NCBI GenBank assembly: GCA_002082245.2
Contig: NBTC02000002.1
Span: forward strand, 62,001 to 126,000
Source of the DNA: Yersinia enterocolitica
Lineage (GTDB): Bacteria > Pseudomonadota > Gammaproteobacteria > Enterobacterales > Enterobacteriaceae
Reading direction: 5' to 3'
Length of the DNA: 64,000 nt
The notes beneath the pieces are model-generated. The model did no database searches. It was not told the origin of the DNA and saw only the letters and a list, made by a program, of their open reading frames with translations. A program made the position numbers and the translations under genes. Below are positions 1 to 64,000 of the stretch, piece after piece. The stretch's first letter is position 1. Each line of letters begins with the position of its first letter.

Positions 1-155
1 ATACAAATTGGGTGTAAATCATTTTGAATAGCGCTTGCGCTGGCCCGCAGGGTGAGCCTCTGATGAGGCTCATAATCCCGATGAGCCCACGACGGTAAGT
101 GATTCGGGTTAATGAATGCTGCCAACACACCTGCGCTTTGAAATATGACGGGTTA
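1..155. repeat. Intergenic repeat element, copy 1 (cut by window edge)
   Basis: The stretch shares its central part (GCTTGCGCTGGCCCGCAGGG, then a GAGGCTCATAATCC hairpin arm, then GTGATTCGGGT) with the copies at 24351-24623 and about 54470-54623. It ends in a GACGGGTTA-type terminus, as the other copies end in GGGTATA. The left end lies outside the window. It sits directly before yfcL and ends about 14 bases before its start codon, so it may lie in the yfcL leader. Membership in the Yersinia ERIC/YPAL class is inferred from structure, not from a database match. Confidence 0.6.
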
Positions 156-168
156 TTGAGGAAAGTTG

Positions 169-444
169 ATGATCGCAGAGTTCGAAACGCACATATTAGC
201 GCAGATTGATGACATGGTAGAGCACGCCAGTGATGATGATTTATTTGCCGGCGGCTATCTGCGCGGCCATCTGACCCTAGCCGTGGCAGAATCTGAAGAG
301 TTTGGTGAACATACGGCTGAGCAGTTACATGCCCGCGTGCAGACCAGCCTGGAAAAAGCGATCAAAGCCGGGGAGCTTTCCCCACCGGATCAGGTTTTGG
401 TATTGGGTTTATGGGATCGTTTACTTGAGCAAGCTATAAAATAG
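169..444 (+). CDS. yfcL: YfcL family protein
   Basis: Encodes a small acidic protein of 91 residues that matches the enterobacterial YfcL family over its full length, including the conserved stretch around [18 protein letters not shown] and the later KAGELSP motif. Its molecular function is not established. The ATG at 169 is preferred to the TTG one codon earlier because GAGGA lies 7 bases upstream. There is no signal peptide or membrane segment, so it should be cytoplasmic. In E. coli yfcL also neighbours mnmC and fabB, which supports the assignment. The gene runs toward mnmC and the two are convergent. Confidence 0.9.
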
Positions 445-454
445 CGTTCATTGC

Positions 455-512
455 TGGAGTCGCGGGGGGGGGGTAGCGATGTTCGTTATTTGGCCTCGCC
501 TCTGCGACTCCA
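455..512. repeat. Inverted repeat enclosing a run of ten G
   Basis: TGGAGTCGC at 455-463 is the exact reverse complement of GCGACTCCA at 504-512. Directly after the left arm lies an uninterrupted run of ten G at 464-473. The element sits between the convergent yfcL and mnmC genes. The right arm continues into CCAATGACTTTG, which resembles the terminus of the intergenic repeat family seen elsewhere in the window, so it may be a decayed copy. It could also act as a transcript end, but there is no T tract after the arm. Confidence 0.5.
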
Positions 513-553
513 ATGACTTTGACGTCGCTGCAAGCCACCCCGCGAGCTGCCCG

Positions 554-2641
554 CTAAGATAACCTCGCAACGCGCTGTTGTACCGGCCTGCCTTTTAGCA
601 ATTTTCGAATCCAAAATCGATTGGGATTGAGTGCCGCCAGCGTCGGCGCATCTAATGGCTGCGGTTCCCCAAACATTTGTGCGGCCAAAATTTCTGCCAC
701 CAATGGCGCACTGCACAACCCCCGTGACCCCAATGCCCCCACCATGAATAATTCCGGCCATACCGGCGCTGGCGCTATCTCATCACCACGCTGAATTTTG
801 CGTGGCAGATCCTGATATTGTGCCAGTGTTGCAGCATAATCCGGTACCGCGCCCACCATCGGTAAGTGATCACGAATAGCGCAACGCACCCCGCAGCGCG
901 CTTGATTATCACTGATATCAACCTGATGCGGCCAATTTACTTGTGGCAGACAGCGTAACAGGCGGTCCCGGTTCTCTTGCTGCTCATCGGCACGAAAATC
1001 AGTGGCAATATCGCCGCGCTGATAACTGGCACCAATACAGTGATGCTGGTTAGCCGGGTTCACTGGCGTCAGATAGCCGTCATAGCACAGCACTTGCTGC
1101 AACTGACTGAGTACTGAGGTCGTGGGAATGTGCGAGACCTGCCCGCGCACGGCTGACAGTGGCAGATGCTGGGTTTGTTGCCACTCAGCTAAGCGGTGGC
1201 CGGTGGCCAGCACCACTGTAGCATGTTGTTTCGCCGTCAGTGGTTGTTGGGTATCGTGTTGTTGGCTATCGATGGGTTGGGCACTGAGTTGCTGGAAGCT
1301 GAGCTGCCATTGCCCGTCAACATGCTCTAACTGACTCAGTTCATGCTGATAGTGGCATGCCATGCCTTTTTGTTGGGCCAGCAGCAGCAGCGCTGTGGTG
1401 AGGTCTGATGGGCATAACCAGCCTCCGGCGGGATAATGTATACCATCGTGGGCGCAATCCAGCCCCGCGAGCGCACTGAGCTGTTCACGGCTCATGGCTT
1501 CGGCGAATGACACCGGCCAGCTTATTTGCAGCATTTTATCAATCTTGCCACGGCTTTTTTCATCAAATGCCAATTGGCTGACACCGCACCATTGATGATC
1601 AAAATGAATGCCTTGTGCTAACAATTGATCATATTGGCGGCGGGCAAAGGTAAATGCGCTGGTGAAAAAGTTTTCCAGTGCATCATCTTTGCCGTTTAGC
1701 AGGGGATAGAGCGCACCTTGCCGGTTACCTGATGCACCTTGCGCCGGTTGTGCATCGGCGCAATAGAGCGTGACCTTGGCCCCACGGCGCAATAAGGCTA
1801 ATGCTGTCAATGCACTGACGATACCGCCGCCAATGATCGCGATATCATCACAACGGACCGCGGCTGGCCGATGGTACCAAGGCGCTGAGGCTGACCCGAT
1901 GCTTTGCGGCAATCTGCCCGTGAGCATTTCACGTTTTTGCCCAAAACCTTTCACTTTAGCTACGTCAAAACCTGCTTGTTGCAAACCACGGCGAACAAAT
2001 CCGGCGGCAGTAAATGTGGCAAAAGTGCCCCCCGGCCTTGCCATCCGCGCCATGGCATTGAACAGCATATCATTCCACATATCGGGGTTTTTCGCCGGGG
2101 CAAAGCCATCAAGAAACCAGGCATCTACTTGATTATTCAGGCTGGCATCCAACTGGGGCAGTAAGGTATTGACATCACCAAACCACAGATCCAGAGTGAT
2201 ACTCCCCTGCGCTAGCAGAATACGATGGCAGCCAGCAAGAGGTAACGGCCATTGCGCGCGCAATTGTTCGGCAAAAAATGCCAGTTCTGGCCAGCGGTCA
2301 TGGGCGGCAGCTAAATCTGCCACCTGTAGGGGGTATTTTTCGAAGCTGATATAGTGTAATCGCTGGAGTTTTGCACTGGCGTGTTGCTGTTTGAACTGAG
2401 CGAAATCGCGCCATAATGTCAGAAAATTTAAGCCAGTCCCGAAGCCCGTTTCGGCAAAAATGCAGTTATCCCGCGGGTGTTGAATGAAACGCTCAGGGAA
2501 GCCATTCCCCTTAAGAAAAACGTAGTGAGTCTCTTCCAGCCCATCTTCATTGGAAAAATAGATGTCACCAAACTGTTCCGATACAGGTGTACCCTGTTCA
2601 TTCCAGCTTAATGTCGCGGTTTGGATTGGGGGATGGCTCAC
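554..2641 (-). CDS. mnmC: Bifunctional tRNA wobble-uridine modification enzyme MnmC
   Basis: Completes 5-methylaminomethyl-2-thiouridine at the wobble position of tRNA in the cytoplasm. The C-terminal FAD oxidoreductase domain removes the carboxymethyl group, and the N-terminal domain then methylates using S-adenosylmethionine. The sequence shows the SAM-binding motif [14 protein letters not shown], the [12 protein letters not shown] motif of the methyltransferase, and a dinucleotide-binding [13 protein letters not shown] near residue 265. The C-terminal [16 protein letters not shown] is typical of the family. The start is uncertain: GTG at 2641 gives [11 protein letters not shown], while an in-frame TTG at 2662 adds seven residues; neither has a strong ribosome site. 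A Q/H-rich linker near residues 445-465 looks like a variable insertion. The gene is divergent from fabB, as in E. coli. Confidence 0.93.
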
Positions 2642-2728
2642 GTTGAAAGACTCGTATCTCAAGGGGTAGGGCGATTCTAACTATGTGACCGGCCGCGTGC
2701 AAATCGTAAAATTATCTGGGTATATTAC

Positions 2729-2745
2729 GCTGATCGGACTTGTTC
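2729..2745 (+). promoter_or_regulatory. Putative FadR activator site upstream of fabB
   Basis: CTGATCGGACTTGTT at 2730-2744 matches the known FadR operator pattern (CTGGTCNGACCTGTT) at most positions. FadR activates fabA and fabB in E. coli and dissociates when long acyl-CoA is present. The site lies next to the FabR-like palindrome and about 70 bases before the fabB start, the same arrangement as in E. coli. Binding itself is inference. Confidence 0.65.
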
Positions 2746-2746
2746 G

Positions 2747-2762
2747 GCGTACAACTGTACGC
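2747..2762. promoter_or_regulatory. Putative FabR operator upstream of fabB
   Basis: A perfect palindrome with arms GCGTACA and TGTACGC separated by two bases. It fits the FabR repressor site known before fabA and fabB (AGCGTACA-N2-TGTACGCT). FabR senses the ratio of unsaturated to saturated acyl chains. It starts two bases after the FadR-like site, so the two regulators could act on the same promoter. Confidence 0.7.
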
Positions 2763-2812
2763 TAAAGTGCGTTGCAAAATCCCGAATGTAAAATAAGTGG
2801 AAGAGGTATTGA

Positions 2813-4036
2813 ATGAAGCGTGCAGTAATTACTGGCTTGGGTATTGTCTCCAGCATTGGTAATAACCAGCAGGAAGTTCTGGCATCTTTGCAGGAAGGCC
2901 GCTCTGGCATTACTTTCGCTCAGGAATTTAAAGACGCAGGTATGCGTAGCCACGTATGGGGCGATGTAAAGCTGGCATCTGAGCCTAAAGACCTCATTGA
3001 TCGCAAAGTGCTGCGTTTTATGAGCGACGCCTCAATTTATGCTTTTCTTGCGATGGAAGAAGCGATAGCAGACTCTGGCCTGTCAGACGATCAGGTATCT
3101 AATTTCCGCAGTGGGCTGGTGGTGGGTTCCGGTGGTGGTTCACCCCGTAATCAGGTTGCCGGTTCTGATGCAATGCGTACCCCGCGCGGTTTGAAAGGTG
3201 TTGGTCCTTATATGGTGACCAAAGCCATGGCATCTGGTGTGTCCGCGTGCCTGGCAACCCCCTTTAAAATCAAAGGTGTTAACTATTCAATCAGCTCTGC
3301 CTGTGCGACGTCTGCGCACTGTATTGGCCATGCTTTGGAGTTAATCCAACTGGGCAAGCAGGATGTAGTGTTTGCGGGTGGTGGTGAAGAACTGTGCTGG
3401 GAAATGGCCTGCGAGTTCGATGCCATGGGCGCGTTGTCGACCAAATACAATGAAACTCCGGCTAAAGCTTCCCGTACTTATGATCAAGACCGTGATGGCT
3501 TCGTAATCGCCGGTGGTGGCGGTATGGTGGTGGTTGAAGAACTTGAGCATGCTCTGGCGCGTGGTGCTCACATCTACGCTGAGATTGTTGGCTACGGCGC
3601 AACCTCTGATGGTGCTGATATGGTTGCACCATCAGGTGAAGGTGCTGTTCGTTGCATGCAGATGGCAATGGCAGGTGTTGATACACCAATTGACTACATG
3701 AACGTACATGGCACTTCTACACCGGTTGGTGATGTGAAAGAGCTAGGCGCGATTCGTGAGGTGTTTGGTGATAACACGCCAGCTATTTCCTCAACAAAAG
3801 CCATGACCGGTCACTCTCTGGGTGCGGCGGGTGTGCATGAAGCTATCTTCAGCCTGTTGATGGTAGAGCACGGCTTTATCGCACCAAGCATCAATATTGA
3901 AAATCTGGATGAGAAAGCGGCAGGGATGAATATCATCACTGAGCCAACTCAGCGCGAACTGACTACTGTTATGTCTAACAGCTTCGGTTTTGGTGGTACT
4001 AACGCCACTCTGGTCATGCGTAAATACCAGAAATAA
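2813..4036 (+). CDS. fabB: 3-oxoacyl-ACP synthase I (KAS I)
   Basis: Condenses malonyl-ACP with acyl-ACP in type II fatty acid synthesis and is needed for elongating unsaturated intermediates. The product has 407 residues against 406 in E. coli. The catalytic triad is visible: the nucleophile Cys in [10 protein letters not shown] (about residue 164), His in NVHGTSTP (about 299) and His in GHSLGAAG (about 334). The glycine-rich [11 protein letters not shown] near the C terminus is also typical. The ATG start begins the conserved [14 protein letters not shown]. The upstream region carries FadR- and FabR-like sites, so unsaturated fatty acid control is expected. An intrinsic terminator follows at 4080-4107. 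Confidence 0.98.
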
Positions 4037-4079
4037 GGTCAATCGCAGATATTTCTGCTCATTGATACTGAGTCATTAA

Positions 4080-4107
4080 GGCCCGCGAGCAATCGCGGGC
4101 CTTTTTA
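4080..4107 (+). terminator. Intrinsic terminator after fabB
   Basis: A GC-rich hairpin with arms GGCCCGCG and CGCGGGCC and a short AGCAAT loop is followed directly by five T. It lies 44 bases after the fabB stop codon and closes that transcript. Confidence 0.9.
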
Positions 4108-4453
4108 TTCGCTATAAATAAACACTTCTACAGAAAAATACTATAATCATCAGGTGATTAACCTTTTTTAGTAATTTCATCTTTTTGTATCAAAGAAGAC
4201 TAGTTGATCACTGACTATTCATAAAAATATCTTATACTCAATAACCAAGGTGAATAACATTATAAAATGTAGGTGATTGAATATTAATGCGTTAGCTCTA
4301 ATTTCAGCTATTTTTAATGTTTTTTATTCCTTTAAAGCCAAATTTGAAGTTAAAAAATCCTTGCCTGCTCAAAAACGTCAATTACAATATTAGAACAATA
4401 ATTAAACAATTTTATTTTTGTCTTTTAATTTACCAACACAGCAGGGTAGTTCA
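4108..4453. other. AT-rich intergenic region before the diguanylate cyclase
   Basis: About 345 bases of clearly AT-rich sequence without a supported gene. It should hold the promoter of the downstream GGDEF gene. I see no confident operator. The lower GC content than the flanking core genes agrees with the downstream genes being a later insertion. Confidence 0.5.
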
Positions 4454-5461
4454 ATGAGCCATAATCCAAGTGATCAGAAGGTTAAGATTGCCGATTTAAA
4501 CGAGCGCGTTGTTCATGAAATTCTGGAAGTGATAAGTGATGGTATCTGGGATTGGAATGCCAACAATGGATTTGTTTATCGTAATACTGGCTGGTATGAA
4601 ATGCTGGGCTATCCCGCCGATGCATTTGAAAATACAGTCCATACTTGGGAGAAAATCATCCATCCAGATGATTTTGACCGAGTGATGTTTCAGTTTGATG
4701 CCTATATTAATAATCAGGCCGAGAGATACCAGATTGAATACCGTTGCCGGACTCATGATGGCGACTATGTGTGGATTGAAGATCGCGGCAAGGTAATTGA
4801 GCGTAATAGTGATGGTTCAGTATCGAGGATGATCGGCGCTCACCGTAATATCCATGACAAAAAGCATCGTCTGGAAAAGTTAGAGTTAAAGAATAAATCT
4901 CTGGAAGCGTTAGTCGAAGAGCGAACCGTTGAATTACGCGAAACCAATTTCCGCTTACAACAGCAACTCGATATCAAAAAAAGTCTATCTGAAACAGATG
5001 TATTAACCTCTGCGGCTAACCGTTATTTGCTGGAAAAAGTACTCAAGCACGAATATAACCGCGCAAAACGATTTTGCCAGCCGTTGTCATTGCTTTCGTT
5101 GGATTTAGACAATTTTAAATCTATTAATGATAAGTATGGCCATTCTGTTGGGGACTTAACCTTGACGCATATTGTTGATGTGATTAGGAATAATATTAGG
5201 GAAATTGATGTTTTAGGCCGTTGGGGCGGCGATGAGTTTATGATTGTGTTACCTAACACGCAATTAAATGAGGCTAAATGTATCGCCGAGAAAATCAGGC
5301 AACGTATCGAAACCATGCCCGTGGAAGGGAATATCAATGTGACAATGAGTTTAGGTGTGGTGGAGCTGGGGCAAAATGAAGCACAGGAACAACTATTAAT
5401 TCGCGCAGATAAAATGCTCTATAACTCAAAAGCGGCGGGACGGAATATTATTAGCGGTTGA
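4454..5461 (+). CDS. PAS-GGDEF diguanylate cyclase
   Basis: Predicted to make cyclic di-GMP from two GTP in response to a signal sensed by a PAS domain. The product has 335 residues. A PAS fold with its C-terminal PAC part spans roughly residues 20-145 (WEKIIHPDDF, then VWIEDRGKVIERNSDG, then IGAHRNIHDKK). A coiled linker (KLELKNKSLEALVEERTVEL) follows, then the GGDEF domain with an intact GRWGGDEF active site. REID lies five residues before GGDEF and forms a complete RxxD inhibitory site, so product feedback is likely. There is no membrane segment. ATG 4454 is preferred over an upstream TTG because AGGG stands about 9 bases before it. An EAL gene lies at 34720-35412. Which PAS ligand is sensed is unknown. 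Confidence 0.9.
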   Translation: MSHNPSDQKVKIADLNERVVHEILEVISDGIWDWNANNGFVYRNTGWYEMLGYPADAFENTVHTWEKIIHPDDFDRVMFQFDAYINNQAERYQIEYRCRTHDGDYVWIEDRGKVIERNSDGSVSRMIGAHRNIHDKKHRLEKLELKNKSLEALVEERTVELRETNFRLQQQLDIKKSLSETDVLTSAANRYLLEKVLKHEYNRAKRFCQPLSLLSLDLDNFKSINDKYGHSVGDLTLTHIVDVIRNNIREIDVLGRWGGDEFMIVLPNTQLNEAKCIAEKIRQRIETMPVEGNINVTMSLGVVELGQNEAQEQLLIRADKMLYNSKAAGRNIISG

Positions 5462-5569
5462 TATTTTTCGAACGTAATGGCGCATTGATGTAGCAGCCTT
5501 TATTACCCGGCCTATTGCTGAGCCTTGCAAGGGAGGCCGGAGTAAGCGGTGTTAAGCTCTGCTGCCATT

Positions 5570-5604
5570 GGGAAATGGGAAATGGGGCATGGGGCATGGG
5601 GCAT
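5570..5604. repeat. Tandem heptanucleotide repeats
   Basis: Two copies of GGGAAAT (5570-5583) are followed by three copies of GGGGCAT (5584-5604), all in one 7-base register. The array lies just beyond the stop codon of the minus-strand racemase gene at 5613 and downstream of the GGDEF gene. Such arrays can change length by slippage; here it could only affect an untranslated end. Confidence 0.8.
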
Positions 5605-5612
5605 AATCACCA

Positions 5613-6308
5613 TTAGCATTTCAGTGCATATTCTGCGGCCGCACAGGCATGTATTGCGGTGGTATCAAATACCGGCACGCTCGCGTCTTGTGCGTTAACC
5701 AACAATGTTATTTCAGTGCAACCAAAGATAATACCTTGCACGCCTTGCTGTTCTAATTTGCCCATAATGCGGCGATATTCCTGACGGGAAGTTTCACTGA
5801 TAACGCCCAGACACAGCTCTTCATAAATAATACGGTTAACAATCTCGCGATCGATACTATCGGGGGTAATCACCTCAATACCGTGTTTTTGCGTCAATCG
5901 TCCCCGATAAAAATCTTGTTCCATGGTGTAGCGGGTACCCAATAAGCCAATTTTATTGATCCCTTGCTGCTTAATTTGTGCGGCAGTGGCATCGGCGATA
6001 TGCAATAACGGTAATCCGCTGGCCGCTTCAATGTCATCAGCCACTTTGTGCATAGTATTGGTGCATACCACGATGACGTCAGCCCCGGCATTTTTTAATG
6101 AAACGGCGGCATCAGACAGCAACTGTGCTGCGGTTTCCCAGTCACCCTTGGCCTGAAGTTGTTCAATCTCATGGAAGTCGACACTGTAGAGAATGATTTT
6201 GGCACTGTGTAAACCGCCAAGTTGTTCTTTAACCTGCTGGTTAATCATCCGGTAATAAGGGATGGTTGACTCCCAACTCATTCCGCCAATAAGACCCAAA
6301 ATTTTCAT
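5613..6308 (-). CDS. ygeA: Broad-specificity amino acid racemase (aspartate/glutamate racemase family)
   Basis: Predicted to interconvert L- and D-amino acids without a cofactor by a two-cysteine mechanism. Both catalytic cysteines are present, in VVCTNTMHKV (near residue 83) and IFGCTEI (near residue 195), and the N terminus GLIGGMSWESTIPYYR is diagnostic of the YgeA/RacX group. The length of 231 residues is normal. ATG 6308 has AGGA 8 bases upstream and is preferred over an in-frame TTG 18 bases further out. E. coli YgeA is highly similar along its full length and prefers homoserine and other non-canonical substrates. The substrate here is unproven. In E. coli ygeA is elsewhere, so its position between fabB and flk is a lineage-specific arrangement. 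Confidence 0.88.
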   Translation of the reverse strand: MKILGLIGGMSWESTIPYYRMINQQVKEQLGGLHSAKIILYSVDFHEIEQLQAKGDWETAAQLLSDAAVSLKNAGADVIVVCTNTMHKVADDIEAASGLPLLHIADATAAQIKQQGINKIGLLGTRYTMEQDFYRGRLTQKHGIEVITPDSIDREIVNRIIYEELCLGVISETSRQEYRRIMGKLEQQGVQGIIFGCTEITLLVNAQDASVPVFDTTAIHACAAAEYALKC

Positions 6309-6539
6309 TAGTTTATTCCTATGCAAACATCAGCACTGAGTATGGATAAGAGTTTAACGATGCGGAAACACCCGGATACGTTGTAACGAAGCAATTAGCG
6401 GAACTGTGACAAGACTCCGACTATAGCTGTTATCTCTGTCTATCATGTTTGTTGTAACAAATCTGTAGCAATAGATAAATCTATTTATTCTTCTATCTAT
6501 TTTTACACTATTACCATCAACAGGATGACGGAGATTAGG

Positions 6540-7841
6540 ATGATAAAAATAAAGACGGCATACACCCTGACACTATTAGCGCTACTCTTGCCAGCGTCAA
6601 CCCATGTTGTAGCACAGGATAAAAGTGACAACTATAAACTTGAACAAGTGCTGGTGATGAGCCGGCATGGTATACGCGCACCTTTAGTTAATTATGGCGA
6701 TATGCTTTCCAGTGCGACACCAGATAAATGGCCACAATGGACCACCCCAGGAGGGTATCTGACACCGAAAGGGGCAGAGCTTGAGGCGATGATGGGGGGG
6801 TATTTCCGCGAGTGGCTGGTTAATGCCAAATTGCTGAAAGCGGCAGGATGCCCGGCAGATACCACGGTATTTACTTATGCTAACAGCTTGCCAAGGACCA
6901 TTGGTACCGCGCAACATTTCTTATTCGGCGCTTTCCCTGGTTGTAATGTGCCAGTGGCGCACCAAAAAGATATCGGCAAAATGGATCCGGTTTTTAATCC
7001 GATCATCACGCTAGATGTCACACCAGAATTTAAAGAAAAAGCCTTGGCATCGATTAATCAACACGCCGGGCCGGGTGGGGTCGAAGGGCTGAATAAACGT
7101 TTACAGCCTAATTACGACTTACTTTCCCGCGTATTGGATTATAAAAAATCACCCGCCTGTTTAACGGATAAGAAATGTGACTGGAGTACCCAGCCAACCA
7201 ATATTGTATTGGTACAAAATAAAGAGCCAGGCATTACCGGCCCGTTAAAATTAGGTACCGGTGCATCAGATGCGTTTATGCTGCAATATTACGAGGGTTT
7301 TCCGATTAAAGATGTGGCTTGGGGACGGATTCAGTCAGCGGAAGAGTGGCGTAAATTAATCGATATCAAAAATCTCTACCATGAGACGTTATTTGGTTCT
7401 CCTGCCATTGCGGATAATGCGGCTGAGAAGTTAGTCGGTTTTATCAGTGCTGCTCTTGATCCCGTCGGTGAGAAAACGCCTAATGAATTAGCAGCGCAGA
7501 AAGCTAAATTGGCGGTATTGGTTGGGCATGACTCTAATATTGCATCATTGTTGGCAGCCCTTAAGACTAAAGAGTACCAATTGCCAGACCAATATGAGAA
7601 AACGCCAATCAGCGGCAAAGTGGTATTTGAGCGCTGGAAAGATACGAAACAAAATAAAGATATGATGAAGATCGAATATATCTATCTGTCGACTGAGCAA
7701 ATTCGTAATAAGACGCCGCTGACCCTTCAGGCACCACCAAAACGTGTCACGCTGGAAATTAAGGGCTGTCCGATTGATGCTAACGGGTTCTGTTCAATGG
7801 ATGATTTCAGAAAAGCGATAAAACACAACACGCAAAGTTAA
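6540..7841 (+). CDS. agp: Periplasmic glucose-1-phosphatase, histidine acid phosphatase family
   Basis: Predicted to release phosphate from glucose-1-phosphate and possibly from inositol phosphates in the periplasm. A signal peptide spans residues 1-25 (lysines, a leucine-rich core, cut after HVVA). The phosphohistidine motif SRHGIRAP has the catalytic His at residue 43, and the proton donor motif is GHDSNIASLL. HDSN rather than HDTN places it with Agp rather than the AppA phytases, as does the near-identity of the C-terminal region (LTLQAP, RVTLE, GCPIDA). Paired cysteines fit periplasmic disulfides. ATG 6540 has GGAG 9 bases upstream and gives a clean signal peptide; ATG 6525 would put five extra residues in front. 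A weak phytase side activity cannot be excluded. Confidence 0.9.
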   Translation: MIKIKTAYTLTLLALLLPASTHVVAQDKSDNYKLEQVLVMSRHGIRAPLVNYGDMLSSATPDKWPQWTTPGGYLTPKGAELEAMMGGYFREWLVNAKLLKAAGCPADTTVFTYANSLPRTIGTAQHFLFGAFPGCNVPVAHQKDIGKMDPVFNPIITLDVTPEFKEKALASINQHAGPGGVEGLNKRLQPNYDLLSRVLDYKKSPACLTDKKCDWSTQPTNIVLVQNKEPGITGPLKLGTGASDAFMLQYYEGFPIKDVAWGRIQSAEEWRKLIDIKNLYHETLFGSPAIADNAAEKLVGFISAALDPVGEKTPNELAAQKAKLAVLVGHDSNIASLLAALKTKEYQLPDQYEKTPISGKVVFERWKDTKQNKDMMKIEYIYLSTEQIRNKTPLTLQAPPKRVTLEIKGCPIDANGFCSMDDFRKAIKHNTQS

Positions 7842-7960
7842 GTTCACACTATCTCGCCGCAGGTTGCGGCAGCCAGTAGATAATAGGGGCTGGCATAAAA
7901 TGATAGGCTACGCTAACGTAATCTCTCTTTGTCAGCCCCAGGCCGTTTGTAGATTTTCTG

Positions 7961-9088
7961 ATGACATTATTTGCCACGACTCAGCGAGCAGTAAAAACAC
8001 TATTCAGACCTTTTCTGGAAGATCGTCTATTACATATTCTATTGATCTTTGGGATAGGGTTAACCGTCTTAATGCCGGCCCAAATTGTCTCCTTTCCACA
8101 GTTTATTGACTGGACCACCATTGTTACTTTATTGGGATTAATGCTACTGACTAAAGGGGTTGAGGTTAGCGGTTACTTCGATTTTATTGGCCGGAAAATT
8201 ATTAATACACTCCACACTGAGCGGTATCTGGCGCTGTTTTTAGTCTTAGCCGCGGCGCTGTTGTCATCCTTTCTAACCAATGATGTGGCGCTATTTATCA
8301 TCATTCCACTGATTTTGACGTTGAAAAAAATATCGTCTCTGCCGGTTTCTCGTCTGATCATTTTCTCGGCGCTGGCAGTCAATGCCGGGTCGCTATTAAC
8401 ACCGATCGGCAACCCACAAAATATTCTGTTATGGAGCCGTTCCGAACTCTCTTTTATCGGTTTTACTCGCCAAATGGCACCTTTAGCAGCCATTATTCTG
8501 CTGACATTATTCGCGGTAACATGGTGGCGTTTCCCGGCGCGTAAGATAAAGAAACAGGCCTCAAGCCCGATTTATCCTTACCAGTTCCGCCTGTTGCTGA
8601 GTTGTTTGGCGCTGTATGTGATTTTTATTATCTGCGTGGATTTGGGCTGGGCAGGTTATGGGCTACTTATCGTTTTTGCCGGTTTATTGCTATTGGCGCG
8701 GCGGGTGTTACTGGCCATTGACTGGAGCTTGATTGTGGTCTTTATGGCGATGTTTATTGACGTGCGCCTACTGACGGAATTACCTGCTTTACAATCGCTG
8801 TTCGGTGAAATCAAAACATTGTCTACGGCTGCCGCCTATATTTTGGCTATTGGCCTATCGCAACTGATCAGTAATGTCCCCGCCACAATATTGCTGCTTA
8901 ATTATCTGCCTTCCAGCGCGCTGGTGGCTTATGCGGTCAATATTGGTGGTTTTGGTTTTGTGTTGGGTTCTATGGCTAATTTAATTGCGCTGAGAATGGC
9001 GGCAGAGCCGGCCATTTGGTTAAAATTCCATGCTTACTCACTACCATTTTTGTTGTGGAGTGCTCTGGTTGGCTGGTGGTTATTATGA
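7961..9088 (+). CDS. ybiR: YbiR-type inner membrane permease (ArsB/NhaD superfamily)
   Basis: A polytopic inner membrane protein of 375 residues with about ten hydrophobic segments, predicted to transport an anion or cation by secondary transport. The signature stretches SSFLTNDVALF and NAGSLLTPIGNPQNILLW are those of the ArsB/CitM/NhaD fold and align with E. coli YbiR. The substrate of this family is not established. No good ribosome site precedes ATG 7961, so translation may be weak or the start may differ slightly. The 119 bases upstream contain GGGGCTG and CAGCCCC arms about 50 bases apart that could form a leader hairpin. Confidence 0.8.
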   Translation: MTLFATTQRAVKTLFRPFLEDRLLHILLIFGIGLTVLMPAQIVSFPQFIDWTTIVTLLGLMLLTKGVEVSGYFDFIGRKIINTLHTERYLALFLVLAAALLSSFLTNDVALFIIIPLILTLKKISSLPVSRLIIFSALAVNAGSLLTPIGNPQNILLWSRSELSFIGFTRQMAPLAAIILLTLFAVTWWRFPARKIKKQASSPIYPYQFRLLLSCLALYVIFIICVDLGWAGYGLLIVFAGLLLLARRVLLAIDWSLIVVFMAMFIDVRLLTELPALQSLFGEIKTLSTAAAYILAIGLSQLISNVPATILLLNYLPSSALVAYAVNIGGFGFVLGSMANLIALRMAAEPAIWLKFHAYSLPFLLWSALVGWWLL

Positions 9089-9137
9089 TAGTCACAGGCG
9101 CGGCTCAGCGGGAAATAACCTGAGCCGACATCGGTCA

Positions 9138-10175
9138 TTAGAAGAAGATAGCCAACAAAAAGACCATCACTATGATCAGCGCCACAAATGCCAGTGACGG
9201 TTTTTGCAACAATGGCTGTAATGATTGAGGTAAGGCGGCAATTAGCGGGTTAATCACTGGTTGCAGAATTTTTTGATCTTCTGCTAAACGTTGGGCTGCA
9301 TTGGCCCGATCCAATCTGGCGGTAAACAGGACATTGATAATGTCGTTCAACTGCGCTTGCGTCAGCGGCGTGATGGGACTGGCCTGGAAGCGACTCTGGC
9401 TGTAATCAATTAATAATTGTTGTTCCTGCGCATCAGCGGGCTGTTTCAACGCGGTTTGCAAGTTAACCAATGTAGGTGCTGTTTGCTGGCTGAGTGCCAC
9501 TTTGGTCTGTAAAAACTGGCTGAGTATCTGGAAATGGCGTGCAGGTAACGGATCATTACTTTTCACCCCCACCATATCAAATAATGCCTGCCATATTTTG
9601 GCCGGTTGCTCGCCGGTTGCGGCACTAAGTTTTGCTACTAGCGATTGAATATTCTGATGCTCCGCCGGCAGTAACGGCCGATCAGTTATTGTTGCCAGTT
9701 GTGGCTGTGGAATATTCAGTGTCCCGGATTGCAGCAGCACCAGAACTTGTTGTAACTCTGAATGGCTTAACTGACTTAATACAGTATGACCAAAGTGCTG
9801 ACGGATAAAATCACTGACAGCTTGCCGGTTGTTGCCTTGAGGCAGCAGTTCGGTCAGTTGTTGGCGCAACTGGTGATTGGCATGATTTTCCTGTGCCTGC
9901 GCCAGACGGGTTTGCAGCAATTGCTCAGCGGGCTGGAAGTGGCGTGCCAGTAAGTCGCTAGTGCTACCCAAGGATAAATCATGACGCAGACCGGCCCAGA
10001 TCTCAGCAGATTTGATTGGGCTAAGGGCCATGATCCGCACAATTAGCTTCTCCAGCGTAGTGCGTTGCGCAGGGGTAAGTGCCTGATCTTCCACTTGGCC
10101 CTGATGAGGTATTTTGGTCGGTGCGACATTGCGATCATTGGCAATCGGCACACTTGGGCCGTTCAAAGGTTGCAT
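9138..10175 (-). CDS. flk: Flagellar assembly regulator Flk
   Basis: Matches Flk (RflH/LfhA), which in Salmonella and E. coli prevents premature secretion of the anti-sigma factor FlgM before the flagellar rings are complete. The product has 345 residues, a Pro/Gln-rich N terminus, two similar helical modules (each with a segment like KSAEIWAGLRHDLSL and PAKIWQALFDMVGV) and a single C-terminal hydrophobic anchor (LAFVALIIVMVFLLAIFF) that would leave the bulk in the cytoplasm. In E. coli flk directly neighbours pdxB; here the scs operon and two transporter pairs separate them by about 9 kb. Assignment rests on the fold pattern, the tail anchor and synteny. Confidence 0.82.
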   Translation of the reverse strand: MQPLNGPSVPIANDRNVAPTKIPHQGQVEDQALTPAQRTTLEKLIVRIMALSPIKSAEIWAGLRHDLSLGSTSDLLARHFQPAEQLLQTRLAQAQENHANHQLRQQLTELLPQGNNRQAVSDFIRQHFGHTVLSQLSHSELQQVLVLLQSGTLNIPQPQLATITDRPLLPAEHQNIQSLVAKLSAATGEQPAKIWQALFDMVGVKSNDPLPARHFQILSQFLQTKVALSQQTAPTLVNLQTALKQPADAQEQQLLIDYSQSRFQASPITPLTQAQLNDIINVLFTARLDRANAAQRLAEDQKILQPVINPLIAALPQSLQPLLQKPSLAFVALIIVMVFLLAIFF

Positions 10176-10474
10176 ATAACCGGTCCTTCGCTGTGGAGGC
10201 GATACTGTGGAAATTCATAAAGTACCCGGCAATAGATGCAGGCTACCAATATGATACGCGCAAATGTGGGCGACCCATACCGTCAGATTATGTTTTTTTT
10301 GTTAACTACGTTTGTAATTAAATGTCACTTTGAGTGATTGTTTAAGTTCAGACATTGATAATCTTGATTATGCCGCTAAGATGGGCGCTCGGTCTTGAAT
10401 GAGACTAATTTATCAATTTTACTGATGAATTATATGGATTAGAATTAAATACGGATAATGGTTAAACACGAATA
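10176..10474. other. Divergent intergenic region flk/scsA
   Basis: About 300 bases between the divergent flk and scsA genes, AT-rich from about 10290 on. It should hold both promoters. I see no clear CueR, CpxR or CusR site. A 14-base direct repeat ATAATGGTTAAACA (10455-10468 and 10472-10485) lies at the scsA start. Confidence 0.4.
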
Positions 10475-10828
10475 ATGGTTAAACAACAGCGCGCGGCAAA
10501 GTGGTTCCTCTGCCTGGCTTGCCTAGTCATATTAGTTTGTATGACACAACGCATCGCCAGCCTGCACGCGTTGGAAAAAAACCTCCTTCAGACATCATCA
10601 TCACAGGTTGCTGTCGATGCTGATGAGGCACCCACCCCTTGTGAGCTAAGTGCCAAATCCCTGTTGGCATCCCCGCCTGTTCTGTTCGAATTAGCGATTT
10701 TTTCTCTGGGTTTATTACTCTTGCTATTGGGGCCGGTGATCCCGACCCGCATGAGGTTTCCACCACCCCGAGTGATATCACCCAGCCGTTTGAGGGTGCA
10801 TCTGCGATTGTGCATTTTCCGGGAATAG
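10475..10828 (+). CDS. scsA: Suppressor of copper sensitivity protein ScsA
   Basis: First gene of an scsABCD operon. The product has 117 residues with an N-terminal hydrophobic segment (about residues 11-27) and a second one (about 70-90), so it is probably membrane bound. It has a single Cys in PTPCELSAK in the loop between them. ScsA proteins are poorly conserved and their role in copper and redox tolerance is not settled. The identification rests on size, topology and position immediately before scsBCD. A five-codon reading frame (ATG at 10458) ends in a TAA that shares its last base with the scsA ATG, because a 17-base segment around the start is duplicated. Confidence 0.78.
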   Translation: MVKQQRAAKWFLCLACLVILVCMTQRIASLHALEKNLLQTSSSQVAVDADEAPTPCELSAKSLLASPPVLFELAIFSLGLLLLLLGPVIPTRMRFPPPRVISPSRLRVHLRLCIFRE

Positions 10829-10896
10829 AGATGCTTTTGGCATAACTACGGCATCCCTTGGGGTTGCTGTGATTAATCTATTTCTGGAGAAGAATC

Positions 10897-12957
10897 ATGT
10901 TCAATTTAAGCAAGACAGCGTTGTTCTGTCTGTTACTGCTATGGATGCCCACCCTTTGGGCGGCAGACAGCGGCTGGTTGGTCAGCCCACAAAACTCACA
11001 TGCTAAGGTGCGGATTCGTGCCGAACCTTCAACGAGCGGTGAAACCCGCCTGTTACTTTCCGTTCAACTGGAGAAAGGCTGGAAAACCTATTGGCGCTCA
11101 CCGGGTGAAGGGGGCATTGCACCGACCATTGTCTGGAGCACCGCTCTTGATGCGGTAAAATGGTACTGGCCTGTACCACAACGGTTTGATGTTTCTGGTA
11201 TCTCTACTCAGGGCTATCACGAGCAGGCCATGCTGCCGATCGTCATTTCCGCTAAGGCACCCAAAACGCTAAGTGGCATCTTGACCCTATCGACCTGTAG
11301 CAATGTCTGCATTTTGACTGACTACCCGTTTAGCATCGATCTTTCCTCGCCGTTAAGTGGCGAAAACCAACAGCAATTCCAACATGATTTTGCCCAGGCG
11401 ATGGGGCAGGTACCCATTGCCAATGCCCTGACCCAACAGATCCAAGCTGGTTTTGATCATGGCGAGGTGCAAATTCTGGCGGTGCGTGACGAAGGTTGGC
11501 AACAGCCCGAGTTGTTCTTCGATACCTTGGCGGACGTGGATCTCGGTAAACCGCTGGTCAGTGTGCAGGGTAATCAGTTATCGGTACGGGTTCCTGCGAC
11601 TGATGGTTGGGGGGAGGGCGTGGGGGATCTACGTGGTAAACCCCTGACGATGGTGATTACTGATGCGGGTCTGGCGCAAGAGACCACGGTGACCATTGGG
11701 CAAGCGCTCACTTTACCGCAATCCTCCACTCGTTTTTGGTCTTGGATAGTGATGGCGCTGGCGGGCGGATTTATTCTTAATCTGATGCCTTGTGTGCTTC
11801 CGGTCCTTGCAATGAAACTGGGGTCTATTTTGCAGACTGGGCAGCAAACCCGCCGTCAGATTCGTTGGCAGTTTCTGGCATCGTCTGCTGGGATTGTGAC
11901 TTCGTTTTGGTTGTTGGCATTACTGATGACCGCCTTGCGTTTAGGTAATCATGCCCTTGGCTGGGGAATTCAGTTCCAAAGCCCTTGGTTTATCGGCTTT
12001 ATGGTGTTGGTTACCGCACTCTTTACGGCCAACCTGTTCGGCTTGTTCGAAATTAACCTCTCCTCATCGCTCAATAGCCGTATTGCCGCGCCTCGTGTGG
12101 AGCAATCGGGGGCTCGCGGTTTGGCCGGCCACTTTGGACAGGGCGCATTGGCGACGCTACTGGCAACCCCGTGTTCCGCGCCATTTTTGGGGACGGCGGT
12201 AGCCTTTGCACTGGCCGCCCCTTTACCGGCGCTGTGGGGCATATTTACCGCCCTGGGGGTTGGTATGAGCCTGCCGTGGTTGGCGGTGGCGCTATGGCCT
12301 AGATTGGTGCTGTTTTTGCCCCGTCCAGGTCGTTGGATGAACCGTCTGCGTATCGGGATGGGGGGGCTGATGCTGGCATCAAGTCTGTGGTTACTGAGCC
12401 TGATGGTGAGCCATATTGGCTCACAACTGGTGATGGTGATTAGCGGAGTGTTGCTGTTAGCGCTATTACTGGCAATTGGCTGGCGCTATGGCGTGCGTGT
12501 TGCCGCAATCGTCAGCTTAATCGGGGTGTTGATTATCGGCGGATTACTGTTGGCGGGTTCGCTGACGGCTAATCTATGGCGCAAACCGCTACATGACACC
12601 ATCCCGTGGCAGCCATTAACTGAATCAGCCATTAAGAAAGCCTTGATGGAGCATAAGCGAGTGTTTGTCGATGTCACTGCCGATTGGTGTGTGACCTGTA
12701 AAGTTAACAAAATACACGTCCTGATGCGTGACGATGTGCAGCAGGCGTTGCAAGCACCTGATGTGGTGGCGTTACGCGGTGACTGGACGCGACCTTCTGC
12801 TGATATTACTGAGTTTTTGCGCCAGCGCGGCAGTGTCGCAATCCCATTTAATCAAATTTATGGGCCACAGCAACCACAGGGTGTGGTGCTCTCGCCACTG
12901 TTGGACCGTGACGTGTTATTAAAAATTTTGGCCGATGCTAAAGGAAATAAAGAATGA
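10897..12957 (+). CDS. scsB: ScsB, DsbD-like transmembrane thiol-disulfide reductant transporter
   Basis: Carries electrons from the cytoplasm to periplasmic thioredoxin-like partners, expected to include ScsC. The product has 686 residues. A signal peptide (about residues 1-22, ending LWAA) precedes a periplasmic domain with a Cys pair in STCSNVCIL. A central block of about eight membrane segments holds the redox cysteines in NLMPCVLPVLAMK and LLATPCSAPFLG. A C-terminal thioredoxin domain has ADWCVTCK, Cys 598 and 601. All three redox centres are intact. The start codon overlap with scsC (ATGA) indicates translational coupling. DsbD itself is excluded by the scs context and the longer N-terminal domain. 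Confidence 0.92.
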   Translation: MFNLSKTALFCLLLLWMPTLWAADSGWLVSPQNSHAKVRIRAEPSTSGETRLLLSVQLEKGWKTYWRSPGEGGIAPTIVWSTALDAVKWYWPVPQRFDVSGISTQGYHEQAMLPIVISAKAPKTLSGILTLSTCSNVCILTDYPFSIDLSSPLSGENQQQFQHDFAQAMGQVPIANALTQQIQAGFDHGEVQILAVRDEGWQQPELFFDTLADVDLGKPLVSVQGNQLSVRVPATDGWGEGVGDLRGKPLTMVITDAGLAQETTVTIGQALTLPQSSTRFWSWIVMALAGGFILNLMPCVLPVLAMKLGSILQTGQQTRRQIRWQFLASSAGIVTSFWLLALLMTALRLGNHALGWGIQFQSPWFIGFMVLVTALFTANLFGLFEINLSSSLNSRIAAPRVEQSGARGLAGHFGQGALATLLATPCSAPFLGTAVAFALAAPLPALWGIFTALGVGMSLPWLAVALWPRLVLFLPRPGRWMNRLRIGMGGLMLASSLWLLSLMVSHIGSQLVMVISGVLLLALLLAIGWRYGVRVAAIVSLIGVLIIGGLLLAGSLTANLWRKPLHDTIPWQPLTESAIKKALMEHKRVFVDVTADWCVTCKVNKIHVLMRDDVQQALQAPDVVALRGDWTRPSADITEFLRQRGSVAIPFNQIYGPQQPQGVVLSPLLDRDVLLKILADAKGNKE

Positions 12958-13679
12958 AAATTATCATGGTTGTGTTGTTAGCGCTGATCTCGACCTCACT
13001 GTGGGCGGCTGCACCTTTTACGCCGGAGCAGGAAGTGCGGATTAAAGCGTTAATCCGTGAAACGCTGGTCGCCAATCCAGACATTCTTGAACAATCCATC
13101 AATGCCTTGCAACAGCAAGCTAATGAAGCGCAAGGGCAGCAAATGGATCAATTTATCGCAGCCAATAAGCAGGCGCTGTTCCAAGACCCTGGTAGCCCAC
13201 GTTTCGGGGCTGCAACTCCAGCCCTGACATTGGTTTCATTTACCGATTACAACTGCCCATTTTGTAAAACTTTTGATCCGTTGCTGGAAAAGGTAGTGAA
13301 GGAGTACCCGCAAGTGGCGGTGGTGATAAAACCGCTACCGTTTAAAGGGGAAAGCTCGGTGACCAGTGCACGGTTGGCGTTGACACTGTGGCAACAACAT
13401 CCGAATCAATTTCTGCCATTTCATCAGCGCTTGATGGCGAAAAAAGGTTTCCACGATGCTGACAGTATTGCCGCGGCGCAGAAAAAAACCGGTGTTACGC
13501 CGGTAGCACCAAGCGAGCAGAGCTTGAATGTGTTGCGTACCAACCTGAAATTAGCGGATCAACTGGGTATCCAAGGCACACCTGCCACTTTGATTGGTAA
13601 TCAGATGATCCCAGGTGCTATTTCCTATGAGCAACTGGAGGAGATAGTGAAGCAGCAACTGGCTAAGGCGGGTAAATGA
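12954..13679 (+). CDS. scsC: ScsC, periplasmic thioredoxin-fold disulfide protein
   Basis: A DsbA/DsbG-like periplasmic protein of 241 residues. After a signal peptide (about residues 1-19, LISTSLWAA) comes a helical N-terminal stalk rich in Gln and Ala (about 25-75), which in Proteus ScsC drives trimer formation. The thioredoxin fold carries the active site DYNCPFCK (Cys 101 and 104) and the cis-proline motif QGTPATLIG. It probably acts as an isomerase or copper-binding protein kept reduced by ScsB; that partner role is known for the family and inferred here. It overlaps scsB by four bases and scsD by four bases. Confidence 0.92.
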   Translation: MKIIMVVLLALISTSLWAAAPFTPEQEVRIKALIRETLVANPDILEQSINALQQQANEAQGQQMDQFIAANKQALFQDPGSPRFGAATPALTLVSFTDYNCPFCKTFDPLLEKVVKEYPQVAVVIKPLPFKGESSVTSARLALTLWQQHPNQFLPFHQRLMAKKGFHDADSIAAAQKKTGVTPVAPSEQSLNVLRTNLKLADQLGIQGTPATLIGNQMIPGAISYEQLEEIVKQQLAKAGK

Positions 13680-14176
13680 GTCGCTTGAAGCGGTGGGGTA
13701 AAGAGCTGGTTATTCTGCTGGTACTGGTCACGGTGGTCTCTTTGGCGATGGATTGGTTGCGTAGCCCGCAGGTACCTGCTGATTGGGGCGATGTGTCATT
13801 ACAAACCCTGGAGGGCCAGACTGTCTCGCTAAAGGCGATGAGCCAGGACAAACCGTTGCTCATCTATTTTTGGGCAACATGGTGCGGCGTGTGTAAATTC
13901 ACCAGCCCCAGTGTCAATCAATTGGTGCAGGAGGGGGAGAATGTGATGACAGTGGCACTACGCTCTGGTGAAGCACCACAGCTTGAGCGCTGGCTGACCA
14001 AAAAAGGCTACCGGTTACCGGTGATAAATGACCCACGCGGCGAGTTGTCAGCGCAGTGGCAAGTCAGTGTTACACCGACGTTAGTGATCCTTTATCAAGG
14101 CAAAATGGTACAAAATACCAGCGGATGGAGCAGCTATTGGGGCATGAAACTGCGTTTATGGCTGGCCTCGTTCTGA
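13676..14176 (+). CDS. scsD: ScsD, membrane-anchored thioredoxin-like protein
   Basis: A TlpA/ResA-like protein of 166 residues. An N-terminal membrane anchor (about residues 10-25, LVILLVLVTVVSLAMDW) is followed by a periplasmic thioredoxin domain with active site FWATWCGVCK (Cys 70 and 73) and cis-proline in SVTPTLVI. It is the last gene of the scs operon, its ATG overlapping the scsC stop, and an intrinsic terminator follows at 14207-14257. Confidence 0.9.
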   Translation: MSRLKRWGKELVILLVLVTVVSLAMDWLRSPQVPADWGDVSLQTLEGQTVSLKAMSQDKPLLIYFWATWCGVCKFTSPSVNQLVQEGENVMTVALRSGEAPQLERWLTKKGYRLPVINDPRGELSAQWQVSVTPTLVILYQGKMVQNTSGWSSYWGMKLRLWLASF

Positions 14177-14206
14177 GGTAACGCTGTTTAGCCAACTCCA
14201 CAGTGA

Positions 14207-14257
14207 AACGCACGCCAAAAGTTGGACTCAGTCTGACTTTTGGTGGTGCGTTTTTTT
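14207..14257 (+). terminator. Intrinsic terminator after scsABCD
   Basis: A long hairpin pairs AACGCACGCCAAAAGT with ACTTTTGGTGGTGCGTT (one bulged base) and is followed by seven T. It lies 30 bases after the scsD stop and just before the end of the convergent mocR-type gene. Confidence 0.9.
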
Positions 14258-14265
14258 GATTAATA

Positions 14266-15717
14266 TTATGCTTGGCACTGACCAATCGCCGCACTTAATC
14301 TGGCTATTCCTTGGCTAATCAGCTCGGGCGAATTAGCGGCAAAATTCAAACGGAGGGTGAACTCTCCATCTGACTCTTCGCGGTAAAACCCGCCACCTTT
14401 AGCGAAAGTGACCCCCGCCTGCCACGCCAGCGGCATTAATTGAGTCATTGGCACGTTTGCTGGCAATTGTAGCCAGATAAATAATCCCCCATCAGGAACT
14501 TCAAACTGGCAGCCGAGTGGCAGTGTCTGCTGGAGGGCATCGACCATGGCATCACGGTGCTGGCGGTACAAACGGCAAGCCCGACGAAGTTGTTTGTCAT
14601 AGCGCCCGACAGTGACAAATGCATCCAACGCCCGTTGGATCAGGTTCGAGCTGGTAAAACTGTCAACATGCTTTAAGCGCGCCAGTTGGATGTAATGGGG
14701 TGCGTCTGCCACCAGATAACCAATGCGCATGCTGGGCAGTAACATTTTGGAAAAAGTACTGACATAGATAACTTCACCCGCGGCTGCCAGTGAACGCAGC
14801 GAAGGCAGCTTTTTGCCGCTGTAACGCAAGTCACCCACATAATCATCTTCAAGTATCGGCACCCCAGCAGTTCTGGCTATTTGCACTAACTGATGGCGGC
14901 GCTCTTCACTCATACAGCGTCCGGTGGGGTTATTAAAGTTGGGAATGCAATAGATAAGTTTCGGTTGATGCCTGGCTAACAGCGCAGGCAGGGTCGCCAG
15001 ATTCATGCCTTGTTGGTCGCTGGGCAGAGCAATAATATTCACTTTATGCAGGCGGAACAGGGCTAATGCTTCGGCATAAGTGGGTTCTTCTACCAGCACA
15101 CTATCACCTGGGGCCAGCAGTGATTGACTGATCAGACTGATGGCGTGTTGTGAACCGTTGGTTATCAACAGTTGCTCTGGCCGTGTTGGGATACCTTGTG
15201 CGGATAGAATGCGGCTGAGTGTATCGCGCAATGGATAATAGCCACAGTAATCGCCGTAACTGAATGCTTCTTCAGCATGGCGGCGCAGAATTGAATGCAA
15301 GATCTGGCGGAATTCATCCAATGGGAAAATTTTGGGGCTACCGATGCCAGCAGCAAAATTAATGGTATCTGGCGGTAAGGGGATATCGGCATACCCGTCC
15401 AGCCTTGAGGTGACAGTGGTAAAACGATCCAGTGGAAACTCACCATGTAGCCGTGGATGCGGATGGCTTGGCGGCGGCGAGAGGTGACAGACATAGGCAC
15501 CGCTGCCGCGACGTTGTTGTAATAACCCCTTTGCCGCCAGCTCGGCATAAGCATTATCCACTGTGAGGCGGCTCACTGATAATTCTGCTGCCAAGGTGCG
15601 GGTTGAGGGCAGTTTGTCGCCATCAGCAAACACCCCACTGAGGATAGCACGGCGCAATGCCTCTTCGATTTGTAGATACAGTGGAATGTCTTGCTGGCGA
15701 TCTAACGGAATATGCAT
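14266..15717 (-). CDS. MocR-family transcriptional regulator with aminotransferase domain
   Basis: A 483-residue regulator with an N-terminal GntR winged helix (about residues 10-75; LYLQIEEALRRAILSG, then LPSTRTLAAELSVSRLTVDNAYAEL) joined by a linker to a class I aminotransferase-like domain. The PLP-binding lysine is in STFSKMLLPSMRIGY, and NFNNPTGR and EDDYVGDLRYSG are conserved cofactor motifs, so PLP binding is likely. MocR proteins regulate the neighbouring divergent gene in response to PLP or amino acid derivatives. The divergent neighbour here is an EamA exporter. Three AAAGTGGC repeats in the shared intergenic region are candidate operators. It is not clearly PdxR or GabR. Confidence 0.9.
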   Translation of the reverse strand: MHIPLDRQQDIPLYLQIEEALRRAILSGVFADGDKLPSTRTLAAELSVSRLTVDNAYAELAAKGLLQQRRGSGAYVCHLSPPPSHPHPRLHGEFPLDRFTTVTSRLDGYADIPLPPDTINFAAGIGSPKIFPLDEFRQILHSILRRHAEEAFSYGDYCGYYPLRDTLSRILSAQGIPTRPEQLLITNGSQHAISLISQSLLAPGDSVLVEEPTYAEALALFRLHKVNIIALPSDQQGMNLATLPALLARHQPKLIYCIPNFNNPTGRCMSEERRHQLVQIARTAGVPILEDDYVGDLRYSGKKLPSLRSLAAAGEVIYVSTFSKMLLPSMRIGYLVADAPHYIQLARLKHVDSFTSSNLIQRALDAFVTVGRYDKQLRRACRLYRQHRDAMVDALQQTLPLGCQFEVPDGGLFIWLQLPANVPMTQLMPLAWQAGVTFAKGGGFYREESDGEFTLRLNFAANSPELISQGIARLSAAIGQCQA

Positions 15718-15729
15718 GTCTCACCGACC

Positions 15730-15828
15730 AAAAGTGGCTCACTGTGGATAATATATTGTCACTATACTCAAGGTTAACAAGGCTTCAAGAGGAAAAAAGT
15801 GGCCTGTATCAATCAGTGGGAAAGTGGC
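15730..15828 (+). promoter_or_regulatory. Three direct repeats AAAGTGGC, candidate MocR operator
   Basis: AAAGTGGC occurs at 15731-15738, 15796-15803 and 15821-15828 in the 182 bases between the divergent MocR regulator and the EamA transporter. The last two are 25 bases apart. MocR regulators characteristically bind direct repeats between divergent genes, so these are plausible sites. Their function is inferred from position and repetition only. Confidence 0.45.
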
Positions 15829-15899
15829 TCTGGTGGCAGAGAACATGGGGGGTACAATCGCTATCTGATTAATATCCTGAAAGTAGTTATGAGGTTGTT

Positions 15900-16931
15900 A
15901 TGGCGATTCCGGCAGATTTATTCCCATCAGCATTTGGCTCTATCGGGGCGGGCAACGGCGGGTTTAGTGGCAAACGACAAGGCTATCTGCTGGCGATTAT
16001 TAGTGCCATGTTGTTGGGTTTTACCGGCATCATAATTCGCATCCTCACGGCGCATTATCATCTACCCACTTCGGTATTGGCTTTCTGGCGGGCAGCACTG
16101 GTCGCCATGGTGTTATTACCTATTTTACTTCTGACCAAACCGGAATGGGCCAAATTACGCGGGTGCCAGCTAAAATTCTATACGGCATATGGCTTATTGC
16201 TGGCGGTCTTTAATGGGCTATGGACTGAATCTGTCGCTTTAAACGGTGCGTCGATCTCCACCATTCTGGTCTATTGCTCAATCGGTTTTACCGTGTTTCT
16301 CGGCTGGGTTTTCTATAACGAATATATGGGCTGGCGTGAATTACTGGTTATTATTATCAGCCTGTTGGGTTGTTTCTTAGTCAGCGATGGCCTGAATATT
16401 ATTGCATCAGACTTTAATTTTGTTGGCTTATTTATCGGATTGGCCTCCGGTATTGGTTACAGCTTTTATACTCTGGCTGGGCGCATTGCGACTGAACGCT
16501 GTTATCCGGTCTGGAACACTATTCTTTACGTCTTTGGTTTCTCCGCCATCTACCAACTGATATTTAATCAGTTATTGCTGTGGTTTCCATTGTCTGGGTT
16601 ACAGCCAATGGTGGGTGATCTATTTTTCTTATCCCATAGAGCTAATGGCATTCAATGGTCTGGTTGGGGGCTATTGTTAATTTTAGCCGCCGGTCCAACG
16701 TTACTGGGGTTTGGCCTGTTTAATCTCAGTTTGAAAACACTCTCTTTGGCGGTGGCTAGCCTACTATTAACGCTGGAACTGGTCTTCACTGCGGTGATTG
16801 CATATTTCTTGTTGGGCGAAACACTCTCTCCCTCCCAATTGTTGGGCAGCGCGCTGGTATTACTGGGGGTGTTGATGTTGCATCGTAAAGATAAGGCTCA
16901 AGCAGCAATGGTGGCGGTTAGCGCGGAATAA
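15900..16931 (+). CDS. EamA/DMT-family exporter, divergent from the MocR regulator
   Basis: A 343-residue inner membrane protein with about ten hydrophobic helices arranged as two EamA repeats (about residues 25-165 and 180-325), typical of drug/metabolite exporters. Helices such as YLLAIISAMLLGFTGIIIRIL and GSALVLLGVLMLHR bound the repeats. GAGG stands about 7 bases before ATG 15900. The start of the protein, before the first helix, is hydrophilic and longer than usual. The substrate is unknown; the divergent PLP-linked regulator suggests an amino-acid-like or vitamin B6-related compound, which is inference. Confidence 0.85.
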   Translation: MAIPADLFPSAFGSIGAGNGGFSGKRQGYLLAIISAMLLGFTGIIIRILTAHYHLPTSVLAFWRAALVAMVLLPILLLTKPEWAKLRGCQLKFYTAYGLLLAVFNGLWTESVALNGASISTILVYCSIGFTVFLGWVFYNEYMGWRELLVIIISLLGCFLVSDGLNIIASDFNFVGLFIGLASGIGYSFYTLAGRIATERCYPVWNTILYVFGFSAIYQLIFNQLLLWFPLSGLQPMVGDLFFLSHRANGIQWSGWGLLLILAAGPTLLGFGLFNLSLKTLSLAVASLLLTLELVFTAVIAYFLLGETLSPSQLLGSALVLLGVLMLHRKDKAQAAMVAVSAE

Positions 16932-16978
16932 AAACAGGGCAGGGGTAGCTGCGCAGAATATACGCCGCTACCTTATTT

Positions 16979-17878
16979 TTACTGCGCCGCCGCTCTTCGC
17001 AATGGGGTGCGCAGGCGCTGAGCTAATATCACCCCAGCCAGCGTGATACCCCCGCCAATCAGGTGATAGCTGTGTAATTGCTCATGAAGGAAGGCCACGG
17101 CAATAATGGCGGTAAATACCGGTGTCAGATTCATAAATATCGACGCAGTATTTGCCCCTAACCGCATCACACCGTGGATCCACAAATAAGGCGCAATAAT
17201 TGAGGCTGGGATCCCAGCAAATAGCACCAATGGAATATTCTGCGCCGTCAATTGCACATCTGAAGCCATCAGGAAATTAGGCAATAATAGCACCACGCCG
17301 AAAACGATCTGCATATAAAGGGACTGCCAGTTGGGTAATTGAATCGCCCAGCGTTTGGTTAATACGCCATACAGCGCATAGGATGCCGATGCGCCGAACA
17401 TCATCAATTCGCCTTTGCCGATACCATGTTGCAACAGTTGTGCCGGGTTACCTGCACTAACCAACCACACTAGTCCCCCTAATGACAGCACGCTACCTAA
17501 TGCAATGCCTACCGTGGGGGCGACTCGTAACACCACAATGCTAATAAGCACAGTCAGTAAGGGAATTAACGAACTGAGAATCCCCATAAACAGGGCGCTA
17601 ACACTGTGAGCCGCGTAGTACGCCAGGCTTTGGTACAGCACCATGCCCAGCATCCCCAATATCATCAATTTCCACCAATAAACGCGGATTGCCTGCCAAT
17701 TGCGGATAACACCCAGCAGCAAGAATGGGGTTAACGTTAGCAACGCCAGCACCCAGCGATAAAACGAGATGGCGGCGGGATCAATTGCGGTGGCAGAGAC
17801 CTTACTGACTACGGCATTGATGGACCAGATGATCACCGCGAACAGGGGGAATAACATATTCATGATAATAATTCTCAT
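16979..17878 (-). CDS. EamA/DMT-family exporter, divergent from the AraC regulator
   Basis: A 299-residue inner membrane protein with ten predicted helices in two EamA repeats, beginning MLFPLFAVIIWSINAVVSKVSA and including LFMGILSSLIPLLTVLISI. It is a different paralogue from the EamA gene that ends 47 bases away in the opposite direction. Alternative starts exist at Met 6 and Met 8 of the frame and no strong ribosome site distinguishes them. The divergent neighbour is an AraC regulator, so the pair is probably one regulated export unit. The substrate is unknown. Confidence 0.85.
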   Translation of the reverse strand: MRIIIMNMLFPLFAVIIWSINAVVSKVSATAIDPAAISFYRWVLALLTLTPFLLLGVIRNWQAIRVYWWKLMILGMLGMVLYQSLAYYAAHSVSALFMGILSSLIPLLTVLISIVVLRVAPTVGIALGSVLSLGGLVWLVSAGNPAQLLQHGIGKGELMMFGASASYALYGVLTKRWAIQLPNWQSLYMQIVFGVVLLLPNFLMASDVQLTAQNIPLVLFAGIPASIIAPYLWIHGVMRLGANTASIFMNLTPVFTAIIAVAFLHEQLHSYHLIGGGITLAGVILAQRLRTPLRRAAAQ

Positions 17879-18000
17879 CTAAATAACATGTGACGTAGTC
17901 TACAGTTGTCTGATTTATTCTATATACTGAAAATCAGACAATAACTGCTGCGATTAGGACAATCTCGGCAGGAATCATTTTTTACAGGAGACAGTTCACG

Positions 18001-18786
18001 ATGGCAGAACCCTCTTTCCCGGTGGTTGCCACAACCGTGCCACTGAGCCTTTCCTTTCGCTGTGAGGCCTTTAATGCCAATACTGAGTTTTTGCCGCATA
18101 CCCATCCTTACGGGCAGTTGATCTGCGTAAAGTCAGGTGTGGTAGCGATGAGTATCGGCGGGCAGCGTTTTCTGGCCCCCCCTGAATTCAGTGTCTGGAT
18201 ACCGGCCGGCATGGAGCACTCCAGCCATAACCGTAAGCCGATGCAATTTCGTGCCATTGATATTGCACCTACGCTGTGTGATGAGTTACCGCTATCAGCT
18301 TGCCTGATTAATGTCAGTCCAATCTTTAATACCATTGTGGAAGATTGCTTCTCCCGTGGTTTATTGATGCCGGAAAGCGAGCAAGATATGCGCTTAGCCC
18401 ACGTATTAATTGATCAACTCAGGTTGTCACCGGTACAACGCACCTATCTGCCCACCTCACAGGATAAATTACTGTCACCTATTCTGGCGGCGCTAGAGCG
18501 CTGCCCGGCGGACAATACCTCGCTGGCGCAGTGGGCTAAGCGGGTCTATACCACCGAGCGGACGTTATCGCGCCGCTGCCAACAAGAACTGGGTATGGTT
18601 TTTAGCGAATGGCGGCAGCGGCTGCGTTTTTTACATGCGATCTCATTGTTAGAAAAGGGCAAAACCGTGCAAAGTGTCGCACTGGATGTTGGGTATAGCT
18701 CCTCATCGGCTTTTATCGCCATGTTCCAGCAAATTGCAGGGACTACGCCGGAGCGTTTTCGTCGCAACAATCCCCTTCATCCTTGA
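18001..18786 (+). CDS. AraC-family transcriptional regulator with cupin domain
   Basis: A 261-residue regulator. The N-terminal cupin sensor holds FLPHTHPYGQLICV and a later HSSHN, metal-type or ligand-binding cupin motifs. The C-terminal AraC DNA-binding domain (about residues 160-255) shows both helix-turn-helix units: WAKRVYTTERTLSRRCQQE and VALDVGYSSSSAFIAMFQ, with TPERFRR at the end. The architecture resembles E. coli NimR, which controls an adjacent exporter. It is divergent from an EamA gene. The last codons (NPLHP and stop) fall in the left end of the tandem intergenic repeat that follows, so the C-terminal tail may be repeat-derived. Confidence 0.88.
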   Translation: MAEPSFPVVATTVPLSLSFRCEAFNANTEFLPHTHPYGQLICVKSGVVAMSIGGQRFLAPPEFSVWIPAGMEHSSHNRKPMQFRAIDIAPTLCDELPLSACLINVSPIFNTIVEDCFSRGLLMPESEQDMRLAHVLIDQLRLSPVQRTYLPTSQDKLLSPILAALERCPADNTSLAQWAKRVYTTERTLSRRCQQELGMVFSEWRQRLRFLHAISLLEKGKTVQSVALDVGYSSSSAFIAMFQQIAGTTPERFRRNNPLHP

Positions 18787-19192
18787 CGCCGCAGGGGTGT
18801 TGGCTATGCTCACGCACCCGAATCACTGACTTGAGTCAGCTCATCGGGATTTATTCGCTTGCCGCCTACCTGCAACGCCAATGATTTTGGGGATCGTCTT
18901 CATCCTGAAGCTGTAGGGGGTTGGCTATGCTCACGCACCCGAATCACTGACTTGAGTCAGCTCGTCGGGATTTATTCGCTTGCCGCCTACCTGCAACGCC
19001 AATGATTTTGGGGATCGTCTTCATCCTGAAGCTGTAGGGGGTTGGCTATGCTCACGCACCCGAATCACTGACTTGAGTCAGCTCATCGGGATTTATTCGC
19101 TTGCCGCCTACCTGCAACGCTAATGATTTTGGGGATCGTCTTCATCCTGAAGCTGTAGGGGGTTGGCTGCAACTCCAACTTCTTTGGGTATA
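18772..19192. repeat. Tandem array of three 121-bp intergenic repeats
   Basis: Three nearly identical units with an exact 121-base period (TTGGCTATGCTCACGCACCC begins at 18800, 18921 and 19042; a fourth, cut unit starts at 19163). Each carries the palindrome core CTGACTTGAGTCAG, flanked by CCCGAATCA and CATCGGGAT. The right end is TTTGGGTATA, like other copies of the family in this window. The array overlaps the last codons of the AraC gene and ends about 50 bases before pdxB. The units differ at only a few positions, which implies recent duplication. Confidence 0.92.
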
Positions 19193-19243
19193 TACTAAGT
19201 CCCTGCTTTTCATCTATAGGGCAGTAAGCTGCCGGAGAATAAA

Positions 19244-20371
19244 GTGAAAATCCTGGTTGATGAGAATATGCCGTACGCAGATGTGCTATTTCGGCGTTTA
19301 GGTGAGGTACAGGCAGTGCCGGGGCGGCCAATCCCCCGTGAAGCACTGGCTAATGCTGACGCACTGATGGTGCGCTCGGTTACCAAAGTGAATGAGGCGT
19401 TGCTGCAAGGTACGTCAATTGGCTTTGTGGGCACGGCAACCGCCGGTACCGACCATGTCGACGATAACTGGCTACAGCAACAGGGAATCGGTTTCTCCGC
19501 AGCTCCCGGTTGTAATGCCATTGCGGTTGTGGAATATGTTTTTTCCGCACTGATGATGATGGCCGAACGTGATGGTTTCCAATTGCGTGACAAAACTGTC
19601 GGTATTATTGGGGTGGGGAATGTCGGGGCCAGATTGAATACCAGGCTACAAGCCCTTGGTGTGCGGACTTTACTGTGCGATCCACCACGAGCAGACAGAG
19701 GTGATAACGACACTTTCTGGCCGCTGGAAAAACTGGTGCGAGAGGCAGATGTTCTCACTTTCCATACGCCGTTGAATAAAACCGGCCCTTATCAAAGCCT
19801 GCACATGGCGGACGATGAATTACTGGCAGCCTTGCCGGATGGCCGTATTCTGATTAATGCCTGCCGCGGAGCCGTGGTGGATAATGCCGCGCTGCTTGGT
19901 GCGTTGGAAAAAGGTAAAAAACTCAGCGTGGTTCTGGATGTATGGGAACCGGAACCGGAATTATCTTTGCCGCTGTTAGGGCGGATTGATATCGGGACGC
20001 CACATATCGCCGGCTATACGCTGGAAGGTAAAGCACGTGGTACCACACAAGTGTTTGAAGCTTTTAGTCAACATCTGGGGCAGCCGCAGTCGGTAGAGCT
20101 AGCTTCTTTATTGCCTCAACCGGAGTTTAGCCACTTGAGACTGAACGGTGCGTTGGATGAAGGCAAATTAAAACGATTGATGCACTTGGTGTATGATGTG
20201 CGCCGCGATGATGCGCCACTGCGCCATGTGGCCGGTATCCCCGGTGAGTTTGATCGGCTGCGTAAGCACTATCAGGAACGCCGTGAGTGGTCATCACTCT
20301 GCGTGCAGTGCGATGATGCTGCCAGTGCTGAACTGTTGCAGAAATTAGGCTTTAGTACACAGTTATTATAA
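19244..20371 (+). CDS. pdxB: Erythronate-4-phosphate dehydrogenase
   Basis: Oxidises 4-phosphoerythronate in the DXP-dependent pathway to pyridoxal 5'-phosphate. The product has 375 residues. The D-isomer-specific 2-hydroxyacid dehydrogenase fold is clear: NAD-binding [12 protein letters not shown], catalytic Arg in [10 protein letters not shown], and the His in [11 protein letters not shown]-terminal PdxB dimerisation domain (about residues 290-375) follows. The start is GTG 19244 with GGAG about 8 bases upstream, giving [13 protein letters not shown]. It heads the pdxB-usg-truA-dedA-accD series as in E. coli. A terminator-like hairpin at 20403-20430 separates it from usg. Confidence 0.97.
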
Positions 20372-20402
20372 GCGCGGTATAAACGTTAATTTATTGATTG
20401 TC

Positions 20403-20430
20403 AGGCGGTTTTTTACCGCCTTTCTCTTTC
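20403..20430 (+). terminator. Terminator-like hairpin after pdxB
   Basis: Arms AGGCGGT and ACCGCCT around a six-T loop, followed by TTCTCTTTC. It lies about 30 bases after the pdxB stop and before usg, so pdxB and usg may be partly uncoupled. Confidence 0.7.
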
Positions 20431-20492
20431 AATCGATCTTAGTATCTGAATGAACCCTTGTAATTTAATGAACGTTAGTGGAGAAAACCAAC

Positions 20493-21503
20493 ATGTCTGA
20501 CGGCTGGAATATTGCTCTGTTAGGAGCAACGGGCGCAGTAGGTGAAGCTTTGCTGGAGCTGTTAAATGAGCGCCAGTTCCCGGTTGGTGAATTGTATCCG
20601 CTGGCCAGCGAACGCAGCGCCGGTGCTTCTGTGCGCTTTAATGGTAAAAGTTTACTGGTTGAAAATGTTGCTGAATTTGACTGGTCTCAGGCGCAGTTAG
20701 CTTTCTTTGTTGCCGGGCGCGAAGCCTCACAACTCTATGCGGAAGAAGCGGCGAATGCCGGTTGCTTGGTTATCGACAGCAGTGGCCTGTTCGCGATGGA
20801 ACCAGATGTACCGCTGGTGGTGCCAAGTGTGAATCCTCAGGTGCTGGCAGAATATCGCAATCGCAATATTGTGGCGGTAGCCGATAGCCTGACCAGCCAG
20901 TTGCTGACGGCGATTAAACCACTGACGGAACAGGCTGGCTTGTCCCGCGTGCATGTCACTGCATTGATTTCAGCCTCCGCCCATGGCAAGGCCGCTGTGG
21001 ACGATCTGGCCGGTCAAAGTGCCAAGTTGTTAAATGGCATTCCTGCGGAGCCAAGTATCTTCGCCAAACAACTGGCATTTAACGTGTTGCCGTTGCTGGC
21101 TGATGAAGAGGGCAGTGTGCGTGAAGAGCGCCGTCTGGTTGATCAGGTGCGCAAAGTATTGCAAGACGAAGGTCTGCCTATCTCGGTGAGTTGCATTCAA
21201 TCACCGGTATTTTACGGTCAGGCACAAGTGGTTCATCTGGAAGCCTTGCGCCCAATCTCCGCAGATGAAGCGCGCAGCGAACTGGAAAATTGCGAAGATA
21301 TCCAATTATCTGAAGAGGATGATTATCCAACACAGGTCAGTGATGCCTCGGGCAGTGAGGTGCTGAGTATTGGTTGTGTGCGTAATGACTATGGCATTCC
21401 CGAAGTGTTGCAGTTCTGGTCAGTGGCCGACAACATTCGTTTTGGTGGCGCATTGATGGCGATTGAAACGGCGGAGCACCTGTTGCAGGAGCAACTGTAC
21501 TGA
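20493..21503 (+). CDS. usg: USG-1 protein, aspartate-semialdehyde dehydrogenase homologue
   Basis: A 336-residue homologue of aspartate-semialdehyde dehydrogenase with an intact nucleotide-binding start ([18 protein letters not shown]). Where the active enzymes have an Asn-Cys nucleophile motif, this protein reads [11 protein letters not shown], so the catalytic cysteine is missing and dehydrogenase activity is unlikely. The loss is shared with E. coli Usg, so it is a family trait. ATG 20493 with GGAG 10 bases upstream is preferred to the GTG at 20478. The stop TGA overlaps the truA ATG by one base, indicating coupled translation. No function is established. Confidence 0.93.
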
Positions 21504-22345
21504 TGTCCGAACTCGAGTTGGCTCAGCCACAAGACATAGTGGCTGAAACGGCCGGTATAAAAATTGCGCTGGGTATTGAATATAACGGCAGCCGCTATTT
21601 CGGCTGGCAACGGCAGTTGGAGGTTGCCAGTGTGCAGGCTTGTTTGGAGGCTGCCTTGTCAAAAGTTGCCGATGAATCCATTGGCGTATTTTGTGCTGGG
21701 CGCACTGATGCTGGTGTACATGCCACCGGGCAGGTGGTGCATTTTGTCACCTCGGCGGTGCGTAAAGATGCCGCCTGGACGATGGGGGTCAATAGCCATT
21801 TACCTCCAGATATCGCCGTACGCTGGATAAAAACAGTGGATGACGATTTTCACGCCCGTTTCAGCGCTACTGCCCGCCGTTATCGCTATATCATCTTTAA
21901 CCATCGCTATCGTCCAGCGGTGTTGGCGCAAGGGGTAACCCATTGCTACCTGCCGCTGGATGCTGAAAAAATGGAACGAGCGGCGCAATGTTTACTCGGC
22001 GAGAATGATTTTACCTCGTTTCGTGCGATACAGTGCCAGTCGCGTACCCCATGGCGAAATGTAAAACATGTCAAAGTTACCCGACATGGCGCGTATATCG
22101 TGGTAGATATCAAGGCCAACGCTTTTGTTCATCATATGGTGCGTAATATTGTTGGTAGCTTGATTGAGATTGGCTGTGGTAATCAGGATGTCAACTGGAT
22201 GGCCCAGTTGCTGGCACTGAAAGACCGATCACGTGCTGCGGCAACAGCGAAAGCCGAAGGGTTGTATTTAGTCGCGGTTGATTACCCCGAACGCTTTGCG
22301 CTACCAACAGCGCCAATGGGACCCCTTTTTTTGGCAGACGACTGA
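21503..22345 (+). CDS. truA: tRNA pseudouridine(38-40) synthase
   Basis: Converts uridines 38-40 in the anticodon arm of many tRNAs to pseudouridine. The catalytic aspartate is in [15 protein letters not shown], and [15 protein letters not shown] is conserved. The length is 280 residues; the N terminus is about 15 residues longer than the E. coli protein, before the conserved [18 protein letters not shown]. The ATG overlaps the usg stop codon (TGATG). Confidence 0.97.
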
Positions 22346-22453
22346 TTTCTCTACATTGATGAGTGAGGTCGCCTTGGGCTAAGGAATACCTAAGGAAGTT
22401 CAGCTAATCTCACTCACTCAAAGCACAAGTATGTTTACCATTTGAGAGTATTT

Positions 22454-23116
22454 ATGGAATTTATACGTTTCGTTATTGATTTTATTTTGCATATTGATGT
22501 CCATCTGGCGGAGCTGGTGGCGCAGTATGGGGTTTGGGTTTACGCCATTTTATTCCTGATCTTATTCTGTGAAACTGGTCTGGTGGTGACGCCGTTCCTG
22601 CCAGGAGATTCTTTGCTGTTTGTGGCCGGTGCGTTGGCAGCATTACCGTCCAATGATATCAATGTGCACATTATGGTGGCACTGATGGTTACCGCCGCTA
22701 TTTTGGGCGATGCTATTAACTACACCATTGGACGGGTGTTCGGAGAGAAACTATTCAGTAACCCGGACTCCAAAATTTTCCGCCGCAGCTATCTGGAAAA
22801 AACCCATCAGTTCTACGAAAAACATGGCGGTAAAGCGATTGTTTTGGCACGTTTTGTCCCGATTATCCGCACTTTTGCGCCGTTTGTCGCCGGAATGGGT
22901 AAAATGTCTTATCGCCACTTTGCGGCTTATAACGTGATTGGGGCGTTGGTATGGGTACTGTTATTCACCTATGCTGGTTATCTGTTTGGTAACGTACCTA
23001 TCGTGCAGAACAATCTGAAATTGCTAATTGTTGCCATTATTGTGGTGTCAATTTTGCCGGGTGTATTTGAGGTATGGCGGCATCGGCGCGCGCAATCACG
23101 GCAAAAAAATCAGTAA
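22454..23116 (+). CDS. dedA: DedA family inner membrane protein
   Basis: A 220-residue inner membrane protein of the DedA/SNARE-associated family, which is linked to membrane homeostasis and polyprenyl-phosphate or lipid flipping. Key features are [17 protein letters not shown] near residue 40, [13 protein letters not shown], and the conserved [19 protein letters not shown] with the essential Arg residues. ATG 22454 starts [10 protein letters not shown]; the TTG at 22442 would add four residues. It stands between truA and accD as in E. coli. Confidence 0.95.
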
Positions 23117-23347
23117 AAACGTTACCTAAGCCGTGGGTTCGACCAGTTTTTTATCTACACTGTCGAGCCAATATGGTTTAATGAGTGACATTTATGGTCT
23201 GTTCCTGCGGACAACCCGAGTTCCAGTGCCTTAGCCACGTTGTAATGGCGTGTATCTCAGGCATTTTTTGTTGGGATGTTTTCAGGGAGATGGTTAAAGC
23301 ATGAACAGCGGACTGGCAACAGCCAGGTTCAAACAGAAAGGTCATCG

Positions 23348-24259
23348 ATGAGCTGGATTGAACGAATTCTTAACAAAAGCAATATTACACAAACCCGTAA
23401 AGCGAGTATTCCTGAAGGGGTGTGGACGAAATGTGACAGTTGCGGTCAGGTGCTTTACCGTGCCGAGTTAGAGCGTAATCTAGAAGTTTGTCCTAAGTGT
23501 GATCACCATATGCGTATGACAGCCCGTGCACGGTTACATATGCTACTGGATGCAGGCAGTGAAGTTGAATTGGGTAGCGAACTGGAGCCGAAGGATATCC
23601 TGAAATTCAAGGATTCCAAAAAGTATAAAGATCGCATTTCTGCCGCACAAAAAGATACCGGCGAAAAAGACGCTTTGGTTGCCATGAAAGGGACCTTACA
23701 AGGGATGCCGATCGTTGCCGCTTCATTTGAATTTGCCTTTATGGGTGGGTCAATGGCGTCAGTGGTGGGTGCCCGTTTTGTGCGTGCAGTTGAGCAGGCG
23801 CTGGAAGATAATTGCCCGTTGGTGTGCTTCTCCTCCAGTGGTGGTGCTCGTATGCAGGAAGCATTGATGTCACTGATGCAGATGGCAAAAACCAGTGCTG
23901 CTCTGGCTAAAATGCAAGAGCGTGGCTTGCCGTACATTTCTGTGCTGACGGATCCTACCATGGGTGGTGTCTCCGCCAGTCTGGCAATGTTGGGTGATAT
24001 CAATATCGCAGAACCAAAAGCCTTAATCGGTTTTGCTGGTCCACGGGTTATTGAGCAAACCGTTCGGGAAAAACTGCCGCCGGGCTTCCAGCGCAGTGAG
24101 TTCTTGATTGAAAAAGGCGCTATCGACATGATCGTTCGCCGCCCGGTGATGCGTCAGACAATTGCCAGCATCTTGTCTAAATTAACGCATCAGCCACAAC
24201 CCAGTGTGATTGAGAGTAAAGCCGATACTGCTCAGGCGGATAATCAGGCCGAAGCCTGA
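23348..24259 (+). CDS. accD: Acetyl-CoA carboxylase carboxyltransferase subunit beta
   Basis: With AccA forms the carboxyltransferase that moves carboxyl from biotin-BCCP to acetyl-CoA, giving malonyl-CoA. The 303-residue product begins [12 protein letters not shown]. An N-terminal zinc ribbon has Cys 29, 32, 48 and 51, and the crotonase-like core contains [20 protein letters not shown] and [16 protein letters not shown] 23348 has AAGG about 11 bases upstream; a longer reading frame upstream has no family similarity. The last 20 residues are acidic and low in complexity. A hairpin follows at 24270-24296. Confidence 0.98.
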
Positions 24260-24269
24260 TTATCCACGC

Positions 24270-24303
24270 GGGCATCACCCTGATAAGGTGATGCCCGGTT
24301 GTT
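24270..24303 (+). terminator. Hairpin after accD, probable terminator
   Basis: A ten-base-pair stem GGGCATCACC/GGTGATGCCC with a seven-base loop, followed by the T-rich GGTTGTTGT. It starts 11 bases after the accD stop. The missing clean T run makes it a weak terminator or an mRNA-stabilising hairpin. Confidence 0.65.
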
Positions 24304-24350
24304 GTGCATTGTCGCAACTTAAGCTTTATAGCTTTAAAAAAGAAAATATT

Positions 24351-24623
24351 TACCCAAAATAATTTGAGTTGCAGGAAGGCGGCAATTGAGTGACAACTTG
24401 GTTGTAAACCATGTTGAACATCGCTTGCGCTGGCCCGCAGGGTGAGTCTCATTAGAGGCTCATAATCCTGATGAGTTGACGCTAGTCATTGATTCGGGTG
24501 ACAAATCGGTCAGGAACCGATTTGAACGCTGCTTGCAGCGGCCTCGCAGAGGCGAGGTCCATGGACGGGGGCCGAGCAACGAAAGCAGTCAACGCACATG
24601 CAGCTTGAAGTATGATGGGTATA
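24351..24623. repeat. Composite intergenic repeat with nested hairpins, between accD and folC
   Basis: Begins TACCCAAAATAATTTGAG and ends GATGGGTATA, inverted ends of the repeat family. The inner part shares GCTTGCGCTGGCCCGCAGGG with copy 1. An additional segment holds three consecutive hairpins: AAATCGGT/ACCGATTT (about 24502-24522), GCTGC/GCAGC, and GCCTCGC/GCGAGG. The element ends 20 bases before the folC start, so it is probably transcribed as part of the folC leader. The equivalent E. coli gap is much shorter. Confidence 0.75.
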
Positions 24624-24642
24624 AAGGCCAGTGACGGGACTC

Positions 24643-25911
24643 ATGAAAAACCATCAAATTCCCCAAGCCACGTCGCCTTTGGCCGCGTGGCTTTACTATC
24701 TTGAACGTTTGCACTCTCAACCAATCGAGTTGGGTCTGGAACGTGTTAAACAGGTTGCTGAGCGTTTGGATCTGCTTAACCCTGCCCCAAAAGTCTTCAC
24801 CGTTGCCGGTACTAATGGCAAAGGCACCACCTGTTGTACCCTGGAATCAATTTTACTTGCAGCGGGTCTGCGGGTCGGGGTTTACAGCTCACCTCACCTT
24901 TTGCGTTACACCGAGCGAGTCCGTATTCAGGGGCAAGAACTGTCTGAGGCTGAACACAGCCACTCTTTTGCTCAAATTGAAGCCGGGCGCGCGGGTATAT
25001 CACTGACTTACTTCGAATTTGGCACCTTATCTGCGCTGCAATTATTTAAGCAGGCTAAACTTGATGTAGTGATTCTGGAAGTGGGGCTGGGTGGACGTTT
25101 GGATGCGACCAATATAGTCGATTCTGATGTTGCGGCTATTACCAGTATTGCCATAGACCATACTGACTGGTTGGGCTTCGATCGAGAAAGCATTGGCCGC
25201 GAGAAGGCTGGTGTTTTCCGTGCGGGGAAACCTGCCGTGGTTGGCGAACCGGATATGCCGCAGTCGATTGCCGATGTTGCGGCGCAATTGGGGGCACAAC
25301 TGTATCGCCGTGATGACGCATGGCGGTTTAGCCAACAACAGCCAGGTGAAAAACAAGAAAATGCCTGGGATTGGCAGTGTGGCAACCATCATTGGACCAA
25401 TCTACCCTTACCAAACGTACCTTTGGCAAATGCGGCGACAGCTTTGGCCGTATTGCACTATTCTGGCCTGCCTTTAAGCGATAAGGTTATTCGCCAGGGC
25501 TTGTTGGCTGCCAGTTTGCCAGGGCGTTTTCAGGTTGTCAGTGAGCAACCACTGCTGATTTTGGATGTAGCCCATAACCCGCATGCAGCACGTTATCTCA
25601 CCGACAGGCTGGCTCGATTGCCAAAACACGGTAAAGTACGGGCTGTGGTAGGTATGCTATCAGATAAAGATATCGGCGGGACGCTGGCCTGTTTATCTGA
25701 ACAAGTCGATGAATGGTACTGCGCGCCGCTTGAAGGGCCGCGTGGGGCGACGGCGGAGCAATTAGCCGAGCATTTGGAGTTATCACGCCAGTTTAGCGAT
25801 GTAGAAACGGCCTGGCGTCAGGCTATGTTGGATGCAAAACCACAGGATGTGGTTATTGTCTGTGGTTCTTTCCATACTGTCGCTCATGTGATGGCTGTAT
25901 TGGATTTATGA
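24643..25911 (+). CDS. folC: Dihydrofolate synthase/folylpolyglutamate synthase
   Basis: Adds glutamate to dihydropteroate and then to folates, using ATP. The product has 422 residues. The Mur-ligase fold shows the P-loop TVAGTNGKGTTCCTLE, HLLRYTERVRIQG, the VILEVGLGGRLDATN metal-binding stretch and DVAHNPHAARYL near the middle of the C-terminal domain. ATG 24643 (MKNHQIPQATSP) is aligned with the E. coli start; an in-frame GTG at 24631 is possible. It follows a long repeat-containing gap after accD and is followed by dedD 54 bases later. Confidence 0.96.
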   Translation: MKNHQIPQATSPLAAWLYYLERLHSQPIELGLERVKQVAERLDLLNPAPKVFTVAGTNGKGTTCCTLESILLAAGLRVGVYSSPHLLRYTERVRIQGQELSEAEHSHSFAQIEAGRAGISLTYFEFGTLSALQLFKQAKLDVVILEVGLGGRLDATNIVDSDVAAITSIAIDHTDWLGFDRESIGREKAGVFRAGKPAVVGEPDMPQSIADVAAQLGAQLYRRDDAWRFSQQQPGEKQENAWDWQCGNHHWTNLPLPNVPLANAATALAVLHYSGLPLSDKVIRQGLLAASLPGRFQVVSEQPLLILDVAHNPHAARYLTDRLARLPKHGKVRAVVGMLSDKDIGGTLACLSEQVDEWYCAPLEGPRGATAEQLAEHLELSRQFSDVETAWRQAMLDAKPQDVVIVCGSFHTVAHVMAVLDL

Positions 25912-25965
25912 CAGCCTGAATTTGTGACAACTTGAGTTTATCAAGGCATTGAATTGGGAGTGCGA

Positions 25966-26685
25966 GTGGCAAGTAAGTTCCAGAACCGTTTAGTCGGGAC
26001 CATAATTCTGGTGGCGTTAGGCGTGATTGTGCTGCCGGGGCTACTGGATGGTAAAAAGAAGCATTATGAGGATGAGTTCGCCGCTATCCCATTAGTGCCA
26101 AAACCAGGTGATAGTCAGGAGATCGATGCGGTTGGTCCGGTCAGTCAACCTCTGCCTATTGCTCCACCGGAAGGTGCGGCGCAAGCCGTGGATGTCCCCA
26201 AAGATGATTCCGCCTCTCAGGCTGCTAATGATGCTGGTAACCCTCCGTCTGAACCGACTATCGTGGCACCGCCAGTGATACAGAGTAAGCCGGTTGAGGT
26301 GAAACCTGTTGAGAAGAAACCGGTTGAGGTCAAACCGCTACCGGTAGAGAAAAAACCGCAGGAAGTAAAACCTAAACCTGAGGTTAAACCGGACGTTCAG
26401 CCGGAAACTAAACCGGTCACAGAAGAAAAAGCACCGGTAGGGCAGGCTTATGTCGTCCAACTGGGCGCGTTGAAAAACGCAGCTAAAGTGAATGAAATCG
26501 TGGCGACGCTGCGCTTGTCAGGTCATCGGGCGTTTACGGTGCCTACAACGCCGGTTCAAGGCCAAATAACCCGTGTGTATGTCGGGCCAGATGCGTCAAA
26601 ACAAAAATTGCAATCTGCGCTGCCAGAGCTTAATTCATTAAGCGGCCTGAATGGGCAAGTTAAGCCCTATGGCACGGCGCGTTAA
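25966..26685 (+). CDS. dedD: Cell division protein DedD (SPOR domain)
   Basis: A bitopic inner membrane protein that binds denuded septal glycan and helps cell constriction. The 239 residues contain an N-terminal membrane helix (LVGTIILVALGVIVLPGLL), a long periplasmic spacer rich in Pro, Lys, Glu and Val with repeated PVEVKP/VEKKP units (about residues 105-150), and a C-terminal SPOR domain starting at QAYVVQLGALKNAAKV. GTG 25966 gives the E. coli-like start ASKFQNRLVG; GGGAG lies 6-10 bases upstream. The repeated spacer codons are likely to vary in number between strains. Confidence 0.95.
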   Translation: MASKFQNRLVGTIILVALGVIVLPGLLDGKKKHYEDEFAAIPLVPKPGDSQEIDAVGPVSQPLPIAPPEGAAQAVDVPKDDSASQAANDAGNPPSEPTIVAPPVIQSKPVEVKPVEKKPVEVKPLPVEKKPQEVKPKPEVKPDVQPETKPVTEEKAPVGQAYVVQLGALKNAAKVNEIVATLRLSGHRAFTVPTTPVQGQITRVYVGPDASKQKLQSALPELNSLSGLNGQVKPYGTAR

Positions 26686-26801
26686 GATTTATGCCGAGAG
26701 TTAAGATATCAGGGTGTACGGGGTTTTTGAGCTAAGTTTGTGCGGCGATTGTTGTTTTTAAAATCGCCGCACTTTAATTTGTCGCGGGTAAGAATTCCCC
26801 T

Positions 26802-26817
26802 ACGCAAACGTTTTCTT
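26802..26817. promoter_or_regulatory. PurR operator before cvpA-purF
   Basis: ACGCAAACGTTTTCTT matches the PurR operator consensus (ACGCAAACGTTTNCNT). It lies about 60 bases before cvpA, as in E. coli, where PurR with hypoxanthine or guanine represses the operon. Confidence 0.9.
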
Positions 26818-26875
26818 TTTCTGTTAGAATTCGCCGCGAACAGGATGCAGCGGCGATTTCGTCATTGGAATAGTC

Positions 26876-27385
26876 ATGGTCTGGATTGATTACGTCATTA
26901 TAGGGATTATCGGATTTTCTGCATTGGTCAGCTTAATCCGGGGTTTTGTCCGTGAAGCATTGTCACTTGTAACATGGGGATGTGCGTTTTTTGTTGCCAG
27001 CCATTTTTACACTTACCTTGCTGTCTATTTCACGCGTTTTGAAGATGAAGTAGTTCGCAACGGAATTGCCATCGGCATTTTGTTCATCGCGACATTGATC
27101 GTCGGGGCTATTGTTAACTATGTGATTGGTTCGTTGGTTGAACGTACTGGTTTATCAGGAACTGACAGGGTGCTGGGTGTCTGTTTTGGCGCGCTGCGAG
27201 GTGTTCTGATAGTCTCTGCCATGCTGTTCTTTCTGGATACGTTTACCGGCTTCTCACAGAGTGTTGACTGGAAACAGTCACAATTAATCCCGCAGTTCAG
27301 TTATATAATCAGGTGGTTCTTTGACTACCTGCAGAGCACGTCGAGTTTCTTACCGAATCAATTACCGATTCGGAGCGGCTTATGA
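26876..27385 (+). CDS. cvpA: Colicin V production protein CvpA
   Basis: A 169-residue inner membrane protein with four hydrophobic helices (starting WIDYVIIGIIGFSALVSLIRGF). It is required for colicin V export in E. coli and for envelope stress tolerance. It is the first gene of the PurR-regulated cvpA-purF operon, 12 bases before purF. The motif GFVREALSLVTWG and LIVGAIVNYVIGSLVERTGLSGTDRVLG are typical of the family. ATG 26876 agrees with the family start MVWIDY. Confidence 0.96.
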   Translation: MVWIDYVIIGIIGFSALVSLIRGFVREALSLVTWGCAFFVASHFYTYLAVYFTRFEDEVVRNGIAIGILFIATLIVGAIVNYVIGSLVERTGLSGTDRVLGVCFGALRGVLIVSAMLFFLDTFTGFSQSVDWKQSQLIPQFSYIIRWFFDYLQSTSSFLPNQLPIRSGL

Positions 27386-27397
27386 GGAAAAGACAAC

Positions 27398-28915
27398 ATG
27401 TGCGGTATTGTCGGTATCGCCGGTTTTGCACCGGTAAACCAGTCGATTTATGATGCGCTGACGGTGCTTCAGCACCGAGGCCAGGATGCTGCGGGCATCG
27501 TTACCATTGATGCCCATAATGGGTTCCGGCTGCGTAAAGCAAACGGCTTGGTGAAGGATGTATTTGAAACCCGGCATATGCTGCGCTTACAGGGGAATAT
27601 GGGTATTGGCCATGTTCGTTACCCGACGGCTGGCAGTTCCAGTGCTTCCGAGGCTCAGCCTTTCTACGTTAACTCACCGTTTGGCATCACTCTCGCTCAT
27701 AACGGTAATCTGACTAACGCTCACCAACTGAGAAAGAAATTATTCGAAGTTTCTCGCCGTCATGTGAACACCACTTCTGACTCGGAAATTTTGCTGAATA
27801 TTTTTGCCAGTGAATTGGACCGTTTCCAACATTATCCATTGGAATCAGACAATATTTTTGCTGCTGTTGCCGCAACACATCAGTTGATCCGTGGGGCATA
27901 CGCTTGTGTTGCGATGATTATCGGCCACGGGATGGTCGCGTTCCGTGACCCTAACGGTATTCGCCCGCTGGTTATTGGTAAACGCACGTTAGTTGATGGC
28001 CGCAATGAATATATGGTCGCTTCTGAAAGTGTGGCATTGGATACCCTTGGCTTTGAATTCCTGCGGGATGTTGCGCCGGGCGAAGCTGTGTATATCACGG
28101 AAAAAGGCCAGTTGTTTACCCGCCAGTGTGCTGAAAATCCGAAATACAATCCGTGCTTGTTTGAGTATGTGTATTTTGCTCGCCCAGACTCCTTTATGGA
28201 TAAAATTTCTGTTTACAGTGCGCGCGTGCGCATGGGCCAGAAGTTGGGTGCCAAAATTGCCAAGCAGTGGGAAGATCTGGATATTGATGTTGTCATTCCT
28301 ATCCCGGAAACATCTTGCGATATCGCGCTGGAAATCGCCCGTATTCTAGATAAACCGTACCGCCAGGGGTTTGTGAAAAACCGTTATGTTGGCCGTACCT
28401 TTATCATGCCGGGTCAGCAGGAACGTCGTAAATCTGTGCGCCGTAAACTGAATGCCAACCGCGCAGAGTTCCGTGATAAGAACGTCTTATTAGTGGATGA
28501 CTCTATCGTGCGTGGCACCACATCAGAACAGATTGTCGAGATGGCGCGTGAGGCTGGGGCGAAGAAGGTCTATTTCGCCTCTGCGGCACCGGAAATTCGT
28601 TTCCCGAATGTGTATGGCATTGATATGCCAAGTGCGAACGAATTGATTGCCCATGGTCGTGAAGTGGATGAAATCCGCCAGTTGATTGGTGCCGATGCAC
28701 TGATTTTCCAGGACCTTAGCGATCTTATCGAGGCAGTACGCGAAGATAACCCAGACATCACCCAGTTTGAGTGCTCGGTCTTTAACGGCGTTTATGTGAC
28801 TAAAGATGTCGATCAGAGCTATCTGGAATATCTTGAATCGTTACGTAACGATGATGCGCAGGCATTACGTAATCATAACGAAGCCGAGAATCTGGAGATG
28901 CATAACGAAGGGTAA
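27398..28915 (+). CDS. purF: Amidophosphoribosyltransferase
   Basis: Catalyses the first committed step of purine synthesis, PRPP plus glutamine to 5-phosphoribosylamine. The 505-residue protein starts MCGIVGIAG, with Cys 2 as the N-terminal glutaminase nucleophile after Met removal. HNGNLTN and RYPTAGSSS belong to the glutaminase domain. The C-terminal PRPP-binding loop is [17 protein letters not shown] (about residues 365-380). It follows cvpA in a PurR-controlled operon. A repeat element starts one base after the stop codon. Confidence 0.98.
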
Positions 28916-29021
28916 TACCCGTTATCTTTCAGGTTGCAGATGTGTTGGCCTCGACCAATCCACGGATCTTGCGATGCGGTCGCTGTTTAGTGCCTTGCTG
29001 CAACTTGAAATTTATTGGGTA
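28916..29021. repeat. MITE-like repeat with terminal inverted repeats, after purF
   Basis: The left end TACCCGTTATCTTTCAGGTT and the right end AACTTGAAATTTATTGGGTA are imperfect inverted repeats, both also containing a GTTGCAG/CTGCAAC inner part. The 106-base element starts immediately after the purF stop codon. The ends match those of the other intergenic repeats in the window, but the middle is different or degenerate, so it is a diverged family member. The rest of the 317-base gap to ubiX holds the purF terminator and the ubiX promoter region. Confidence 0.65.
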
Positions 29022-29048
29022 TCTTCAGTTATCGGCAGAGTGTGAATC

Positions 29049-29089
29049 AAAAAGGTGCAACCAGCGTTCCGGCGCGGTGCACCTTTTTT
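29049..29089 (+). terminator. Intrinsic terminator of cvpA-purF
   Basis: AAAAAGGTGCA pairs with TGCACCTTTTTT around a loop that has its own GCG/CGC pairing. The right arm ends in six T. The A-rich left arm allows it to work for either strand. Confidence 0.85.
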
Positions 29090-29232
29090 GTTATCTAGCC
29101 GAGGGCCATGGGTATTGTGGCAAAACGGGGCCAATAACTTGCTAATCCGTACTTGATACGGCAAAGTCGGGCGATATTTCTTTATGTTATGCTCACACTA
29201 TAAGGCATAACGTCAGTGCGAGGCTATACCCC

Positions 29233-29805
29233 ATGAAACGACTTATTATCGGCATTAGCGGTGCCAGCGGTGCCATTTATGGCGTACGGCTGTTACAGGT
29301 GCTGCAACATGTCGAGGGTGTGGAAACTCATCTTATTCTCAGTAATGCGGCGCGCCAGACGCTGGCGCTGGAAACGGAATTTAGCGTGAAGGATGTGCAG
29401 GCACTGGCCGATGTTGTACATGACTCACGTGACATTGCTGCTTGTATCTCATCCGGATCATTCAAAACGCAAGGTATGGTTATTTTACCCTGTTCAATCA
29501 AAACGTTATCTGGAATTGTCCATAGCTATACCGAGGGTTTGCTGACCCGCGCCGCGGATGTGATCTTAAAAGAGCGCCGCCCGCTAGTGTTATGTGTGCG
29601 TGAAACCCCGTTGCATTTAGGGCATTTACGCCTGCTGGTACAAGCCGCTGAGCTGGGCGCTACCATTATGCCGCCAATGCCTGCGTTTTATCATCGACCA
29701 CAAACCATTCAAGATATTGTTGATCAGACCGTTAATCGGGTTATCGATCAATTTGACATCGAACTGCCTGAAGACCTGTTTACACGATGGCAAGGCAATA
29801 ATTAA
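29233..29805 (+). CDS. ubiX: Flavin prenyltransferase UbiX
   Basis: Attaches dimethylallyl to FMN, making the prenylated flavin cofactor for the decarboxylase UbiD in ubiquinone synthesis. The 190-residue product shows the FMN-binding start IIGISGASGAIYGVRLL, the conserved VILPCSIKTLSGIVHSY and the C-terminal MPPMPAFYHRPQTIQD. ATG 29233 fits the family start. It is followed by a 292-base gap and hisJ. In E. coli ubiX also lies between purF and argT/hisJ. Confidence 0.97.
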   Translation: MKRLIIGISGASGAIYGVRLLQVLQHVEGVETHLILSNAARQTLALETEFSVKDVQALADVVHDSRDIAACISSGSFKTQGMVILPCSIKTLSGIVHSYTEGLLTRAADVILKERRPLVLCVRETPLHLGHLRLLVQAAELGATIMPPMPAFYHRPQTIQDIVDQTVNRVIDQFDIELPEDLFTRWQGNN

Positions 29806-29840
29806 CATTTTTCCCTTAATTGATACATTTGTGCAACATC

Positions 29841-29855
29841 GCACTGAAATGGGGC
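29841..29855. promoter_or_regulatory. Possible NtrC enhancer site before hisJ
   Basis: GCAC-N7-GGGC differs at one base from the NtrC pattern GCAC-N7-GTGC. It lies about 155 bases before the sigma-54 promoter-like sequence, a usual enhancer distance. One mismatch makes this tentative. Confidence 0.25.
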
Positions 29856-30003
29856 GGATTATGCACCACAATGATCCTGTTTTAGAACGCGTATCATGGC
29901 ATGAGTGTGGTATTCGATTTTTGTATACGACTTGATGCCTGTATTTCGTGGTGATCGTGCTAATTAAGCGGTGGTGGAATTAGCTTTCCTACCAGATGAT
30001 TAC

Positions 30004-30019
30004 TGGCACGATTACTGCA
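30004..30019 (+). promoter_or_regulatory. Sigma-54 promoter-like sequence before hisJ
   Basis: TGGCACGATTACTGCA matches the -24/-12 pattern TGGCACR-N4-TTGCW with one difference (C for the first T of TTGC). The invariant GG and GC are exactly ten bases apart. argT, next to hisJ in Salmonella and E. coli, has a nitrogen-controlled promoter of this kind. The gene start is about 80 bases downstream. Confidence 0.6.
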
Positions 30020-30097
30020 AATTGATTTATGAACGCTCTGGGTTGTACAGAACATTAACGCGCTTTCTGGCATCGAAAATCAATTTGAGGGTTATGT

Positions 30098-30880
30098 ATG
30101 AATAAGAAGATGTTGGTTCTTCCGCTAGTCTTAGCATTAGCTGCTGCCAGCAGTGCTTTTGCTGCCATTCCGAAAGATGTCAAAATTGGTACTGATCCAA
30201 CTTATGCTCCTTTTGAATCCAAAAATGCCAGTGGTGAATTGGTAGGTTTTGATATCGATATAGCAAAAGAGTTATGCAAACGTATCGATACTAAATGTAC
30301 TTTTGTTGAAAGTGACTTCGATGCATTAATCCCATCACTCAAAGCCAAAAAAATCGATGCCATTATCTCCTCACTCTCCATCACGGAAAAACGCCAGAAA
30401 GAGATTGCTTTCACCGACAAACTCTACGCTGCCAATGCCCGTTTAATCGCGACCAAAGACAGTAAAATAGAGCCAACATTAGTCGCCTTGAAAGGCAAAC
30501 GTGTTGGGGTGTTGCAAGGCTCTACGCAGGAAGCATTCGCCAATGCTGAGTGGCAGCCAAAAGGTATCGATGTGGTTGCCTATCAAAATCAGGACTTGAT
30601 CTACGCTGACTTGGCTTCAGGGCGCATTGATGCGGCTTTCCAGGATGAAGTTGCAGGCAGTGAAGGTTTCCTGAAACAAGAAGCGGGTAAAGGCTATGCT
30701 TTCGCTGGCCCATCAGTAAAAAATGATCAGTTCTTTGGCGTAGGTACCGGTATGGGCTTGCGTAAAGATGATGCGGAACTGAAAGCGGCGCTGGATAAAG
30801 CCTTTGCAGAAATGCGCAAAGATGGCACCTACGACAAGCTCGCGAAAAAGTATTTCGATTTTGATGTTTACGGCGGTTAA
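30098..30880 (+). CDS. hisJ: Histidine/lysine-arginine-ornithine ABC transporter, periplasmic binding protein
   Basis: The periplasmic solute-binding component for the HisQMP permease. Signal peptide residues 1-22 (MNKKM, hydrophobic core, SAFA). The mature part begins [21 protein letters not shown] and has the family 3 solute-binding signature [13 protein letters not shown]. The disulfide cysteines of this group (in KELCKR and TKCTF) are present. The C terminus FDFDVYGG agrees with HisJ, while several central segments resemble ArgT (LAO-binding). Only one binding-protein gene precedes hisQ, where E. coli has both argT and hisJ, so this protein may serve both ligand sets. A sigma-54-like promoter lies upstream. 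Confidence 0.93.
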
Positions 30881-30894
30881 GCACCTTTGCCGTT

Positions 30895-30925
30895 AGAGCC
30901 TCTGCCGCGAGTGGCAGGGGCCTCT
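30895..30925 (+). promoter_or_regulatory. Hairpin between hisJ and hisQ
   Basis: AGAGCCTCTGCC pairs with GGCAGGGGCCTCT around the loop GCGAGT. It begins 15 bases after the hisJ stop and has no T run. Such hairpins after binding-protein genes usually protect the upstream mRNA or reduce transcription into the permease genes, giving more binding protein than membrane parts. That role is inferred. Confidence 0.6.
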
Positions 30926-30985
30926 ACATGCAATTAAACATAGCAATTAACCAGACTCCTTACTCAGTAAAACAGGATAACCCAG

Positions 30986-31672
30986 ATGCTGGATGGATAT
31001 TCGAAACTGATATTTGAAGGTGCGCTGGTGACGCTGGAGTTGGCACTGTGTTCAGTGCTGCTGTCAGTGATTATCGGCTTGATTGGTGCCGGTGGAAAGT
31101 TATCATCAAACCGGCTGTTATCTGGCTTGTTTGAGTGTTACACCACACTTATCCGTGGTGTACCCGATTTAGTCTTAATGCTGCTTATCTTCTATGGTTT
31201 GCAGATAACCCTAAATAGCATTACTGAATCAATTGGTTTTGAACAAATCAATATTGATCCTCTCTCCGCTGGGATTATTACCCTTGGCTTTATCTATGGT
31301 GCTTATTTCACTGAAACCTTCCGTGGCGCATATATGGCCGTACCCAGCGGCCAAATTGAGGCAGCGACGGCATTTGGTTTCACCCCTAGCCAGATTTTCC
31401 GCAGAATCATGTTTCCTGCCATGATGCGCTACGCACTGCCGGGTATTGGCAATAACTGGCAAGTCATTCTAAAGGCAACGGCATTGGTCTCTATTCTGGG
31501 ATTAAATGATGTGGTTAAGGCCACACAGTTGGCAGGCAAAGGGACTTACCAGCCGTTTTTCTTCGCTTTAGTGGCCGGAGTGGTCTATCTCATCTTCACC
31601 ACGGTATCGAATGGCGTATTACTGTGGCTAGAACGGCGCTATTCCCATGGGGTGAAGAGGGCTGAGCTATGA
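30986..31672 (+). CDS. hisQ: Histidine ABC transporter permease HisQ
   Basis: One of two inner membrane permease subunits of the histidine/LAO importer. 228 residues, about five membrane helices and the ABC-permease coupling motif ETFRGAYMAVPSGQIEAATAFG, which contacts HisP. ATG 30986 starts MLDGYSKLIFEGALVTLELAL as in E. coli. Its end overlaps the hisM start by four bases (ATGA). Confidence 0.96.
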   Translation: MLDGYSKLIFEGALVTLELALCSVLLSVIIGLIGAGGKLSSNRLLSGLFECYTTLIRGVPDLVLMLLIFYGLQITLNSITESIGFEQINIDPLSAGIITLGFIYGAYFTETFRGAYMAVPSGQIEAATAFGFTPSQIFRRIMFPAMMRYALPGIGNNWQVILKATALVSILGLNDVVKATQLAGKGTYQPFFFALVAGVVYLIFTTVSNGVLLWLERRYSHGVKRAEL

Positions 31673-32385
31673 TAGAAATCCTGCAACAATATTGGCAAGC
31701 GTTGCTCTGGAGCGATGGCTACCGCTTTACCGGGATGGCTGTCACCTTATGGTTACTTATTTCCTCGGTAGTGATGGGCGGGTTACTGGCAATTCCTTTG
31801 GCAGTCGCAAGGGTAGCCGAACGGCGTTGGATTCGTTTACCGGTCTGGGTTTTTACTTATATCTTTCGTGGCACGCCTTTATATGTACAATTATTGGTAT
31901 TCTATTCCGGTATGTACAGTTTAGAGATTGTCCGAGGCAATGACCTGTTAAATGCCTTTTTCCGCAGTGGCTTGAATTGCACTATTTTGGCACTGACACT
32001 GAATACCTGTGCTTATACCACTGAGATTTTCGCCGGTGCCATTCGTTCGGTGCCACACGGTGAAATCGAAGCCGCCAGAGCCTATGGTTTTTCACGTTTT
32101 AAATTGTATCGCTGTATTATTTTACCTTCTGCACTGCGTATTGCCTTACCGGCCTACAGTAATGAGGTAATCTTAATGCTGCACTCTACCGCTCTGGCAT
32201 TTACTGCCACAGTGCCAGATATTCTGAAAATAGCGCGAGATATTAACGCCGCAACTTATCAGCCGTTTTATGCTTTTGGTATTGCTGCCGTACTTTATCT
32301 GATTATCTCCTTTACGCTAATTAGCCTGTTCCGCCAGGCAGAGAAACGTTGGCTGGCTCATATAAAACCTCAGGCATCGCATTAA
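31669..32385 (+). CDS. hisM: Histidine ABC transporter permease HisM
   Basis: Second permease subunit of the importer, pairing with HisQ. 238 residues with about five helices and the coupling-loop motif [23 protein letters not shown]. It is translationally coupled to hisQ by the ATGA overlap and lies 13 bases before hisP. The C terminus ends in a positively charged tail ([11 protein letters not shown]), as usual. Confidence 0.96.
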
Positions 32386-32398
32386 GTACGGAGACCTT

Positions 32399-33196
32399 AT
32401 GACTGACACATTAGAAACTAAAATAGCTGAAACCAAACTGTCTGTGACGGAATTGCATAAGCATTACGGTGAACACGAAGTACTCAAGGGCGTTTCACTT
32501 TCAGCTAAAGCAGGGGATGTTATCTCCATTATTGGTTCTTCCGGTTCAGGGAAAAGCACTTTTTTACGCTGTATCAACTTTTTGGAAAAACCCAGTGAAG
32601 GCTCGATTAGTGTAAATAATCGTGATATCCGTTTGGTACGAGATAAAGATGGGCAGTTGAAAGTTTTTGATAAAAAAGAGCTGCAACTGTTACGCACTCG
32701 CCTGACGATGGTATTCCAACATTTTAATTTGTGGAGCCATATGACGGTGTTGGAAAATGTGATGGAGGCGCCGGTTCAAGTCTTGGGGCTGAGTAAATCA
32801 GTAGCCAAAGAGCGGGCTATCCGTTATCTGGATAAAGTCGGAATTGATGAGCGCGCACGCGCCAAATATCCGGTGCACCTATCTGGTGGGCAACAGCAAC
32901 GCGTCTCCATTGCCCGGGCATTGGCGATGGAACCGGATGTATTACTGTTTGATGAACCCACCTCCGCACTGGATCCTGAATTAGTCGGCGAAGTATTGCG
33001 TATTATGCAAAAGCTGGCAGAGGAGGGGAAAACTATGGTGGTGGTAACCCATGAAATGGAGTTTGCCCGTCATGTCTCCAGCCATGTTATCTTTTTACAC
33101 AAAGGCGTAATTGAAGAGGAAGGCCCGCCGGCTGAACTTTTTGGTAACCCAAAGAGTACCCGCTTGCAGCAGTTCCTTTCTGGTGCACTGAAGTAA
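32399..33196 (+). CDS. hisP: Histidine ABC transporter ATP-binding protein HisP
   Basis: ATPase of the histidine/LAO importer at the cytoplasmic face of the inner membrane. 265 residues with Walker [14 protein letters not shown]-loop [13 protein letters not shown] signature [14 protein letters not shown], Walker [14 protein letters not shown] and the switch His in [13 protein letters not shown] 32399 has GGAG 8-11 bases upstream. The N terminus is a few residues longer than in E. coli. It ends the hisJQMP operon. Confidence 0.97.
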
Positions 33197-33201
33197 CATC
33201 T

Positions 33202-33232
33202 CTGCGGGATAGCGATTTTATCTATCCCGCAG
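33202..33232. terminator. Hairpin between convergent hisP and yfcH
   Basis: CTGCGGGATAG at 33202-33212 is the exact reverse complement of CTATCCCGCAG at 33222-33232. It lies between two convergent genes. Without a clear T run on either side, it may be a weak or Rho-assisted terminator for both. Confidence 0.55.
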
Positions 33233-33240
33233 CAGTTTGA

Positions 33241-34149
33241 TTAAGCTGAGGGTTTATTCAGCACATTGCGCAGTGCTTCTTCCAATTCAAAATAACGAAA
33301 ACCAAAACCGGCCTCTTCCAATCGTTTCGGCACTGCCCGTTGCCCGCCCAGCACTAACGCTGCGGATTCACCCAGTAATAAACGAATCGCGGCGGCAGGT
33401 GTGCGGATAACCGCTGGTCTGTCTAACACATCGGCCAGAGTGGCAATAAATTGCTCGTTATGTACCGGATAAGGCGAAACCATATTAAATGGACCCTTGA
33501 GGCCATCGGTGGTCAGCAAATAATGGATACCATGTACCATATCATCGATATGGATCCAGGGTAGATATTGGCGACCATCCCCTATCGGGCCACCCAATCC
33601 AAGACGTAATAGCGGGACCATTTTGGCTAGTGCACCGCCGTGTGGCGCTAATACAATACCGGTGCGTAACAGGCAAACACGGGTATGACTACTTTCAGCC
33701 GCCCGAGCCAGATTTTCCCAGCGTTCGCACAACTGATGGGTAAATTCATCATGTGGCGTCTCTTCTTCGGTAACCAGAGCTTGCCCCTGATCACCATAAA
33801 AGCCAACGGCGGACCCTGAAATAAATACTGCTGGCGGTGTCGTGCTGGCCTGTATTAGCGTGGTCAGGCGCTCGGTTATCTGCCAGCGGCTTTGGCATAG
33901 AATCTCTTTTTGCTGCGGGGTCCAGCGTTTTTCCGCAATAGGCTCACCGGCCAGGTTGATTACTGCATCAAAATCATTGAGATCATGTTTATCATCCAGC
34001 GTTGACCAGCAGGTGACTTGTGCGCCGAGTACCTGATTTGCCCGCTGAGTGTCACGGGTCAGTGCGGTTACTTGATGGGCTTGCGATAAAAGGAAGGCAG
34101 TCAGACTGCGCCCTATTAGGCCTGTAGCTCCGGTTATTAATATACGCAT
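33241..34149 (-). CDS. yfcH: YfcH, SDR39-type NAD-dependent epimerase-like protein
   Basis: A 302-residue member of the TIGR01777/SDR39U1 family with an N-terminal dinucleotide-binding motif [18 protein letters not shown] and [15 protein letters not shown] containing the family's Tyr. The C-terminal domain of unknown function ([24 protein letters not shown]) is conserved. Its substrate is not known. ATG 34149 has GGAGG 7 bases upstream and is preferred over the TTG at 34155. It is convergent with hisP, as in E. coli. Confidence 0.93.
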
Positions 34150-34719
34150 AGCCAACCTCCATTTATTCCCTTCTTAATTTGAAGCCGCAGAGGTGTTATC
34201 TGCGTTCACTTACCCAAATAACTTACTTGATGCCTGAATAGTGGCAGTCTGGTGTCTCTTTCAGCATAGGCTAACCTACGCTCTTCTCCTACGATACTGA
34301 GCATATCTTGAGATTAAAATTTTTATCTCATCAGAGCGTCTGGTGAGTCACATCATTTGGAAAAATAAAAAATTTTAACTAAATAAATGCACCAATCTGT
34401 CCGATTAATACGGTATTGAGTGCTTAAGTAATACCACTTCGACGGTAGAAAACGGCCGAAATGGTTATTTTTTCTGAGCAACAAGAACGACTATAAGCCA
34501 TACGCTGATTATTTTTAAAACACTGATTTTGCGAATTTCTGCTAGAGTGAACAGACTAACCTGAATGGACGAGAGGGCAGTTGGCCTTCTCCCTTGTGAA
34601 GTTTGGATGTTTTATAAATAAATATTGGGTGTTTTATAAAAACTCACGGTGGCTTATAAATCCTCCGGCTGAGATCTGGTTGTGATCTCATTGTTGTCCA
34701 TACACTTTTTCAGGTGCGC
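34150..34719. other. Long intergenic region before the EAL gene
   Basis: About 570 bases, AT-rich, with no supported gene. It contains TGAGATC (34670-34676) and its reverse complement GATCTCA (34684-34690), a 7-base-arm inverted repeat 30 bases before the EAL start that could be an operator or a leader hairpin. The motif GTTTTATAAA occurs twice at about 34608-34640. Nothing else recognisable was found. Confidence 0.4.
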
Positions 34720-35412
34720 ATGAAGCTAAATATCGAAGTTAATTGTTCTTATGTATGCGAACCCATACATAGACAAGATGGTAGCTTACTGGCAGTAGAG
34801 CTATTAAGCCGATTTTCAGCTAAATCGGTTGATTTGCCCATCGATGTTGAAAAGTTTATTAAAGAATTAGATGTCGACGGAAAGACTAATTTATTCCAGG
34901 ATCAATTGCGTGCAGTAAAAGCCTATAGCGCTTGGTTTATCACTCACCATGTTTTGCTCTCAATCAATATTGATTTTGATTTGGCGGGAGTGATTGTGAC
35001 TGATGCCGCAACGCGCCAGTTGTTGGATGAGATGCCCTTCCTACGGTTGGAGATCATGGAGACTTTTTCTAATTTATCCGATGGTATGAATAACCCATTG
35101 TTACGGGAATTGGCGCAGCGGTATCCGTTATGGCTGGATGATTTGGGCAGCGGCGGCTCCACCTTGAATGCGGTCACAGCCAATATTTTTGAATATGTAA
35201 AAATCGATAAGCATTTTTTCTGGCAGCACAATAAGCATACCTTCCCGATCTTAATCAATAACATTAAGAAATATTGCCTCGGTGTCATTGTGGTGGGCGT
35301 GGAAAATGAAGACGAGTCGGCGCAACTTAAGGGTAGCAATATTGATGCAATGCAGGGATATTTATTCAATCCTGTGACATTGGATGAATTGGTATCTCAG
35401 CCCTCATTATAA
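34720..35412 (+). CDS. EAL-domain cyclic di-GMP phosphodiesterase
   Basis: A stand-alone EAL protein of 230 residues predicted to linearise c-di-GMP. The signature reads AVELLSR in place of EALLR, and the other catalytic positions are present: Asn in SINIDFD, Glu in RLEIMETF, the Asp pair in LDDLGSGGSTL, Lys in EYVKIDKHFF and Glu in VGVENEDE, followed by MQGYLFNP. The architecture resembles MrkJ of Klebsiella. There is no sensor or membrane domain. ATG 34720 has AGGTG close upstream; GTG 34714 is an alternative. It is inserted between yfcH and yfcE. Activity is likely but the changed EAL motif and loop 6 (LGSGG for FGTGY) leave some doubt. Confidence 0.87.
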   Translation: MKLNIEVNCSYVCEPIHRQDGSLLAVELLSRFSAKSVDLPIDVEKFIKELDVDGKTNLFQDQLRAVKAYSAWFITHHVLLSINIDFDLAGVIVTDAATRQLLDEMPFLRLEIMETFSNLSDGMNNPLLRELAQRYPLWLDDLGSGGSTLNAVTANIFEYVKIDKHFFWQHNKHTFPILINNIKKYCLGVIVVGVENEDESAQLKGSNIDAMQGYLFNPVTLDELVSQPSL

Positions 35413-35626
35413 CGGTTTCCTCGTATTGTCGTTCACCTTGCGCTGATATTATTTTTTCATGTCGGCGCTGCTTTTTGCGATAAAATTTTTGCATAACAGA
35501 TATCGATTTTTATCGGATTAATCCGATCAATTGGATGATAGAATAGGCTTCTTTTATCTCTCATTGAGTGCCATGGCGTTTACGTCGCCTGATTTGCTGA
35601 GAGTAGACCTAAGAGAAGACGATATC

Positions 35627-36193
35627 ATGAAGTTAATGTTTGCTTCTGACCTGCATGGTTCGTTGCCCGCAACGGAAAAGGTGCTGGCTACCTTCGAGCG
35701 CAGTGGTGCGCAATGGCTGGTGCTATTGGGTGATTTTCTTAACCACGGGCCACGCAATGCGTTGCCCGCGGGTTATCAGCCAGCAGAGGTGGCACAGCGC
35801 CTTAATGCCTATAAAGAAAGGATCATTGCGGTTCGTGGCAACTGCGACAGTGAAGTGGATCAGATGCTATTGCAGTTCCCGATGATGGCGAGTTGGCAGC
35901 AGATTATTATGCCAGAAACCCGTCTATTTTTGACGCATGGTCACCTTTATCACCCTGGCGCACTTCCTCCGTTGCGTAATGGTGATGTCTTAGTCTATGG
36001 TCATACTCATCTGCCTGAAGCTCGGTGGCAGGGAGAGATTATTTGCTTTAATCCAGGTTCGGTCAGTATCCCCAAAGGTGGGTACCCGGCAAGTTATGGC
36101 ATGTTAGACGAGGGGATTTTACAGGTTTTGACCCTACATAATGATGAATCTGTCACCCAATTGAATTTTAAAAAAACTATTATAAATAGTTAG
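35627..36193 (+). CDS. yfcE: Metal-dependent phosphodiesterase YfcE
   Basis: A calcineurin-type metallophosphoesterase of 188 residues, with Mn-dependent phosphodiesterase activity shown for E. coli YfcE. The metal ligands are in FASDLHGS, LGDFLNHGPRN, RGNCDSE, THGHLYH and YGHTHLPE. ATG 35627 gives the family start MKLMFASDLHG; a longer reading frame upstream has no similarity. The ribosome site AAGAGAAG is weak. yfcD follows 91 bases later, as in E. coli. Confidence 0.95.
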   Translation: MKLMFASDLHGSLPATEKVLATFERSGAQWLVLLGDFLNHGPRNALPAGYQPAEVAQRLNAYKERIIAVRGNCDSEVDQMLLQFPMMASWQQIIMPETRLFLTHGHLYHPGALPPLRNGDVLVYGHTHLPEARWQGEIICFNPGSVSIPKGGYPASYGMLDEGILQVLTLHNDESVTQLNFKKTIINS

Positions 36194-36284
36194 TTACCCA
36201 AAGTTATTGACGTTATGTCAGAGGGTAAACATATAATTAACAATTGCGCGAGTCTCACCGCGCCCAGATAGAAGGTTTCAGAGG

Positions 36285-36833
36285 ATGGTGGAGCAAAATC
36301 CAGCAGCAGTCATCGAGTGGGTTGATATTGTTGATGAGCAAAATGACGTTATTGCTCAATCCAGCCGTCAACAAATGAGAGCTCAACGACTACGCCACCG
36401 TGCTACCTATATTGTGGTGCACGATGGAATGGGGAAAATTCTGGTACAACGTCGTACCGAGAGTAAAGATTTCTATCCCGGTAAACTGGATGCCACTGCG
36501 GGGGGGGTGGTGCAGAGTGGTGAAAACTACCTGGAGTCTGCGCGGCGTGAGGCAGAGGAAGAGTTAGGGATAGCCGGTGTCCCGTTTGCCGAACATGGCC
36601 TGTTTTATTTTGAAGAAGAGTGCTGTCGGGTATGGGGCGGATTATTCAGTTGCGTGTCCCATGGGCCGTTTGCACTACAGGCTGAGGAAATTGAAGAAGT
36701 ATGCTGGATGGTACCGGAAGATATCACTGCCCGTTGTGACGAATTTACCCCAGACTCTCTGAAAGCGCTGTCACTGTGGCTGACGCGCAACAATGAGCAG
36801 GATTACGGTAAAATTACCCCACGCGAAGATTGA
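36285..36833 (+). CDS. yfcD: Nudix hydrolase YfcD
   Basis: A 182-residue Nudix-fold protein related to isopentenyl-diphosphate isomerases and YfcD hydrolases. The Nudix box is complete: [24 protein letters not shown] spans about residues 74-97, with REAEEE supplying the metal-binding glutamates. The physiological substrate is not known. ATG 36285 has AGAGG at 6 to 10 bases upstream. A terminator shared with the convergent PTS operon follows. Confidence 0.93.
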
Positions 36834-36851
36834 TTCCCGCTTAGCCATAAA

Positions 36852-36876
36852 AAAAGCCCCTTTGCAGGGGCTTTTG
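36852..36876. terminator. Bidirectional terminator yfcD / PTS operon
   Basis: AAAAGCCCCT pairs with AGGGGCTTTT around TTGC, and each arm has A or T tracts outside, so it should terminate from both strands: yfcD on plus and the PTS IIC gene on minus. Confidence 0.88.
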
Positions 36877-36900
36877 TATATCTCACCTTCATCTCACTGA

Positions 36901-38157
36901 TTATCTTACAATAATACCCAGCAAGATACCCAGCGCACCAAAGTCGGCATCACTGAATGTGGTATTGGCAAAGCCGATATCACCCAGCACTGGCAGTAGG
37001 AAGACTGGCAGGAAGGTAATCAACAATCCCTGTGCGAAGGCACCTAAAATAGCGCCACGGCGGCCACCGGTTGCATTACCAAATACGCCCGCTGCCGCAC
37101 CAACGAAGAAGTGAGGAACGACGCCTGGGATAATCACGGTCATGTTCATCAAATAGAGCGCGAACATACCGATAAGACCTGCGGCAAAGCTGCTCAGGAA
37201 GCCAACCAGAACCGCATTAGGTGCATAAGGGAACACCACCGGGCAATCCAATGCAGGTTTTGCATTAGGAACTAACTTATCTGAAATCCCTTTAAATGCT
37301 GGCACTATCTCAGCAATAACCATACGTACACCTTGCAAGATGATGTACACACCCGCGGCGAAAGTGATGGATTGCATCAGCGAGAACATGAACCAGTTCT
37401 TACCACCACTCAGGCTTTTCACTACTTCCGGCCCGGCGAACAGGCAAGTCACGATGAAAATGATACACATGGTGAATGAGATAGCCACTGGCGTATCACG
37501 CAGGAACAGCAAGCTTTTCGGCACATTCATATCTTCAGTCGAATGTTCTTTATTACCGAATTTGCTACCAATAAAGCCAGCCAGCACATAAGACAAGGTA
37601 GAGAAGTGGCCAATTGCCACATCATCAGAACCGGTCACTTTTTTCATGTAAGGGTGGGCAATGGCTGGGAAGAACACCATCGCAACCCCAACCACCAACG
37701 AACCGATCACAATCAGTGTCACGCCACTGATACCTGCGGTGGCTAGAATTACTGCCACCATCATCGACATAAACAGGGTGTGATGACCGGTCAGGAAGAT
37801 AAATTTCCATGGCGTAAAGCGGGCAATCAGAATATTGATCACCATAGCGAAGAACATAATCATCGCCATCTCTTTACCAAAACTCTTTTGTGCCACAGAA
37901 ACGATCGCTTCGTTATTCGGCACCACGCCCTGAATACCGAAAGCGTGTTGGAAGATATTGGCAAAATCACCCAAAGATGAAACCACCAGGCCAGCACCCG
38001 CACCTAAAATCACAAAGCCCATGATGGTCTTTACGGTGCCTTTAATACACTCTGTCACCGGTTTTTTCTGGGCAATCAGGCCAATTAACGCAATCAAACC
38101 GACCAGAACAGCCGGCTCAGAAAGCACATCACTCATTAAGAAACGAAAGAAATCCAT
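36901..38157 (-). CDS. PTS ascorbate-type (UlaA/SgaT family) EIIC component
   Basis: Integral membrane substrate channel of a PTS of the L-ascorbate (Ula) family. 418 residues with ten or more hydrophobic segments, MDFFRFLMSDVLSEPAVLVGLIALIGLIAQ at the N terminus (in two helices), the conserved FLTGHHTLFMS and the C-terminal FFVGAAAGVFGNATGGRRGAILG. It forms an operon with the EIIB and EIIA genes (12 and 42 base gaps). The substrate need not be ascorbate: no ulaD, ulaE, ulaF or ulaG homologues are nearby. The divergent LacI-type regulator probably controls it. Confidence 0.9.
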   Translation of the reverse strand: MDFFRFLMSDVLSEPAVLVGLIALIGLIAQKKPVTECIKGTVKTIMGFVILGAGAGLVVSSLGDFANIFQHAFGIQGVVPNNEAIVSVAQKSFGKEMAMIMFFAMVINILIARFTPWKFIFLTGHHTLFMSMMVAVILATAGISGVTLIVIGSLVVGVAMVFFPAIAHPYMKKVTGSDDVAIGHFSTLSYVLAGFIGSKFGNKEHSTEDMNVPKSLLFLRDTPVAISFTMCIIFIVTCLFAGPEVVKSLSGGKNWFMFSLMQSITFAAGVYIILQGVRMVIAEIVPAFKGISDKLVPNAKPALDCPVVFPYAPNAVLVGFLSSFAAGLIGMFALYLMNMTVIIPGVVPHFFVGAAAGVFGNATGGRRGAILGAFAQGLLITFLPVFLLPVLGDIGFANTTFSDADFGALGILLGIIVR

Positions 38158-38169
38158 GCCAGCCTCCGC

Positions 38170-38457
38170 TTACAGCGCGCCTAATTCAGTTAATGCCACA
38201 GACAAACGTTCTTTCATGGCTTTTTTATCAATCATGTTATCAAGAGCAACGATTTTGCCACCAACGGCCTGAGCAATGAGCTGTTCGGCAATATCTTTGG
38301 TACCGATGAAGATGTCGCTTGGTGTCCCTTTGGCAGAGCCAAGATCCACATGATCCACTTCGGCTGTGACTGCCAGTTCTTTCAGAATACTTTTGATGCT
38401 GATTTCCATCATCAGGCTGGTACCTAAGCCGTTACCGCAAACCACTGTAATTTTCAT
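38170..38457 (-). CDS. PTS ascorbate-type EIIB component
   Basis: A 95-residue cytoplasmic EIIB protein that passes phosphate from EIIA to the incoming sugar. The phosphorylated cysteine is Cys 8 in VVCGNGLGTSLMMEI, the P-loop of the lactose/ascorbate EIIB family. It is located between the EIIA and EIIC genes, so the operon order is EIIA-EIIB-EIIC. ATG 38457 is preceded by AAGGGG about 7 bases upstream. Confidence 0.92.
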   Translation of the reverse strand: MKITVVCGNGLGTSLMMEISIKSILKELAVTAEVDHVDLGSAKGTPSDIFIGTKDIAEQLIAQAVGGKIVALDNMIDKKAMKERLSVALTELGAL

Positions 38458-38499
38458 TTTTTTTCCCCTTAAAATTATTATCCGTACAGAATGCTGTGA

Positions 38500-38943
38500 T
38501 TAATAACGCGCAATGACAGATTGGATCTCTTGCGGCGTTTGCGCATTAAGTAGGGTTTGTACATCGTTATCGTTATCGAACAACTGAGCGAGTTGAGAAA
38601 TAGCCTCGATGTGGCTGTTGCTGTCTGTCGCGGCTAACACTATGAGCAGTTTGACCGGGTCATTACCTTCAGCATTGAAAGTGACACCCTCGGTAATGAC
38701 GGTTAATGCCAAAGCGAGTTTATTCACACCTTCTTCCGGGCGGGCATGTGGCATCGCAATGCCGGGGCCGACTACGTAATAAGGGCCAATCGCCTCATGG
38801 GAGAGATAAATAGCCTCGACATAACGCGCTTCAATAGAGCCATTATCAATCAGTGGCTTACATGAAATGGCGATGGCATCACGCCAGTCTTTTGCCTGGC
38901 TAACCACCTGAATGACGTCTGACGTTAACAGTGTTTTTAACAT
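38500..38943 (-). CDS. PTS ascorbate/mannitol-type EIIA component
   Basis: A 147-residue EIIA protein of the mannitol/fructose/ascorbate type, first gene of the operon. The phosphorylated histidine is in GPGIAMPHARPEEGV (near residue 68). It takes phosphate from HPr and passes it to the EIIB. It starts about 70 bases from the stacked LacI-type operators, which should control it. Confidence 0.9.
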   Translation of the reverse strand: MLKTLLTSDVIQVVSQAKDWRDAIAISCKPLIDNGSIEARYVEAIYLSHEAIGPYYVVGPGIAMPHARPEEGVNKLALALTVITEGVTFNAEGNDPVKLLIVLAATDSNSHIEAISQLAQLFDNDNDVQTLLNAQTPQEIQSVIARY

Positions 38944-39021
38944 GATATTGATGACTCCCGATGACTGTTAACCTGAGAGTAGATAGTTATCGTTGCTATT
39001 AATGTGACGAATATCTCAATT

Positions 39022-39068
39022 GGTAGCGCTACCTGATAGCGCTATCAAATTTTGTGATAGCGCTATCA
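39022..39068. promoter_or_regulatory. Three stacked LacI-type operators
   Basis: Three perfect palindromes share the core TAGCGCTA: GGTAGCGCTACC (39022-39033), TGATAGCGCTATCA (39034-39047) and TGATAGCGCTATCA again (39055-39068). The two identical ones have centres 21 bases apart, two turns of DNA. They lie between the divergent PTS operon and the LacI-family gene. LacI-family operators commonly have a central CG like this. Binding by the adjacent regulator is inferred. Confidence 0.85.
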
Positions 39069-39209
39069 TTTGTCGCGTCAGGGCCTTTGGCTATCTCGGA
39101 ATAAGCCATATACAATGCAATGTATTGTCGAGACCCCGCAGACTGGCTTGTTTTATCCAGACAGAAAATTTTAATCCGACAAGAAATTTTAATTAGGCAG
39201 GAACTCAGC

Positions 39210-40244
39210 ATGGAAAAAACGCGCAAGCGCCGTAATACCGGGCGGGTCACTCTATCGGATGTGGCGAATTACGCTGGGGTAGGGTCGATGACTGTTTCCC
39301 GAGCGCTGCGAACGCCGGAGCAGGTTTCAGATAAGTTACGTGAGAAGATAGAGCAAGCGGTTGAAACATTGGGATATATTCCTAATCGCACGGCAGGGGC
39401 TTTGGCTTCGGGGCATAGTGATACCGTGGCGGTTTTGATTCCGTCGCTGACCGATAAAGCCAGCTCCCGATTTATGCAGGCGCTGCAACAGATTCTGAAC
39501 AAAAATGAATTTCAGTTATTGCTGGGTTGCCATGAATATAGTCAGCGGAAAGAAGCTGAAATACTGATGACGTTACTGCAAAGCAATCCGGCAGCCGTGG
39601 TGATATTTGGCTCACAACTGGCAGATAAAACCTATCAACTGCTTGAACGGGCCAATATTCCTACCGTTAATGTGGTGGGGTCCTATTTTAAAGGGGCGAA
39701 AATTACCCTTGAGGCGGCATTTTTTGAATCCGCTTATGCATTAAGCCGTCATTTACTGGAGCGCGGTTATCACAATATTGGTTTTATTGGCGCTCATATG
39801 GATAACCGCTTACAACGTCAGCAACTGAATGGCTGGCATAAAGCGATGCTGGAACATTATAAAAATGCTGATCAAACCGTCACCACACCAGAAACAGCCA
39901 GCTTACAGTTTGGTCGCTATGCCTTGACGGAAATTCTGCAACGCCAGCCTGAGCTGGATGCGGTTATTTGCAGCCACGAAGATATCGCTTTGGGGGTACT
40001 GTTTGAATGCCAACGTCGCTTGCTGAAAATTCCCGGCGGGATCGCGGTTGCCTGCCTGGATGGTTCTGATAACTGCGATCAGACTCACCCGACGCTGACG
40101 TCGATGCGTATCGATTACCGGAAGATGGGTAAAGATGCTGGCAAGATGTTGATCGAACTGCTCGAGAGTGAGGACGATGGCGAGTTGAGTGAACCGGTTA
40201 GCCAGAGTTTCAGCTATAAATTTGAACCACGGCAGAGTACCTGA
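39210..40244 (+). CDS. LacI/GntR-type transcriptional regulator of the PTS operon
   Basis: A 344-residue LacI-family regulator. N-terminal helix-turn-helix and hinge (VTLSDVANYAGVGSMTVSRALR, in about residues 14-35, then LGYIPNRTAGALAS) are followed by a periplasmic-binding-protein-like sensor. HTH and sensor resemble GntR of E. coli more than LacI. ATG 39210 has AGGA 8 to 11 bases upstream; the frame is open further upstream but reads a tandem KILIRQEILIRQEL that looks non-genic. It is divergent from the PTS genes, and three palindromic operators lie between. The inducer is unknown. A bidirectional terminator follows at 40262-40288. Confidence 0.92.
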   Translation: MEKTRKRRNTGRVTLSDVANYAGVGSMTVSRALRTPEQVSDKLREKIEQAVETLGYIPNRTAGALASGHSDTVAVLIPSLTDKASSRFMQALQQILNKNEFQLLLGCHEYSQRKEAEILMTLLQSNPAAVVIFGSQLADKTYQLLERANIPTVNVVGSYFKGAKITLEAAFFESAYALSRHLLERGYHNIGFIGAHMDNRLQRQQLNGWHKAMLEHYKNADQTVTTPETASLQFGRYALTEILQRQPELDAVICSHEDIALGVLFECQRRLLKIPGGIAVACLDGSDNCDQTHPTLTSMRIDYRKMGKDAGKMLIELLESEDDGELSEPVSQSFSYKFEPRQST

Positions 40245-40261
40245 GGCTAGCGCCAAACAAT

Positions 40262-40288
40262 AAAGGAAAACCGCCCCGCAGGGCGGCT
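40262..40288. terminator. Bidirectional terminator between the LacI gene and the timP-like gene
   Basis: The hairpin CCGCCC-CGCA-GGGCGG has AAGGAAAA on its left and CTTACC on its right. For the minus strand it reads GGGCGG followed by TTTTCCTTT, a good terminator, nine bases after the small-peptide stop codon. For the plus strand it can end the LacI-type gene. Confidence 0.8.
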
Positions 40289-40296
40289 TACCGGGC

Positions 40297-40428
40297 TTAC
40301 TTGCCTGACGTGTTGATTATCACCGTGATTGAGTTGTTGAAAATACGCCAACCCCCATTCCCGGATGTTAACAATGCGCCAAATACAACGAGCACAATAC
40401 AAAAGTACCGTTTCATTGTGCGGTCCAT
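40297..40428 (-). CDS. timP: Small hydrophobic membrane peptide, TimP-like type I toxin
   Basis: A 43-codon frame (or 39 from the second Met at 40416). From that Met it reads MKRYFCIVLVVFGALLTSGN, then WRIFNNSITVII and ends TSGK. The basic start and hydrophobic core look like a signal peptide or membrane anchor. The first ATG lies in the loop of a hairpin (arms GCGGTC/GACCGC, 40420-40439), and no strong ribosome site precedes either ATG. The -10-like TACAAT (minus strand, 40568-40573) and the terminator at 40262-40288 predict an mRNA of about 300 nt. A divergent RNA matches its leader over 17 bases. This is the layout of enterobacterial timP/timR (formerly ryfA, about 300 nt, encoding a 38-residue inner membrane toxin). 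Sequence homology to TimP is not verified. Confidence 0.7.
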   Translation of the reverse strand: MDRTMKRYFCIVLVVFGALLTSGNGGWRIFNNSITVIINTSGK

Positions 40429-40480
40429 GCTTAGACCGCTTCACGCCAGCACCACCGGTGATACTAGCGTGAATACAAGT

Positions 40481-40497
40481 ACAGGGTTGCACTTGCG
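40481..40497 (-). promoter_or_regulatory. Antisense target site in the timP-like mRNA leader
   Basis: On the plus strand this reads ACAGGGTTGCACTTGCG, identical over 17 bases to 40632-40648, the predicted 5' end of the divergent RNA. In the minus-strand mRNA it is therefore an exact complement of that RNA. It lies about 53 to 69 bases before the first ATG, too far to cover a ribosome site directly, which suggests control at an upstream ribosome standby region. Mechanism is inferred by analogy. Confidence 0.75.
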
Positions 40498-40567
40498 TTA
40501 CGGCCAATGGATATCCTTCCCTTAAACCGATGCCCGCTTGCTTAAGGCGGCGAAAAGGTCCGCCGCG

Positions 40568-40573
40568 ATTGTA
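40568..40573 (-). promoter_or_regulatory. Candidate -10 element for the timP-like mRNA
   Basis: The minus strand reads TACAAT here, one mismatch to the consensus. No good -35 is seen 16 to 18 bases upstream, so the promoter may be weak or activated. Transcription would begin near 40561. Confidence 0.4.
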
Positions 40574-40596
40574 CACGAATGCACCCCAGCCGATAC

Positions 40597-40625
40597 TTGA
40601 CAGTGAATAGCAACTGGCCCAAAAT
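40597..40625 (+). promoter_or_regulatory. Promoter of the TimR-like RNA
   Basis: A perfect -35 TTGACA at 40597-40602 and CAAAAT at 40620-40625 are separated by 17 bases. Start would be near 40632, exactly where the 17-base complement to the peptide mRNA begins. A perfect -35 agrees with constant expression of an antitoxin RNA. Confidence 0.65.
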
Positions 40626-40631
40626 ATCAGA

Positions 40632-40743
40632 ACAGGGTTGCACTTGCGATATGTTGGTAACAGTTATTTTGATACTAACAACCCCGCTGGAATGGCCGCT
40701 TACCGGACCAGCACAGAGAAACCGCCTATATGGCGGTTTTTTT
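40632..40743 (+). ncRNA. timR: TimR-like antisense small RNA
   Basis: A predicted RNA of about 112 nt transcribed divergently from the timP-like gene. It starts with ACAGGGTTGCACTTGCG, which can pair perfectly with the peptide mRNA leader. It ends in a strong intrinsic terminator (AAACCGCC/GGCGGTTT with a TATAT loop and seven T, 40719-40743). Divergent position with a short 5' pairing region is the layout known for TimR/timP, IstR-1/tisB and OrzO/zorO. It has no open reading frame of note. Confidence 0.7.
40719..40743 (+). terminator. Intrinsic terminator of the TimR-like RNA
   Basis: Eight-base-pair stem AAACCGCC/GGCGGTTT, five-base loop TATAT, and a run of seven T. The nearest plus-strand gene upstream (LacI type) already has its own terminator about 450 bases earlier, so this one points to a separate short transcript. 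Confidence 0.9.
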
Positions 40744-40830
40744 GTTGGCGCATTTTACCGATGCGGTCTTTTGGTGAGTGTGGTTGCGAGGTGAAAACGT
40801 TCTAACCCCAATTTATACATCGCTTTGCCA

Positions 40831-40862
40831 ACAAACAAAAACGCCAGCACAAGGCTGGCGTT
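40831..40862 (-). terminator. Intrinsic terminator after pta
   Basis: AACGCCAGC pairs with GCTGGCGTT around ACAAG. On the minus strand the hairpin is followed by TTTTGTTTGT. It starts about 24 bases after the pta stop codon. Confidence 0.88.
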
Positions 40863-40885
40863 TCTTAGACAACGTAATCTTAGAA

Positions 40886-43039
40886 TTAAGATGCGCTGGC
40901 GTCAGCCTGAGCGGATTGAATCGCCGTCAGTGCTACGGTATAGACGATATCGTCAACCAATGCACCACGGGACAAATCGTTAACTGGCTTACGCATACCT
41001 TGCAGCATCGGCCCGATGGAGATCAGGTCAGCAGAGCGTTGCACCGCTTTATAGGTAGTGTTGCCGGTGTTCAAGTCTGGGAAGATGAACACGGTGGCTT
41101 TACCTGCAACCGGTGAGTTAGGCGCTTTGGATTTAGCCACATCCGCCATGATTGCCGCGTCATATTGCAACGGACCATCGATGATCAAATCTGGGCGTTT
41201 TTCCTGTGCCAGACGGGTCGCTTCACGTACTTTTTCGACATCGCTACCCGCACCGGAATTACCGGTAGAGTAAGAGATCATCGCCACACGTGGTTCAATG
41301 CCGAATGCCGCAGCAGAATCCGCAGATTGGATAGCAATCTCAGACAGTTGTTCAGCCGTAGGATCTGGGTTGATTGCACAGTCACCATAAACCAGAACCT
41401 GGTCAGGCAGCAGCATAAAGAACACCGAAGAAACCAGTGAACTGCCCGGTGCGGTTTTGATCAACTGCAATGGTGGGCGGATGGTGTTTGCGGTGGTATG
41501 TACTGCACCGGAAACCAGACCATCAACTTCACCTTTTTCCAGCATCAGGGTGCCGAGAACGACGTTGTCTTCCAACTGTTCACGCGCGACCACTTCGGTC
41601 ATGCCTTTGCTCTTACGCAGCTCAACCAGACGCGGAACATATTGCTCACGTACAGCAACAGGATCGATGATTTCAACGCCTTTGCCCAGCTCAACACCTT
41701 GCGCGGCAGCAACGCGTTGGATCTCTTCTGGGTTACCCAGCAGCACACAAGTTGCGATACCGCGTTCAGCACAGATAGAAGCGGCTTTAACGGTACGTGG
41801 CTCATCGCCTTCTGGCAGCACGATGCGTTTACCCGCTTTACGGGCCAATTCGGTCAGCTCGTAGCGGAATGCTGGTGGTGACAAGCGACGTGAACGCTCA
41901 GACGTTGCGCTCAGAGAGTCAATCCAATCACTGCTGATATGGCTGGCAACATAGTTTTGCAGCTTTTCAACACGCTCATGGTCATCTGCAGGGACTTCCA
42001 GATTGAAGCTTTGCAGGCTCAAAGAGGTCTGCCAAGTATTGGTATCAACCATAAATACTGGCAAGCCAGTTTGGAAGGCACGTTCACACAGGCTGTTGAT
42101 ACGCTCATCAATAGCGTAACCGCCAGTCAACAGGATGGCACCAATTTCAACGCCATTCATGGCTGCCAAACAAGCAGAAACCAACACATCAGGACGATCG
42201 GCTGAGGTAACCAGCAGAGAACCCGGGCGGAAGTGTTCCAGCATATGCGGAATGCTACGAGCACAGAAAGTCACAGATTTAACGCGGCGAGTGTTGATAT
42301 CACCTTTGTTAATGATGGTGGCTTTCAGGTGCTTGGCCATATCAATGGCGCGAGTTGCAATCAACTCGAAGCTCCACGGCACACAGCCGAGAACTGGCAG
42401 TGGGCTGTTGGCAAACAGTTGGCTTGGATCGATGTTCGCGACGCTGGCCTTAGTGGAGTCATCAAAGATTTCAGACAGGTCAGGGCGGGTACGACCTTGT
42501 TCATCAACCGGCGCATTCAATTTGTTAATGATAACGCCAGTGATGTTTTTGTTTTTACTGCCACCGAAACTGGAACGAGCCAGTTCGATACGCTCTTTCA
42601 ACTGATCTGGTGAGTCATTACCCAGAGCAATAACAAAGACGATTTCAGCATTCAGGGTTTTAGCAATTTCATAGTTCAATGCATTGGCAAACTGATGTTT
42701 GCGTGTTGGCACCAAGCCTTCGACCAGAACCACTTCTGCGTCTTTGGTATTTTCGTGATAACGGGCAACAATCTCTTCCATTAACACGTCTTGCTGGTTA
42801 GAACTCAGCAAGGTTTCCACATAACCCATATTCAGCGGCTCAGCAGCAGTGATGCTGGAGTTCGCACGAATGATGGTGGTGGTTTGGTCAGGTGCATCAT
42901 CACCGGCACGAGGCTGGGCGATTGGCTTGAATACGCTCAGGCGTACACCTTTTTGTTCCATGGAACGGATGACACCCAAGCTTACGCTGGTTAAACCAAC
43001 GCTGGTGCCGGTAGGAATCAACATTATTGTACGGGACAC
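40886..43039 (-). CDS. pta: Phosphate acetyltransferase
   Basis: Interconverts acetyl-CoA and acetyl phosphate; with AckA it forms the main acetate overflow and acetyl-phosphate pathway. The 717-residue protein is of the long enterobacterial type: an N-terminal P-loop NTPase-like domain ([20 protein letters not shown]), a central DRTGG domain, and the C-terminal catalytic domain from about residue 390 (ITLPEG-type start here read as [16 protein letters not shown], then [21 protein letters not shown] and [15 protein letters not shown]). All are in normal order. It lies downstream of ackA, separated by 281 bases of tandem repeat, unlike the short gap in E. coli. Confidence 0.98.
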
Positions 43040-43058
43040 GGCTAAACCTCTTTACGGT

Positions 43059-43308
43059 TATGCCCTTCGTCCTTGAAGCCGCAGGGTTGTTGGCTACGCT
43101 CATGCACCCGAATCACTGACCTGAGTCAGCTCATCGGGATTTATTCGCTTGCCGCCTACCTGCAACTCCAATGACTTTGGGGACATCCTTCGTCCTTGAA
43201 GCCGCAGGGTTGTTGGCTACGCTCATGCACCCGAATTACTGACCTGAGTCAGCTCATCGGGATTTATTCATTTGCCGCCTACCTGCAACTTCAATGACTT
43301 TGGGTATA
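43059..43308. repeat. Two tandem intergenic repeats between ackA and pta
   Basis: Two units with a 123-base period (TTGGCTACGCTCATGCACCC begins at 43090 and 43213), each with the palindrome core CTGACCTGAGTCAG between CCCGAATCA and CATCGGGAT. The left end is TATGCCCTTCGTCCTTGAAG and the right end TTTGGGTATA. It belongs to the same family as the array before pdxB. It fills nearly all the space between ackA and pta within one operon. Confidence 0.9.
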
Positions 43309-43320
43309 TGTCAAAAACTC

Positions 43321-44523
43321 TTACGCAGTCAGACGGGCTGCGTCTTGTGCGATGACCAGCTCTTCATTGGTTGGGATAACCAGAGCCAGGCGGCTGCCCT
43401 CTTTGGTGATGGTGCCTGATTTACCAAAGCGTGCTGCCAGGTTGCGTTCGTGGTCAATTTCAAAGCCCAACAGGCCCAATTTGTCCAAAGTCAGTTCACG
43501 TACCATTGCGGCGTTCTCACCAATACCGCCGGTGAAGACCACGGCATCCAGACGACCATCCATCAGCGCAGTATATGCACCGATGTATTTCGCCAGGCGA
43601 TGACAGAACACATCCATTGCGCGGCGTGCATCTGCTTTAGTTGCATAGTTGTCTTCAACATAACGGCAGTCACTGGTGACTTCAGTCAGGCCCAGCAGGC
43701 CAGATTCTTTGGTCAACAGCTTGCTGATCTGTTCCATGCTCATGCCCATGGCATCATACAAATGGAAAATGATCGCCGGGTCGATATCACCACTACGGGT
43801 GCCCATGACCAAACCTTCCAGTGGTGTCAGGCCCATAGAGGTATCAACACATTTACCGTTACGAACAGCAGTGACAGAACCACCGTTGCCCAAATGGCAA
43901 GTGATGACGTTCAGTTCTTCCAGCGGTTTGTTCAGGGTTTTAGCGGCTTCCTGGCTGACGTAGAAGTGGCTGGTGCCGTGTGCGCCATAGCGACGGATAC
44001 CGTTTTCTTTGTATAAACGGTACGGCAGGGCGTAGAGATAAGATTCTTCCGGCATGGTCTGATGGAAAGCGGTGTCAAAAACAGCGACATTTTTATCAGC
44101 CAGATTTGGGAATGATTTCAACGCTTCAGCGATACCAATCAAGTGAGCTGGGTTATGCAGTGGTGCAAATGGGATGGAATCTTTGATACCCTGAATAACT
44201 TCTTCGGTAACGATAGCTGATGCTGTAAATTTCTCGCCACCATGAACAATGCGGTGACCGATAGCTGTCAACTGAGCGGAAAGCTCTGGTTTTTGTGCCA
44301 GAATAGTATTAACAATGAAATTCAGTGCTTCGCTGTGTGCTGCACCAGCACCCAATGCTGCTTCCTGTTTGCCACCATCAAGTTTCCATTTGATGCGGGC
44401 TTCAGGCAGATGGAAGCATTCGGCTAAACCAGAGAGGTGTTCTTCACCGTTGGTCGCGTCGATGATAGCAAATTTTAGGGAAGAGCTACCGCAGTTAAGA
44501 ACCAGTACTAGCTTACTCGACAT
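43321..44523 (-). CDS. ackA: Acetate kinase
   Basis: Forms ATP and acetate from acetyl phosphate, and the reverse. The 400-residue product has the family motifs [13 protein letters not shown] at the N terminus, [31 protein letters not shown] and [15 protein letters not shown], which together form the ASKHA-fold active site. ATG 44523 begins [12 protein letters not shown]; a longer upstream frame is not conserved. It is the first gene of ackA-pta. Confidence 0.98.
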
Positions 44524-44955
44524 GGAAGTACCTATTTTATAGTCGTGTTCAACATTTGTTTTGCAAAAACAGCGCGCATGCGACATTGATGATGCAAAAA
44601 CAGCGAAAAACATATGGTTAATAAAACGTCAATCATTCCAAAAGCGTAGCGCATATTGGCGTCGACATTAATGATTAACATCATGCGATAGAGAAAAAGG
44701 CATGATGATGGAAAAATCGCGGATTAAACGTTAAGTGCAAACGTTAAAACCTGGTGGTAAAAATCGGTGCGATTTAACAAAAATGATTTAAAAGCTGCAA
44801 AAAGTTGACATATTTAGCGTCATCTTCTAGCGGCCAAAAGGCCGAGTTAGGATACCGATAGCGGAGCCTAAAAACAAAATATATTTAACAGACTAATTTT
44901 TAGTTTGTGGATTACAAAAAAATTTTAATTTTTGCTTGTGAAGTTGAGGTGAGCC
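44524..44955. other. Divergent intergenic region ackA/yfbV
   Basis: About 430 bases between divergent genes, AT-rich, expected to hold the ackA and yfbV promoters. A 13-base direct repeat TGCAAAAACAGCG occurs at 44562-44574 and 44593-44605, 31 bases apart (about three turns of DNA), just upstream of ackA. TTGACA at 44805-44810 could be a -35 element directed at yfbV. I see no coding sequence here. Confidence 0.4.
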
Positions 44956-45411
44956 ATGACAACAAAACCCTCTGATTCTGTAAGTTGGTTTCAGGTACTC
45001 CAGCGCGGTCAGCTTTATATGAAGACCTGGCCTGCCGATAAGCGCTTGGCGCCGATGTTTCCCGAAAATCGCGTGGTTACGGCGACACGCTTCGGTATCC
45101 GCTTTATGCCACCACTGGCCATTTTTACCCTGACCTGGCAGATAGCCCTCGGTGGCCAGTTGGGACCCGCCATCGCTACGGCGCTGTTCGCCTGTGGTTT
45201 ACCCTTGCAAGGGTTATGGTGGTTAGGCAAGCGCGCGATAACCCCGTTACCGCCAACCTTACTCCAGTGGTTCCATGAGGTACGTAACAAGCTAACAGAA
45301 GCGGGGCAGGCTGTTGCGCCTATCGAGCAGACGCCGACTTATCAATCCCTGGCCGATGTGCTGAAACGAGCCTTCAAACAGTTGGATAAAACGTTTCTTG
45401 ATGACCTCTAG
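44956..45411 (+). CDS. yfbV: YfbV, UPF0208 inner membrane protein
   Basis: A 151-residue protein of the enterobacterial YfbV family, the same length as in E. coli, with two membrane helices near residues 45-85 ([18 protein letters not shown], then [18 protein letters not shown]). E. coli YfbV affects the insulation of the Ter macrodomain from neighbouring chromosome. The start ATG has GAGGTGAG just upstream. It is divergent from ackA, as in E. coli. Confidence 0.95.
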
Positions 45412-45539
45412 TGGCGGTTTCATGCCAGCGGGCTTTTATGCCTCAAAGGATTAGTGGTGCAAAATCCCCTGTCAAATCAAAGTATGGCCCAAGCCTGTGT
45501 GCGATGATTTCCTCATTATTTATGTCTTAGGAGTTAGTG

Positions 45540-46034
45540 ATGGATATGACCAACGCCCAACGACTGATTCTGTCGAATCAGTACAAAATGATGACCATGC
45601 TGGATCCGGAAAATGCTGAGCGTTATCGTCGCCAGCAAACCATTGTCGAGCGCGGCTTTGGTTTGCAGATGCGTGAATTGGACCGTGATTTTGGTGAGAT
45701 GAGCGAAGATACTTGCCGTACTATTATTAATATCATGGAGATGCACCACGCCCTGCAAGTCTCCTGTGGTAACCTGAAAGACAAGCAAGACTTGGATGAA
45801 CGCCGTATCGCGTTCCTCGGTTTTGATGCTGCTACCGAATCCCGTTACCTGAGTTATGTGCGCTTTATGGTCAATACTGAAGGGCGCTACACCCATTTTG
45901 ACTCAGGGACTCATGGTTTCAACTCTCAAACCCCAATGTGGGATAAATACCAACGTATGCTGGCTATCTGGCAATCATGTCCACGCCAATACCATTTGAG
46001 TGCTGTTGAAATTTCGCAAATTATCAATGCCTGA
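45540..46034 (+). CDS. yfbU: YfbU family protein
   Basis: A 164-residue cytoplasmic protein of the YfbU/UPF0304 family, near identical in its central part to E. coli YfbU ([43 protein letters not shown]). The function is unclear. ATG 45540 has TAGGAG about 7 bases upstream and is preferred over the overlapping GTG at 45537. Confidence 0.95.
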
Positions 46035-46096
46035 TAGCGCATAACTTATTTGCTATCAGTAAGTTGAAAAATAGTTTTACTGATGAGGATGTGCTT

Positions 46097-46753
46097 GTGG
46101 AGTGTAAAGGTTTTCTTTTTGATTTGGATGGGACTTTGGTTGATTCTTTACCTGTTGTCGAACGAGCCTGGATTGGCTGGGCGCAAGGTCGAGGCATCAA
46201 TCCAGCAGAAGTTCTTGATTTTATCCATGGCAAACAAGCAATTACCTCTTTACGTCATTTTATGTCGGGTGCAAGTGAGGCTGAAATTCAGGCTGAGTTT
46301 CTGGCATTAGAGCAGGTTGAAGCTAATGATACCGATGGTGTGAGCGCATTGCCGGGGGCGGTGGCACTGTTGGAGCGACTAAACAGCCTGTCTATTCCGT
46401 GGGCTATTGTCACTTCAGGCTCAGTACCGGTCGCTTCTGCGCGCCGTGCCGCCGGCCATCTGCCGGTACCTGAAGTGTTTATCACCAGCGAACAAGTTAA
46501 GCACGGCAAACCGCAACCAGATGCTTATCTGCTGGGGGCCGAGCGCTTAGGGCTGGCACCGGCTGATTGTATCGTAGTGGAAGATGCCCCTGCGGGGATT
46601 TTGTCAGGCTTGGCTGCGGGCTGTCAGGTGATTGCGGTCAATGCTCCGGCTGATACTCCCAAACTTGAGCAGGTTGATTTAGTGCTCAGTTCGCTGGAGC
46701 AGATTAGCGTTGAGGTTACCGCTAACGGCGCGCGGGTTGTGCGAGTAGGTTAA
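46097..46753 (+). CDS. hxpA: Sugar phosphatase of the HAD family (YfbT/HxpA)
   Basis: A 218-residue HAD-superfamily phosphatase that in E. coli acts on hexitol and other sugar phosphates. HAD motif I is FLFDLDGTLVDS near the N terminus, motif II is AIVTSGSVPVA, the conserved Lys lies in HGKPQPDAYLLGAERLG, and motif IV is VVEDAPAGILSGLAAG. GTG 46097 begins VECKGFLFDLDG with TGAGGA about 9 bases upstream; a TTG at 46064 would add 11 residues not seen in homologues. It follows yfbU by 62 bases. Confidence 0.93.
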   Translation: MECKGFLFDLDGTLVDSLPVVERAWIGWAQGRGINPAEVLDFIHGKQAITSLRHFMSGASEAEIQAEFLALEQVEANDTDGVSALPGAVALLERLNSLSIPWAIVTSGSVPVASARRAAGHLPVPEVFITSEQVKHGKPQPDAYLLGAERLGLAPADCIVVEDAPAGILSGLAAGCQVIAVNAPADTPKLEQVDLVLSSLEQISVEVTANGARVVRVG

Positions 46754-46990
46754 TTCTTCGCCAGATACCTTAATATCACCACTGAGAGCGCCTGATGGCG
46801 CTCTTTTACTGTCTGGCACATCACAAGTTGATAAACTTTTTTCAGGAAAAAAACACAATAAAACCCTTTGTGGGATGGTAAGCACATAAATTTGCAGTCA
46901 TTATTGATCTCAGACAGCGGCCGCTGCTGATTTTAATGTTTTACTGCCAGAGCCGGATATTTCCTTTCACTTTTTGCCAACGAGGCCATT

Positions 46991-48826
46991 TTGAACCGCG
47001 AACTATTGTGGGTGTTGACGCTACTTCTAATAGCTATTGTGCTGTTTACTACCAATAAACTGCGCATGGACGTGGTAGCACTGTTGGTCATTATTGCCTT
47101 TGTGATGAGTGGTACGTTGTCATTAGGTGAGGCGACCAGCGGATTCAGTGATCCTAACGTGATATTGATTGCGGCGCTGTTTGTTATTGGTGAAGGGTTG
47201 GTCAGAACCGGTGTTGCTTATCAGGTGGGTGATTGGCTGGTCAAGGTCGCCGGTCACAGTGAAACCAAAATGCTGGCGTTATTAATGGTAACGGTTGCCG
47301 GATTGGGCGCTTTTATGAGCTCTACCGGAGTGGTGGCAATCTTTATCCCAGTGGTACTGAGTGTTGCCAGCCGGATGAAGATTTCGCCGGGGCGGTTAAT
47401 GATGCCGCTGAGTTTTGCCGGCTTGATAAGTGGCATGATGACGCTGGTGGCAACGCCGCCAAATATGGTGGTTAACAGTGAATTACTGCGCGAAGGTATC
47501 AAAGGCTTTGGCTTCTTTGGCGTTACCCCTATCGGCATTATCATTTTGCTGATGGGTGTCGCTTATATGTTAGTGGCTCGGCGCTGGCTGGGCGGGAAGC
47601 AGGAAAACTCAGAGAAAGAACAGCAATGGAAACGCCGCACTTTCCGCGACCTTATCCGCGATTATAAATTGACTGGCCGTGCGCGCCGTTTGGCTATCCG
47701 CCATGATTCTCCTTTGATTGGCCGTTCTCTTGACGAACTGCATCTGCGCGCCCGCTATGGGGCGAATGTGGTGGGGATTGAACGCTGGAAGCGTTTCCGG
47801 CGTGTGATGGTGAGTGCCACCGGTTCATCTGAATTACACGAGAACGATGTCTTACTGATCGATATGTCAGATTGCGACATAGATTTACGTGAATTTTGCA
47901 CTGAACAGATGCTGGAACCGATGGTGCTGCGCGGTGAATACTTCTCAGAGCAGGCGCGCAACGTCGGGATGGCCGAGGTTTCGCTCATTCCTGATTCCGC
48001 CCTCTTGGGAAAGAGTCTACGTGAGGTCACTTTCCGTACCCGCTATGGTTTGAATGTGGTAGGTATTCGTCGTAATGGTAAGACTTTGGAAGGCAAACTG
48101 GTTGATGACAAATTGCAGTTTGGCGATATCTTACTGGTGATCGGTGATTGGAAACTGATTCGTCAGTTACAGTTAAAGACCCGTGATTTCATCGTACTGA
48201 ACCTGCCGGCGGAAGTGGATGAAGTGGCACCGGCCATTTCGCAAGCCCCACATGCATTATTCTGTCTGGCGTTGATGGTTGCCATGATGATGACCGACGA
48301 GGTGCCAAATGTGATTGCGGCATTGGTAGCCTGTTTACTGATGGGTCAGTTCCGATGTATTGATATGGAAAGTGCTTATCGTTCAATCCATTGGCCGAGT
48401 TTGATTTTGATCATCGGGATGATGCCCTTTGCACAAGCATTGCAAAAAACCGGTGGGGTAGATTTGATTGTCCGTGGCTTGATGGATGTGGCCGGTGGGA
48501 TGGGGCCGCGCGTCATGCTGCTATGTTTGTTTGTGTTGTGTGCCACGATTGGGCTGTTTATCTCTAATACTGCCACGGCAGTTCTAATGGCACCGATTGC
48601 GATTGCTGCTGCGCGGGAGATGTCGGTCTCGCCGTATCCCTTTGCGATGATTATTGGTATTGCAGCTTCAGCGGCCTTTATGACGCCAGTTTCGTCACCG
48701 GTGAATACCTTAGTATTGGGGCCAGGTGGTTATAAATTCGGTGATTTTGTCCGCATGGGGGTGCCATTTACGATATTAGTCATGATTGTTAGTGTGATGG
48801 TGGTGCCGGTGCTGTTTCCATTCTGA
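46991..48826 (+). CDS. yfbS: YfbS, SLC13-type membrane transporter with TrkA-C domains
   Basis: A 611-residue inner membrane transporter of the DASS/ArsB-related class. About five N-terminal helices ([20 protein letters not shown], then [21 protein letters not shown]) are followed by two soluble TrkA-C regulatory domains (about residues 210-290 and 300-385, each with [15 protein letters not shown] or [11 protein letters not shown] motifs), then about seven more helices with [19 protein letters not shown]. The transported solute is unknown. The start is TTG 46991 with an AGG site 6-8 bases upstream, aligned to the E. coli start; no ATG fits. Confidence 0.93.
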
Positions 48827-48912
48827 TTGGGATGCTACAGGGTAAGAGTTGTGTTTAGTTCGGTTGATATGAGATTGGTGCTCACCTTGCCCCTTGGTGC
48901 CTCAACCGCCAA

Positions 48913-48936
48913 AGGGGTCACAGGCGCGTGACCCCT
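48913..48936. terminator. Hairpin after yfbS
   Basis: A perfect nine-base-pair stem AGGGGTCAC/GTGACCCCT around AGGCGC, about 90 bases after the yfbS stop, between two convergent genes. It is followed by AAAA on the plus strand rather than T, while on the minus strand it is followed by TTGGCGG, so its use as a terminator is uncertain. Confidence 0.4.
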
Positions 48937-49005
48937 AAAACGGGCGTCATGCCCATTTTCCTTGCCTATACTCTTCGCTCGACAGCTCAAATGTGCTTTT
49001 GAAAA

Positions 49006-49040
49006 TCAACTTCAATTTCAATTTCAATTTCAACTTCAAC
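49006..49040. repeat. Hexanucleotide microsatellite at the end of yfbR
   Basis: Five tandem copies of TTCAAY (49011-49040: CAAT three times, then CAAC twice) plus a partial TCAAC before them. The yfbR stop codon (49036-49038 on the minus strand) lies in the repeat, so most of it is just past the gene. In the neighbouring frame the minus strand reads alternating Val/Ile-Glu codons. Confidence 0.9.
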
Positions 49041-49635
49041 TTTCATCCAGCGAATCGAGGCTGATTTCATCCAGTGACAGGCTAAAGCTGGGCACGAAGA
49101 CTTCCATAAAGTAATCCATTTCCGGGCTTTGGCGCATGGCGAGGGTTTTCTCCAACCGCGCTTTAGCTTGAATAAACTCATTATTACCGGCGGATAATTC
49201 TTCCAAACATTTGAGATAAGCACATAGAGCATCTGCCTGTTTAACCAGTGCTTTTTCCTCTTCGCTATAATAATGCTCATCCAGCAGACAGCGGAAATCT
49301 TGCTGTAATTCTTTTGGCAGCATTTCAATCAGTTTTTGTTGAGCAACTTTTTCTATCTTCTTGTATTCATGGGCAATCTGAGGATTGTAATACTTGATAG
49401 GGGTGGGTAAATCACCGGTTATCACTTCACTGGCATCGTGGTACATCGCCAGCAGCGCAATACGGTCGGCATTGAGATTGCCGTTAAACTTACGGTTCTT
49501 AATGATAGCTAACGCATGAGCGACAAATGCCACCTGCAAACTGTGTTCAGAGACATTCTCAGTGCGAACATTGCGCATCAGCGGCCAGCGGTTGATCAGT
49601 TTCAGACGAGATAGATGGGCGAAGAAGTGACTCAT
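49036..49635 (-). CDS. yfbR: 5'-deoxynucleotidase YfbR
   Basis: HD-domain phosphatase of 199 residues that removes the 5' phosphate from deoxyribonucleoside monophosphates. The HD metal ligands are in [16 protein letters not shown], and [16 protein letters not shown]. The length and sequence match E. coli YfbR, including the C-terminal [14 protein letters not shown] 49635 gives [13 protein letters not shown] with GAGAG upstream; longer in-frame starts are not conserved. The stop is within a hexanucleotide repeat. Confidence 0.95.
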
Positions 49636-49958
49636 AGTTTTCTCTCTATTCAATATATTAACCATAAGATGATGGAAACAATCTGCATACGAGGATAACA
49701 TCAAATCGATTTTATCAATGAGATAATGAGTTAATTAAATATTCTCACAATGTCTCAATTTTGTTTATTAAACCCTCACTTTATCTTTGTGTTTCATTCT
49801 TGCCATTCATTCTATCTCATTAATTATAAAAGAAATTATTTAACATTAGCTCTATTGAATTAGTGATGTGAACTCATTATTCTTTTTTTGTCCATTTTAT
49901 GGATTATTAAATTTCAGCATATAAATTTTATTTAAATTATAAAGCTAAGGATAGTTAT
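49636..49958. other. AT-rich gap upstream of the small secreted protein
   Basis: About 320 bases, strongly AT-rich, between divergent yfbR and the small secreted-protein gene. No repeat, operator or open reading frame of note was found. Promoters for both genes are expected here. Confidence 0.4.
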
Positions 49959-50234
49959 ATGAAATTATTATTTATTCCTATGTCAATTTTATTATTCAGT
50001 GCGACAACACAAGCTCAGGAGGAATTCTGTGTAGGGGGAAATTTGGGGCCGTTCAGTGAGGAGTTTTGCGCTACGCATAACGCCGCGAGGGATAAGCAGC
50101 AAGAGCAACGAAGAATAGAACGTTGCAATAAGCTGATTAAACAACAAGGTTCTGCAATATCTTGGAGCATTAATGATTCGGTGAGGGTTTTAATTGACCG
50201 TCAACAAAGGGAAGAACTAGGGTGTTTAAGATAA
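49959..50234 (+). CDS. Small secreted protein of unknown function
   Basis: A 91-residue protein that I do not recognise. A signal peptide is clear (MKLLFIPMSILLFSATTQAQ, probable cut after QA near residue 19). The mature part has four cysteines (in EEFCVGG, EEFCATHN, IERCNKL and LGCLR) that could form two disulfides, and a charged Gln/Arg/Glu-rich middle. It is probably periplasmic. The ATG has AAGGA about 7 bases upstream. It sits between yfbR and alaA, where E. coli has no such gene, and the flanks are AT-rich. A frame with intact signal peptide and ribosome site makes it likely to be real. Confidence 0.75.
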   Translation: MKLLFIPMSILLFSATTQAQEEFCVGGNLGPFSEEFCATHNAARDKQQEQRRIERCNKLIKQQGSAISWSINDSVRVLIDRQQREELGCLR

Positions 50235-50251
50235 TCACTGCATAAATAAAA

Positions 50252-50274
50252 CAGGGCTTGCTATACAAGCCCTG
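50252..50274. terminator. Terminator between the small secreted protein and alaA
   Basis: CAGGGCTTG pairs with CAAGCCCTG around CTATA. On the minus strand it is followed by TTTTATTTATG, so it should end the alaA transcript; it also lies 18 bases after the small plus-strand gene. Confidence 0.8.
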
Positions 50275-50279
50275 ATTAA

Positions 50280-51494
50280 TTACTGGTGGTAGGTCTCCAA
50301 AAACCGCCCCAGTTTCCTCACTGCCATCTCCAGCTCATCCACGCGCGGTAACGTGACAATCCGTACATGATCAGGGTATGGCCAGTTAAAGGCGCTGCCT
50401 TGAACCAACAGCACTTTTTCCTGCAATAGCAGATCCAATACCAGTTTCTGATCATCTTTCAGGTTAAAACGCTTCTGATCAATACGTGGGAACATATACA
50501 ACGCGCCTTGAGGTTTCACGCAGGAAACCCCCGGTATTTGGTTGATCAGTTCCCAGGCACGGTCACGCTGTTCGTACAAGCGCCCGCCTGGCTGAATAAA
50601 CTCGCTAATGCTCTGATAACCACCTAATGCCGTCTGAATGGCATGCTGCATAGGGACGTTGGCGCACAGACGCATTGATGCCAACATCTCTAAACCTTCA
50701 ATATAACCTTTAGCGTGTTTTTTAGGACCATTCAGCACCATCCAGCCCTGACGGAAACCGGCAACACGGTAAGTCTTGGATAAACCATTGAAGGTCACAG
50801 TTAACAAATCAGGCGCCAGAGCCGCAATAGAATGATGCTGAGCCTCGTCATATAAAATCTTATCGTAGATCTCATCGGCGAAAATAATCAGGTCATTTTG
50901 ACGGGCGATTTCAACAATCTCCAGTAACAGCTCTTTGCTGTATACCGCGCCGGTCGGGTTATTCGGGTTGATAATCACAATCCCACGGGTACGCGGCGTG
51001 ATTTTACTACGGATATCATCTAAATCAGGGAACCAGCCCGACTCTTCATCACACATATAATGTACGGCGGTACCACTTGAAAGCGAAACTGCCGCCGTCC
51101 ATAACGGATAATCTGGTGCAGGTACCAGCATTTCATCGCCCAGATTCAGCAATGCTTGCATGGATTGCACGATCAGCTCAGAGACCCCGTTCCCAATGTA
51201 GATATCCTCGACTGTCAGGTCACGCATATCCCGTGCCTGATAGTGCTGCATAATAGCTTTGCGCGCCGAAAACAGGCCTTTGGAATCGCAATAGCCCTGC
51301 GCAGTTGGCAAATTACGGATCACATCCACCAGAATTTCATCGGGTGCATCGAAACCAAACGGAGCAGGGTTGCCGATGTTCAGTTTCAGAACTTTATTAC
51401 CTTCTTCTTCAAGACGCTTAGCTTCTTTTAGCACTGGTCCACGAATGTCGTAACAGACGTTGTCCAGTTTGCTGGATTTCTCAATGGGGGACAT
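50280..51494 (-). CDS. alaA: Glutamate-pyruvate aminotransferase AlaA
   Basis: PLP-dependent class I aminotransferase that makes alanine from pyruvate and glutamate in the cytoplasm. 404 residues. The PLP lysine is in FNGLSKTYRVAGFRQGW; INPNNPTGAVYSKE and FADEIYDKILYD are cofactor-site motifs. ATG 51494 begins MSPIEKSSKLDNVCYDIRG as in E. coli; the frame extends upstream without similarity. It is divergent from lrhA across a long intergenic region, again like E. coli. Confidence 0.97.
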   Translation of the reverse strand: MSPIEKSSKLDNVCYDIRGPVLKEAKRLEEEGNKVLKLNIGNPAPFGFDAPDEILVDVIRNLPTAQGYCDSKGLFSARKAIMQHYQARDMRDLTVEDIYIGNGVSELIVQSMQALLNLGDEMLVPAPDYPLWTAAVSLSSGTAVHYMCDEESGWFPDLDDIRSKITPRTRGIVIINPNNPTGAVYSKELLLEIVEIARQNDLIIFADEIYDKILYDEAQHHSIAALAPDLLTVTFNGLSKTYRVAGFRQGWMVLNGPKKHAKGYIEGLEMLASMRLCANVPMQHAIQTALGGYQSISEFIQPGGRLYEQRDRAWELINQIPGVSCVKPQGALYMFPRIDQKRFNLKDDQKLVLDLLLQEKVLLVQGSAFNWPYPDHVRIVTLPRVDELEMAVRKLGRFLETYHQ

Positions 51495-52372
51495 AAAAAA
51501 TTGAGCCTTTTGCTGGTAAAAGCGTGTCCTCAGCGTGGAACACTGCAAGGTATCCAATGTACTCCGACGCTGCTGCTTTTTGAAGTTCTATGCACATCTT
51601 TAGTGCGAATAGCTGCTCTTATTGTAAATGACTGCCAGCTTCATTGGTATGGAATATAACCGATGTTTTTGTCTTTAAATCCACTGGTTTATGCCTTATT
51701 TATTAGTTTATTTGAAGTTTTATTTCGGCTGATTGCGTGACATACAGCAGTTACCAACAAAATATATCTATAAGATGAGGTTCACTTTCGGTGCCAAAAT
51801 CGCGGGTTGATACCGATGATAATGAGACGCGATTATGCTGCATCGTATTAGCTGGGATCTCAATCCAACAATTTATATCATCATACATATTATTAAGATG
51901 TGAAAAGAAACAAAATTGTAGATAGGAAAACTATTAAGAATAATTAATGTTAAATAGGCTGAATCTTAGAGAATATCTATGTTAATAGTTGAATTTACTC
52001 AATTAGATAAAAAACACACATAGAGATATATTGATATTTTTTGATATTTCGAAAAGGGTTAGTGCAGATTTGTTTAATTAAAATAGCATTGCAGCACTTA
52101 AAAATGCCTGAGGAAAAGCAAGATCCTAAAGGGAAAAAATCTTCATTAATCGAAGATTTAGTGGCTTTTTATGACCGTATTCACAAATAAATACATAACT
52201 TACTCAATAGATTTTTATAAAAAGAGATAACGGTAACGAAATATAAGTAAATTTTTTGCCCTACTCTAGTGAGTGGGGTACTGTCATACTTAGCGTTGTC
52301 CCTTATTGATGGCGCGATACTTATACACCAGGGTAGTTTGTAATTAGAATTCAAAAAAGTGAAGAATACACT
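51495..52372. other. Long intergenic region alaA/lrhA
   Basis: About 880 bases, AT-rich, between divergent genes. A long space here is also present in E. coli, where lrhA has a distant promoter and autoregulation. It holds one small possible reading frame (52062-52190). CTAGTGAGTGG at 52266-52276 also occurs upstream of nuo (53629-53639). Confidence 0.4.
52062..52190 (+). CDS. Possible small reading frame or gene remnant upstream of lrhA
   Basis: A GTG frame of 42 codons with AGGG about 5-8 bases upstream, or 28 codons from an ATG at 52104. The C-terminal half reads MPEEKQDPKGKKSSLIED, then LVAFYDRIHK; it is hydrophilic and looks more protein-like than the AT-rich surroundings. I do not recognise it. 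It could be a real small protein in the lrhA leader, a decayed gene end, or chance. Confidence 0.22.
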   Translation: MQICLIKIALQHLKMPEEKQDPKGKKSSLIEDLVAFYDRIHK

Positions 52373-53305
52373 ATGACAAATGCAAATCGTCCGATAATTA
52401 ATCTCGACCTCGATCTGCTTAGAACCTTTGTAGCTGTTGCTGACTTGAATACTTTTGCCTCTGCTGCCGCAGCGGTTTGTCGCACTCAGTCAGCAGTTAG
52501 CCAACAAATGCAACGGTTAGAACAGTTAGTCGGTAAGGAGTTATTTGCCCGCCATGGGCGTAACAAATTATTGACTGAACATGGTCTCCAGTTACTTGGC
52601 TATGCCAGAAAAATTTTGCGTTTCAACGATGAAGCTTGTACGTCACTTATGTACAGCAATATAGAAGGGTCACTCATTATCGGCGCATCTGATGATACTG
52701 CCGATACGTTGTTGCCTTTCTTGCTGAACCGAGTGGCGACGCTATATCCTCGGCTAGCGATAGATGTGCGGGTAAAACGCAGTCCATTTATCGCTGATAT
52801 GCTGAGTAATGGCGAAGTGGACCTGGCTATTACTACAGCCAAGGTCGACACTCATCCTCATGTGATCTTAAGGACATCACCTACGCTTTGGTACTGTTCC
52901 GCCGACTATCAGTTCCAGTCCGGTGAATCGGTACCGTTAGTGGTGATGGATGAGCCAAGCCCATTCCGCGATATGGCAATAGAAAACCTGACCAGAGCCG
53001 GTATTGCATGGCGAATCGCCTATGTAGCCTCTTCACTTTCTGCCATTCGTGCGGCAGTCAGGGCAGGGCTGGGTGTGACCGCTAGGCCAATAGAGATGAT
53101 GAGTCCTGATTTACGCGTACTGGGTGAAACAGAAGGGCTACCTCGGTTGCCTGAAACACATTATGCATTATGTAAAGACAATCAGTGTGGCAACGAATTG
53201 GCTTTAGCCATTTTCGATGCCATGCAGACGGGCCACCAACATGGCTTGCAGTCTGGATCGGATTTAGTGCTGGATTCTGATTATTTAATAGACGAGAACA
53301 GTTGA
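52373..53305 (+). CDS. lrhA: LysR-family regulator LrhA (RovM in Yersinia)
   Basis: A 310-residue LysR regulator. The helix-turn-helix at about residues 20-75 reads [38 protein letters not shown] and [16 protein letters not shown], nearly identical to E. coli LrhA. The ligand-binding domain follows. In E. coli LrhA represses flhDC, rpoS translation and type 1 fimbriae. In Yersinia the homologue RovM represses the virulence regulator gene rovA and responds to nutrition. It lies immediately before nuo, and LrhA was first named in connection with that operon. An intrinsic terminator follows. Confidence 0.95.
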
Positions 53306-53329
53306 TCGTCTAACGTGACTAAAAAATCG

Positions 53330-53358
53330 TAAGCCCCTTATTTTAGGGGCTTTTTTTA
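53330..53358 (+). terminator. Intrinsic terminator after lrhA
   Basis: AAGCCCCT pairs with AGGGGCTT around a TATTTT-like loop and is followed by a run of seven T. It begins about 25 bases after the lrhA stop codon. Confidence 0.9.
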
Positions 53359-53800
53359 TTTATAACTTTTAAAAAAACAGTTTTCTACTGCTCCAGTTTA
53401 ATTTCATGCTTAAAACGTCGTTTTATTTCATTTAGCGGTATATCTGCGTACTGGATCAGGGGGAATAAACCAGATAAAAATAGTGGTTAATATTTCTTCT
53501 CATTTTCTGCTATTTGTTTTTTATTAAAACAGTGTTCCATTATTTATTTTTTTAAAAAACAACTTTTCATGCCGAATATTTATGAAATAACACTCAAAAC
53601 GTGTTCTGGATCAAAAAAATACCCCTAGCTAGTGAGTGGAAGAACCGGTTATTCCTGAGACAATGGTATAGTTAAAGCGAAGTTTCCACGTTGGGTTATA
53701 GGTGTATGTTCTGACTTAACAAATTACTGACTCGATTTAGCTTTATACTTCGCACCAAATGTTAAGTAAGATCGTGCGTTTGTAAATTAATCTGTAGTTA

Positions 53801-53822
53801 CTTTTGTCAAAGTTGACAAAAG
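53801..53822. promoter_or_regulatory. Long perfect palindrome upstream of nuoA
   Basis: CTTTTGTCAA at 53801-53810 and its exact reverse complement TTGACAAAAG at 53813-53822 are separated by two bases. It is about 160 bases before nuoA. Ten-base perfect arms with a 2-base spacer look like a dimeric repressor or activator site. No regulator can be named from the sequence. Confidence 0.6.
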
Positions 53823-53981
53823 GTTACTGAAAGGAGTAAAAAGCCCACAGTAAAACACTGGCTAAACAGTTGTAAAGACAGTGTGTTTCGTGTGGTTTTT
53901 ATCCTTCCCTTTGAATCGATGTGGTGCACTAACTGCCAACATAAGAGCAGGATGTCCGACGCCACTTTTGATGAGTAAGCA

Positions 53982-54491
53982 ATGAGTATGTCAACAACCA
54001 CTGAAGTTATCGCTCATCATTGGGCGTTCGCTGTATTTCTGATCGGCGCTATCGGGTTATGCGGCTTGATGCTATTGGGTGCGTTCTTTCTGGGTGGGAG
54101 AGCTCGGGCCCGCGCCAAAGATGTCCCCTATGAGTCCGGTATTGACTCGGTCGGCTCGGCGCGTATGCGTTTGTCCGCCAAGTTTTATCTGGTCGCCATG
54201 TTCTTCGTTATTTTCGATGTTGAAGCCCTGTACTTGTATGCGTGGTCAATCTCTATTCGTGAGAGTGGCTGGGTAGGCTTTATCGAAGCAACCATTTTCA
54301 TTTTGGTGCTCTTGGCTGGTTTGGTTTATCTGGTGCGTATCGGCGCGCTGGATTGGACTCCTACGCGTTCTAATCGCCGAGTGAGCAAACCGAGCATAGT
54401 CAAATACGCCAGCAGTCCTCCACAAGATATACCTAACAGTCTTGGTGTTGCAGGTCGGCAGCAAGCGGGCGATAAATCGGTCACGATTTGA
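53982..54491 (+). CDS. nuoA: NADH-quinone oxidoreductase subunit A
   Basis: Small membrane subunit of respiratory complex I with three helices. The protein contains the conserved [28 protein letters not shown], in two parts, and [16 protein letters not shown] with the functional acidic residues. It has 169 residues against 147 in E. coli; the extra C-terminal tail starts about at [13 protein letters not shown] and its last codons (AGDKSVTI) lie in sequence resembling the intergenic repeat downstream. ATG 53982 starts [14 protein letters not shown]. First gene of the nuo operon. Confidence 0.97.
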
Positions 54492-54623
54492 ACCGCATGT
54501 ATGCTAGCCCGTAGGGTGAGTCTCAACCATGAGGCTCATTAATCCCGATGAGCTGACTCAAGTCAGTGATTCGGGTGAGTGAAAGTAGCTAACAACCCTG
54601 CAGCTCTAAGTACAAAGGGTATA
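54470..54623. repeat. Intergenic repeat copy between nuoA and nuoB
   Basis: Contains GATAAATCGGTCACGATTTG, similar to part of the composite repeat at 24351-24623, then GGTGAGTCTC, a GAGGCTCATTAATCCCGATG arm, the CTGACTCAAGTCAG palindrome, TGATTCGGGTGA, and ends AAGGGTATA. Its left part overlaps the last codons and stop of nuoA. It fills most of the nuoA-nuoB gap within the operon. Confidence 0.75.
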
Positions 54624-54652
54624 GTGGTCAATAAATACAGCGAGGCATTAAC

Positions 54653-55330
54653 ATGGACTATACGCTCACCCGCATAGACCCTAACGGTGAGAATGACCGT
54701 TACCCCCTGCAAACTCAGGAAACCGTCAGCGGCGATCCTCTCGAGCAACATGTCCACCGTAGTGTTTACATGGGTAAACTTGAGAACGCCATGCACGACA
54801 TGGTGAACTGGGGGCGTAAGAACTCTCTTTGGCCGTATAACTTCGGTCTTTCCTGCTGTTATGTGGAGATGGTGACCTCGTTCACTGCCGTACATGATGT
54901 GGCACGTTTCGGTGCGGAAGTGCTGCGTGCTTCTCCGCGTCAGGCTGACTTCATGGTCGTGGCGGGCACTTGTTTTACCAAAATGGCCCCGGTTATTCAG
55001 CGCTTGTATGAACAAATGCTGGAACCCAAGTGGGTTATCTCCATGGGTGCCTGTGCTAACTCCGGCGGCATGTACGATATCTATTCCGTAGTACAAGGCG
55101 TGGATAAATTCCTACCGGTCGATGTGTATATTCCTGGCTGCCCACCGCGCCCTGAAGCTTATATGCAAGCACTGTTACTGCTACAAGAATCTATCGGTAA
55201 AGAGCGCCGTCCTCTCTCTTGGGTTGTAGGTGACCAAGGCGTTTACCGCGCCAATATGCAACCAGAAAGAGAACGTAAGCATGCTGAACGAATTGCAGTA
55301 ACTAACCTGCGTACACCTGACGAGATCTAA
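54653..55330 (+). CDS. nuoB: NADH-quinone oxidoreductase subunit B
   Basis: Peripheral-arm subunit carrying cluster N2, the last iron-sulfur centre before quinone. The four ligands are Cys 68 and 69 (GLSCCYVEM), Cys 134 ([10 protein letters not shown]) and Cys 163 ([10 protein letters not shown]). 225 residues; E. coli has 220. ATG 54653 begins [15 protein letters not shown]. It is preceded by a repeat element and followed by a 152-base gap before nuoC. Confidence 0.98.
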
Positions 55331-55482
55331 GCTTGTTATTTTGGCAAAAATAACGGCTCAGGATCGCGGTGCGTAAGTGATTTGTTTTGGGAATGAATGA
55401 TTTTCTTCCAGAACATGTGTGCGGCAAATGACCACAAAATGACACATTCAGTGTGGTGAAAAAACAGTGTGGTGAATAAATA

Positions 55483-57279
55483 ATGACCGATTTAACGACG
55501 TCCGATAGCACTCAGCCTGCATGGCAGACCCGTGACCATCTCGATGATCCGGTGATTAGCGAGCTGTCGAACCGTTTTGGGCCTGAGGCCTTTGTTGTTC
55601 AAGCGACCCGTACCGGTATGCCCGTGGTATGGGTAAAGCGTGAGCAATTGCTGGAAGTAATGACGTTCCTGAGAAAACAACCGAAGCCGTATGTCATGCT
55701 GTTCGACTTGCATGGTGTCGATGAGCGTCTTCGCACTCACCGCCAGGGCCTCCCTGAAGCGGATTTTTCTGTTTTCTATCATCTGCTTTCCATCGAGCGT
55801 AACCGCGACATTATGCTGAAAGTGGCACTGTCTGAAAAAGACTTGCACGTGTCCACAGCGACTAAGATTTTCCCCAATGCTAACTGGTATGAGCGGGAAA
55901 CTTGGGAAATGTTCGGTATTACCTTCGATGGTCACCCACATCTGACGCGCATCATGATGCCACAGACTTGGGAAGGGCACCCGCTGCGTAAAGATTATCC
56001 GGCGCGTGCTACCGAATTCGATCCCTTTGTGCTGACCAAGCAGAAAGAGGATCTGGAGATGGAATCTCTGACCTTCAAACCCGAAGATTGGGGGATGAAG
56101 CGCGGCACCGAAAACGAGGACTTTATGTTCCTTAACCTCGGTCCGAACCATCCTTCTTCACATGGTGCGTTCCGTATCGTGTTGCAGCTTGATGGTGAAG
56201 AGATTGTCGACTGCGTACCGGATGTGGGTTACCACCACCGTGGTGCGGAGAAGATGGGTGAGCGCCAGTCCTGGCACAGCTACATCCCCTATACCGACCG
56301 TATCGAATATCTGGGTGGTTGTGTTAACGAAATGCCTTATGTGCTGGCAGTTGAAAAGCTGGCGGGTATTGAGGTTCCTGATCGCGTTAAAACCATCCGG
56401 GTAATGTTGTCTGAATTATTCCGTATCAACAGTCACTTACTGTATATCAGTACCTTTATTCAGGACGTAGGCGCAATGACGCCAGTGTTCTTCGCCTTTA
56501 CCGATCGTCAGAAAGTGTATGACTTGGTTGAAGCGATTACCGGTTTCCGTATGCATCCGGCCTGGTTCCGTATTGGTGGTGTGGCGCATGATTTACCTCG
56601 CGGCTGGGAACGTTTGCTGCGTGACTTCCTTGACTGGATGCCAAAACGGCTCGATTCCTACGTCAAAGCGGCGTTGCAGAACAGTATCCTGAAAGGGCGT
56701 TCTATCGGCGTTGCTGCTTACAATTCCAAAGAAGCACTGGAATGGGGGGTGACCGGGGCTGGCCTGCGTGCCACCGGGGTTGAGTTTGACGTGCGTAAAT
56801 GGCGTCCGTATTCCGGCTATGAAAACTTTGATTTTGAAGTTCCGGTCGGGAATAACGGCGACTGTTATGACCGCGTGATGCTGAAAGTGGAAGAGTTACG
56901 TCAAAGCCTGCGCATTCTGGAGCAATGTTATAAAAACATGCCAGAAGGGCCATTTAAGGCTGACCATCCACTGACGACGCCGCCGCCGAAAGAACGTACG
57001 CTGCAACATATCGAAACGCTGATTACCCACTTCCTGCAAGTTTCATGGGGTCCGGTAATGCCAGCTAACGAATCATTCCAAATGGTTGAAGCGACCAAAG
57101 GGATCAACAGCTACTATCTGACCAGTGACGGCAGCACTATGAGCTATCGCACCCGGATACGTACGCCAAGCTATGCCCATTTGCAGCAGATCCCCTCGGT
57201 TATCCGTGGCAGCCTGGTATCTGACCTGATCGTCTATCTGGGCAGTATCGATTTTGTAATGTCTGATGTGGACCGCTAA
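55483..57279 (+). CDS. nuoC: NADH-quinone oxidoreductase fused subunit C/D
   Basis: Fused NuoCD of 598 residues, as is usual in Enterobacteriaceae. The NuoC part covers about residues 1-190 ([22 protein letters not shown], in that region) and the NuoD part about 200-598, beginning at [19 protein letters not shown]. The quinone-site His and Tyr residues of NuoD lie in the PNHPSSHG and following segments. Peripheral arm subunit that lines the quinone chamber with NuoB and NuoH. Two bases separate it from nuoE. Confidence 0.98.
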
Positions 57280-57281
57280 TT

Positions 57282-57845
57282 ATGAGCTACCAAAAAGAGA
57301 CTCAGAATCATAACGAAAGCCAAAATGTGGTGGATCTGGCAGTCAATGCGGCTGAACCGGCGACCACAACTGAAGTTTTTGAGTTGAGTGCTGAAGAACG
57401 TGATGCTATCGAGCATGAAAAACACCATTACGAAGATGCCCGCGCCGCGTCGATCGAAGCACTGAAAATTGTGCAGAAACAACGTGGTTGGGTGCCGGAT
57501 GGGGCGATTCACGCCATTGCTGAAGTGCTGGGTATCCCGGCCAGCGATGTCGAAGGTGTGGCCACATTCTACAGTCAGATCTTCCGTCAGCCGGTTGGGC
57601 GCCATGTGATCCGTTATTGTGACAGCGTGGTGTGCCACATCACCGGTTATCAAGGGATTCAGGCCGCGATTTCGAAGAAACTCAGTATTGAGCCGGGCCA
57701 GACCACGTTTGATGGCCGCTTTACGCTGCTGCCAACCTGCTGCTTGGGCAACTGTGATCGCGGTCCGACCATGATGATCGACGACGATACCCACAGCTAT
57801 CTGAAACCTGAAGATATTGAGAAGTTACTGGAGCAATATCCATGA
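57282..57845 (+). CDS. nuoE: NADH-quinone oxidoreductase subunit E
   Basis: Peripheral NADH-module subunit with the 2Fe-2S cluster N1a. Cys ligands are in [10 protein letters not shown] and [13 protein letters not shown]. The 187-residue protein has an N-terminal extension of about 20 residues compared with E. coli, rich in Asn, Glu and Thr. It begins two bases after nuoC and its end overlaps nuoF by four bases (ATGA). Confidence 0.98.
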
Positions 57846-59209
57846 CAACTAATTCGGGTTTTACCAAAGAGGTTATTCGCACACCAGAAATGCATCCGCT
57901 GACCTGGCGTTTGCGCGATGACAAACAGCCGGTATGGCTGGATGAATATCGCAGCAAAAACGGCTACTTGGGTGCTGAAAAAGCGTTAAAAGGCATGGCA
58001 GCCCCTGATGTTGTCAATTTGGTAAAAGACGCTGGCCTGAAAGGGCGCGGCGGCGCAGGCTTTTCCACCGGTTTAAAGTGGAGCCTGATGCCAAAAGACG
58101 AAAGCATGAACATCCGCTATCTGCTGTGTAACGCCGATGAAATGGAGCCGGGTACCTATAAAGACCGTCTGCTAATGGAGCAATTGCCTCATCTGCTGGT
58201 GGAAGGGATGTTGATCAGTGCATTTGCGCTGAAAGCTTACCGCGGCTACATCTTCCTGCGTGGCGAATATATCGAAGCTGCCGTGCATTTGCGCCGTGCG
58301 ATTAGCGAAGCAACCGAAGCCGGCTTGCTGGGCAAAAACATCATGGGCAGCGGTTTTGATTTTGAACTGATTGTTCATACCGGTGCTGGCCGTTATATCT
58401 GTGGTGAAGAAACCGCCCTGATTAACTCGCTGGAAGGCCGCCGCGCCAATCCACGTTCCAAGCCGCCTTTCCCCGCATCGTCCGGGGTATGGGGCAAACC
58501 GACTTGCGTCAATAACGTTGAAACCCTGTGTAACGTTCCGGCCATTCTTGAGCACGGCGTTGACTGGTATCAGGGGATCACGGCGGGTAAGAGTAACGAT
58601 GCCGGTACCAAACTGATGGGCTTCTCTGGCCGGGTGAAAAACCCAGGTCTGTGGGAACTACCATTTGGTATTTCGGCGCGTGAAATTCTGGAAGATTACG
58701 CGGGTGGTATGCGCGATGGCTTGAAGTTCAAAGCCTGGCAGCCGGGTGGGGCAGGGACCGACTTCCTGACCGCTGATCATCTGGATTTACCGATGGACTT
58801 CGAGAATATTGCCAAAGCAGGTAGCCGGTTAGGCACTGCACTGGCGATGGCGGTAGACCATGAAATCGGTATGGTGCCGCTGGTGCGCAATCTGGAAGAG
58901 TTCTTTTCCCGTGAATCCTGCGGCTGGTGTACCCCTTGCCGCGATGGGTTGCCGTGGAGCGTGAAGATCTTGCGTGCATTGGAGCGCGGCGAAGGTCAGC
59001 CGGGCGACATTGAGACGCTGGAACAACTTTGCCGCTTCTTGGGGCCGGGTAAAACCTTCTGTGCTCACGCGCCGGGCGCGGTTGAACCACTACAAAGTGC
59101 TATCAAATATTTCCGCGAAGAATTCGAAGCCGGGATCGCAAGTAAAGACTATGGCAATACCCGAGCCATAGCCGGTATTCAACCGAACCTATTAAAAGCG
59201 CGCTGGTGA
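57842..59209 (+). CDS. nuoF: NADH-quinone oxidoreductase subunit F
   Basis: NADH- and FMN-binding subunit with cluster N3, where electrons enter complex I. 455 residues. NADH/FMN motif [23 protein letters not shown]-side [19 protein letters not shown], and N3 ligands in [12 protein letters not shown] and the later FCAHAPGA. It overlaps nuoE by four bases. A 231-base gap with a repeat element separates it from nuoG. Confidence 0.98.
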
Positions 59210-59293
59210 TACTTTGGGTAATATATGAGATACGTTGAATGTAGCCTCTCAGTGTACCCAATAAGAAAGTTTTTATAATTAACGCTTGAAAAA

Positions 59294-59415
59294 TAACCAA
59301 ATAATTTGCGTGGCGGCAAGGCGGCAACGAAGAGAAACGCCGGGAGTTTAGTGAACTAAATGACCGGTGTGAACGACGGCAGCCAACACAGCAGCAGCGT
59401 AAAGAATGACGGTTA
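59294..59415. repeat. Intergenic repeat element between nuoF and nuoG
   Basis: Starts TAACCAAATAATTTGCGTGG and ends AATGACGGTTA, matching inverted ends. It has the GGCGGCAAGGCGGCAA segment, a GAGTTTAGTGAACTAAATGAC palindromic centre and a GCCAACACAGCAGC segment similar to other copies. It is a diverged member of the repeat family and ends 25 bases before nuoG, inside the operon. Confidence 0.6.
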
Positions 59416-59440
59416 TTTCAGGCCACTTGGAAGCATGCAT

Positions 59441-62185
59441 ATGGCTACGATACATGTAGACGGCAAAGAATACGACGTAAACGGGGCCGACAACCTGTTA
59501 CAAGCTTGTCTCTCCCTGGGACTCGATATTCCTTACTTTTGCTGGCATCCGGCGCTGGGAAGCGTCGGTGCTTGCCGCCAATGTGCGGTAAAGCAATACC
59601 AAAACGCCGATGATACCCGTGGGCGTTTGGTCATGTCCTGTATGACCCCGGCCACCGATGGAACCTTTATTTCCATTGATGACGGCGAAGCCAAAGCGTT
59701 CCGTGAGAGTGTGGTTGAATGGTTGATGACTAACCACCCACACGATTGCCCGGTCTGTGAAGAAGGGGGGAACTGTCATCTGCAAGATATGACAGTGATG
59801 ACCGGACACAGTTTCCGCCGCTATCGCTTCAGTAAACGTACTCATCAGAATCAGGATCTCGGTCCGTTCATCTCACATGAAATGAACCGCTGTATCGCCT
59901 GTTATCGTTGTGTGCGTTACTACAAAGATTACGCTGATGGCACCGATCTGGGTGTTTATGGCGCGCACGACAACGTCTACTTTGGTCGTACTGAGAGTGG
60001 CACGCTGGAAAGCGAGTTCTCAGGCAACCTGGTAGAAGTGTGCCCGACCGGGGTATTCACCGATAAAACCCATTCCGAACGTTATAACCGTAAATGGGAT
60101 ATGCAGTTTGCGCCAAGTATCTGCCAGCAGTGCAGTGTGGGGTGTAACACCAGCCCTGGCGAACGCTATGGTGAATTGCGCCGCATCGAGAACCGCTACA
60201 ACGGCAGCGTCAACCACTACTTTTTGTGTGACCGTGGCCGCTTTGGCTATGGCTATGTCAACCTGAAAGACCGCCCACGTCAGCCACAACAATTGCGTGG
60301 TAATGACTGGATCCACCTGAATGCCGAACAGGCAATGCAGGGCGCGGCGGATATTCTACGTCAGGCGAAGAAAACCATCGGTATCGGTTCACCGCGTGCC
60401 AGCCTGGAAAGTAACTTTGCGTTACGCGAGCTGGTCGGTGCGGAAAACTTCTATACCGGCATTGCCGCGAGTGAACAACAACGCCTGCAATTGATGCTGA
60501 AAGTGCTGCAAGAAGGTGGGGTTTACACACCATCGCTGCGCGAGATTGAAAGCTATGATGCGGTGCTGATTCTGGGTGAAGATTTGACCCAGACTGGCGC
60601 ACGTATCGCACTGTCTGTCCGTCAGGCGGTGAAAGGTAAAGCCCGTGAAATGGCCGCCGCACAGAAAGTGGCTGACTGGCAAATCGCGGCGATTATGAAT
60701 ATCGGTCAGCACGCTAAACATCCGCTGTTTATCACTAACGTTGATAACACCCGTATGGATGATATCGCGGCGTGGAACTACCGCGCACCGGTGGATGATC
60801 AGGCACGTTTAGGCTTTGCTATCGCTAACGCGCTGGATGCGTCGTCACCGGCGGTCACGGATCTGGACCCTGCGCTGAAAGGCAAAGTGGATATCATCGT
60901 GCAGGCTCTGGCGGGCGCGAAGAAACCACTGATCGTGACCGGCAGCAATGCAGGCAGCGAAGCCATCATTGCTGCGGCAGCTAACGTGGCAACCGCGCTG
61001 AAAAGCCGTGGCTCTGATGTGGGTATCACCTTTGTTGCCAGTGCAGCGAACAGCATCGGCTTGACCATGATTGGCGGCGGCTCACTGGATAGCGCGCTGG
61101 AATTGCTGACCCGTGGTGATGCTGACAGCGTTATCGTGATGGAGAACGACCTCTATCGCCATGCGGCGCAAGACAAAGTTGACGCCGCGCTGGAGCAAGC
61201 AGCCAACGTGATCGTGGTTGATCATCAACGCACCGCGATCATGGCAAAAGCAGACCTGATTCTGTCTGCCGCCAGCTTTGCTGAAAGCGACGGTACGCTG
61301 GTCAATCAGGAAGGCCGCGCTCAGCGTTTCTTCCAGGTTTACGATCCAACCTATTACGACGACCCGAAAAAACCGGAAAACAACAGCATCATGCTGGAAA
61401 GCTGGCGCTGGTTGCACTCCTTGCATTCAACTTATACCAGTCGCCATGTAGACTGGACGCAACTGGATCACGTGATTGCGGCTTGTGTTCGCGCATTACC
61501 ACAGTTGGAAGGTATTGTTGAAGCGGCACCGGATGCGACCTTCCGTATTCGTGGTCAGAAACTGGCGCGTTCACCTATCCGTTACAGTGGCCGCACGGCT
61601 ATGCGCGCGGATATCAGTGTGCATGAACCGCGTCAGCCACAGGATATCGACACGCCGTTCGCTTTCTCAATGGAAGGGAACAACAGCCCATTGGCCGATC
61701 GTCAGCAGATCCCATTTGCTTGGGCACCGGGCTGGAACTCACCGCAGGCATGGAACAAATTCCAGGCTGAAGTGGGGGGGAGCTTGCGCTTTGGTGATCC
61801 GGGTGTGCGCCTGATTGAAGCAGGTGAGGGGACGCTTGGTTACTTTGATTCAGTACCGACAGCCTTTACCGCTCAGACTGATGGCTGGCAGATTGCCCCT
61901 TACTACCATTTGTTTGGTAGTGAAGAGATGTCGCAGCGCTCAGATGTCATCCAGCAGCGCATGCCAGCACCTTATGTGATGGTCAATCCAGCCGATGCTG
62001 CAACGCTCGGGGTTAACCTCGGTACGCTGGTGGAATTCAACTGTGCCGGTCAGACATTGCGTCTGCCAGTGCGCCTGAGTGAAACCTTGGCTCGGGGTCA
62101 GGTCGGCTTGCCGCTTGGCTTACCGGGCATTCCGCCGATTATGGTGGGTGCGCGTGTTGAGAATCTGCGGGAGGCAGTATTATGA
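59441..62185 (+). CDS. nuoG: NADH-quinone oxidoreductase subunit G
   Basis: Largest peripheral subunit of complex I, 914 residues. The N-terminal 2Fe-2S domain ([11 protein letters not shown]), the His-Cys 4Fe-4S motif ([18 protein letters not shown]), a further pair of 4Fe-4S motifs ([23 protein letters not shown]) and the N7-type cluster ([15 protein letters not shown]) are all visible, followed by a molybdopterin-oxidoreductase-like domain that has lost catalysis. ATG 59441 gives the family start [20 protein letters not shown] lies 7 bases upstream. An ATG two codons earlier is possible, and a longer frame reaches into the repeat. It overlaps nuoH by four bases. Confidence 0.97.
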
Positions 62186-63159
62186 GCTGGTTTACCCCTG
62201 AATTGATTGAGATTTTAATCTCTGTCCTGAAAGCGGTAGTGATTCTGTTGGTGGTGGTGACCTGCGGCGCATTTATGAGCTTCGGCGAGCGCCGCCTGCT
62301 GGGCTTGTTCCAGAACCGTTACGGGCCAAACCGTGTCGGTTGGGGCGGGTCATTGCAGTTGGTTGCTGACATGATCAAAATGTTCTTCAAAGAGGACTGG
62401 GTTCCGCGCTTCTCCGACAAGGCTATCTTTACATTGGCCCCGGTGATTGCCTTTACCTCACTACTGCTCTCTTTCGCCATCGTCCCGGTCAGCCCGACCT
62501 GGGCGGTTGCGGATCTTAATATCGGTATTCTGTTCTTTCTGATGATGGCCGGGCTGACGGTATATGCCGTGCTGTTTGCCGGTTGGTCCAGTAATAACAA
62601 ATATTCTCTGTTAGGGGCGATGCGTGCATCTGCGCAAACCCTGAGCTACGAAGTGTTCCTCGGCTTATCATTGATGGGCGTAGTCGCACAGGCGGGTTCG
62701 TTCAATATGCAGGATATTGTTAACTCTCAGGAACACGTCTGGAATGTGATTCCGCAATTCTTTGGTTTTCTGACCTTTGCCATTGCGGGTGTTGCAGTAT
62801 GTCACCGTCATCCCTTTGACCAGCCAGAAGCTGAACAAGAGCTGGCCGATGGTTACCACATTGAATATTCCGGTATGAAATTCGGTCTGTTCTTCGTCGG
62901 TGAATATATCGGTATCGTGACCGTCTCTGCTCTGATAGTCACTCTGTTCTTCGGTGGTTGGCAAGGTCCGTTCCTGCCGCCATTTATCTGGTTTGCGCTG
63001 AAAACGGCTTTCTTCATGGTGATGTTCATTCTGATCCGTGCATCCTTGCCGCGCCCACGTTATGACCAAGTGATGTCATTCGGCTGGAAAGTTTGCCTGC
63101 CGTTGACCCTGCTGAATCTGCTGGCGACTGCCGCGGTCATTTTGTACAACGCTCAATAA
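62182..63159 (+). CDS. nuoH: NADH-quinone oxidoreductase subunit H
   Basis: Membrane subunit at the junction with the peripheral arm, forming the quinone chamber. 325 residues and eight helices. Conserved [19 protein letters not shown] in the first loop, the acidic loop [24 protein letters not shown] (in two pieces), and [18 protein letters not shown] near the C terminus. The start overlaps the nuoG stop (ATGA). Confidence 0.98.
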
Positions 63160-63173
63160 GGGGTGAATGAACC

Positions 63174-63716
63174 ATGACGTTGAAAGAGTTAGTGGTTGGT
63201 TTCGGCACCCAAGTGCGCAGCCTGTGGATGATTGGCCTTCATGCCTTCCACAAGCGTGAAACCCAAATGTATCCTGAAGAGCCGGTTTACCTGCCGCCGC
63301 GCTACCGTGGTCGTATCGTGTTAACGCGTGACCCTGACGGTGAAGAGCGCTGCGTTGCTTGTAATCTGTGTGCTGTTGCTTGTCCGGTTGGCTGTATCTC
63401 ATTACAGAAAGCTGAGCACAAAGATGGCCGCTGGTATCCTGAGTTCTTCCGTATCAACTTCTCCCGCTGCATTTTCTGTGGTTTGTGTGAAGAGGCTTGC
63501 CCAACAACTGCTATCCAGCTAACGCCGGATTTCGAAATGGGTGAATTTAAGCGTCAGGATCTGGTGTATGAGAAAGAAGACTTGTTGATCTCCGGCCCGG
63601 GTAAATATCCTGAATATAACTTCTACCGGATGTCCGGTATGGCAGTAGACGGCAAGCAGAAAGGCGAAGCCGAAAACGAAGCCAAACCGATTGACGTTAA
63701 AGGTCTGATGCCTTAG
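63174..63716 (+). CDS. nuoI: NADH-quinone oxidoreductase subunit I
   Basis: Ferredoxin-like peripheral subunit, 180 residues, with two 4Fe-4S clusters (N6a, N6b): [18 protein letters not shown] and [18 protein letters not shown]. An N-terminal amphipathic segment attaches it to the membrane arm. 14 bases after nuoH and 12 before nuoJ. Confidence 0.98.
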
Positions 63717-63728
63717 GAGCCGCTTTCC

Positions 63729-64000
63729 ATGGAATTTGCATTTTATATTGCAGCATTGGTGGCAGTGGTGGCGACTATTCGCGTCATCACTCACACCAAC
63801 CCGGTACATGCTCTGCTGTACCTGATTATCTCTTTACTGGCTATCTCGGCGGTGTTTTTCTCGCTGGGTGCTTATTTCGCCGGTGCGCTGGAAATCATCG
63901 TCTACGCCGGGGCCATTATGGTGCTGTTCGTGTTCGTGGTGATGATGCTGAACTTGGGCAACGTCGAACAACAAGAGCGCGACTGGCTGAAACCGAGTTT
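63729..64000 (+). CDS. nuoJ: NADH-quinone oxidoreductase subunit J (partial, cut by window end)
   Basis: The first 90 codons of nuoJ. It starts MEFAFYIAALVAVVATIRVI and contains the conserved GALEIIVYAGAIMVLFVFVVMML helix region with the pi-bulge glycine and the functional acidic residue. Membrane-arm subunit. The end of the gene is outside the window. AGGAG lies about 11 bases before the ATG. Confidence 0.95.
   Translation, partial: MEFAFYIAALVAVVATIRVITHTNPVHALLYLIISLLAISAVFFSLGAYFAGALEIIVYAGAIMVLFVFVVMMLNLGNVEQQERDWLKPS

What the first reader, a model, noticed from the sequence alone, without database searches (positions are those of the whole stretch)
40262..40743. Probable type I toxin-antitoxin locus (TimP/TimR-like) hidden between a LacI gene and pta
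Seen: a 39-43 residue minus-strand peptide with a basic start and hydrophobic core (MKRYFCIVLVVFGALLTSGN), a terminator directly after its stop, and a divergent RNA of about 112 nt with a perfect -35, a 17-base spacer, CAAAAT and a strong terminator. The predicted first 17 bases of that RNA are an exact complement of the peptide mRNA leader. Predicted mRNA length is about 300 nt. Known: ryfA of E. coli/Salmonella is about 300 nt and encodes the 38-residue inner membrane toxin TimP, repressed by the divergent RNA TimR. Inference: this is its homologue or an unrelated system with the same layout. Such a locus is normally missed by annotation because of its size.
Basis: partly seen in the sequence, partly recalled or inferred. 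Interest (0 to 1): 0.88.

Follow-up and report, generated by a model that had tools for sequence, protein, structure and literature searches.

The report
TimP/TimR toxin–antitoxin pair in Yersinia
Between two ordinary genes of a Yersinia genome lies a copy of the known timPR gene pair, predicted to make a tiny membrane-damaging toxin and an RNA that would block its production; across relatives the matching stretch of the two partners varies widely yet nearly always still matches, and copies of the pair also sit on plasmids and phage-plasmids, which they would likely help to persist.

Summary
Window 40263-40563 (-) matches the Rfam ryfA (timP mRNA) model end to end: 270.3 bits, gathering 80, E 7.3e-75. 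It carries a 39-codon TimP frame and a divergent TimR-like gene whose first 17 nt exactly complement the leader; within 2 mismatches this 17-mer has no third site in the genome. Stem-loops SL1-SL4 and the SL1-SL3 pseudoknot known from Salmonella timP are kept, with compensatory changes. It is timPR, not a look-alike. timPR, with a Yersinia enterocolitica copy, is already in print (PMC7667032, PMC11228461): a new member of a known kind.

Beyond the finding: within Yersinia the pairing segment differs four to six times more than the rest of the locus, yet stays matched. Because the antitoxin is divergent, the match is a direct repeat; five loci show it collapsed to one copy, losing both promoters and SL1. 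One case: two Serratia plasmids alike around the locus but for one base and that 150-bp deletion. The site is occupied in 11 of 25 genomes. timPR also lies on conjugative plasmids and, near a ParA gene, on E. coli phage-plasmids. Expression is untested.

The parts
40263..40563 (-). timP (ryfA) mRNA, 301 nt
   Evidence: RF00126, 270.3 bits, gathering 80, E 7.3e-75, model 1-296/296
40297..40416 (-). TimP reading frame, 39 codons plus stop (MKRYFCIVLVVFGALLTSGNGGWRIFNNSITVIINTSGK)
   Evidence: variable columns by codon position 4/5/21 of 39 each among 9 different Yersinia sequences; NCBIfam NF040796 toxic_TimP E 1.8e-8, 34.5 bits, cut-off 45
40268..40289 (-). timP terminator-like hairpin
40568..40573 (-). 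possible timP -10 box (TACAAT)
   Evidence: read by eye; not listed by the scan
40515..40558 (-). leader stem-loop SL1; 40526-40532 is its pseudoknot arm
   Evidence: pairs counted on 60 distinct leaders, placed
40475..40496 (-). leader stem-loop SL2, predicted TimR target
   Evidence: complementary to TimR
40441..40472 (-). leader stem-loop SL3; 40453-40459 is its pseudoknot arm
   Evidence: pseudoknot helix 99.0% of cells paired, 4 of 7 pairs with changes on both sides
40420..40439 (-). leader stem-loop SL4 just before the start codon (hides the ribosome site in Salmonella timP, PMC11228461)
40481..40497 (+). repeat copy in timP SL2 (ACAGGGTTGCACTTGCG)
40632..40648 (+). repeat copy at the predicted 5' end of TimR
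40597..40625 (+). timR promoter TTGACA-17-CAAAAT
40632..40743 (+). timR, predicted antitoxin RNA of about 112 nt
   Evidence: layout, fold z -4.9, complementarity; 5' end predicted only
40715..40744 (+). timR terminator hairpin and T run
   Evidence: sequence
39120..40244 (+). LacI-family regulator, left neighbour (longest frame)
   Evidence: its homologue in Y. pekkanenii matches LacI-type models below their cut-offs
40886..43039 (-). pta, phosphate acetyltransferase, right neighbour
   Evidence: homologue named by NCBIfam

Best explanation
The stretch is a timPR locus of the ryfA family, predicted to be a type I toxin-antitoxin pair in which the 301-nt mRNA would encode the 39-residue inner-membrane toxin TimP and the divergent RNA TimR would silence it by pairing with leader stem-loop SL2. 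Shown here: the full ryfA match, the frame with coding-type variation, the 17-nt exact match, the leader fold with a covarying SL1-SL3 pseudoknot, and cognate matches kept across relatives whose pairing segment differs. Taken from work in Salmonella (PMC7667032, PMC11228461), not tested here: the pseudoknot is needed for translation of timP, TimR binding breaks it, and TimP damages the inner membrane. Inferred: the promoters and terminators act as drawn; TimP stays silent while TimR is present and is made when TimR runs out. Also inferred: because the pairing segment exists as two direct copies about 150 bp apart, slippage or recombination between them removes both promoters and SL1 in one step, a loss route that should spare the cell.
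For: RF00126 270.3 bits, sole copy in the genome. Pairing segment: 17 nt, 0 of 300 shuffles, 2 genome sites within 2 mismatches. Structure on 60 distinct leaders: 93.7% of cells paired, 27 of 39 pairs with changes on both sides, 0 of 500 shuffles as high, slid controls 36.9-48.0%; pseudoknot helix 99.0% paired, 4 of 7 pairs with double changes. Coding: variable columns 4/5/21 by codon position; 7 of 24 variable codons change the residue. Cognate match: score of at least 10 in 63 of 67 intact loci against 4.75% of 4,422 non-cognate pairs; TimR's own timP is its best or joint best target in 54 of 67. Within 10 intact Yersinia loci the 17-nt segment differs at 0.337 per site per pair, SL1 0.092, SL3-SL4 0.073, frame 0.058. 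Collapse scars.
Against: No transcript, peptide or toxicity was measured. The NCBIfam TimP naming cut-off is not met (34.5 of 45 bits). No timP promoter passes the simple scan. 14 of 25 genomes of the genus lack the locus at this site, so it is dispensable. Four of 67 intact loci (L011, L102, L106, L112) score under 10 for their own pair, and in 13 of 67 another timP scores higher than TimR's own; the E. coli locus scores only 7 by this ungapped measure. Near-perfect pairing is not universal. TTGAC lies before the TimR segment in 32 of 63 loci only (shuffled control 5.75%, made on those of the loci held under L numbers).
Confidence: 0.86

Rival explanations
1. The locus makes a regulatory RNA (RyfA in the older sense) acting on other mRNAs; the short frame matters little and TimR simply tunes RyfA.
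For: RyfA was studied as a regulatory RNA in Shigella, where no protein was detected under the conditions tested and RyfB1 lowered RyfA1 (passages of PMC5333039), and in uropathogenic E. coli (PMC8205139, start of abstract in the listing).
Against: Coding-type variation (4/5/21 by codon position), the frame at one fixed place in relatives, and the published toxic, translated TimP of Salmonella (PMC7667032).
Confidence: 0.06
2. A relic: in this genome timPR is silent or decaying, on its way to the empty site seen in sister species.
For: Patchy presence, 11 of 25; a collapsed copy at the same site in Y. aleksiciae and a remnant on Y. ruckeri plasmids.
Against: In the window every part is intact: both copies of the repeat, the timR promoter, the pseudoknot arms, the frame and both hairpins. 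Collapsed copies keep open frames too, so an open frame alone proves little.
Confidence: 0.07
3. An unrelated toxin-antitoxin system that happens to share the layout.
For: Low protein identity to many TimP-like peptides (27-85% to the window's, 21 compared).
Against: End-to-end ryfA match at E 7.3e-75 and shared compensatory leader fold.
Confidence: 0.01

Closest known systems
timPR of Salmonella / ryfA of E. coli (RF00126; PMC7667032, PMC11228461)
   Same: mRNA length and fold, SL1-SL3 pseudoknot, frame position, hydrophobic start, divergent gene complementary to SL2, terminators
   Different: Other site (lacI-pta here; between sseA and sseB in E. coli); pairing segment of other sequence; longer ungapped match here (17, against 7 in E. 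coli); protein 33% identical to the copy L002, which groups with E. coli's in the tree
timPR of Yersinia enterocolitica 8081, used in the structural alignment of PMC11228461 (passage)
   Same: Genus and, by the paper's inclusion, family
   Different: Its sequence and site were not fetched here, so identity with the window's copy is untested
RyfA1/RyfB1 and RyfA2/RyfB2 of Shigella dysenteriae (PMC5333039, passages)
   Same: Two siblings with a variable segment; RyfB1 lowered RyfA1 but not RyfA2
   Different: Read there as regulatory RNAs; here the co-variation is counted over 67 intact loci
hok/sok, tisB/istR, zorO/orzO type I systems (mentioned in passages of the papers seen)
   Same: Small toxin, antisense RNA
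   Different: timP mRNA is not processed; its translation needs a pseudoknot (PMC11228461; tisB needs one too, passage of PMC11295053)

Membership tests
timPR / ryfA (RF00126) | mRNA matches the ryfA covariance model above its gathering score | tested here: met
   270.3 bits against 80
timPR / ryfA (RF00126) | Frame of about 38 codons about 145 nt into the mRNA, basic start and hydrophobic core | tested here: met
   ATG at position 148 of 301, 39 codons; mean hydropathy 2.57 over residues 4-17, -0.17 over 18-39
timPR / ryfA (RF00126) | Divergent gene complementary to the timP leader, followed by a terminator | tested here: met
   17 nt, hairpin and T run; by sequence only, the RNA itself was not seen
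timPR / ryfA (RF00126) | Four leader stem-loops and a 7-bp SL1-SL3 pseudoknot | tested here: met
   Window pairs CG, AU, UG, CG, GC, GC, UA; covariation over 60 leaders
timPR / ryfA (RF00126) | Toxic inner-membrane protein repressed by TimR | not testable with these tools
   Needs experiments
NCBIfam NF040796 toxic_TimP (naming model of subfamily level) | Score above the curated cut-off of 45 bits | tested here: not met
   34.5 bits, E 1.8e-8. The locus is therefore not filed under this subfamily model; it is filed under the ryfA/timPR RNA family
Type I toxin-antitoxin | Antitoxin is an RNA that pairs with the toxin mRNA | tested here: inconclusive
   Complementarity and its co-variation shown; pairing in the cell untested
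Plasmid addiction module (post-segregational killing) | Stabilises a replicon by killing cells that lose it | not tested
   Only location is shown: conjugative plasmids and phage-plasmids, in two phage-plasmids read one small gene away from a ParA-family gene

The most novel reading that the evidence does not exclude
timPR is a travelling, fast re-keyed addiction module. Toxin and antitoxin recode their pairing segment together, so copies on plasmids, phage-plasmids and chromosomes become mutually blind, and a resident TimR cannot disarm an incoming timP. The pairing itself is a direct repeat and so a built-in fuse: one slip between the two copies deletes both promoters and SL1 and ends the addiction without killing the cell. 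The chromosomal copy in this Yersinia would then be one stage of a gain, re-keying and self-erasure cycle rather than a settled stress gene.
Probability: 0.33. Interest if true: 0.75.

Novelty: new member of a known kind. Interest (0 to 1): 0.47.

Why it matters
The natural role of timPR is open: in Salmonella native TimP gave low membrane stress but no growth effect, and its authors refrain from naming a function (PMC7667032, section heading, passage). timPR near a ParA gene on phage-plasmids and on conjugative plasmids gives a direct test: plasmid stability with and without it. The cognate pairs differ so much within one genus that they form a natural set for learning how an antitoxin RNA tells its own target from a sibling's. 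The repeat collapse suggests a rule for divergent type I systems whose antitoxin pairs through its 5' end: they carry their own deletion track.

Tried and rejected
Single-protein and alignment searches for named relatives failed on length or conservation; a degenerate DNA pattern then found 40 named stretches. Pfam has no match. Weak ryfA matches of 24-27 bits are not timP: all 7 that I read (G188d, G065b, G041, G165, G179b, G024, G019) lie in one conserved coding frame that I recall as the end of pyruvate dehydrogenase E2, so the family tally of 34 of 198 genomes overstates by at least 4; other weak matches were not all checked. One origin of the locus as a clade on the pta tree is rejected (p-AU 4.8e-29), but pta itself may have been exchanged, so I do not claim several gains; the 11 Yersinia lacI-pta copies form one supported group in the timP tree (95/91). 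Phage records: no match with the window, one unannotated 1.9-kb record with an Erwinia-type query. Viral contigs: 0 with the general pattern, 1 with the phage-plasmid type, which shows both the timP frame and the TimR-side copy of the segment. Four of the 24 'plasmid' hits are E. coli records of 1.4-4.9 Mb, probably chromosomes, and were set aside; the 517-kb Enterobacter hit shows the kdp-phr neighbours of the chromosomal site. Exact ends of the insert could not be set, because empty and filled sites are too diverged.

Rows dropped: from the locus set for the match matrix, L019, L021, L023, L029, L042, L043, L044 (no frame found by my filter) and L087, L095, L100 (too little upstream); identical loci were merged, leaving 71, of which 4 collapsed, leaving 67. 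The leader alignment used 61 of those 67; the six copies held only under extra-copy names were left out. The peptide alignment used 22 peptides picked by hand. One phage-plasmid record (L144) showed no TimP frame by my filter and was not examined further.

Full report
What is there. The window stretch 40262-40743 sits between a LacI-family gene (ending 40244, +) and pta (40886-43039, -). On the minus strand 40563-40263 it matches the Rfam ryfA model over all 296 positions at 270.3 bits, E 7.3e-75; the genome has no second match. The authors of PMC7667032 (outline, passages and the first part of the Results seen) suggest renaming ryfA to timP, because it encodes a toxic inner-membrane protein silenced by the divergent RNA TimR. 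On the plus strand a promoter TTGACA-17-CAAAAT precedes a predicted RNA of about 112 nt that ends in a strong hairpin with a T run.

The 17-base match. ACAGGGTTGCACTTGCG lies at 40481 and 40632 on the plus strand, so the predicted start of TimR is the exact complement of the timP leader. None of 300 shuffles has such a repeat, and in the 5.07-Mb genome these are the only two sites within 2 mismatches.

Fold. In Salmonella, translation of timP needs a pseudoknot between leader stem-loops SL1 and SL3, and TimR binding at SL2 breaks it (PMC11228461; abstract, passages and two Results sections seen). I aligned 61 leaders (60 distinct), wrote the four stem-loops and the pseudoknot from the window sequence and counted pairs. 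93.7% of cells pair, against 36.9-48.0% for slid versions; 27 of 39 pairs have changes on both sides; no shuffle of 500 was as high. The pseudoknot helix pairs in 99.0% of cells and 4 of its 7 pairs show changes on both sides. SL4 is weaker (84.7%), failing by eye mainly in a divergent group. Because the structure was written from one of the sequences, the slid control leans in its favour; and related sequences can exceed every shuffle without any structure, so the double changes are the better evidence.

Protein. Among 9 different Yersinia sequences of the frame, variable columns by codon position are 4, 5 and 21 of 39 each, as for a translated gene. The NCBIfam TimP model matches at E 1.8e-8 but under its naming cut-off, 34.5 against 45 bits; Pfam has nothing. 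Automatic annotation may therefore miss it, although E. coli records do name timP: 5,375 of 5,426 E. coli genomes hold a match, and the ten listed rows carry the name.

Pairing changes in step. For 71 non-identical loci (67 intact) I scored the best ungapped match between the region upstream of each timP and each timP leader. Own pairs score at least 10 in 63 of 67, median 14; of 4,422 non-cognate pairs 4.75% do, median 6. TimR's own timP is its best or joint best target in 54 of 67. Within ten intact Yersinia loci the segment differs at 0.337 per site per pair, against 0.092 (SL1), 0.073 (SL3-SL4) and 0.058 (frame), while own scores stay at 11-17. In genomes with several copies the partners are mostly distinct: in one genome with three intact copies predicted duplexes are -46.8, -34.9 and -36.4 kcal/mol for own pairs, while cross pairs range from -17.4 to -37.7, so one cross pair there is as strong as an own pair; in two other genomes cross pairs stay at -10.1 to -18.3 against -25.6 to -39.8. 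In E. soli one copy's TimR scores 8 against both timPs. Near-identical TimP proteins of E. coli phage-plasmids come with two pairing types, each matched by its own TimR at 17-18; the cross score is still 13, so those two types are not fully blind to each other. That complementarity is kept between species was reported in PMC7667032, and RyfB1 acting on RyfA1 but not its sibling in PMC5333039 (passages); what is added here is the count, the relative rate and the within-genome comparison. Against a simple rule: L011, L102, L106 and L112 score under 10, and the E. coli chromosomal pair scores 7.

A fuse. Because TimR is divergent and pairs through its 5' end, the pairing segment is a direct repeat about 150 bp apart. 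In four loci the TimR side runs straight into the timP side through one copy, so both promoters and SL1 are gone: Y. aleksiciae (L040), Y. similis (L041), L007 and the fourth copy of G027. The clearest case is a plasmid pair from river water of one stated locality: Serratia pJSRIV001_1 and pJSRIV002_1 agree over a 1,100-bp block but for 1 mismatch and one 150-bp gap; 150 bp is the spacing of a 21-bp repeat, present twice in the first and once in the second. The rest of the two plasmids, which differ in length, was not compared. All five keep an open TimP frame (in L040 it runs 3 codons past the usual stop), which suggests that the events are recent. Named genomes were tied to unnamed ones by equal contig lengths.

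Site and spread. In the 25 genomes of the genus the ryfA model rings in 13. Eleven hold the locus between lacI and pta (10 intact, 1 collapsed) and 14 do not: 10 with a measured spacer of 74-86 bp, 3 with a short spacer read by eye, and Y. similis with 320 bp of other DNA. In other genera the neighbours differ: sseA-sseB (Pseudocitrobacter, E. coli), kdpA-phr and rraA-MIP channel (two sites in Enterobacter soli), fadE (Serratia M24T3), prfC and a tag-like gene (Erwinia).

Mobile copies. A blastn of the window stretch against 72,556 plasmid records finds 24. Two Serratia conjugative plasmids hold an intact copy (ryfA 214.0 bits each) with no feature listed under it, a third the collapsed one; the plasmid gene table is incomplete by its own description, so 'unannotated' means not listed there. 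Seventeen records are Y. ruckeri plasmids with only the end of timP; one was read, with a relaxase gene nearby. The Y. similis remnant also lies near a relaxase gene. An Erwinia-type query adds ten records of 46-50 kb from E. coli and E. albertii; the one whose gene list I read has capsid, tail, terminase and repA genes, so it is a phage-plasmid, and timPR lies one small gene away from a ParA-family gene, as in the E. albertii record. Nine of the ten have an intact TimP frame with a matching TimR segment, score 17 or 18; two tested score 135.0 and 135.8 bits for ryfA. In the E. coli genome collection 0 of 5,525 places lie on plasmids, with the window as query. Literature: whole-word searches and a search on repeats (15 of 30 papers listed) show no title or abstract start that reports timPR on plasmids or phage-plasmids, or its loss through the repeat; the listed papers were not read through, so this does not prove absence from print.

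How it most likely works. TimR, from the stronger predicted promoter, would pair with SL2 of any timP mRNA that has formed the pseudoknot and so stop TimP synthesis; if TimR falls, by promoter shutdown or loss of the replicon, timP mRNA would be translated and TimP would enter the inner membrane. Mechanism and toxicity rest on the Salmonella work. On a chromosome such a pair is dispensable (14 of 25 genomes lack it here); on plasmids it would act as an addiction module. That last step is inferred from location alone.

Verdict. The added interest is in the matched drift of the pairing segment, the collapse route and the plasmid and phage-plasmid copies.

Noticed in passing
L132 3999-4297 (pGMI14-004_3) and L133, L137-L143: timPR with no listed feature, one small gene from a ParA-family gene where read (L132, L133), on 46-50 kb E. 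coli / E. albertii phage-plasmids, with two pairing types and near-identical TimP.
   Followed up: partly
L127 4979-5281, L131 2979-3281, L128 4979-5259: timPR with no listed feature on Serratia conjugative plasmids; in pJSRIV002_1 it lacks exactly the 150 bp between the repeats.
   Followed up: yes
L126 / L011 (genome G115): Two timPR copies in tandem about 600 bp apart; one has lost its start codon, and its TimR matches the neighbour's timP better (score 13) than the neighbour's own TimR does (6).
   Followed up: partly
L057 (genome G203), between timR and pta: About 700 bp of extra DNA next to timPR that looks like an IS200-type insertion (recalled, not searched).
   Followed up: no
L129 3002-3154 (Y. 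ruckeri pYR4): Only the end of timP is left, between a TrlF ATPase gene and an Abi gene near traI; 17 plasmid records have the match.
   Followed up: partly
G019, G024, G041, G065, G165, G179, G188: The ryfA model gives weak false matches (24-27 bits) at the end of one conserved coding gene.
   Followed up: yes
L107 7488-7594: Rfam Ysr224 (133.9 bits) lies about 90 nt upstream of the collapsed timP of Y. similis.
   Followed up: no
L024-L028, L030, G188b, G188c: A divergent timP group, below the ryfA gathering score, with its pairing segment mostly of GTGGCA type and TimR about 150 nt upstream.
   Followed up: partly
plasmid collection: Four E. coli 'plasmid' records of 1.4-4.9 Mb look like chromosomes or parts of them.
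   Followed up: no
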